Origin: a virus
IMG/VR virus record: IMGVR_UViG_3300032278_000107
Coordinates: 1 to 25,543 of that record
Reading direction: 5' to 3' (one strand)
Length of the DNA: 25,543 bases
The notes beneath the pieces are model-generated. The model ran no database searches. It was not told the origin of the DNA and worked only from the letters and a program-made list of their open reading frames with translations. This document shows, one piece after another, positions 1-25,543 of the stretch (position 1 is the stretch's first letter; each line of letters starts with the position of its first letter). Both the position numbers and the translations under genes were made by a program.

Positions 1-620
1 ACCTGGATAGCGGAACCAGCAAATAGATCTACAGTTACGCCGTCTAAATTTAAAGTAACCGCTCCTGCTGTACCTCCGCCTGAAAGACCAGTGCCAGCTA
101 CGACCGAAGTAATATCACCTTCTTCAGGGGTGTACCATTCTAAAGTTCCTGAACCATCTGAAGAGCGAAGAGCTTGACCGCTACTACCAACTGCCCCTGG
201 CATAGTAACCGTATAAGACGTTACTGTTCCAGGTGCTTGCAGAGCTACATATTCTCCACCAGTTGTATCTTCTAATCTTAAATCTCCTGTGGCCTCTACG
301 TTTAACTGTGTTGCGGTTATATTCCCAGATATATTACCTGTTGTTGCGAAGCCATCCGCCGTTACGGTTCCTGAGAAGGTTGCTGTGCTTGAATTAAATA
401 ATATATTGTTAGCACTGTCTTCTTGGATATATGTGTCCCCGCCACCATCTAGAAACAATTTATCTTCTGATCCTATCGCCAGGTTGCCACTTACAAGCTC
501 GTCGTAAGCTCCTGTACTATTACCATTAACGGTTAAATCGCCGTCAACAACTAAATCACCAGATATTGTACCGCCATCGAATATTGCATCTGCTACCGCT
601 GAAAAAAATCCACTTCTCAT
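1..620 (-). CDS. Tail fibre / virion surface protein, N-terminal part (cut by window edge)
   Basis: This frame is open from an ATG at 618-620 to the left edge, giving at least 206 residues with no stop. After a short N-terminal segment (MRSGFFSAVADAIFDGG) it has runs of Gly/Asp/Thr/Val such as SGDLVVDGDLTVNG, then SGTVTADGFATTGNISGNIT. This is the repetitive beta-rich pattern of phage fibres and related surface proteins. Later there is a GTVTSYTVTMPGAVGSSGQAL stretch and a glycine-rich SVVAGTGLSGGGTAGAV segment, both common in the shaft of marine-type fibre proteins. A weak AAAGG lies about 10 bases before the ATG. The gene follows the 111-aa gene by only a few bases and belongs to the capsid operon. 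The C-terminus, which would carry receptor-binding or chaperone domains, is outside the window. The fibre assignment is from composition and position. Confidence 0.7.
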   Translation of the reverse strand, partial: MRSGFFSAVADAIFDGGTISGDLVVDGDLTVNGNSTGAYDELVSGNLAIGSEDKLFLDGGGDTYIQEDSANNILFNSSTATFSGTVTADGFATTGNISGNITATQLNVEATGDLRLEDTTGGEYVALQAPGTVTSYTVTMPGAVGSSGQALRSSDGSGTLEWYTPEEGDITSVVAGTGLSGGGTAGAVTLNLDGVTVDLFAGSAIQ

Positions 621-624
621 CTTA

Positions 625-960
625 TTAACCCTTTACTAATCGTACCGTTGAATCTGAACTTCCTTTTCGTTCCATTAATAGATAAACCGTTGCGCCTAAT
701 CCGCTCGGAACTTTTATTGAAAAAATTGTGTCTCCGCCCATTAAATATAGATCATTAGCCGTACTTAACTCTGATTCAGTATCAACTGTGCTAAAATGTA
801 TATAAATATCTTCTGACGTTTGAATGTGAACAACATGAAATCTTGATACGTCAACTGCGCTTGCAGTAGAACCAATAGTAGCTACAGAGCCTACTGAATA
901 GACCGATGCTGTTTCTGTGTTTAGTGCCTCCTGGACGGAGTGCCTGTGTAAATCTGCCAT
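625..960 (-). CDS. Small structural protein downstream of capsid genes (unknown)
   Basis: A 111-residue protein with a good GAGGAAG ribosome site about seven bases before its ATG. It is rich in Ser, Thr, Val and Asp with alternating hydrophobic residues (for example VVHIQTSEDIYIHFSTVD), so an all-beta fold is likely. No transmembrane or zinc motif is visible. It lies between the small Lys-tailed gene and the fibre-like gene in the minus-strand capsid operon, so a virion role (decoration, head completion or tail attachment) is plausible by position. I do not recognise the family. Its stop lies four bases before the fibre start, so the two are probably co-translated. Confidence 0.7.
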   Translation of the reverse strand: MADLHRHSVQEALNTETASVYSVGSVATIGSTASAVDVSRFHVVHIQTSEDIYIHFSTVDTESELSTANDLYLMGGDTIFSIKVPSGLGATVYLLMERKGSSDSTVRLVKG

Positions 961-1019
961 AATTTTCTTCCTCTCTAAGGCTTATGATGCCGTGAACGAG
1001 ACCGTATCTCGATAATTTT

Positions 1020-1187
1020 TTACTTTTTCTTTTTTTTGTAAGACCGCTTAGCTTTGAAGGCAGACCAATCGTCTCTACTCTTGATCTTAAACCATCCTTG
1101 ACTCTCTAGCTCTGAGACTTTCTCAGGGTGCTTATCGTTATCAAATGACTGAACCTTGCCTTGCGAAGGGTGTTTCCAATATTCCAT
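1020..1187 (-). CDS. Small basic-tailed protein after the capsid gene (unknown)
   Basis: A 55-residue protein. The frame is open further upstream (ATG at 1230-1232), but the ATG at 1185-1187 is chosen because AGGAG sits five bases before it, while the upstream ATG has no convincing ribosome site and would place the GC hairpin at 1206-1223 inside the gene. The protein begins MEYWKHPSQGKVQSFDND, has two Trp-containing segments (ELESQGWFKIKSRDDW) and ends in a lysine run (KRSYKKKKK). The middle resembles the short proteins found next to head genes in many phages that repeat a bulky aromatic/Lys pattern, but I cannot assign a family. The basic tail could bind DNA or the capsid interior. Confidence 0.65.
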   Translation of the reverse strand: MEYWKHPSQGKVQSFDNDKHPEKVSELESQGWFKIKSRDDWSAFKAKRSYKKKKK

Positions 1188-1205
1188 ATATACTCCTAGA
1201 GTGAG

Positions 1206-1223
1206 GGGGCGGTTGCCCGCCCC
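1206..1223 (-). other. GC hairpin just downstream of the major capsid gene
   Basis: A perfect 7-bp stem (GGGGCGG/CCGCCCC) closes a four-base loop (TTGC) in the 67-base gap between the capsid stop and the next start. It stands out in A+T-rich DNA. No T-run follows it on the minus strand, so it is not a standard intrinsic terminator. A 3' stabiliser or partial attenuator that favours capsid mRNA is the likeliest role (inference). Confidence 0.5.
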
Positions 1224-1254
1224 GTCAATCATTAACTCACGTTACCGTGTTTCA

Positions 1255-2151
1255 TTAATCTACGTTAGTAAATTTAACGCCACGTTTGTTGTCAGAATCA
1301 TCAAGAATCTTTGATCCATAGACCATGTCAGCAACCACCTTGGTTCCTAATGCGTCTATCGAGTATTCGCTTTGAACTCTAACTTCTTGTTGCATAGCAA
1401 CGGCGCAAGCACTCTTATGAAAGATTGCACCTGGAATCGTTGAGCTTGTTCCAGAACTGGCAACGGTATTGCTCATATAAACATCAATTCCGTACAGTGA
1501 TCCAACCATTCCGCTTCTTAAGCCTCGGTTGCCTTCACCCACAGCATCATTACGAATGAAATACTGTGCGATACCAGCAGAAGGATTCAAGATGTCAGCA
1601 AAAAGCGTTGGATTCACAACCATCGCACATTCGCCATCCATATAAGGAACGTCTGCTTCACCTAAAACCGCTAGTGCGGCTTCAAATACTGCGGCAGTTA
1701 ATGTGTCATCTGCGCTTAGTGCCTGACTGTCATTAAGACCGTCAAGTTCCGCCCAAATGTCTGCATCTAACTGGCGAGCAAGAGCTTCACCCATCATACG
1801 GGTGTACTTTGCTACCAAATCTGCCTCGGATTGAATGAGAGCTATGTCCTCAAATAATTTTCCGACATATTTATGCTTATCTAAAGCAAGTTGTGTCTCG
1901 GTTGATGCGGTTGCGTCATAAGATACGTCGCTTCCAGCGGCTTTGTCTGAAGCTGAAATTATACCGATTTCTGGAATATGTACTACATCTCCGAAACCTT
2001 TGCTTCCAACAAGAGCTGAATAATCATCGCACAAACCACGAAACACGGTTTTTCTCTCGAAAAACTTATATATTCCATCAGCCCAAATTTCAGGTATGAA
2101 ATATTGTTCGGTAGTCGTCGTTGCGGGGCTACCCTGGTAATGTTTTGCCAT
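1255..2151 (-). CDS. Major capsid protein (HK97-fold)
   Basis: A 298-residue protein forming the icosahedral head shell. It begins MAKHYQGSPATTTTEQYFIP with an AGGAG six bases upstream. Visible family features are an N-terminal region aimed at a structured GFGDVVHIPEIG beta segment (E-loop-like, about residues 53-65), a long acidic helix with DLVAKYTRMMGEALARQLDADIW (spine helix, about 110-130), the A-domain segment CAMVVNPTLFADIL, and GSLYGIDVYMSNTV followed by AIFHKSACAVAMQQEVRVQS, the usual central and terminal strands of HK97-fold capsid proteins. Length is normal for coat proteins without a fused protease or delta domain. The scaffold gene lies immediately upstream, which fits a separate-scaffold assembly pathway; no prohead protease is seen in the window. 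Confidence 0.9.
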   Translation of the reverse strand: MAKHYQGSPATTTTEQYFIPEIWADGIYKFFERKTVFRGLCDDYSALVGSKGFGDVVHIPEIGIISASDKAAGSDVSYDATASTETQLALDKHKYVGKLFEDIALIQSEADLVAKYTRMMGEALARQLDADIWAELDGLNDSQALSADDTLTAAVFEAALAVLGEADVPYMDGECAMVVNPTLFADILNPSAGIAQYFIRNDAVGEGNRGLRSGMVGSLYGIDVYMSNTVASSGTSSTIPGAIFHKSACAVAMQQEVRVQSEYSIDALGTKVVADMVYGSKILDDSDNKRGVKFTNVD

Positions 2152-2167
2152 TTTTAACTCCTAAAAA

Positions 2168-2704
2168 TCATTTTCGCATATACGTCTGCAAAACTCTATC
2201 CCAGTTCTTGCGCCTCTCTGAAGCTGGCATTGATACCCAATCTTTGGGCATTTCTCCGTCAGCTATTGCGCCAGGAACGTCGGGAACATTCTTAACTTGT
2301 TCCTTCGAGAATCTTGAGACGAGTAATTCTAATTGTATAAGAGGAAGATTACCAAATGTCTGTTTGTCATCGTCTGACAACTCAGAGAGAAGCATATCTC
2401 TACGCAACCCTTGGTATTCGCTCTTATCTTTGTTATCCTGAGAAAGCTTTTCGATGGCTTTATCTTTTTCGACTATTAACTCCTGAAATTTTCCTTCTTC
2501 TTGGAGTTTCTTCTGTCGGACAGATTCTTGTTCTTTAACAAGACCATCGAACTTATCCTCAAGTTCCCTATAGTTTTCTGTTAACTCACTGAATCTATGA
2601 TAGGGGACATTTGGTGATAGTACATTTTCTGTGGCTTCTGTGCTCTTCGTTTTTACGTCTTGACTGACTTCAGGGTTTACAACTTCCTGTGGTTGATTAT
2701 CCAT
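2168..2704 (-). CDS. Capsid scaffolding protein
   Basis: A 178-residue, highly charged protein encoded directly before the major capsid gene (16-base gap), the standard scaffold position. CGGAGG lies seven bases before the ATG. The N-terminus is acidic and Thr/Val/Glu-rich (disordered); residues about 40-100 form a predicted coiled coil (heptads in ELTENYRELEDKFDGLVKEQ and following). The C-terminal part ends in a basic/aromatic tail (SERRKNWDRVLQTYMRK), typical of scaffolds whose last helix docks on the capsid protein. The role is assembly of the procapsid and exit before DNA packaging. It is the first gene of the leftward capsid operon and diverges from the terminase gene. Confidence 0.85.
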   Translation of the reverse strand: MDNQPQEVVNPEVSQDVKTKSTEATENVLSPNVPYHRFSELTENYRELEDKFDGLVKEQESVRQKKLQEEGKFQELIVEKDKAIEKLSQDNKDKSEYQGLRRDMLLSELSDDDKQTFGNLPLIQLELLVSRFSKEQVKNVPDVPGAIADGEMPKDWVSMPASERRKNWDRVLQTYMRK

Positions 2705-2808
2705 TTTACCTCCGTATGAGTATTATTATTATTTCGGATTGCCAAAATATTTGACACAAACTTAAATTGCGAATCAAGATTCCTGCAATCATAAATTAAA
2801 AAGAATTA
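2705..2808. promoter_or_regulatory. Divergent promoter region with a central dyad
   Basis: This 104-base A+T-rich gap separates the leftward capsid operon from the rightward terminase operon. It contains a perfect dyad GAATC-AA-GATTC at 2771-2782, flanked by TTGC on the left and (two bases removed) GCAA on the right. A TTGACA at 2751-2756 on the plus strand could be a -35 box with a poor -10 near 2774-2780. On the minus strand TTGATT followed 17 bases later by TCAAAT is another possible promoter. The dyad would overlap both. The promoters are weak guesses; the dyad is directly visible. Confidence 0.45.
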
Positions 2809-4125
2809 TTGGAAGCCTTACAAACACACGATTTTAAGAGGAAGTGGTTCAAATACATTGGGTATAATCCACATGCTGGACAGCAAAAACTTCATTTTCC
2901 AGACAAAGACTCAGCTTCCTTTTTTGTGAACATCTGTGGTAGGCGATATGGGAAGACGACAGCCGCCTTCAGAGAGGCAGAGTTTATTGCGGCACAACCA
3001 GATAAAAAAATATGGCTGGTTGGTCTTTCATATAAAAAATCCAGGCTGATGTTCCGAGAAATATGGAAAGATATGGTAGTTGGACACGAAGACGATATTA
3101 GTAATGCAAGTGAAAAAGAACAGTATATTAAATTTAAGTGGGGATCAGTGGTAGAGGGTATGTCGGCTGATAACCCTTCAAGTTTGGTGGGCGAAGGTTT
3201 AGATCTATTGATTATTGATGAGGCGGCAAAGATGCCTCGAAAAGTTTGGGATATGTACTTATCCCCCACTCTGTCCGATAGAAAGGGAAAAGCAATATTC
3301 ATAACCACCCCGCAAGGGTACAATTGGGTTTATGACTTATACCTCCTTGGTAAAACAGACCCACAATGGTACTCTCTTCAATCACCCTCATGGACGAATA
3401 CCCATGCTTTTCCCCTCGGGCAGAGTGACCCCTTTATACTTGAGAGAAAGAGAAATCTTGCTAAAGAAATTTTTGATCAGGAATACGGTGGAGAATTTTC
3501 TACATTTGAGGGTCGTGTATATCCGTTTAAAAGGGAGATTGACTGCGGCGAGTTTCCATATAATCCGAATCTACCAACATATTGTACAATAGATTTTGGC
3601 TATCGTATGCCCGCTTGTGTATGGACTCAAACATATTCTGTTGGGGGAATTACTCATATTAATATAATAGATGAGATAGTTCACAAGAGAAATATTGCCA
3701 CAGATGCTTTGGCAAAGAAAGTTAAAGCAAAACCTTACTCAGTGCTCGTATATTTCGGCGACCCAGCGGGTTCACACGTTCAAGGTCAGTCTGGATTGGG
3801 CGACACCGAGATATTTAGAAAGAACGGAATGGCTATACGCTTTAGGAAAGATAAATTAAGTAGAAACATCGCTTCAGGTGTAAGTCATGTTAGAGGATTC
3901 TTTGAAAGTGCAGATAAAATAAGAAGAGTACATGTTGATGAAAGATGTACTGGAATTATGGAAGATTTCGAAAATTATCGTTATCCAGAGGCGGTTGAGG
4001 GTAAGCAATTACAGTCAGACCCCATGAAAGACGGTTATCATGATCACGGGTGTGATGCTTTTCGTTATTTCGTTACAAATCGCTTCCCCTTAAGAAGCAG
4101 AGAAATCAGAACAATAAAAAGGTAA
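2809..4125 (+). CDS. terL: Terminase large subunit (packaging ATPase-nuclease)
   Basis: A 438-residue motor protein that translocates and cuts DNA during head filling. The ATPase domain has a Walker A at residues 44-51 (GRRYGKTT), an adenine/Q-like segment near HAGQQKLHF (22-30) and a Walker B at 131-139 (LDLLIIDEA), followed by the TTPQGYN coupling motif. The RNase H-like nuclease domain shows acidic motifs at D262 (TIDFGY), D318 (GDPAG) and D412/D416 (HDHGCDAFRYF). No ATG is available: the frame opens after a TAA at 2797-2799 and the chosen start is TTG at 2809 (an ATT at 2806 is also possible), with only a weak AAGAA upstream. The portal gene follows after four bases. The small terminase lies 2.7 kb away on the opposite strand. 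Confidence 0.92.
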   Translation: MEALQTHDFKRKWFKYIGYNPHAGQQKLHFPDKDSASFFVNICGRRYGKTTAAFREAEFIAAQPDKKIWLVGLSYKKSRLMFREIWKDMVVGHEDDISNASEKEQYIKFKWGSVVEGMSADNPSSLVGEGLDLLIIDEAAKMPRKVWDMYLSPTLSDRKGKAIFITTPQGYNWVYDLYLLGKTDPQWYSLQSPSWTNTHAFPLGQSDPFILERKRNLAKEIFDQEYGGEFSTFEGRVYPFKREIDCGEFPYNPNLPTYCTIDFGYRMPACVWTQTYSVGGITHINIIDEIVHKRNIATDALAKKVKAKPYSVLVYFGDPAGSHVQGQSGLGDTEIFRKNGMAIRFRKDKLSRNIASGVSHVRGFFESADKIRRVHVDERCTGIMEDFENYRYPEAVEGKQLQSDPMKDGYHDHGCDAFRYFVTNRFPLRSREIRTIKR

Positions 4126-4129
4126 TATT

Positions 4130-5437
4130 ATGGAAATGATACCAATAACGCCAGCCGAGATCGTATCAAACTCATTGAAAGAGTTTAAGATGCTTCAGTC
4201 TAAAGCAAGGCGAGACCAGGTGAGAAAATATATTAATTATTATACGGGGACTTCTACGGATCAGTATATAAACGATTATTTTGGGGCAGACTCCTTTAAA
4301 GAGATTCCGCCTTATGAAGCAAACTTCACCAAGAAATTTATTAATAAAATAAGCCGAATATATACAATCGGCGCAAATAGAAACGTGAATCCGAAATATT
4401 TTGATCTGGTTGGCAATAAAGATGTGACTATGAAACATTTGGAAAGAATGACTCGTTTGGTTGGAAGCATCGCCGTAAGGGTTATGTTTAATGAAGAATT
4501 GGAGAAATTTGAATATCGTCCTGTTTATTATTTTGACCCATATTTTTCAAGTGATCCATTTAATCCTAGTGCTATTGTATATCCTATGAATCTCCCAGTA
4601 AACGATCCTGAAGACACAGGAAAAGTTCAATATGCGTTCTTTGATGACAAGCATTTCATTGTATATGATGCTGAAGGTACAGTTATACATAGTGAGAGTC
4701 ATAACTACGGAGTTTTGCCGTTTATTTTCCTACACCGTGAAAATCAGATTGATTCTTTCTATGTTGAGGGTAGTTCGGACATTATTAATGCTAATGAGCA
4801 CGTTAATATAACAATGACCGAAATGCAGTTGGGATTAAGATACCAGATGTTCGGTCAGCCGTGGACAAACCTAGAATCCGACAAACCAGTAGCGAGAACG
4901 GGAAGCGATGAAATACTCATGCTTGGCGAGGGTGGATCGTATAATATTTCGTCTCCAGGTGGCGATATTGATAATGTTATAGACAATGTCAAGTTTCAGA
5001 TAGAGATGGTGGCGCAAAATCATCATCTTTGGGTAACATGGGCAGAAACAGGCGGCGAAGTACCGTCTGGAATCAGTTTAATGATAAAAGACCTAGAGCG
5101 TCATGAAGATTTTGTTGATGATATTGAACTATGGCGAGTTTATGAACAGAAACTATATAGAGTAGAGAAAGCTATAGCTGAATATAATAATATCAAATTA
5201 CCAGATAAATTTGCTGTCGATTTCGGTGAAGTTGAGTATCCCATGACAGTTCAAGACCAAATTATGAGGGATGAGTTTGATTTGGCCCACAATTTAATAA
5301 CTGATGCAAAGATTATGATACGGGACAACAAAGACCTGTCTTTAAAAGAAGCTCAGAAGATAATTGATGATAATAGGGAAATAAATGAGCAAAGAAACCA
5401 ACAAGGCCTCTTTAATCAGCTTCGCCAAGGAGCTTGA
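4130..5437 (+). CDS. Portal protein (SPP1-gp6-like)
   Basis: A 435-residue head portal vertex protein, through which DNA enters and leaves and which docks the terminase. The order terminase-portal with a four-base gap and the overall pattern fit the SPP1-type portal family: N-terminal helices (SLKEFKMLQSKARRDQVRKY), an early YYTG segment, a wing segment ending in FIFLHRENQIDSFYVEGSSDI, and the C-terminal half with SGISLMIKDLERHEDFVDDIELW preceding long helices that form the crown and stem. An AAAGGT precedes the ATG at 4130; a second in-frame ATG two codons later is possible. The gene runs into the following small gene, which overlaps its last 53 bases in another frame. Confidence 0.88.
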   Translation: MEMIPITPAEIVSNSLKEFKMLQSKARRDQVRKYINYYTGTSTDQYINDYFGADSFKEIPPYEANFTKKFINKISRIYTIGANRNVNPKYFDLVGNKDVTMKHLERMTRLVGSIAVRVMFNEELEKFEYRPVYYFDPYFSSDPFNPSAIVYPMNLPVNDPEDTGKVQYAFFDDKHFIVYDAEGTVIHSESHNYGVLPFIFLHRENQIDSFYVEGSSDIINANEHVNITMTEMQLGLRYQMFGQPWTNLESDKPVARTGSDEILMLGEGGSYNISSPGGDIDNVIDNVKFQIEMVAQNHHLWVTWAETGGEVPSGISLMIKDLERHEDFVDDIELWRVYEQKLYRVEKAIAEYNNIKLPDKFAVDFGEVEYPMTVQDQIMRDEFDLAHNLITDAKIMIRDNKDLSLKEAQKIIDDNREINEQRNQQGLFNQLRQGA

Positions 5438-5603
5438 TAAATTAAACGACGTTGATATTACCCTAAAGGGTAATATAGAAGAAATTTTAAACGACCCTAT
5501 GGCCTGGGGGGAGCAACAGTCTTTAAAAGCGATTGGAGAAAACCTTGAGAAGCTTGTTGAGGCAAGGGAGCTCGGCGAAAAATTCGTCAAGGGCTTGAGT
5601 TGA
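5385..5603 (+). CDS. Small acidic helical protein overlapping the portal gene (unknown)
   Basis: A 72-residue protein starting inside the portal gene (53-base overlap) after AGGGAA. It is predicted helical, with heptad-like Leu/Ile spacing (LISFAKELDKLNDVDITLKG, then LKAIGENLEKLVEARELGEK) and no Cys. Head operons often hold a small helical protein between portal and head-completion genes, so a virion or assembly role is plausible, but I do not recognise it. A shorter version starting inside the overlap cannot be excluded. The next small gene starts three bases after its stop. Confidence 0.6.
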   Translation: MSKETNKASLISFAKELDKLNDVDITLKGNIEEILNDPMAWGEQQSLKAIGENLEKLVEARELGEKFVKGLS

Positions 5604-5606
5604 GCA

Positions 5607-5726
5607 ATGGACTTAGAAGTATTAAACGAACTAGGATATGTTGAGGTGATTGAAATCTCACTATGGTTTGGTGTGATGTATTATGGAAAATGTTGGATAG
5701 ATAACTACTTTAAGGGTAGTGAATAA
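5607..5726 (+). CDS. 39-aa micro-protein in the head operon (unknown)
   Basis: A short frame running from an ATG three bases after the preceding stop to a TAA whose last base is the first base of the next ATG (TAATG). The product starts MDLEVLNELGYVEVIEISLW and ends WIDNYFKGSE; its middle is aromatic and hydrophobic (SLWFGVMYYGKCW), possibly an amphipathic or membrane-associated segment. The ribosome site is weak, so translation would be by coupling. The exact stop/start overlap and lack of wasted bases favour a real gene. Confidence 0.55.
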   Translation: MDLEVLNELGYVEVIEISLWFGVMYYGKCWIDNYFKGSE

Positions 5727-6289
5727 TGGTTTCTTTCTCAATTCCATCTCTCCCAGAGGATGCGGTGGAAAAATATAAACTAGCAATATCGGATCATTTG
5801 ACTGAGTGCGCAGTAATTGCCAGAGATATGATAAGGGGAGGAATAGATAACGGTCATGATATACATGGAGATGAGTTCGAGCCGATACATGATGTGACGA
5901 AGGTAGTTAGGGAGATGCGTGGGAGAGGCGGAGACAAACCTCTTTATGATACTGGTAGATTATACAATAGTATTACAGTTGAGGATGCAACTAGCGCAGA
6001 TGGTGAAGCCCATGTTAATATAGGCGTCGAATACGGTCAATACCAGAACGAAGGGTTTTATGTTGGGTCTAATTTCACTGTACCTAAGAAAGACCCCAGT
6101 GAATCATGGAAAGAGCATAAAGAGAGAGGTGGTAAGTTTTTCTTGGTGGAGGGTAAGTATGTTGAACCGAGAGAATTTTGGGGATTACCAGCAGATTTCT
6201 TTGAAAGATCAGAATATAAAGACGCTTATGACAGGCTTGATAAAAAAGTTCAAGAGATACTGGGCGACTTCCCAGTTGAAACATATTGA
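5726..6289 (+). CDS. Head-tail/virion morphogenesis protein (HK97 gp10 / Mu gpG-like)
   Basis: A 187-residue protein with the hallmark DTGRLYNSI at residues 75-83, which in the HK97-gp10 and phage virion morphogenesis (Mu gpG) families marks the conserved core of head-tail joining or tail-completion proteins. Upstream is a helical N-terminus (residues 12-40) and a segment about inserts into a target with alternating charge; downstream NIGVEYGQYQNEGF continues the conserved core. A loop with FFLVEGKYVEPREFWGLP precedes a C-terminal helix, similar to the family's ...PREFLG-type ending. AAGGG lies before the ATG, which overlaps the previous stop by one base. It probably shapes the head-tail interface. 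Family assignment is by motif; the exact gp10-versus-gpG role is open. Confidence 0.75.
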   Translation: MVSFSIPSLPEDAVEKYKLAISDHLTECAVIARDMIRGGIDNGHDIHGDEFEPIHDVTKVVREMRGRGGDKPLYDTGRLYNSITVEDATSADGEAHVNIGVEYGQYQNEGFYVGSNFTVPKKDPSESWKEHKERGGKFFLVEGKYVEPREFWGLPADFFERSEYKDAYDRLDKKVQEILGDFPVETY

Positions 6290-6315
6290 GATTTTTTTAA
6301 CTACACAGCTAAGTT

Positions 6316-6810
6316 ATGCCTAATGAAAAAGACAGATTTGGAAAGCTTGATAAAAGAGATCGAGAGATTGTTCGATGGGTCTCAGAAATGCTCGGATGGG
6401 AAATTCAAGTCTTTAATGCAAGAATTAGACAACAGGCTGAAATTCTTAGGAGAGCTGGCGTATCAGAACAATCAATTGTTGGGTTTCTTAGTCAAGACCT
6501 TGGTTCCAACGGGCGCATCTTCGGAGAATTTCGAAGCTCCATTAAACGAGGAATTGTTGGAGGAATTATGCAAGCTTCACGCCGAGAACTCTATTTGGGG
6601 GGAGACGTAAAATATAAATGGATAGTTGCTCAAGGTGTGGAAAACTGTTCAGATTGTCTAGGAAGAGCTGGGGAAGTAGACACCTGGGATAGCTGGATGT
6701 CTAGGGGGATGCCTGGAACTGGATGGAGCGTTTGTCGGGCAAGCTGTTATTGCCAAATTGTCCCTGAAAAAACCGATATTGACAACATTATAAAAATAAG
6801 AGGCAAATAA
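6316..6810 (+). CDS. Minor head protein, Mu F-like
   Basis: A 164-residue protein. The C-terminal half carries the Cys pattern C111-C114 ... GMPGTGWSVCR (C140) ... C144, C146 followed by QIVP, the signature end of Mu-F-type minor head proteins (which sit near the portal and are often injected or needed for head maturation). The N-terminal half is helical and charged (residues 1-90). It is shorter than classic Mu F proteins, so it is the C-terminal core only. The ribosome site is weak (no AGG within ten bases of the ATG at 6316). Its stop lies nine bases from the stop of the oppositely oriented small terminase gene. Confidence 0.72.
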   Translation: MPNEKDRFGKLDKRDREIVRWVSEMLGWEIQVFNARIRQQAEILRRAGVSEQSIVGFLSQDLGSNGRIFGEFRSSIKRGIVGGIMQASRRELYLGGDVKYKWIVAQGVENCSDCLGRAGEVDTWDSWMSRGMPGTGWSVCRASCYCQIVPEKTDIDNIIKIRGK

Positions 6811-6819
6811 CCTTATATA

Positions 6820-7491
6820 TTAAGCAGAAGCCTCTAAATTCTTTAATTTATTTAGCCAAACCTCTCTTTTACCTTTAGATAATCTACCAGGTGGTAGTGG
6901 TTCTAATCCGACCTTCTCGGCTCTCACTCTTAGGGCGTAGCGTTCTCTTCTTTGTTTTAATTCTTTAGCTTTCTTCCTCTGCTTAGACACTGCTCTCTTT
7001 AACTTTTTCTTTTCAGTCTTTTTTCTTTTACCTGGCTTATTATTTCTCTCATCCCGTATTGGAAGTTTATCTAATTCGTACTCAGCCTCGATAATTTCAG
7101 CATCCTCGTACTCTCCCCCAACCTCTGCTTTAAGAAACTTCTCGAAAGGCGAATCTACTTGAACATGGACGTTTTTTACTAGCTTTCCGCTATGTTCTAG
7201 GATCAATCTCCCCGCCTGGACATTACCAGCGACAGCTTCTCTAACCATTGCCTGGAGCACAGCGGGTAGTTCAAATCCAAACGCTAACATATATCTTTCA
7301 TAGACTGAATCAACAAAATTTGGTTCCCTCTGCCAATCATATATAGTTACAGGGTCAACTCCGACGTGATCAGCTATTTCTTTCTTGGTTGCGGCAGGAT
7401 TCATAGCAATAAACTCGATTGCAATCTTTTGTTTAGGGGAGAACCTTTTGGATTGGTCACTCAGCTTTAAAGCAGTGGTTTCACTAAACAT
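6820..7491 (-). CDS. terS: Terminase small subunit (phBC6A51-like)
   Basis: A 223-residue DNA-recognition subunit of the packaging motor. An N-terminal helix-turn-helix of the transposase/phBC6A51 type spans about residues 18-60 (SPKQKIAIEFIAMNPAATKK, then VGVDPVTIYDWQREPNF). Next come helices that form the oligomerisation core (LPAVLQAMVREAVAGNVQAG). The C-terminal part, about 146-193, is extraordinarily Lys/Arg-rich (KRKKTEKKKLKRAV and repeats), an unusual tail that could bind DNA non-specifically. AGGGG lies seven bases before the ATG. It is the only minus-strand gene between 2.7 and 20.7 kb and is separated from the large subunit, an atypical arrangement. Assignment rests on the HTH and the HTH-plus-helical layout. 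Confidence 0.75.
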   Translation of the reverse strand: MFSETTALKLSDQSKRFSPKQKIAIEFIAMNPAATKKEIADHVGVDPVTIYDWQREPNFVDSVYERYMLAFGFELPAVLQAMVREAVAGNVQAGRLILEHSGKLVKNVHVQVDSPFEKFLKAEVGGEYEDAEIIEAEYELDKLPIRDERNNKPGKRKKTEKKKLKRAVSKQRKKAKELKQRRERYALRVRAEKVGLEPLPPGRLSKGKREVWLNKLKNLEASA

Positions 7492-7512
7492 AAATATCCC
7501 CTTATCTCTTCA

Positions 7513-7864
7513 TATTGTTAGACTTAACTTTTTTATAAACGTGTTGAATTCTTATGCTCCTTATATATAATATATATTAATATTATTAACAGGTGATTGA
7601 ATATAATATATTTAAGATAGAATTATTGGTTATACTTTAATTTTATTTTCTCTATTTTCTGTTTCTTGGTTATACTCTTCACTAACTAGAGGGGAGTGCT
7701 AGTACACAGCTCTAGGAAACGGTCATCCGCCCCTAACCCCTACTATTGTTGGACTTAGAGGGTTTTGTCCTGGAAATTACCTCAAGTCAGGTAGTTAAGC
7801 TCAGGTATTGTTAAACTTGCAGGTTTCCCCTGAGACACCCCTAAGTGCTGATATTGTTAGAGAT
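7513..7864 (+). repeat. Iteron-like repeats TATTGTTrrACTT (four copies)
   Basis: Near-identical 13-mers occur at 7513-7525 (TATTGTTAGACTT), 7744-7756 (TATTGTTGGACTT), 7806-7818 (TATTGTTAAACTT) and, degenerate, 7852-7864 (TATTGTTAGAGAT). All are on the same strand; the last three are spaced 62 and 46 bases apart. Repeats of this kind bind a replication initiator or regulator in plasmids and phages. The 13-mers are visible; binding is inference. Confidence 0.6.
7626..7676 (+). repeat. Direct repeat TTGGTTATACT, 40 bases apart
   Basis: The exact 11-mer is at 7626-7636 and 7666-7676, separated start to start by 40 bases (about four helical turns), with a pyrimidine-rich stretch between. This spacing would put both copies on the same face of the DNA, as for a paired binding site. 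Confidence 0.5.
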
Positions 7865-7872
7865 AAAGTTCT

Positions 7873-7918
7873 TGACATTGTCAGAAAGTCATCCTGAAAA
7901 TAGGGCTTGACTTTGTCA
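7873..7918. promoter_or_regulatory. Two TGACwTTGTCA dyads (operator candidates)
   Basis: TGACATTGTCA at 7873-7883 is a perfect palindrome around a central T. TGACTTTGTCA at 7908-7918 is the same with one mismatch, 35 bases downstream. Both are preceded by T, giving TTGACA/TTGACT, so they could also overlap -35 boxes. Similar TGAC/GTCA dyads occur at 13872-13881 and 13892-13903, suggesting the same regulator acts at both regions. Confidence 0.5.
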
Positions 7919-7999
7919 TTGTTTGGTTGTGGGGTGGGTGGTGTGTGGGGTTACTAGGTGCCATTCCTAACTAGATTATATGTAGTAGATTCCATCGTA

Positions 8000-8019
8000 T
8001 TATGTAGGATAATTCATCA
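8000..8019 (+). promoter_or_regulatory. Imperfect copy of the TTATGTATAATTCATCA element
   Basis: TTATGTA-GGA-TAATTCATCA matches the left half and centre of the 28-bp dyad at 13044-13071 except for a three-base insertion. It lies about 20 bases before the first gene of the 8042-8892 cluster. Confidence 0.4.
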
Positions 8020-8041
8020 TTTATTTATATATTGTCTACCG

Positions 8042-8236
8042 ATGGACACGACTTTTAAAAGCACTGAGTTAGTAGGATCGACACTCGATAAATTATTTGA
8101 CAAGATCGAAAAACAATGCGAGAATCTTAATAGGATCAATAATGAGATAATCGAAACTTGTGATTCGATAGAATCAACCATAAAACAAAACAAACAGACC
8201 GCCGATAAACTAACGGCACAAGTCGAGGAGTTATAA
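8042..8236 (+). CDS. Small coiled-coil protein (unknown)
   Basis: A 64-residue protein starting MDTTFKSTELVGSTLDKLFD. The frame extends upstream to a GTG at 7958, but the extra 28 residues are hydrophobic and compositionally unlike the rest, so the ATG at 8042 is preferred even though it lacks a clear ribosome site. The product is a continuous amphipathic helix with Leu/Ile heptads (CENLNRINNEIIETCDSIES), i.e. a coiled coil. The next gene starts immediately after its stop. Function unknown; it heads a three-gene cluster that ends at an intrinsic terminator. Confidence 0.6.
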   Translation: MDTTFKSTELVGSTLDKLFDKIEKQCENLNRINNEIIETCDSIESTIKQNKQTADKLTAQVEEL

Positions 8237-8569
8237 ATGGATGAGAAAACAAAAGTCGATCAAACAGCAGAGAGACTAATCGATCTGAGTATTTCATGGA
8301 AACAGGCGTTGCCCTATCTATTGATTTTGATCGATTCACATTCCAGGAAATCCTATGTGGATTCTGGATCAGATAAAGCAATCAGAGAATCACTAGAGGA
8401 ACTGGTTGAACAACACGAAACACTGTCAAAATTCTACACTGACAGCCTACCCAAAGAAGAAACCAAAGAAGAATCAAAAGAGGAATCCAAAGTACAAAAG
8501 GCAATTCCAAATTTTGATATTAGAGAAGTTCTGCATCCTGTACCTAATACGGATGAGGTGACTATATGA
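8237..8569 (+). CDS. Small acidic protein with KEE repeat (unknown)
   Basis: A 110-residue protein. GAGGAG lies six bases before the ATG, which directly follows the stop of the previous gene. The N-terminal half is helical with a hydrophobic stretch (WKQALPYLLILID, too short for a confident membrane span). Residues about 73-84 form a tandem K-E-E-T/S repeat (KEETKEESKEES), probably a flexible acidic linker, followed by a Pro-rich tail. I do not recognise the family. It overlaps the next gene's ATG by four bases. Confidence 0.65.
   Translation: MDEKTKVDQTAERLIDLSISWKQALPYLLILIDSHSRKSYVDSGSDKAIRESLEELVEQHETLSKFYTDSLPKEETKEESKEESKVQKAIPNFDIREVLHPVPNTDEVTI
8453..8488 (+). repeat. Three 12-base tandem repeats encoding K-E-E-T/S
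   Basis: AAAGAAGAAACC, AAAGAAGAATCA and AAAGAGGAATCC follow one another inside the 110-aa gene. In-frame length changes of this tract would only lengthen or shorten the acidic linker. Confidence 0.6.
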
Positions 8570-8892
8570 AACTCAGACCAGTAGGTGCAAACCAGACCGA
8601 ATTATCGGTTAATGGGATTACGATCCTGTTCAGCTACACCACACCAGTGGCCGTTCTCGGATTGGGTGGTAATTACAAAACGGATGTTTGGTACAGCAAA
8701 ACGACATCAGGCCACATTAATAAATTCTTTCAGGGATTAGAAAAACCTAAAGAAATTCCACAATCTATTATTGATAATTACCTTGTGGAAATGGAAAAGG
8801 GTACAAGCGAATATCTATTTGAAAATGCAATGAGTGATCAAATAGATAAAACTCTGGATGCCTTGGACGAATTAACAAATATCAGAATATAG
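8566..8892 (+). CDS. Conserved small phage protein with LFSYTTPVA motif (unknown)
   Basis: A 108-residue protein beginning MKLRPVGANQTELSVNGITI. GAGGTGA lies five bases before the ATG. The segment ILFSYTTPVAVLGLGGNYKT followed by the segment VWYSKTTSGHINKFFQGL resembles a small protein often seen in phage and plasmid accessory clusters (beta strand, FSYSTPVA-like turn, Thr-Thr-Ser-x-His-Ile-Asn-Lys motif). No catalytic residues are evident. The last 40 residues are acidic and helical. It is the last gene before the terminator at 8928-8966. Recognition of the motif is from memory of similar proteins; function unknown. Confidence 0.65.
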   Translation: MKLRPVGANQTELSVNGITILFSYTTPVAVLGLGGNYKTDVWYSKTTSGHINKFFQGLEKPKEIPQSIIDNYLVEMEKGTSEYLFENAMSDQIDKTLDALDELTNIRI

Positions 8893-8927
8893 CTAGATTG
8901 TATCCAATAACACATAACGCATCAATT

Positions 8928-8966
8928 CAGCATCTCATTTGGGAGGGTGGGATGCTGTTCTTTTTT
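8928..8966 (+). terminator. Intrinsic (Rho-independent) terminator
   Basis: CAGCATCTCA (8928-8937) pairs with TGGGATGCTG (8948-8957) in a 10-bp stem with one G-T wobble; the loop is TTTGGGAGGG and TTCTTTTTT follows. It lies 36 bases after the stop of the 108-aa gene and separates the 8042-8892 cluster from the amidoligase operon. Confidence 0.8.
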
Positions 8967-9055
8967 CCAGAAAATTTAAGTACCCTATGCAAATATATAT
9001 CTCAGAAAGTTTTTATATTATCTAAGGCCATAATAAATATAGAGGATATTATAAT

Positions 9056-9310
9056 ATGACAATATATGAAATAAAGAAACGTACAAAAAAAACAGCACCT
9101 TATTTTTTCAGCAGTGATACGCTACGTTTTAACGGTCAAAAGTTAACTGATTTTAAAGTAGAAAAAGAGGCCGATGGTAGATATAAAATATCGGCACCCG
9201 TCGATCCATTTTTCCTTGGTTACAAATATTTGATAGAACACAAGGATACGGTAAGATATTTTAACCCTAAAAATAATGTACTAGAAAACTCTTGTGGGTG
9301 TACACGATGA
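9056..9310 (+). CDS. Small protein heading the amidoligase operon (unknown)
   Basis: An 84-residue basic protein. AGAGGA lies about nine bases before the ATG. It contains an aromatic motif PYFFSSDTLRFNGQKLTDFKV and ADGRYKISAPV, then a C-terminal VRYFNPKNN, a pattern (KxTxPYFFSxxTLRFxGQ...ADGRYxIxAP...YFNP) that I have seen in small accessory proteins of phages and plasmids, without a known function. The end is Cys-containing (ENSCGCTR). Its TGA overlaps the ATG of the amidoligase gene (ATGA), so the two are translationally coupled. It starts a new transcription unit after the terminator at 8928-8966, in a 160-base gap whose A+T-rich end (TATTAT ctaaggcc ATAATA) may hold the promoter. Confidence 0.7.
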   Translation: MTIYEIKKRTKKTAPYFFSSDTLRFNGQKLTDFKVEKEADGRYKISAPVDPFFLGYKYLIEHKDTVRYFNPKNNVLENSCGCTR

Positions 9311-10815
9311 ATACAGACAATAAAACAGAACCTTTATTTGTTTGTCACGATTGCGAATCGGAAACAGATAATGAGGATGATGTAATTTATCTTGAATATG
9401 TTGAGGATTATGTCTGTACAGATTGCCTAGATGAAAATTATTTTAATTGTGATAGATGCGATGATGCCACACTAAATGATGATATGTATGTTGTACAACC
9501 AAATGATAATGGGTGGTGTGAACATTGCTATGAAAATTATTCTGTATACTGCGAATCTTGTGATTGTTCTTATGATGAAGATGTGGTGAGTGTGAATGAA
9601 TATAATTATTGTGAAGATTGTGATGAGGAACGTGAGGAAAGAAATGGATCAGATGGAATTCACCCATATTCATATAAACCAGATATAATAGTTGGATTAA
9701 TGAAATTCAATAGAGCAAGAATATATAAAGATGATGATCCCAATTCAGAAGATATGGAAAATAAAGTGGTGAAAAGATTGGTTAGTGTGGGTTACAATGC
9801 TTATAAACGAATGACCGATAAGAAAACAAAATTAGATCAAGATGTTTTTAAAACAAGTTTTGGCAATTATGAAGATACAGCCGAAATAATTGGATTTGAA
9901 TTAGAGGTAGAAAATAAAGCCAGTGGTCGATCAACAAGTGATATAGCTAATGATTTCATTGAAAAAATGGATGATAAGGACGAAAACCATGTCTATCTAA
10001 AATCAGATAGTAGCCTATCTAATGGATTTGAAATTGTAACCCATCCAAAAAGTTACAGTGCATGGATGTCTAGCAGAGATATGATACAGCCAATATTTGA
10101 TCTACCAAAGTATGGGGTTAGATCACATGATACACAAACATGTGGATTGCATTTTTCATTAAACAGGAAAGCCTTTTCACCAATACATTTATTAAAGTTT
10201 TCAACATTTATATATTGGAATCCAATATTCATTAAAGATATTTCTAGACGATCATGGAGAAATTTGGTATCGTGGGCCAGTGTGTTTTCCGCTCACAACT
10301 ACAACACTGTAGGTGATCTAGAAATAAAAAGTATAATGGCAACCAAAAAAAGTATTGAAAGATATTTATACGACAATACGTTTTTCACTAAATGTGGGGA
10401 GTTGTTTCACCCATTATATACAAAAAAAGCATTGATCGAGAATACGAGAAACATAAGAAATACAGCAATCAATTTACCAGATGATAGAGTTGAATGTAGA
10501 TTCTTTAGAGGCACGTTAAAGAAAGAAACTTTTTTGATGAATCTACAATTTATACATTCACTATTTGAATTTACAAAACAAGAAACATTTCAGAATTTAT
10601 CAATATTCGATTTTGTAAAGTTTAATAAGAAAAATGATTTTCATTATGTTAATGAATATTTAAAGTTAGTACCTACAGATCAAATCAGATTTTACCACGA
10701 TTATTATATGGATGCTGTAAGGAATGAGAAAGATTTTAAAAACAAAAAAGAACCTTGCGCTGTTTTTACAATGCGAGACGATAATAACTATAAGATTAAA
10801 CCAAGGAGTGGGTGA
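9307..10815 (+). CDS. Zinc-ribbon / amidoligase fusion protein
   Basis: A 502-residue protein; a TTG start 15 bases upstream is possible, but the ATG at 9307 overlaps the previous stop (ATGA) and follows GTGGGTG. Residues 13-105 carry six CxxC pairs (C13/16, 37/40, 48/51, 71/74, 82/85, 102/105), i.e. three tandem zinc-binding modules. Residues about 190-440 match the Amidoligase_2 (COOH-NH2 ligase) family: GFELEVE with E198, E200 and E202; a KSDSSL segment at 232-237; E242 in GFEIVTHP; H282 in CGLHFSLN; and RVECRFFRG with E396, R398 and R401. In that glutamine-synthetase-like fold such residues bind metal and ATP to form an amide or isopeptide bond. The glutaminase next door could provide ammonia. 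Substrate unknown. Confidence 0.85.
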   Translation: MNTDNKTEPLFVCHDCESETDNEDDVIYLEYVEDYVCTDCLDENYFNCDRCDDATLNDDMYVVQPNDNGWCEHCYENYSVYCESCDCSYDEDVVSVNEYNYCEDCDEEREERNGSDGIHPYSYKPDIIVGLMKFNRARIYKDDDPNSEDMENKVVKRLVSVGYNAYKRMTDKKTKLDQDVFKTSFGNYEDTAEIIGFELEVENKASGRSTSDIANDFIEKMDDKDENHVYLKSDSSLSNGFEIVTHPKSYSAWMSSRDMIQPIFDLPKYGVRSHDTQTCGLHFSLNRKAFSPIHLLKFSTFIYWNPIFIKDISRRSWRNLVSWASVFSAHNYNTVGDLEIKSIMATKKSIERYLYDNTFFTKCGELFHPLYTKKALIENTRNIRNTAINLPDDRVECRFFRGTLKKETFLMNLQFIHSLFEFTKQETFQNLSIFDFVKFNKKNDFHYVNEYLKLVPTDQIRFYHDYYMDAVRNEKDFKNKKEPCAVFTMRDDNNYKIKPRSG

Positions 10816-10817
10816 TT

Positions 10818-11609
10818 ATGTGTGTTGCTGTACTAAAGCCAAAAAATTCTAAAATAGACGATAAGACAATGGAAAAATGTTGGGAAACAAATCCAGATGG
10901 TGGTGGATTTATGTATGTTAATGACAACAAAATTATTATTCGGAAAGAAGTGGATTCATTTGAAAAGTATATTTCAATGTATAGAAAACATGAAAGATTA
11001 GTTGATACAGATTTTATTTTGCATTTCCGTATAGCGACAAGTGGATTAATTGATGTTGCAAATACGCATCCTCATAAAGTAAATGATGATGTTTACATGG
11101 TACATAATGGAGTTATTGATCGGTGTTCGGTTGCTGATTCTGAGATAAGTGATACCATGAAATTCTGTAAGTTCATTTCAAATTTACCAAATAATTTCAC
11201 AGGGAATAAATCCATGATTGAATTAATCACTGGATATATAGGAACTGATAAAATGATATTTCTAAATAGAAATGGTGATATAAAAATTGTGAATGAAAAC
11301 AAAGGAATTTGGAAAGATGGCAATTGGTATTCAAATGGCAATTGGGATTACACTAGAAAAAAATGGTATCAGCGACAAACCGAACTTAACAATCGCATAA
11401 TGGAAAATGTTGAATTACATAGAGGTGGCCGATGGGACACTTCTGAGGAATATGGAATAATTGAAAACGATATTGATAATGACGGTATTAATAGATGCAC
11501 TGATTGTGATGAGGCGATTGGAAAATATGAAGATCACGATTATGACGGTAGATGCTATTCATGTTGGAGATTAGAAACAGAAACAGCAAGATATTATGGG
11601 GATATTTAA
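10818..11609 (+). CDS. Class II glutamine amidotransferase with C-terminal zinc knuckle
   Basis: A 263-residue N-terminal-nucleophile amidotransferase. A GTG six bases upstream is in frame, but the ATG at 10818 is correct for the family: Met removal leaves Cys2 as the catalytic nucleophile, and AAGGAG sits nine bases upstream. Further glutaminase motifs are HFRIATSG (69-76), NTHPH (82-86) and VHNGV with N97/G98, matching the usual HxRxAT, NxHP and HNG motifs for glutamine binding and the oxyanion hole. The domain ends near residue 165. A Trp/Arg-rich linker and a CxxC-CxxC zinc knuckle (C227/C230, C246/C249) follow. It starts two bases after the amidoligase stop. Likely role: release ammonia from glutamine for the amidoligase (inference from class and context). 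Confidence 0.85.
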   Translation: MCVAVLKPKNSKIDDKTMEKCWETNPDGGGFMYVNDNKIIIRKEVDSFEKYISMYRKHERLVDTDFILHFRIATSGLIDVANTHPHKVNDDVYMVHNGVIDRCSVADSEISDTMKFCKFISNLPNNFTGNKSMIELITGYIGTDKMIFLNRNGDIKIVNENKGIWKDGNWYSNGNWDYTRKKWYQRQTELNNRIMENVELHRGGRWDTSEEYGIIENDIDNDGINRCTDCDEAIGKYEDHDYDGRCYSCWRLETETARYYGDI

Positions 11610-11666
11610 TCAGGGAAATGCGCCACAAGGAGATAATCCCAGGGAATCCAGCTCAGAACAAAAATA

Positions 11667-11678
11667 TTATGTATAATT
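11667..11678 (+). promoter_or_regulatory. TTATGTATAATT half-site before the 95-aa gene
   Basis: Exact copy of the left arm of the dyad at 13044-13071, three bases before the ATG at 11682. It contains TATAAT, so it could also act as a -10 box giving an almost leaderless message, or as a repressor half-site. Confidence 0.45.
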
Positions 11679-11681
11679 GAT

Positions 11682-11969
11682 ATGAACAAGATTCAACAAA
11701 ACATTGGGATTGCTCAAAAGCAAACCATTGAGGGAAAAAAGGACGGTGGTTTACCGCCACCAGTGGGCAAATTTCATAATAGTGAATGTTCCTGTGAGGA
11801 ATGTCGTAGATATTATACCGTTGAGGATGGTGAGGTAAAGGAGAAAACAAAAAGAATTGTAAACAGTGATAAACACAAAACTCTGGATTGCTCAGAATTT
11901 ATTGAAAACAAGAGGGTCAATAAATATAGGGAATCATTTTCTATTATGAGGGGCGTGGAATTTAGATAA
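11682..11969 (+). CDS. Small Cys-containing protein in the amidoligase operon (unknown)
   Basis: A 95-residue protein. It begins MNKIQQNIGIAQKQTIEGKK, has a Gly/Pro-rich hinge (GGLPPPVGKF) and a compact Cys cluster C36, C38, C41 (ECSCEECRRYY) that could bind zinc with a fourth ligand such as His32. The second half is charged and basic. No ribosome site is visible; the ATG lies just after the TTATGTATAATT element. Its TAA overlaps the next ATG by one base. Function unknown; co-transcription with the amidotransferase is likely but an independent start at the element is possible. Confidence 0.6.
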   Translation: MNKIQQNIGIAQKQTIEGKKDGGLPPPVGKFHNSECSCEECRRYYTVEDGEVKEKTKRIVNSDKHKTLDCSEFIENKRVNKYRESFSIMRGVEFR

Positions 11970-12244
11970 TGTGTGGTTATATAAAAGATACGGATAAAAA
12001 CGATAACAATTGGGACACCTCTAGATGTTACGGTGGGCATGGTGACGGTTACGATCCAACAGTTTATAATTTGAAGGTACCCATTGGTATTGAATTAATT
12101 GATGAGGGTGACGTTGGGGATGGTCTTGTGCTAAATTATAATAATTACGATTATTATTACGATTATGAAAATGAATTACAGGATACTTTTTGGGATGCTG
12201 TTAGTTTAATAAAAGATAAAGATTGGGAGAAATTTAATGATTGA
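11969..12244 (+). CDS. Small acidic Tyr/Asp-rich protein (unknown)
   Basis: A 91-residue, very acidic protein. The ATG overlaps the previous TAA (TAATG). The N-terminus is MCGYIKDTDKND, superficially like the MCG start of class II amidotransferases, but no HxRxAT, NxHP or HNG motif follows, so it is not one. The middle is Gly/Asp-rich with Cys20 and HGDGYDP; then a strand-rich segment PIGIELIDEGDVGDG and a Tyr/Asp run (NNYDYYYDY). It may act as an acidic peptide substrate or partner of the neighbouring amidoligase, but nothing in the sequence proves this. Its stop overlaps the next gene by eight bases. Confidence 0.6.
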   Translation: MCGYIKDTDKNDNNWDTSRCYGGHGDGYDPTVYNLKVPIGIELIDEGDVGDGLVLNYNNYDYYYDYENELQDTFWDAVSLIKDKDWEKFND

Positions 12245-12380
12245 ATTTACCTGTAGTGTTTGTGAAAATAAATATTCCTCAATAGGTGGTGTCCCAGAGG
12301 AATGTATTTGTAATAATTGTTGGGAATATGATGATATTTTAGATGATGATGATGAAAAGGAGTTTAATAAAAATGCCTAA
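12237..12380 (+). CDS. 47-aa zinc-ribbon protein
   Basis: A short gene with GGGAGA before the ATG, overlapping the 91-aa gene by eight bases and the next gene by eight. The product has C6xxC9 and, 14 residues later, C23xC25xxC28, i.e. a CxxC...CxxC treble-clef or ribbon (TCSVCENKYSS, then CICNNCW), and an acidic tail (DDILDDDDEKE). It fits the zinc-knuckle habit of the operon and may be a free counterpart of the amidoligase N-terminal modules. Function unknown. Confidence 0.6.
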   Translation: MIEFTCSVCENKYSSIGGVPEECICNNCWEYDDILDDDDEKEFNKNA

Positions 12381-12978
12381 TTCAATAAAGCAAGAATATC
12401 CAACAAATTCTAAAACGTCTAATTATTATGAAAATATACCTTTTTTTAAGAAGTTGCCACCTAGACAAAAAGTGATGGTACATAGATTATATCGTACAAA
12501 GAAGCGAATCAAAAAGTGGGCGGATACAAATGGTTGGGAAAATCTAAAGAATTATACTGAGAGTATAGATGAAAATGGAAATACTCAAGATTATCAGACT
12601 GATCATGACTATGTTAATGGTTTTTTTAAGTATATGCTCAATTGTAGCCTTGTAGACTTGCAAAAAAGTGATAGTACAAACGTGAATTATTCCATTTATC
12701 GTGGATTTAGTCTTGAAGAGATTGAAACATTAAGTAAAATATGGGCAAGATACCCAGATACAGTCCAATATGTTCAAGACATGCGAGAACATAGGAATAT
12801 GCACTATCCAAATGGTTGGAGGAGAGTGGCAACGGTCAATGCGAATGAAATAGTTAGGCGGTACATGGAATCCGATAGCACTCAGGATTATCTGTCTGGA
12901 TGGAACCATCCGAACAATGGATGGTCAAATCATTTTGGAAATATGGTCGATGATCTAGAGAGATTGAATAATGCATAG
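12373..12978 (+). CDS. 201-aa protein at the end of the amidoligase operon (unknown)
   Basis: The frame is open to 12343 (a run of Met codons), but the ATG at 12373 is preferred: AAGGAG lies ten bases upstream, and the upstream Met run is the shadow of the GAT codons of the previous gene. The N-terminal third is basic and helical (PPRQKVMVHRLYRTKKRIKK); the middle is acidic and Asn/Tyr-rich (DYQTDHDYVNGFFKYML); the C-terminal part has Trp/Asn-rich WNHPNNGWSNHFG. There is no zinc motif. I do not recognise it. It is the last gene of the block; a 173-base regulatory gap follows. Confidence 0.65.
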   Translation: MPNSIKQEYPTNSKTSNYYENIPFFKKLPPRQKVMVHRLYRTKKRIKKWADTNGWENLKNYTESIDENGNTQDYQTDHDYVNGFFKYMLNCSLVDLQKSDSTNVNYSIYRGFSLEEIETLSKIWARYPDTVQYVQDMREHRNMHYPNGWRRVATVNANEIVRRYMESDSTQDYLSGWNHPNNGWSNHFGNMVDDLERLNNA

Positions 12979-13043
12979 AGATTGTACTTTAGTTTCATCT
13001 TCAAGTAACGCCAGCAACCAGGGGCAGAAGACTTTTTCAAATA

Positions 13044-13085
13044 TTATGTATAATTCATCAATTATACATAACGTGGATCAGATCC
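13044..13085. promoter_or_regulatory. Perfect 28-bp dyad plus adjacent GGATC dyad (operator cluster)
   Basis: TTATGTATAATT (13044-13055) and AATTATACATAA (13060-13071) are perfect reverse complements around CATC. Three bases later GGATC-A-GATCC (13075-13085) forms a second perfect dyad. They lie 67-108 bases before the ATG of the RHH-like gene. The first arm recurs exactly at 11667-11678 and imperfectly at 8000-8019. Each arm carries a TATAAT-like core, so a repressor site over a promoter is the simplest reading (inference). Confidence 0.65.
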
Positions 13086-13151
13086 CGCTCTAGCAGGTAG
13101 TTGTGGAGGCATGGCGTCTAAAAGTATCTTGAGAGAAAGGGCAAGATTATA

Positions 13152-13343
13152 ATGAAAAAAATTGTATTAACCATAGATGATGATGTTTATAAGGAATTGA
13201 ATAGGTATATAAGTGTTAGAGGGATTACAGGAAATATAGGCGGTATCGCAGATGCATTTATAAATAGGTTGATAGCAATGATAGACGATAATGAAAAGGA
13301 ATGGCATTGTCGTTATAAAAACAAAGGAGGTAAAAGTGAGTAA
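13152..13343 (+). CDS. Ribbon-helix-helix-like small regulator
   Basis: A 63-residue basic-acidic protein with the order short beta strand (KIVLTIDDDVYKEL), helix (NRYISVRG), turn with GNIGGIADA, second helix (FINRLIAMIDDNEKEW), the arrangement of ribbon-helix-helix regulators such as Arc/CopG and phage relatives, where the strand inserts into the major groove. AAAGGGC lies somewhat far (about 13 bases) before the ATG. It is the first gene of a new unit directly after the dyad operators at 13044-13085, so autoregulation is attractive (inference). Assignment is by pattern only; a toxin-antitoxin antidote role is not supported since no toxin follows. Confidence 0.5.
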   Translation: MKKIVLTIDDDVYKELNRYISVRGITGNIGGIADAFINRLIAMIDDNEKEWHCRYKNKGGKSE

Positions 13344-13644
13344 AATAACAGTTCTAGTTTGGGATTATGAGGACAATGTGCAGGAAGTTGAGATAGGGCA
13401 TGACTTTTGTAACCAGTGTGGAACAAAACTTGGAAAAGATTGCGGAGAAGCTGAGATAGATTATAATGATGAGTTCTGTTCTGTTGGTTGTTATAAGACT
13501 TGGTTTATAACTAACTACCTATGTACGGATAAGTGGAAAGAATTAAGCGGGAGTGCTTATAAAAGAATTACAGAGGTCGAGAGTCCATACGGTAAGATAG
13601 AGGATGCCTGTTTGATGGGGACATTTGAGGATGGGGACAAATAA
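13336..13644 (+). CDS. Small zinc-finger protein (FCS-type)
   Basis: A 102-residue protein. The frame is open to an ATG at 13291 in the previous gene, but GTG at 13336 is chosen because AAAGGAGG lies directly upstream; this makes an eight-base overlap with the RHH-like gene. Cys residues C25/C28 (FCNQCG), C36 and C48/C52 (EFCSVGCYKTW) form a TRASH/FCS-like zinc finger. The rest is strand-rich. It may bind nucleic acid or protein; the product is unknown. The next gene overlaps by one base (TAATG). Confidence 0.65.
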   Translation: MSKITVLVWDYEDNVQEVEIGHDFCNQCGTKLGKDCGEAEIDYNDEFCSVGCYKTWFITNYLCTDKWKELSGSAYKRITEVESPYGKIEDACLMGTFEDGDK

Positions 13645-13853
13645 TGAAATATACAATAGTTTTTGAGGAAACCGTTACTTATAAACCAATCAATGTAGAT
13701 GCCTCTGGTATAGAGGAAGCCTTAGAACAGGCTACTGAGGCACTTAACTTTGGTTATATTGATGTCGTTGAGACAGATACGGTTGTCATTGAGATGATAC
13801 ACAGCACGGCAGACGAAACGATTGATGTGTTGAAATTATTACCACGTTTTTGA
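13644..13853 (+). CDS. Small alpha/beta protein (unknown)
   Basis: A 69-residue acidic protein whose ATG overlaps the previous TAA. A strand (YTIVFEETVTYKPINVDAS), a helix (GIEEALEQATEALN) and strands (YIDVVETDTVVIEMIH) make a ferredoxin-like small fold. No catalytic motif is seen. It is the last gene before the repeat-rich gap at 13854-13995. Not recognised. Confidence 0.6.
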   Translation: MKYTIVFEETVTYKPINVDASGIEEALEQATEALNFGYIDVVETDTVVIEMIHSTADETIDVLKLLPRF

Positions 13854-13854
13854 G

Positions 13855-13978
13855 TCCGTAGTGTTGTTCCGTGACATGTCACACCTAAGATATGACAAGT
13901 CATAACTAATAAACTGTGACGACAACAGAACATTCCGTAGTGTTGTTCCGTGAGATGTCACAGAAGTTCCGTGAGATG
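13855..13978. promoter_or_regulatory. Repeat and dyad cluster in a 142-base gap
   Basis: A 29-mer (TCCGTAGTGTTGTTCCGTGAsATGTCACA) occurs at 13855-13883 and 13934-13962 with a single difference, 79 bases apart. Its core GTTCCGTGAsATG appears a third time at 13966-13978. The first copy holds the perfect 12-bp palindrome GTGACATGTCAC (13871-13882). TATGAC-AA-GTCATA at 13891-13904 is another dyad. These share TGAC/GTCA half-sites with 7873-7883 and 7908-7918. The cluster ends just before an AAGGAGG ribosome site, so it probably controls the following unit. Confidence 0.6.
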
Positions 13979-13995
13979 AAAAAAAAGGAGGAAAA

Positions 13996-14175
13996 ATGAG
14001 CCTAGGAATAGAAGAAATTAAAAGAGATATGTTGAAAATGATGGACAAACTGGATGACCATGAACAGATGTTTATAAATCTACAGCGTAAGCATATAGAT
14101 GATTATAAACTAATCAACGATAGGATAACTGAACTTTTTGACATAATAAAAATGCTAGAAAAAGAGGAGAGATAA
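13996..14175 (+). CDS. 59-aa coiled-coil protein (unknown)
   Basis: A strong AAGGAGG lies six bases before the ATG. The product is a single charged helix with Leu/Ile/Met heptads (MSLGIEEIKRDMLKMMDKLD, then INDRITELFDIIKMLEKEER at the C-terminal end), i.e. a coiled coil. It is the first gene after the repeat cluster and is followed one base later by the next ATG. Small coiled coils at this position can be anti-host or adaptor proteins; function unknown. Confidence 0.6.
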   Translation: MSLGIEEIKRDMLKMMDKLDDHEQMFINLQRKHIDDYKLINDRITELFDIIKMLEKEER

Positions 14176-14176
14176 A

Positions 14177-14290
14177 ATGAGGAAAGAAGAAATAAATCCA
14201 GGTGATGATTGGCATGAGGATGAGTTATTATCTTGGACATTAGCTATAATTATATTCTTAGTGATGTTCTCAGTGTTTGCTAATATCTAA
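14177..14290 (+). CDS. 37-aa single-span membrane protein
   Basis: A GAGGAG precedes the ATG by seven bases and the gene starts one base after the previous stop. Residues 1-16 are acidic and residues about 17-37 form a hydrophobic span (LLSWTLAIIIFLVMFSVFANI) reaching the C-terminus. A single-pass membrane micro-protein; an acidic N-terminus predicts an outside N-terminus. No lysis-holin context is present. Function unknown. Confidence 0.55.
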   Translation: MRKEEINPGDDWHEDELLSWTLAIIIFLVMFSVFANI

Positions 14291-14323
14291 ACATTATGAT
14301 TAGTATTAGGACATTATGTTTAG
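14291..14323 (+). promoter_or_regulatory. Direct repeat ACATTATGwTTAG, 20 bases apart
   Basis: ACATTATGATTAG (14291-14303) and ACATTATGTTTAG (14311-14323) differ at one base and are spaced 20 bases start to start, about two helical turns, in the 66-base gap before the XRE-type regulator. This fits an operator for that or another regulator. Confidence 0.5.
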
Positions 14324-14356
14324 AATCACTACATTCCAACGGGAAATGAGGATGTT

Positions 14357-14542
14357 ATGGAAAAAGTAGTACAAAGCCTAAAAGCACAAGACCGAAGTTT
14401 GTCTTGGCTTAGTCGCCAACTTGGCGTTCACAGGACTACAGTATCAACTTGGGTAGCTGGCAAATTCGAGCCTAATAGGGGTAACAAGATTGCCATTGCC
14501 CACATACTTAACGAGTCTATGGAGGACTTGTTTAACGAATAA
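14357..14542 (+). CDS. XRE/Cro-type helix-turn-helix regulator
   Basis: A 61-residue protein made almost entirely of a lambda-repressor-like domain. Helices cover 4-10, 16-22 (LSWLSRQLG), recognition helix 25-34 (HRTTVSTWVA), and 41-52 and 55-60; the W32 and the motif VHRTTVSTWVAGKFEP are typical of XRE/Cro proteins. GAGG lies six bases before the ATG. It has no oligomerisation or cleavage domain, so it resembles a Cro- or anti-repressor-sized protein rather than a full CI. The direct repeat at 14291-14323 is its likely operator (inference). It sits amid small early genes on the same strand. Confidence 0.75.
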   Translation: MEKVVQSLKAQDRSLSWLSRQLGVHRTTVSTWVAGKFEPNRGNKIAIAHILNESMEDLFNE

Positions 14543-14556
14543 AAACAGGAGGAAGC

Positions 14557-14835
14557 ATGAGAGACAAAAGTACAGTTTTTGTCATGGAACAAAATCATCC
14601 CCTTCCAAACCCACAGCGCAATAAAAAGGGAACTTCAAAATATTCCTTTATGCGTAATATGGCGGTTGGGGATTCATTCCTTGTAAAAGAAGGCACAAAG
14701 GGGTACAGCCTAAGAGGTTTTGTAGGTCATCTTGGGAAACTTCGCAAGGATACTGGTAACACATACACCTATAGAACATATTATGGCATTGACAGCCGTA
14801 ATACTCCGTCTATAAGGATATGGAGACTCACCTAA
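14557..14835 (+). CDS. Conserved small phage protein, MxVGDSF type (unknown)
   Basis: A 92-residue basic protein with AGGAGG before its ATG. It contains FMRNMAVGDSFLVKEG (residues 31-46), a motif (Met-x-Val-Gly-Asp-Ser-Phe-x-Val) seen in many small phage proteins located near recombination genes, and a basic strand-helix tail with RGFVGHLGKLRKDTGNTYTY and IRIWRLT. Its stop abuts a GTG that begins the next gene, so the two are coupled. Probably a DNA-associated accessory protein; function unknown. Confidence 0.6.
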   Translation: MRDKSTVFVMEQNHPLPNPQRNKKGTSKYSFMRNMAVGDSFLVKEGTKGYSLRGFVGHLGKLRKDTGNTYTYRTYYGIDSRNTPSIRIWRLT

Positions 14836-15168
14836 GTGCCTGTAACCATACACAAAAAAGAATACAAGACCGTAGCTGAAAGGATGTCTGAGTGTCATAG
14901 TGATGACGATAGTTGGTCGATGACATCAGAACTTCTTACCGTTTCAGGGGACGAGGTTATAGTCAAGGCTACGCTAACGTATGGAAATGGTAGGACTTTT
15001 GAAGGCATCGCCCACGAACACAAAAGCGCATCTTATATTAATAAGACATCTTATGTTGAGGTTGCACAAACTTCAGCTTGGGGTAGAGCGTTAGCGTGTG
15101 CGGGATATGCGGGAACGGAACTCGCTTCTGCTGACGAAATGGTTAATGCGCTTTCAAACCAGAAGTAA
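14836..15168 (+). CDS. Candidate single-strand annealing / recombination protein
   Basis: A 110-residue protein starting at GTG directly after the previous TAA. The middle has alternating strands (EVIVKATLTYGNGRTFEGIA) and a C-terminal helix with NKTSYVEVAQTSAWGRALACAGY followed by ASADEMVNAL. The block (N-K-T-S-x-V-E-x-x-x-T-S-A-x-G-R-A-L-A-x-x-G-Y) is what I remember from small Rad52/ERF-like phage recombination proteins, where the conserved Gly-Arg-Ala helix binds DNA. It would anneal single strands together with the nuclease and NinG-like protein encoded downstream. Assignment is from motif memory and context and is moderate; the protein is short for that class. Confidence 0.5.
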   Translation: MPVTIHKKEYKTVAERMSECHSDDDSWSMTSELLTVSGDEVIVKATLTYGNGRTFEGIAHEHKSASYINKTSYVEVAQTSAWGRALACAGYAGTELASADEMVNALSNQK

Positions 15169-15169
15169 T

Positions 15170-15344
15170 CTGTGTTCCGAGGCACAGCTAAGGACTTGGT
15201 TGGTTGCGGTACAACGTGATCAGTGAATCAACGCCACTCAGATACGGTGTGTGCATCGGAACTGAGTATGCCAAGTCCTTATATTTCGAGGGGGAGGTAG
15301 TTGCAGATACCGACTGTCCTTCCACATAAAAACTGTCTCCCCCT
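15170..15344 (+). ncRNA. Candidate structured RNA (three helices, cloverleaf-like core)
   Basis: No gene fits this 188-base gap, but the plus strand folds by eye into a 5-bp hairpin (15170-15174 with 15183-15187), an 11-bp perfect helix (TAAGGACTTGG 15189-15199 with CCAAGTCCTTA 15271-15281) enclosing three smaller hairpins, and a 14-bp hairpin (15289-15302 with 15331-15344, two G-T wobbles). The enclosed hairpins are GTTG/CAAC (15203-15215), CGTGAT with ATC(a)ACG (15215-15233, 1-nt bulge) and ACTCAG/CTGAGT (15236-15267) with a CGGTG/CATCG tip. It is not a recognisable tRNA: no T-loop or CCA. The strand and function are inferred; it could be a small RNA or an mRNA leader. Confidence 0.6.
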
Positions 15345-15356
15345 GACGAAAAGAAT

Positions 15357-15584
15357 TTGATTGGTGCATTTGCACTAGCACAATATTACATGGGAATTGG
15401 AATTACAATAGAAGTAAAAGAAAAACATGTCGGAAAAAGATGCCTTACTGAATGTTCCGATAATGAACTGAAAACAATAATAAATGAGTTAAGGAGGACT
15501 TATGAAAAACGCAATAGATCAAATAAAAACAGAAACAGACCTGGCGACGGGACTGATAAGAAAGTGGTCAGAGAGAGCAAATGA
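15357..15584 (+). CDS. Small basic protein after the structured RNA (unknown)
   Basis: A 75-residue protein whose best start is uncertain: TTG at 15357 (no strong ribosome site) or ATG at 15390. The first 15 residues are hydrophobic (IGAFALAQYYMGIGIT) and the middle has KEKHVGKRCLTECSDNELKT followed by a basic tail. The last 83 bases overlap the next gene in another frame. The acidic-helical middle supports coding, but the tail may be readthrough of the neighbour's sequence. Function unknown. Confidence 0.45.
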   Translation: MIGAFALAQYYMGIGITIEVKEKHVGKRCLTECSDNELKTIINELRRTYEKRNRSNKNRNRPGDGTDKKVVRESK

Positions 15585-15762
15585 ATTGCTTGAGGAAAAA
15601 CATAAGGCTGAATTAAAAACGATTCAACTGCGTGGAATACTCAACACAATTATGGGGAAAGTTGAAGGAGCAATTTCGCATGAAGAATATTCTGGTGAGG
15701 TTATCCGTGATATTTCCCGTATTCTTGACAGTAGATACGATCTAATAAATGAAGAAGAGTGA
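15502..15762 (+). CDS. 86-aa helical protein (unknown)
   Basis: An AAGGAGG site precedes the ATG by six bases, so the start is secure. The product is one long charged helix (LIRKWSERANELLEEKHKAE, LKTIQLRGILNTIMGKVEGA) with Leu/Ile heptads, consistent with a coiled coil, ending in acidic LINEEE. It overlaps the previous and following genes. Function unknown; it resembles small scaffold-like adaptors. Confidence 0.65.
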   Translation: MKNAIDQIKTETDLATGLIRKWSERANELLEEKHKAELKTIQLRGILNTIMGKVEGAISHEEYSGEVIRDISRILDSRYDLINEEE

Positions 15763-15994
15763 ACTGAAAAAGATCGGTTGGTTTGGGCAAATGTGGGGTA
15801 ACAAATTATACATAATGAGGTATGCAATGAAACCTGAGCGAATGACCTTTAATCCTTATAAAAATGAATATGAGAAAATTCTTGAATCTCACAAGGCAAA
15901 TTCCAAACTGGCTGTTCTTGTATTTTTTCTTGGATTGTTTTTAGGAATGTTGGTTACTGTAATTATAGTTTCACAAGAACACATGTTATTTTAA
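15749..15994 (+). CDS. Small C-terminal membrane-span protein
   Basis: An 81-residue protein overlapping the previous gene by 14 bases, without its own clear ribosome site. Residues 1-50 are basic and aromatic (GWFGQMWGNKLYIMRYAMK); residues 53-75 are a strong hydrophobic span (KLAVLVFFLGLFLGMLVTVII) near the end, so it is probably a tail-anchored inner-membrane protein. The next ATG overlaps its TAA by one base. Function unknown; not obviously a holin (no dual-span or lysis neighbours). Confidence 0.6.
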   Translation: MKKSELKKIGWFGQMWGNKLYIMRYAMKPERMTFNPYKNEYEKILESHKANSKLAVLVFFLGLFLGMLVTVIIVSQEHMLF

Positions 15995-16251
15995 TGAAGA
16001 ACTGGACAGACAAAGCTGTATTTGATTTAACAATCGAAGACAAAATAGAAATGATCGAATCTTTTTCACGGTCTCTAGGCGAGTTTTACCTAGCCAGTGC
16101 TAATGGAAATAGTTCGGCAGTGGAACTTATATCAAAGACCTTGATAGAAACTTTTGCTATTATAATTATGGGAGATGATGCAATTAATCTTGAGAGCAAG
16201 TTGATTGAACTTGAAAAGAATATTAGTAATAATTTAAAAGCAGAAGCATAG
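15994..16251 (+). CDS. 85-aa acidic helical protein (unknown)
   Basis: Its ATG overlaps the previous TAA (TAATG). Predicted all-helical with acidic faces: TIEDKIEMIESFSRSLGEFY, a middle helix ELISKTLIETFAIIIMGDDA, and a C-terminal helix LESKLIELEKNISNNLKAEA. No Cys or membrane span. The TAG stop is the first three bases of the hairpin at 16249-16280. Function unknown. Confidence 0.6.
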   Translation: MKNWTDKAVFDLTIEDKIEMIESFSRSLGEFYLASANGNSSAVELISKTLIETFAIIIMGDDAINLESKLIELEKNISNNLKAEA

Positions 16252-16331
16252 GTTTACGGTTGGCAAGATCGGCAAACCTAGAAAACCTCGCTTGTCTGAC
16301 GTACTGTCGCCAGAATTTCAGATGAGCGAGG
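16249..16331 (+). promoter_or_regulatory. Two-hairpin RNA leader hiding the ribosome site of the winged-helix gene
   Basis: TAGGTTT (16249-16255) pairs with AAACCTA (16274-16280), with a CGGT/ATCG tip (16257-16260 with 16268-16271). A 13-bp helix follows: CCTCGCTTGTCTG (16286-16298) with CAGATGAGCGAGG (16319-16331), two central G-T wobbles and a 20-base loop. The end of the second arm is the GAGG ribosome site of the GTG-start gene at 16341, so opening the helix would be needed for translation. This is a riboswitch-like or protein-controlled leader (inference from the fold). Confidence 0.6.
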
Positions 16332-16340
16332 AATAGTTTA

Positions 16341-16829
16341 GTGAAAAGAGAATGGAAGGGGATCTGGATTCCCAAGGAAATATGGCTAAACGAAAAACTT
16401 ACACTCCAGGAAAAAGTATTCCTTGTAGAAATTATGAGTCTTGATGGAGACAACGGATGTTTCGCAAGTAATGATTATTTCGCAAAGTTCTTTAGCCTCA
16501 GCAAAACAAGAGTGTCTCTTATAATTAAGAGTTTACTAGATAAAAAGTGTATCACTTCCCATGTTTCTAAGGAAATGGGAAACCGTAGAATTATCCACAG
16601 CCTATTTAAGTTTTCTTATACCCCCTCTTTAAGGAAAGTTAAAGACCCTCTTAAACAAAAGTTAAAACATAATAATACAGTTAATAATATAATTAATAAT
16701 TACGTTTTAGAATGTTTAGAATGTGGATACCAAGTAAAAACAGAGTATAAAGATACTTTTATGATTTGCAGAAAATGTGAGCATCACCCAATTATGACAA
16801 CAACCGATTTGGTAAAGGAGACTAAATGA
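16341..16829 (+). CDS. Winged-helix replication-initiator-like protein with C-terminal zinc finger
   Basis: A 162-residue protein translated from GTG. Residues 1-95 form a winged-helix DNA-binding domain of the phage replisome-organiser/DnaD-N type: KGIWIPKEIWLNEKLTLQEK, then FLVEIMSLDGDNGCFASNDY, recognition helix SKTRVSLIIKSLLDK, and wing strands (NRRIIHSLFKFSY). A basic, Asn-rich linker follows (residues 95-122). The C-terminus has C125/C128 and C143/C146 (ECLECGYQVKT, MICRKCEHHP), a zinc ribbon. Such proteins open origins and recruit host helicase; no phage helicase is visible here, so dependence on the host replisome is likely. The upstream leader hairpin buries its ribosome site, suggesting regulated synthesis. 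Confidence 0.65.
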   Translation: MKREWKGIWIPKEIWLNEKLTLQEKVFLVEIMSLDGDNGCFASNDYFAKFFSLSKTRVSLIIKSLLDKKCITSHVSKEMGNRRIIHSLFKFSYTPSLRKVKDPLKQKLKHNNTVNNIINNYVLECLECGYQVKTEYKDTFMICRKCEHHPIMTTTDLVKETK

Positions 16830-17014
16830 TTTCTACTGATAAGCTAGGAGTAGTACAAGCAAATTTTACTATTATAAAAGATGGTGTTGACTTGAAAAGT
16901 AGGTTTCATAATGTTCTTGATAACCATCCACTTACCAACCGTTGGTCTATTGGTGTAAAGAATATGATTGTAACTGCATTATTTGATGAAGTTATGAAGG
17001 ATGCCAGCAAATGA
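16826..17014 (+). CDS. 62-aa protein (unknown)
   Basis: AAGGAG lies before the ATG, which overlaps the stop of the winged-helix gene (ATGA). The product starts MISTDKLGVVQANFTIIKDG and ends LFDEVMKDASK; a strand-turn-helix layout with an NRWSIGVKNMIVTALFDEV helix. Not recognised. The next gene overlaps it again by ATGA. Confidence 0.6.
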   Translation: MISTDKLGVVQANFTIIKDGVDLKSRFHNVLDNHPLTNRWSIGVKNMIVTALFDEVMKDASK

Positions 17015-17157
17015 TTGCCATAGATAGAACAAAATACTCAAAAATAATCTGTAGAGAATGTGGGGATATACTTGACAAGTATTCTGGCGACATAGATGAA
17101 AGAACCTGTTTAACCTGTATTCTTAAAAAAGAAGACCCTGAGGTAATAAGGGAGTGA
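17011..17157 (+). CDS. 48-aa zinc-ribbon protein
   Basis: Starts by an ATGA overlap with the previous gene. The product has C14xxC17 (IICRECGDIL) and C33xxC36 (RTCLTCILKK), a compact zinc ribbon of the rubredoxin-knuckle type with 15 residues between pairs, and a charged tail (EDPEVIRE). It could be a DNA- or RNA-binding adaptor. Too short for the search-like criterion of longer genes but supported by Cys spacing and overlaps. Confidence 0.65.
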   Translation: MIAIDRTKYSKIICRECGDILDKYSGDIDERTCLTCILKKEDPEVIRE

Positions 17158-17159
17158 AA

Positions 17160-17480
17160 ATGAAATTAAAAGCGGTATCGTTACTTGATTCTCACGATAG
17201 AGAGTTCTTACTTGCTAGTGAATATAGAACTCCCCAGTATATTAATACTGCGACCAATGCGAGATTGCGCCTCGCAGTTCAGCACATGTTCGATGAGGAA
17301 TATGACGATGAATTTGAAATACATAAGGAATTTCGCAAGTCTGTTCCTAATGGTCGGTACATAATATCAGTTATAATAGGATTAAAAAAAGGAATTTATA
17401 CTACCCAATCGTTTGATACTAAAATATTAGACAGTGTAGAAGCGTGTTTCATAGAAAACAAAAAAAAGGAGAAAAAATGA
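17160..17480 (+). CDS. 106-aa protein (unknown)
   Basis: The ATG at 17160 is chosen over a GTG at 17154 because AAGGGAG sits five bases before it; the GTG would have no site. The sequence begins MKLKAVSLLDSHDREFLLAS and has acidic FDEEYDDEFEIHKEF then strand-rich GRYIISVIIGLKKGIY, mixed alpha/beta. A Lys-rich end (ENKKKEKK) overlaps the next gene's ribosome site. I do not recognise it. Confidence 0.6.
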   Translation: MKLKAVSLLDSHDREFLLASEYRTPQYINTATNARLRLAVQHMFDEEYDDEFEIHKEFRKSVPNGRYIISVIIGLKKGIYTTQSFDTKILDSVEACFIENKKKEKK

Positions 17481-17683
17481 TAGCGTATATAACCAACGCA
17501 TTAAAAAACCACAGGAATCGTGTGTGGCTTGGAGTCCCAGAGGCTATGGATTATACTAAGTGTAGTCGTACTACAATCTACAGTGCGGTTAGAACTGGTA
17601 GGCTAAAATCATCAAAACCAGAAGGTATCAACAAGATTGTCTTTAAGAGAGATTGGCTTGATAGCTGGTTGGGTGGGAAATGA
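17477..17683 (+). CDS. Excisionase-type helix-turn-helix protein (MerR-like, HTH_17)
   Basis: A 68-residue protein; the ATG at 17477 (AAGGAG five bases upstream, ATGA overlap) is preferred to an earlier ATG at 17444. Residues 17-66 are the excisionase-type domain: WLGVPEAMDYTKCSRTTIYS (helix-turn-helix) then AVRTGRLKSSKPEGINKIVF (wing) and W60/W64 in FKRDWLDSWL. Such proteins are Xis-type directionality factors or general phage DNA-binding proteins. No integrase is present in the window, so an excisionase role is not supported; a regulatory or DNA-architecture role is as likely. Confidence 0.7.
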   Translation: MIAYITNALKNHRNRVWLGVPEAMDYTKCSRTTIYSAVRTGRLKSSKPEGINKIVFKRDWLDSWLGGK

Positions 17684-17823
17684 TTCATATAGCTACTTGG
17701 ATAAGTAATCTTATGGTGTTAGGGGTATCGCTTTTATTTATAGCGGTATCCCTTTTTATTATATGGGTTGTAATGAGTGATGTTATTGGCAAGTGGCAAC
17801 GACAATGGAAATATAAAAGATGA
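17680..17823 (+). CDS. 47-aa single-span membrane protein
   Basis: ATGA overlap with the previous stop; GGTGGG upstream. Residues about 8-32 are a hydrophobic span (ISNLMVLGVSLLFIAVSLFI and on to WVV), followed by a basic tail (WQRQWKYKR), so the C-terminus should be cytoplasmic. The next gene starts at the last base of its TGA. Function unknown. Confidence 0.55.
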   Translation: MIHIATWISNLMVLGVSLLFIAVSLFIIWVVMSDVIGKWQRQWKYKR

Positions 17824-17996
17824 TGAGTCGCAAAAAAGATGATTGGAAGAATTGGAAAAAAGGATGGAAATATAAAAGAGATGCTCCGTATGACCCTGAA
17901 TGGAAAAAGGACAGGCTAAAATGTTTTAGAAAACATGGTAACGGTTGGTGGATAAACGCTGGGTACATACAAGGAGTTATAAAGGAGAAGCGATGA
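17823..17996 (+). CDS. 57-aa Lys/Trp-rich protein (unknown)
   Basis: Begins at the A of the previous TGA (TGATG). Very basic and aromatic: KKDDWKNWKKGWKYKRDAPY, DPEWKKDRLKCF, WWINAGYIQGV. It echoes the tail of the previous protein (WKYKR occurs in both), suggesting duplicated sequence at the DNA level (17803-17820 and 17863-17879 both encode GW/W-K-Y-K-R). A nucleic-acid-binding role is possible from composition. The following gene overlaps by ATGA. Confidence 0.55.
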   Translation: MSRKKDDWKNWKKGWKYKRDAPYDPEWKKDRLKCFRKHGNGWWINAGYIQGVIKEKR

Positions 17997-18439
17997 TTGA
18001 GAAAAAATTTGAAACCTCGATGGATAGAGAAAGACAGGACAAGGCTTTATTCTGTCTGTGTGCTAATAAAAACTTAAGCTACAAAATGACAGAAGAACTA
18101 AAAGGTGTAGATGCAGTATTGATGACAGGCGGCGGATTGCCAGAGCAGAGGAGAGTAGCTTTCGCCGAGGTAAAGGGTGTAAATGAAAAAATTGGTGAAA
18201 AAGATTATGTAAGAATTTCTGTAAGAAAACTTCACCACTGTCAAAAAGAACAAGTCAACGAAGGTTTGCCTACCTGTATAATTTGGTCGTTCCACGATGG
18301 TATCGGTTATATTTGGGTTAAAGAGGTTGAAGGAACTGTAAAATGGCTCGGCATGAAAAACCCTAGACCTGGTTCTCTATGGGACAGAGAGTTGATGTTC
18401 TACATGGATCAAAAAAAATTAAATTATATTAGTTACTGA
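17993..18439 (+). CDS. PD-(D/E)XK-type nuclease candidate
   Basis: A 148-residue protein; the ATG at 17993 is preferred to an earlier one at 17945 because AAAGGAG precedes it and it overlaps the previous stop. The core is E13, then D40 in VDAVLM, about 19 residues, then E59-V-K61 in AFAEVKGV, the D...ExK triad of PD-(D/E)XK nucleases. Downstream is a helix (VRKLHHCQKEQVNEG) and strands (TCIIWSFHDGIGYIWV) that complete the alpha/beta fold. Holliday-junction resolvase or recombination nuclease is plausible given the NinG-like gene beside it. Specificity cannot be read from the sequence. Confidence 0.6.
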   Translation: MIEKKFETSMDRERQDKALFCLCANKNLSYKMTEELKGVDAVLMTGGGLPEQRRVAFAEVKGVNEKIGEKDYVRISVRKLHHCQKEQVNEGLPTCIIWSFHDGIGYIWVKEVEGTVKWLGMKNPRPGSLWDRELMFYMDQKKLNYISY

Positions 18440-18822
18440 TGCCACGAAGAAAAATAAGTAAAAGGAAATCTACAGTAAGAAAACTGGATAAGGTTGTTAG
18501 CCTTATAATTCGTGAGACCACCCCACACTGTGTTGTTTGTGGGTCGACAAAGTTTTTACAAAACGGACATGTGTTTTCTAGGACTACATATAATACAAGG
18601 TGGGATATATCGGAAGATGGAAATTGCCATACTCAATGCAGAGGTTGTAATTTACGGCATGAGCGAGATTTCTATCCTTACTCAAACTGGTACATAGAGA
18701 AATTCGGTCAAGAAAAGCTTGATGAGCTTCACCGTAGATATAGAACTGTGAATAAATTTTCAACGCCACAACTAGAGGATTTATACCTCGAACTAAAACG
18801 CCACTATGATAACTTACAATGA
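18439..18822 (+). CDS. ninG: NinG/Rap-like recombination endonuclease
   Basis: A 127-residue protein with a strongly basic start (MPRRKISKRKSTVRKL). The zinc and HNH-like layout of NinG is visible: C31-V-V-C34-G, H44 in NGHVFSR, then C63, C67 and C70-N71 in CHTQCRGCN. In lambda, NinG (Rap) cuts recombination junctions to direct strand exchange. Length is shorter than lambda's but it covers the core. Its ATG overlaps the nuclease stop (TGATG), and it overlaps the phosphoesterase gene by 17 bases, making a small recombination operon. Confidence 0.75.
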   Translation: MPRRKISKRKSTVRKLDKVVSLIIRETTPHCVVCGSTKFLQNGHVFSRTTYNTRWDISEDGNCHTQCRGCNLRHERDFYPYSNWYIEKFGQEKLDELHRRYRTVNKFSTPQLEDLYLELKRHYDNLQ

Positions 18823-20032
18823 TGATAATTATATAATATCCTGCCCCTCTTGCGGAAGTGGGGATTTAATAAGAAACGGGAAGAACGATTCTTCGAGTCC
18901 GAAGGATAAGTGGAAATGCAAAAAATGCGCCTACAGGACAGTGTCCCCTGTTATTGGTGAACCAGAGATTATAAAAGAAGGTGTCAAACTTGCCAAACAA
19001 AAACAGGCGCACCAAGATACAAATCGAATTGAAAGAAAAACATTCCGTGAATACGCTAGACTAGATAATGCGGTTAGCGTTTTTAGCGAAAGACTCTTAG
19101 AGGTTCTCAGGGAGAACAAACTACACAAAGTTATAAAGAGTCATCCTAAAAAAGGCAAGGCGGTTGGAGTGGTTCACCTATCAGATTTGCATTTTAACGA
19201 GCTGGTTGATCTCCCTAATAATAGATACGACTTTGATATAGCCTCAAAGCGTATAAAACAGCATGTAGATGCCGCTAAAACTTATTTTTCAACACAAGAT
19301 ATATCTAATGTAATTCTCGCCCTTACAGGCGATTTAATAAATTCAGACAGAAGGCTTGATGAACTTCTATCTAACGCTACAAACAGATCACAGGCGGTTT
19401 TTATAGCTGTGGATATACTCCAGCAAGCAGTAATTGATTTGAATAAAGATTTTAATATGACAGTAGCTTGCGTTTCTGGTAATGAGGCAAGGATACATAA
19501 AGAATATGGCTGGGTTGATGCGATGGCTACAAACAACTATGACTTTACCATATTTAATATGTTAAGAGCACTGTTTATGGGAAGCGAGGTAAACTTTGTT
19601 GCAGATGATCCAATGGAACTGGTATTAAATGTTGCAGGGCAAAATCTCCTACTTCTACATGGACACGGATCAATAACCACACGCCATGAATCTTCTATCA
19701 ATCAAATCAAAGGTAGATATGCTAATAGGGGAATAAATATTGACTATGTAATTAGTGGGCATATACATTCTGCTAGAATAGGAGATGGTTACGCAAGGAG
19801 TTCATCGCTTGTTGGGGCAAACGATTATTCAGAAAAAGCTTTAAATTTGTCTGGTAGGGCAAGCCAGAATCTTTATATTTTTTATGAGAGTGGAAACAGA
19901 GACGGAATAAAAGTGGATTTACAAAACGTGAACAACAAAGGATACGATATTCATAAGAGCCTTGAGGCTTATAATCCTAAATCTCTTGATAAACTAATTC
20001 CAAAGACAACAATACTTGAGATTAAAATATAA
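18806..20032 (+). CDS. Zinc-ribbon metallophosphoesterase (calcineurin-like; recombination/repair)
   Basis: A 408-residue protein. Residues 1-46 form a zinc ribbon (C13/C16, C38/C41). The metallophosphoesterase core has D127-L-H129 in HLSDLHFN, D176 in GDLI, N226 in GNEAR, H285-G-H287 in LHGHG and H319-I-H321 in SGHIHSA, matching the five metal-binding motifs of the calcineurin/Mre11/SbcD superfamily. The usual GNH motif is GNE here: the histidine often used as general acid is replaced by E227. It overlaps the NinG-like gene by 17 bases and lacks a strong ribosome site. Context suggests DNA end processing with the recombination genes, but a different phosphodiester substrate cannot be excluded. 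Confidence 0.75.
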   Translation: MITYNDDNYIISCPSCGSGDLIRNGKNDSSSPKDKWKCKKCAYRTVSPVIGEPEIIKEGVKLAKQKQAHQDTNRIERKTFREYARLDNAVSVFSERLLEVLRENKLHKVIKSHPKKGKAVGVVHLSDLHFNELVDLPNNRYDFDIASKRIKQHVDAAKTYFSTQDISNVILALTGDLINSDRRLDELLSNATNRSQAVFIAVDILQQAVIDLNKDFNMTVACVSGNEARIHKEYGWVDAMATNNYDFTIFNMLRALFMGSEVNFVADDPMELVLNVAGQNLLLLHGHGSITTRHESSINQIKGRYANRGINIDYVISGHIHSARIGDGYARSSSLVGANDYSEKALNLSGRASQNLYIFYESGNRDGIKVDLQNVNNKGYDIHKSLEAYNPKSLDKLIPKTTILEIKI

Positions 20033-20190
20033 TGTCTGAGAGAAGGATAGCCCTCATACTGGATTATGAGGAATACGATACGGTTAAAAGCGCACTTAAA
20101 AGGTATACTAGCTACGAGGCCGATGGTAAGGCAGAGAAAATATTGAGTGAAGTAGAAGAAGTAAAAAAAGCGGGCGGGGGAGTTTCATGA
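20032..20190 (+). CDS. 52-aa protein overlapping a large hairpin (unknown)
   Basis: The ATG overlaps the previous TAA (TAATG). The product has a strand/helix pattern (RRIALILDYEEYDTVKSALK) and a charged helix (ADGKAEKILSEVEEVKKAGG) ending in GGGVS, whose Gly codons form the left arm of the hairpin at 20172-20229. It could be a small regulatory protein; unrecognised. The unusual Gly-rich end encodes the RNA stem as well as protein. Confidence 0.55.
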   Translation: MSERRIALILDYEEYDTVKSALKRYTSYEADGKAEKILSEVEEVKKAGGGVS

Positions 20191-20229
20191 TTCATACCCA
20201 TTTGAATCATCCTCCTTACTTCTCCGCCC
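20172..20229 (+). other. Long two-part hairpin before the SSB-tail gene
   Basis: GGGCGGGGGAG (20172-20182) pairs with CTTCTCCGCCC (20219-20229) as an 11-bp helix with two G-T wobbles; inside, ATGATTC (20187-20193) pairs with GAATCAT (20204-20210) around a ten-base loop. It covers the end of the 52-aa gene and ends ten bases before AAGGAG of the next gene. No T-run follows, so it is not a standard terminator. It may time or protect the mRNA. Confidence 0.6.
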
Positions 20230-20247
20230 TCTACATAAGGAGTAAAA

Positions 20248-20472
20248 ATGTACGAACATAAAGAAAACTCAGGTTCAATCTTTAAAAACGATAAAGAGGG
20301 TAATGAAAAACGACCTGACCTAACAGGAACTGCCAACGTGGGCGGTGTAGTATATGATGTTGCTAGCTGGGACAATACAACAATGGATGGAAAGCAATAC
20401 TATTCTTTAAAATTTACCCCAAAATCAGAAAGAGAATCAGGGTACGGAGGTACGGATGATCAACCGTTTTGA
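20248..20472 (+). CDS. Small protein with SSB-like acidic tail
   Basis: A 74-residue protein with AAGGAG five bases before its ATG. It matches a common small phage protein pattern, with ENSGSIFKNDK, PDLTG, VGGVVYDVASW and YYSLKFTP strands giving a compact beta domain. The end is Gly-rich then acidic with a terminal Phe (ESGYGGTDDQPF), nearly the DDxPF tip by which bacterial SSB proteins recruit DNA-repair partners. That tail, next to recombination genes, suggests a single-strand DNA or SSB-mimic role. The beta core itself is not a confident OB fold. The next gene's TTG overlaps its stop. Confidence 0.55.
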   Translation: MYEHKENSGSIFKNDKEGNEKRPDLTGTANVGGVVYDVASWDNTTMDGKQYYSLKFTPKSERESGYGGTDDQPF

Positions 20473-20774
20473 CAGACGAAGCATACGCAATACGCCAAAG
20501 AAATAGGTTTTTTAAACAAAATCCTAAAAGCGGTAGGTCTATAAAGTGGTTTGTGGACAACGCAAGAATAAGTACGCCTTGCGACTTCAACGATTACAAG
20601 CTTGATTCACACTACGCAGATAGGTTTATAAAACGCTGTCCTGTATGTTGTGCTTGTTGGCAGTATAAGGTAGCCTTCACCAAAAGCATACCAATTTATT
20701 ATGAAGATTTCCCCTCTTTAGGGAAAGAAGAAAGTGTTTGTCCCCGCTGTTCTACCAGTGCTCGACAAAACTAA
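20469..20774 (+). CDS. Zinc-ribbon protein at the end of the early operon (unknown)
   Basis: A 101-residue protein read from a TTG that overlaps the previous stop (TTGA); GGAGG lies about 20 bases back and may instead serve a short frame at 20456. C57xxC60 (RCPVCC) and C91xxC94 (VCPRCST), 30 residues apart, make a zinc ribbon; the N-terminus is basic (IRQRNRFFKQNPKSGRSIKW). Its end overlaps the stop of the convergent tail gene by 23 bases. Function unknown. Confidence 0.6.
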   Translation: MTDEAYAIRQRNRFFKQNPKSGRSIKWFVDNARISTPCDFNDYKLDSHYADRFIKRCPVCCACWQYKVAFTKSIPIYYEDFPSLGKEESVCPRCSTSARQN

Positions 20775-21777
20775 AAGACGAGTTCCATGTGTTTGGGGTG
20801 ACTTGAGTAGATTCTATATTGCCACTAGCAAGCCTGTATAATCCAAATCCAGACTCTGCTCCCGCCCCAGCGGAAGAACCATTATTTGTAAACAAAAACG
20901 GTTGATGTTCTCCGAGAGCCTTATTGTAAAATTGCGAATATAAATCTGCTCCATCAATTACATCACCAGCCGCTCCACGCATGTTTGACATAAATAAATC
21001 AGTGTCATTTATATAGCTGAAGTCCATGTTCCATCTACGTCTACCCATGTGTCTCGATATTTCATACGACGCTGTTTCTGATTGATACGTTGCTATAATC
21101 CACGGGTTTGTAACCGCCCAAGGTGGAGACCCTAAGTATGATGCAGAAGAAAAAGACTGCCCTCCAGCAGATGTTAATATTTTAGATCCTTCATAATCTA
21201 CGGAAAACTTCAGGTTGGCGTTTGGAGAATGTGGGAAATCTATGTATTCGCCCAATAACACGTTTCCTATTTTTACGGGATAAGAGAAATTTGTACTAAC
21301 AGGATTAATTATTAACCTATAGAACCGATTGTTTGCAGTTGGCTCAGGCCACGTTATTAAGCTCCATCCATTATAACCTGGCTTAATATAACCACCCTCG
21401 TATGTAGCGTTGACTATTTCTGTTTCAGTATCATCTGTTATGGAATTTACGTTGGAATTAAAAGCACTAACACTACATGATGCCAACGAAAACTTAGCAC
21501 CAGCATAGTTTAGGTTATGCCCCAATATAGCCAGGAAGTTTGCCTCGCTATTAGTACCAGAACTAAAACCAGTGTCAATAATAATTGTTATAGGATGAGA
21601 ATTTGTTGCCCAAGTCACAAAATTCGTTGGTCTCATATCAAACAAATCGCCTAAAGAGCCAGACGTAGGTTGTGGGTCTGCTAAATCGTGATCACCTATG
21701 ACTCTCCACCCCGTTACCAAGTCGTGAGTGACCCTGTCCATGTATGCTCTTGGAATACCTGATCTGTTATAACTCAT
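20752..21777 (-). CDS. Tail structural protein (unknown fold, beta-rich)
   Basis: A 341-residue protein with AGGAG before its ATG. It is Ser/Thr/Asn/Gly- and aromatic-rich, mostly beta (FVTWATNSHPITIIIDTGF, NNRFYRLIINPVSTNFSYPV), with a C-terminal RRRWNMDFSYINDTDLF segment like those of distal-tail or fibre-associated proteins. It follows the tail hub gene by 16 bases, so it is a tail-tip component (distal tail or hub-associated). No enzyme motif is seen. It is the last gene of the leftward tail operon and runs into the early operon's end. Confidence 0.65.
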   Translation of the reverse strand: MSYNRSGIPRAYMDRVTHDLVTGWRVIGDHDLADPQPTSGSLGDLFDMRPTNFVTWATNSHPITIIIDTGFSSGTNSEANFLAILGHNLNYAGAKFSLASCSVSAFNSNVNSITDDTETEIVNATYEGGYIKPGYNGWSLITWPEPTANNRFYRLIINPVSTNFSYPVKIGNVLLGEYIDFPHSPNANLKFSVDYEGSKILTSAGGQSFSSASYLGSPPWAVTNPWIIATYQSETASYEISRHMGRRRWNMDFSYINDTDLFMSNMRGAAGDVIDGADLYSQFYNKALGEHQPFLFTNNGSSAGAGAESGFGLYRLASGNIESTQVTPNTWNSSFSFVEHW

Positions 21778-21792
21778 TTTATGCTCCTGCTT

Positions 21793-24147
21793 TTATCCTA
21801 CTTGTACTGCTGTAATATTACAACCAAACGGCAATTTACTAATATCGGTAATTAGATAATAATCGTCTGCCGCCATTGCCGTTCCATATATTTTTATTTT
21901 ACTGTCCCAGTTCACAAACGATACAACGTCACCCAATTCCAAATTATTATAATGTGGACGAAGACACTTTATCTCTAAAACAGGCTTCTGCCCTTGAAAT
22001 AATATTCTATACCCTTCCGCAAGAGCGTTTGCGGTGTCGTCATCTAAAATTCCAAAACCATCATAGCTTAGCTTCCCCGTGTGGTTTGGGTCAGTAAGTT
22101 CACTAACAAAACCCTGTACATCCGTTGCTTCTTTTGTAAATGTTTCGTTAAGATAGTCGTAAGCATATTTCACAGTAACATCATTTTTTATTTGACTTGT
22201 CGTCGTTTTAGAAACGCCGTTTAATACTATTTCTTGATAATCAATTACTTTATCTGCTGAAGTATACCCTGCTCCTCTTCGGAGTGTCTTTATTTTGAAC
22301 TTTCCATCACCACCTATAAAAACATAAGAGAAGCACTGAGCCGCAATCCTCTGTATTAGCTCTCTTGAATCCATAAACTTATAGTGGCTAAAGGCAAATT
22401 TTATTTTTATTGTAGAAATGTCAAATGCGTTGGCTATATGACCATCGGTTGTGTTGCCAGCTTCATCAAACGAATCATAGTCTATTGCGCTGGAAGAAAG
22501 GCCCAGTTCAGACCTTAATATATTCTCAATTATATATACAGGGTTTTCAATTAAACCCCCACTATTATAACCATTGTTTCTAGAATCTTGATCTACCCAA
22601 CTACCAAATTCCCTTCCCTTACCAGAATAATATAAATATTGAAAACTTTCACCCGTTTGACCAGAAACAACCTCTGTGTTAACTATCTTATAACCACCTG
22701 GATCGTTGCGCTCACCAGTATATACAACCTCCTGTTTAACTATCGGCTTACCAACCATTACTTTAGGTATAACCTCAATTTGTACGCCAAGCTGTGAAAC
22801 GGTATGCCCTGACGTTCCGCTGTCTATTTTACGATGCGCAATTGTAAGTATATGGTCTTGAAATGATAACGTCTGTTGTTCGTCATCATCAAAATCATTC
22901 CCAGAAATCGCTCTCTTAAAAAAACCAGTACCTTCTGTACCGCCACCCAATCCGCCATCCAAACCAGGGGACTGAACCTCCATCATCCCTTCCTCTGATC
23001 CACCTGTCTCATAAATGTTTGTCTTATACACCAAAACATGCATATTAGAATCGCTTATCATTCTCCCAACTTCTTTCATTTCTGGAAACCTGAAATAACA
23101 GAATCTCTCTGTAGGGTATGTGGCTCCAAATTCTGCTGTCGTATCAAATTCCCCATCAGAATCAATTGATCTGTCGCAAACATTTGAGAAATGCCCAGTG
23201 GTTATAACGTCCTCCGATGTTATGCTACGAAGATTCAAATATGCAAAATAACTATGACCAGACACATAAAGAACATTGTGACCATCTTCTGTTGGCGCAT
23301 AGCTGTTTCCCAACGAACCAACAGCAACTTTTGCATTTAGCTTGTTACACTGTAAGTATTCGCCCTCTGCGCCCAGATAAACGGCATCAGCATTTAAACT
23401 GTTTAATACAGTTAGGTTGTGGCTTGATCCATAAGGCTGATCTGAGTCTGGCAATGATTTTCTAAACCCATTTTCATCTTCCTCATCTATGACCACTGCG
23501 GGGAAATGACCCTTTCTAAAGTGATAATAGAAGTCACCGTACGAACCTTCATCGGGAGAATCTGATAGGGCGTTATCGAAGTCGCCATAACTCATAGGAA
23601 CTGGTGATCCTATATTAGTTTTTGGTGCTCTAGGATATGTAGCCACATCAACAGAGTGAAATGGGACTTTTTTATGAAGCCTAGATGAATTGTCTAGGAG
23701 GGTGAGGGTTATTTTTTCAGTATCATAGTTGTGGTCTCCAGCTATGACTCCAGAACCAATCATATTGTCTGAATCGTCAAACGTAGCCGTGCCTTTGGTA
23801 CACTGAAACAATTCCCATTTGCGATGAGCATAGTTCACCTCCGAAGACAAGTCAGAAAACCTAACACGACCTGTATCCGCTATGTTTCTTATACTTTCCT
23901 CTGTGTTTATAAGAGTGACAGACATGTTAGCCTGAGTCACTTGGAACTTGTAAAAATCTAAAGATTGGGTTAGAGAACCCCAGGAAGAAACAATCCCGTG
24001 ATATACGTCGCTCCCGTTTACTCTGTGCTGATCACTTACCCCAGTAAACTCACTTGAGCTCTCGTCCTTATAATATAATTTAAGAACCCAAAATGATACG
24101 TCTTGGTTTTTTAGTGAGGCATCAAGGCTATTGTCAAAGTCAAGCAT
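21793..24147 (-). CDS. Tail hub / central tail tip protein
   Basis: A 784-residue protein, large and Ser/Asp/Gly-rich with long beta segments, directly downstream of the tape measure in the usual order tape measure - hub - distal proteins. The C-terminal third has IQRIAAQCFSYVFIGGDGKF, KIKTLRRGAGYT and DYQEIVLNGVSKTTTSQIKN; such patterns (host-independent baseplate-hub strands with a conserved FIGGDGKFKI-like turn) occur in siphovirus tail tip hub proteins. It overlaps the tape measure by eight bases and has a weak ribosome site, so coupling is likely. Hub assignment is by size, order and composition; no lysozyme or peptidase domain is visible. Confidence 0.65.
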   Translation of the reverse strand: MLDFDNSLDASLKNQDVSFWVLKLYYKDESSSEFTGVSDQHRVNGSDVYHGIVSSWGSLTQSLDFYKFQVTQANMSVTLINTEESIRNIADTGRVRFSDLSSEVNYAHRKWELFQCTKGTATFDDSDNMIGSGVIAGDHNYDTEKITLTLLDNSSRLHKKVPFHSVDVATYPRAPKTNIGSPVPMSYGDFDNALSDSPDEGSYGDFYYHFRKGHFPAVVIDEEDENGFRKSLPDSDQPYGSSHNLTVLNSLNADAVYLGAEGEYLQCNKLNAKVAVGSLGNSYAPTEDGHNVLYVSGHSYFAYLNLRSITSEDVITTGHFSNVCDRSIDSDGEFDTTAEFGATYPTERFCYFRFPEMKEVGRMISDSNMHVLVYKTNIYETGGSEEGMMEVQSPGLDGGLGGGTEGTGFFKRAISGNDFDDDEQQTLSFQDHILTIAHRKIDSGTSGHTVSQLGVQIEVIPKVMVGKPIVKQEVVYTGERNDPGGYKIVNTEVVSGQTGESFQYLYYSGKGREFGSWVDQDSRNNGYNSGGLIENPVYIIENILRSELGLSSSAIDYDSFDEAGNTTDGHIANAFDISTIKIKFAFSHYKFMDSRELIQRIAAQCFSYVFIGGDGKFKIKTLRRGAGYTSADKVIDYQEIVLNGVSKTTTSQIKNDVTVKYAYDYLNETFTKEATDVQGFVSELTDPNHTGKLSYDGFGILDDDTANALAEGYRILFQGQKPVLEIKCLRPHYNNLELGDVVSFVNWDSKIKIYGTAMAADDYYLITDISKLPFGCNITAVQVG

Positions 24148-25543
24148 TTAACTTTGTGCCTGTTCCAGTTGCCCTGTTTAGGGCTGGAATAAGTTCGTTT
24201 CTAATATAATCTTCCTGCACTACTCCGCCTGAAATGTTGATATTAATTGACGATCCTTGGCTGTTTTGTTGTCCTCCACCAGAAAGAGGCGTTATATTAA
24301 CATGTTCAGGGCCAGCCTCACCAGCGACTATCATTGTAGGGCTTGTAACTACTTCGTTCATGCCGTGCTCCGCAAACTTAATGCTTCTAATTGCGGCTTT
24401 AGCTATTTCAAGGCTTGCAAGTGCGGCCAGAACTCCAGGCCCACCTAAACCAGGAATCCAAGCAAATGTAAGAGCCTTATTCAGTGCTCCTGTAGCAAGA
24501 ATCGCTTGTTGCATCATTTGCATAACCTGAAGCATAAACCCTTTTAAGGCTTCACCTGGCCCCAGGCTAGGGTCGAAGGCTTGGTTCAATGCTTTCGACA
24601 CCGCACCGCCCATCTCTATCGCCCTTCCTTCTAATACGGCAATCTTACTATTTAAATTTTCTAATACGACAATCTTTTGTTCATCACTTATGGCATTTTC
24701 TTTATCGTTTTCTACCTTTTCCTTCTGAGCTAAAAGCGCATCTATTTGCCCCTGCTTTGTTTGAGCGTACATGCCGACGAGCTCTTTGTTTATTTTATCT
24801 TGCGCCTTCATCGCATCAGATGCATCGTCGGTTGCTACTTTTAATTTGACGTACTCTTTAATAAGAGCTTTCAGTCCTTCGGGCAAATTATCTAAAGACA
24901 GTCCAAGAGTATCAGCCGCCCTTATCATTTCTATTGTAGCTAGAGTAGCCTCTGATTCACCCAGCTTCTTCTGTTCTTGAATATCAACCATCTTCTGATA
25001 TTTTTTTACCAGTTTTTCTAATTGATCTGCTTGATAACCCTCTTGAGTAGCTAGTGCCGCCGCAAGCTCATCCTTAAGTGCTTGTATTACTGCTTTCTTT
25101 AAAGCAATTAAACCCTCTTGGCTTTTCTTTGATGATTTCCAGCCCTTAGCCTTTTGTTCTTCAATGAACACGAGCATTTTCAACTGAGTCTTAAGGATCT
25201 CCTCATGCTTTGCAATTTTTTCCCTTAGAGTATCAACGGAATCGCCTTGGTTTTGTATTTCTTCTATTAGCCTTTTAATATTAGCGGTCTGATCTCTTAT
25301 TACTTGATTCTGTTTCTTCTCTGCTTCAGTTAACCCTTCTGTTTTGTCGAACCATTTTTGCTTGGCATATATAATGCCCTCTACTGCGACGATAAACAGC
25401 AACATCCACTTGTTTTTCGTCATCACCCCATTCAATAATTGCATGGCCCTCCGCAAGTTCTTTACACTAAGGGCGGCCCTATTGAAATAAAGAGCCAGAA
25501 TAGCTACAGCACCACCATAGACTATTAATCTATCTGTGTTGGA
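24140..25543 (-). CDS. Tape measure protein, C-terminal part (cut by window edge)
   Basis: The frame is open to the right edge (at least 467 residues); the TTG at 25454-25456 is internal, since the upstream 29 codons stay open. Two hydrophobic segments occur (LIVYGGAVAILALYF near the edge and WMLLFIVAVEGIIYA at about 25380-25410), then long Lys/Glu/Gln-rich coiled coil (LIEEIQNQGDSVDTLREKIA and more), a Gly/Pro hydrophobic stretch (AFAWIPGLGGPGVLAALASL-like) and a basic/acidic end with QNSQGSSININISGGVV. Length sets tail length, and the hydrophobic parts may enter the host membrane. It starts the tail operon seen here; chaperone genes upstream are outside the window. Confidence 0.75.
   Translation of the reverse strand, partial: SNTDRLIVYGGAVAILALYFNRAALSVKNLRRAMQLLNGVMTKNKWMLLFIVAVEGIIYAKQKWFDKTEGLTEAEKKQNQVIRDQTANIKRLIEEIQNQGDSVDTLREKIAKHEEILKTQLKMLVFIEEQKAKGWKSSKKSQEGLIALKKAVIQALKDELAAALATQEGYQADQLEKLVKKYQKMVDIQEQKKLGESEATLATIEMIRAADTLGLSLDNLPEGLKALIKEYVKLKVATDDASDAMKAQDKINKELVGMYAQTKQGQIDALLAQKEKVENDKENAISDEQKIVVLENLNSKIAVLEGRAIEMGGAVSKALNQAFDPSLGPGEALKGFMLQVMQMMQQAILATGALNKALTFAWIPGLGGPGVLAALASLEIAKAAIRSIKFAEHGMNEVVTSPTMIVAGEAGPEHVNITPLSGGGQQNSQGSSININISGGVVQEDYIRNELIPALNRATGTGTKLNA

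Follow-up and report, generated by a model that had tools for sequence, protein, structure and literature searches.

The idea of a phage peptidoglycan-modification cassette reportedly goes back to Iyer et al. 2009. A predicted cassette of this kind has been described from the podoviruses RIO-1, PSA-HP1, phiEco32 and LUZ24-like phages, where a change of the host surface directed against other phages was proposed; peptidoglycan as the substrate is a prediction only (PMC5498523, PMC3890496). The OM43 phages MEP401 and MEP402 carry a pair consisting of an amidoligase (PF12224) and a glutamine amidotransferase (PMC10580990). The report on Phage-ZRK32 describes an amidoligase and a glutamine amidotransferase together with glutathione synthase and gamma-glutamylcyclotransferase, read as nitrogen metabolism (PMC10945688). 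Phage amidoligases with a glutamine amidotransferase (GAT) have thus variously been called cell-wall modification, secondary metabolism and nitrogen metabolism, with predicted substrates (PMC10580990, PMC5498523, PMC3890496 and the available part of PMC10945688).

The window, which is the whole stretch of 25,543 nucleotides of viral DNA analysed here, contains a ligase gene (9307..10815) followed by a glutaminase gene (10818..11609). All features described below are on the plus strand except a palindrome, to which no strand is assigned. The OM43 pair has the same two families in the same order, but its genes overlap by 10 bases, the identity to the window is about 38% for the glutaminase and about 25% for the ligase, the N-terminal part of the ligase has two CxxC motifs where the window ligase has six, and the glutaminase is without the C-terminal finger found in the window. 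The podovirus cassette resembles the window in having a glutamine synthetase (GS)-like amidoligase and a class II GAT together among the early genes, but its further members, a second ligase, an ATP-grasp enzyme and a gamma-glutamyl cyclotransferase (GGACT), were not found in the 25.5-kb record, possibly a fragment. Phage-ZRK32 shares the two enzymes and differs by its additional genes. The general gene pair is already known, having been predicted for phiEco32, RIO-1, LUZ24 and OM43 phages. The description of the unit as an uncharacterised pathway in an earlier note on this DNA is fair for the biochemistry but not for the cassette as such, which had been predicted or reported (PMC10580990, PMC5498523, PMC3890496). 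What appears to set the window unit apart is that it is minimal, with no GGACT, ATP-grasp enzyme or second ligase found, and that the ligase bears three four-Cys fingers and the glutaminase a fourth.

In ergothioneine synthesis, a GS-fold ligase (EgtA) and a class II Ntn enzyme (EgtC) belong to one pathway. MurT/GatD combines a Mur-ligase fold with a class I type glutaminase, and its likeness to the window pair is one of analogy of action, not of homology. As in the proposed pair, a co-transcribed glutaminase and ATP-dependent ligase amidate a peptide acid (PMC3267633, PMC5871853).

The two enzymes and their fingers

The ligase gene encodes 502 amino acids, with ATG at 9307 and the stop codon at 10813-10815. 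Searched directly against Pfam, PHROG and PDB sequences, it matched no named family, and the Pfam scan gave no PF12224 match to the window ligase itself; the assignment was therefore made through homologues and a structural model. PF12224 was matched by 61 of the 71 aligned homologues (E<=0.01), the MEP401 homologue scoring 21.0 against a cutoff of 22. The AlphaFold2 model (pLDDT 84.3) gave YbdK (3.1e-4), glutamine synthetase (3.6e-4) and PafA (6.9e-4) as best Foldseek matches in the PDB, with Dop and plant glutamate-cysteine ligase (GCL) also among the matches. The top ones all have the GS fold, at low TM-scores (0.2-0.35). The catalytic domain comprises residues 190-440 (9874..10626). The residues named earlier (E198, E200, E202, H282, E396, R398 and R401) are all found in the sequence. 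E198, E200, D234, E242, E396 and R398 are invariant (n=71) and H282 is at least 90% conserved, while E202 and R401 fall outside the listed conserved columns of this alignment. The predicted metal and phosphate residues are among the invariant ones. Homologues and model support the Amidoligase_2-type identity: the window ligase is a divergent enzyme of this type with a GS fold, and ATP-dependent amide formation is its predicted activity.

The glutaminase gene starts two bases after the ligase gene, as had been noted, with ATG at 10818 and a stop codon ending at 11609, and encodes 263 amino acids. A Shine-Dalgarno-like AGGAG (10804..10808) is located within the 3' end of the ligase gene. Cys2 (10821..10823) is the predicted N-terminal nucleophile, and the putative glutamine-binding motifs R71..T74, N82-H84-P85 and H96-N97-G98 are found at 11028..11111; the Cys2, HFRIAT, NTHP and HNG motifs listed previously are thus all present. 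In an alignment of 55 glutaminases M1, C2, R71, T74, G76, P85, N97 and G98 are invariant, and H69, N82, H84, H96 and D112 are at least 90% conserved. Among these are the class II hallmarks, with C2 right behind Met1, R71, T74 and D112 for the glutamine site and N97-G98 as the oxyanion motif. The profile search against the PDB gave GlmS at 9.5e-13 and PurF at about 1e-9, with no EgtC chain within E 10. With Foldseek the GlmS glutaminase domain was matched at 7e-8 and EgtC, also a fold match, at about 2e-4. GATase_4 was matched by 44 of the 55 homologues. The window protein reached 19.1 bits with Pfam GATase_4/6, under the gathering score of 23, which is a cutoff for annotation rather than a biochemical property; the protein is still placed by its profile and fold matches. 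The class II identity claimed for this gene agrees with the GlmS matches and the conserved motifs, and the profile and fold comparisons indicate a class II (Ntn) glutaminase with the complete expected set of glutamine-binding residues.

Tandem CxxC fingers, absent from the earlier note, were found on both enzymes. The ligase has C13-x2-C16-x20-C37-x2-C40 (9343..9426), whose Cys are invariant in a six-sequence alignment, C48-x2-C51-x19-C71-x2-C74 (9448..9528), and C82-x2-C85-x16-C102-x2-C105 (9550..9621). The third lies nearest to the catalytic domain and is conserved at 90% or more among 71 ligases. The glutaminase has a C-terminal finger, C227-x2-C230-x15-C246-x2-C249 (11496..11564). A LIM identity was considered, but only 4 of 71 ligase members match (best 7.8e-6) and PDB LIM chains were found at E 0.03; because of this weak homology the fingers are termed only four-Cys, LIM/zinc-ribbon-like. 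Co-evolution of the ligase and glutaminase fingers looked strong in the raw 2x2 table (35/14/6/3), but on the tree there are only 2 to 4 independent changes, which leaves the test powerless, and coupling is therefore not claimed.

Co-inheritance and surroundings of the pair

A ligase-only search gave 80 loci, 70 of them also with the glutaminase, every time directly after the ligase. A glutaminase-only search gave 51 loci, 49 with a ligase and 48 of these inside the adjacency limit. In related contigs the glutaminase directly follows 122 of 131 complete ligase ORFs, the exceptions being contig ends or extra ligase copies. Between the two proteins, the distance matrices show a correlation of r=0.74, against a permutation maximum of 0.15. 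Among 57 non-redundant pair loci GGACT was found near 2 and ATP-grasp near 6; no partner of the ligase other than the glutaminase is constant. In the phage lineage of the window, 10 contigs have both genes and none has one alone; these pairs belong to different subfamilies, and in one case the opposite strand is used. In this lineage the pair is an accessory element, present whole or not at all. The functional link suggested previously is supported by conserved order, co-inheritance and this pattern, and the points on which the earlier note had staked the pair (Amidoligase_2 relationship, retained Cys2/His/Asn motifs, co-occurrence) all favour it.

An intrinsic-terminator-like hairpin precedes the unit, as claimed (8928..8957; 13-bp stem, then TTCTTTTTTC). 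An 84-aa ORF (9056..9310) with a weak DUF7447 resemblance overlaps the ligase start (ATGA); it was rejected as a partner, a homologue being seen only in one contig (L238), which has no pair. The gap downstream (12979-13151), described as operator-rich, holds one perfect palindrome with 12-nt arms and a 4-nt loop (13044..13071), and the description is overstated. Promoter-like sites are no commoner in this region than in shuffled sequence (28 vs 27.9). No relatives of the window at the DNA level were found in the phage collection. A known anti-phage defence system was discarded, with no match to PADLOC models among ten proteins of the region, and so was DNA hypermodification, with no deazapurine or other base-modification gene in Pfam scans of the window.

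Proposed function and substrate

Both folds are supported by sequence and model, as are the completeness of the catalytic sets and a nearly obligate pairing in the form of an accessory cassette of early genes. The pair is read here as a two-protein, ATP- and glutamine-dependent amide synthetase (probability roughly 0.66), whose probable action in the infected cell is to add ammonia to an acid group. The best reading is that the glutaminase feeds ammonia to the ligase. Cys2 of the Ntn glutaminase would release ammonia from glutamine, the GS-fold ligase would use ATP and Mg to activate a carboxylate to an acyl phosphate, and attack by ammonia would give the carboxamide. The two enzymes may form a complex in which ammonia passes between them, and the fingers, possibly as zinc-binding elements, may anchor the enzymes to one another or to a macromolecule that serves as substrate. 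The substrate is most likely a peptide-type host carboxylate; a peptidoglycan stem-peptide acid is a plausible candidate at somewhat less than even odds, and a protein side chain or C-terminus a more tentative one. The change would benefit the phage, one possibility being that competing phages or host enzymes are blocked.

A gamma-glutamyl cycle on the model of EgtA/EgtC is unlikely though not negligible; in it the ligase would make an amine carrying glutamate or a peptide, from which the Ntn enzyme would strip the gamma-glutamyl group again. The fold matches include YbdK and the plant glutamate-cysteine ligase for the ligase, and for the glutaminase EgtC, an enzyme that removes glutamate and supplies no ammonia. 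The glutaminase is fused to GGACT in two phages, MW202828 and C75C1, which suggests that some versions at least carry out gamma-glutamyl chemistry; in StenR_269 a single run comprises genes for GGACT, GAT and a GS-like ligase and one of ATP-grasp type, and phage GAT has been classed as degradative (PMC5498523). The glutaminase profile nevertheless gives GlmS and not EgtC, and GGACT is found at so few pair loci and not in the window. Other points that speak against an amide synthetase are the low TM-scores of the ligase, its own lack of a Pfam match and an Amidoligase_2 gene of a Clostridioides phage that adjoins an RlaP-like gene, with no GAT recognised beside it.

Within the amide synthetase reading, it is a rather improbable suggestion that the fingers recruit both enzymes to a single host protein or nucleic-acid-bound complex, where specific carboxylates would become carboxamides. 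We know of no such post-translational modification from phages.

Maturation of a small phage peptide, with a short downstream ORF as the dedicated substrate of the ligase, is very doubtful. Four ORFs follow the pair closely: 95 aa (11682..11969), an acidic one of 91 aa (11969..12244), 47 aa (12237..12380; a single finger with two CxxC 15 residues apart) and 211 aa (12343..12978; without family match). Several of them had been described as Cys-rich, but only the 47-aa one clearly is (5 Cys), against 4, 2 and 1 in those of 95, 91 and 211 aa. L004, with a ligase 76% identical, is the nearest relative; identity there reaches 93% for the 95-aa ORF, 96% for the 47-aa ORF and 56% for the 211-aa ORF, against 75-76% for the enzymes. 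There the 95-aa ORF leads directly into the 47-aa ORF, and the 91-aa ORF, found in no other relative either, had to be rejected as the substrate or adaptor that it was once suggested to be. L011 and L012 have the pair with none of the four ORFs after it; the small ORFs are not conserved along with the pair.

Auxiliary nitrogen metabolism aiding host assimilation, as suggested for Phage-ZRK32, is still less probable. According to the available part of that report, the phage with amidoligase, GATase, glutathione synthase and GGCT promotes host growth on nitrate or ammonium, but these genes were not assayed individually (PMC10945688). A glutaminase consumes glutamine and does not assimilate ammonia, and fingers make little sense for free amino-acid metabolism. 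Adjacency through operon packing alone, with separate functions, is strongly disfavoured: phage early operons are tightly packed and the Clostridioides phage gene has its different neighbour, but the order hardly varies, either among highly divergent phages or in genomes of Bacillota and Actinomycetota, and the both-or-neither pattern holds across pair subfamilies and strands in one lineage.

What the comparison leaves of the system is a core of two genes, gained and lost as a unit. The compact pair of one ligase and one glutaminase could serve as a handle on the substrate question, and if the fingers do guide it to a macromolecule, this would be a new phage way to modify host molecules.

The ligase-glutaminase pair and its neighbouring genes

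The genes for the ligase (9307-10815, plus strand, 502 aa) and the glutaminase (10818-11609, plus strand, 263 aa), described in the earlier note as lying two bases apart, were both verified as open reading frames at these positions, with the AGGAG site of the glutaminase gene at 10804-10808 (plus strand). The intrinsic terminator ahead of the unit is present as well (8928-8957, 13 pairs and a T-run). The pair is AT-rich, with a G+C content of 31% compared to 38% in the whole record. The gap after the unit contains a perfect 12-nt palindrome with a 4-nt loop (13044-13071), possibly an operator or a bidirectional terminator. The window, an IMG/VR virus record of 25.5 kb, further encodes a major head protein, the large and small terminase subunits, NinG, a PDDEXK protein and an exonuclease/metallophosphatase; three large ORFs on the minus strand (20752-25456; 341, 784 and 438 aa) are without Pfam or PHROG match. 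Megablast gave no match to the window among 50,697 phage records.

A near-obligate pairing of the two genes is supported by two independent scans of viral contigs. The ligase-seeded scan found the glutaminase in 70 of 80 loci, every time directly after the ligase and on the same strand, and the glutaminase-seeded scan found the ligase in 49 of 51 loci, 48 of these inside the adjacency limit. A glutaminase came after 122 of the 131 complete ligase ORFs. The nine unpaired ORFs are either on contigs that end shortly past the ligase (L005, L061, L142), or are extra ligase copies or fragments, counted as exceptions, from loci that also hold a pair. The distance matrices of the two proteins are correlated (r=0.74, 58 non-redundant pairs), and none of 2000 permutations exceeded 0.15. 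The pair is also found in Bacillota and Actinomycetota assemblies, some with tandem ligases; the Bacillota loci L143-L148 have tandem ligases or two consecutive pairs. In Clostridioides phage AR1086-1 (L158:3683-5872) an RlaP-like gene (RNA repair nucleotidyltransferase) comes after the Amidoligase_2 gene, which has no recognised glutamine amidotransferase next to it.

The conserved unit consists of just the two enzymes. Four small downstream ORFs had been included in the unit, one of them, an acidic 91-aa ORF, as a possible substrate or adaptor. L004, the nearest relative (identity 76% in the ligase and 75% in the glutaminase), lacks the 91-aa ORF; there a 95-aa ORF directly overlaps a 47-aa ORF. 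None of the four follows the pair in loci L011 or L012. The 84-aa ORF at 9056 is not kept upstream of other pairs. The 95-aa (11682-11969) and 47-aa (12237-12380) ORFs, 93% and 96% identical in L004 and thus above the enzymes, are not behind the pair in L011 or L012.

Near 57 non-redundant pair loci a gamma-glutamyl cyclotransferase (GGACT) was found at two and an ATP-grasp at six, and glutaminase-GGACT fusions occur in two phages (L159:4001-5218 and L157:4001-4897; GGACT 7.5e-18 and 2.7e-21); these are therefore optional additions. At L011:1784-2275 and L012:4141-4560 the ORF immediately preceding the ligase carries HNH-type Cys/His motifs. In phage UFV-P2 the amidoligase and GATase genes are separated by an HNH gene (PMC3890496). 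HNH endonucleases may contribute to the mobility of the cassette.

Folds, conserved residues and fingers

The window ligase by itself matched no Pfam model and only unnamed PHROGs, and its relative in the OM43 phage MEP401 scored 21.0 bits with PF12224 (cutoff 22). The family assignment rests on the homologues, 61 of 71 aligned sequences matching Amidoligase_2 (E<=0.01) where the window protein alone does not. Invariant columns in this alignment are G196, E198, E200, D234, E242, R315, E396 and R398, and H282 is conserved in at least 90%. In the AlphaFold2 model (pLDDT 84.3, pTM 0.75) E198/E200, E242, H282 and E396/R398 are on strands. The best Foldseek matches of the model, YbdK, glutamine synthetase, PafA, Dop and glutamate-cysteine ligase, all have the glutamine-synthetase fold; the TM-scores are low (0.2-0.35), and the matches therefore back the fold class rather than close kinship. 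The model thus supports a predicted placement of the ligase in the glutamine-synthetase fold class.

The window glutaminase scored 19.1 bits with GATase_4 (cutoff 23). Its family profile matched the solved structures of GlmS (9.5e-13) and PurF (about 1e-9), and the fold search with its model gave the GlmS glutaminase domain at 7e-8. M1, C2, R71, T74, G76, P85, N97 and G98 do not vary among 55 sequences, and H69, N82, H84, H96 and D112 are at least 90% conserved. From what is known of GlmS, the conserved residues correspond to the nucleophile, the contacts to the glutamine carboxylate and amine, and the oxyanion site.

Four-cysteine fingers, which are predicted to bind zinc, are found three in tandem in the window ligase (C-x2-C-x(16-20)-C-x2-C) and once in the glutaminase (C-x2-C-x15-C-x2-C); the 47-aa ORF has one with the glutaminase spacing. 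Most relatives carry several, the third ligase finger is conserved in at least 90% of the 71 ligases, and a few family members match LIM weakly. Among the papers found that name both amidoligase and zinc ribbon, no title indicated a fusion of the two. Raw co-occurrence of ligase and glutaminase fingers is high, but the tree has too few independent changes to support a coupling between them. Similar CxxC fingers are present in a phage protein without recognised amidoligase domain (L008:4108-5616), and the finger module therefore seems mobile between phage proteins.

Gain and loss in the phage lineage

Relatives of the window phage were selected by terminase, and contigs that include the neighbours on either side, the genes for the small terminase and the Sak-type annealing protein, were regarded as bounded. 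The pair is present in the bounded window and L177, and absent from L164 (terminase 95% identical) and L174 (76%), the latter without any glutaminase on its whole 24-kb contig. The L177 pair is encoded on the other strand and has diverged clearly from the window version, and L180 and L237 have further differing versions. Both genes were found in 10 contigs of the lineage, one alone in none and neither in 74; only the bounded cases are true absences, because most of the 74 do not span the region. From this pattern and the differing versions, the pair behaves as one unit, subject to gain, loss and replacement.

Proposed reaction

The best reading is ammonia-fed amide formation, of which the folds, the residues and the near-obligate pairing are supported. 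The glutaminase would free ammonia from glutamine, the ligase would activate a carboxylate using ATP, and the ammonia would attack the activated carboxylate to give an amide. Transfer of ammonia between the enzymes, a complex of the two and the substrate are putative parts of this scheme. EgtC is an Ntn enzyme that takes off gamma-glutamyl groups, and the main rival is that the glutaminase strips such groups in a similar way, cycling with the ligase. EgtC appeared in the glutaminase fold search (about 2e-4) and was absent from the profile search at E 10. Ammonia supply is favoured over the EgtC-like cycle because the profile resembles GlmS, not EgtC, and because GGACT partners are rare.

The pair seen in the earlier note stands as an observation, and its interpretation in part: for folds, residues and pairing, not for the small downstream ORFs. 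The Phage-ZRK32 cassette has been interpreted as nitrogen metabolism (PMC10945688), and the papers covered contain no substrate test for a phage amidoligase and GATase. Compared to the phage amidoligase-GATase kind already predicted, the window pair is divergent, finger-bearing and minimal. The class of system is already known; the pairing is solid and the function testable.
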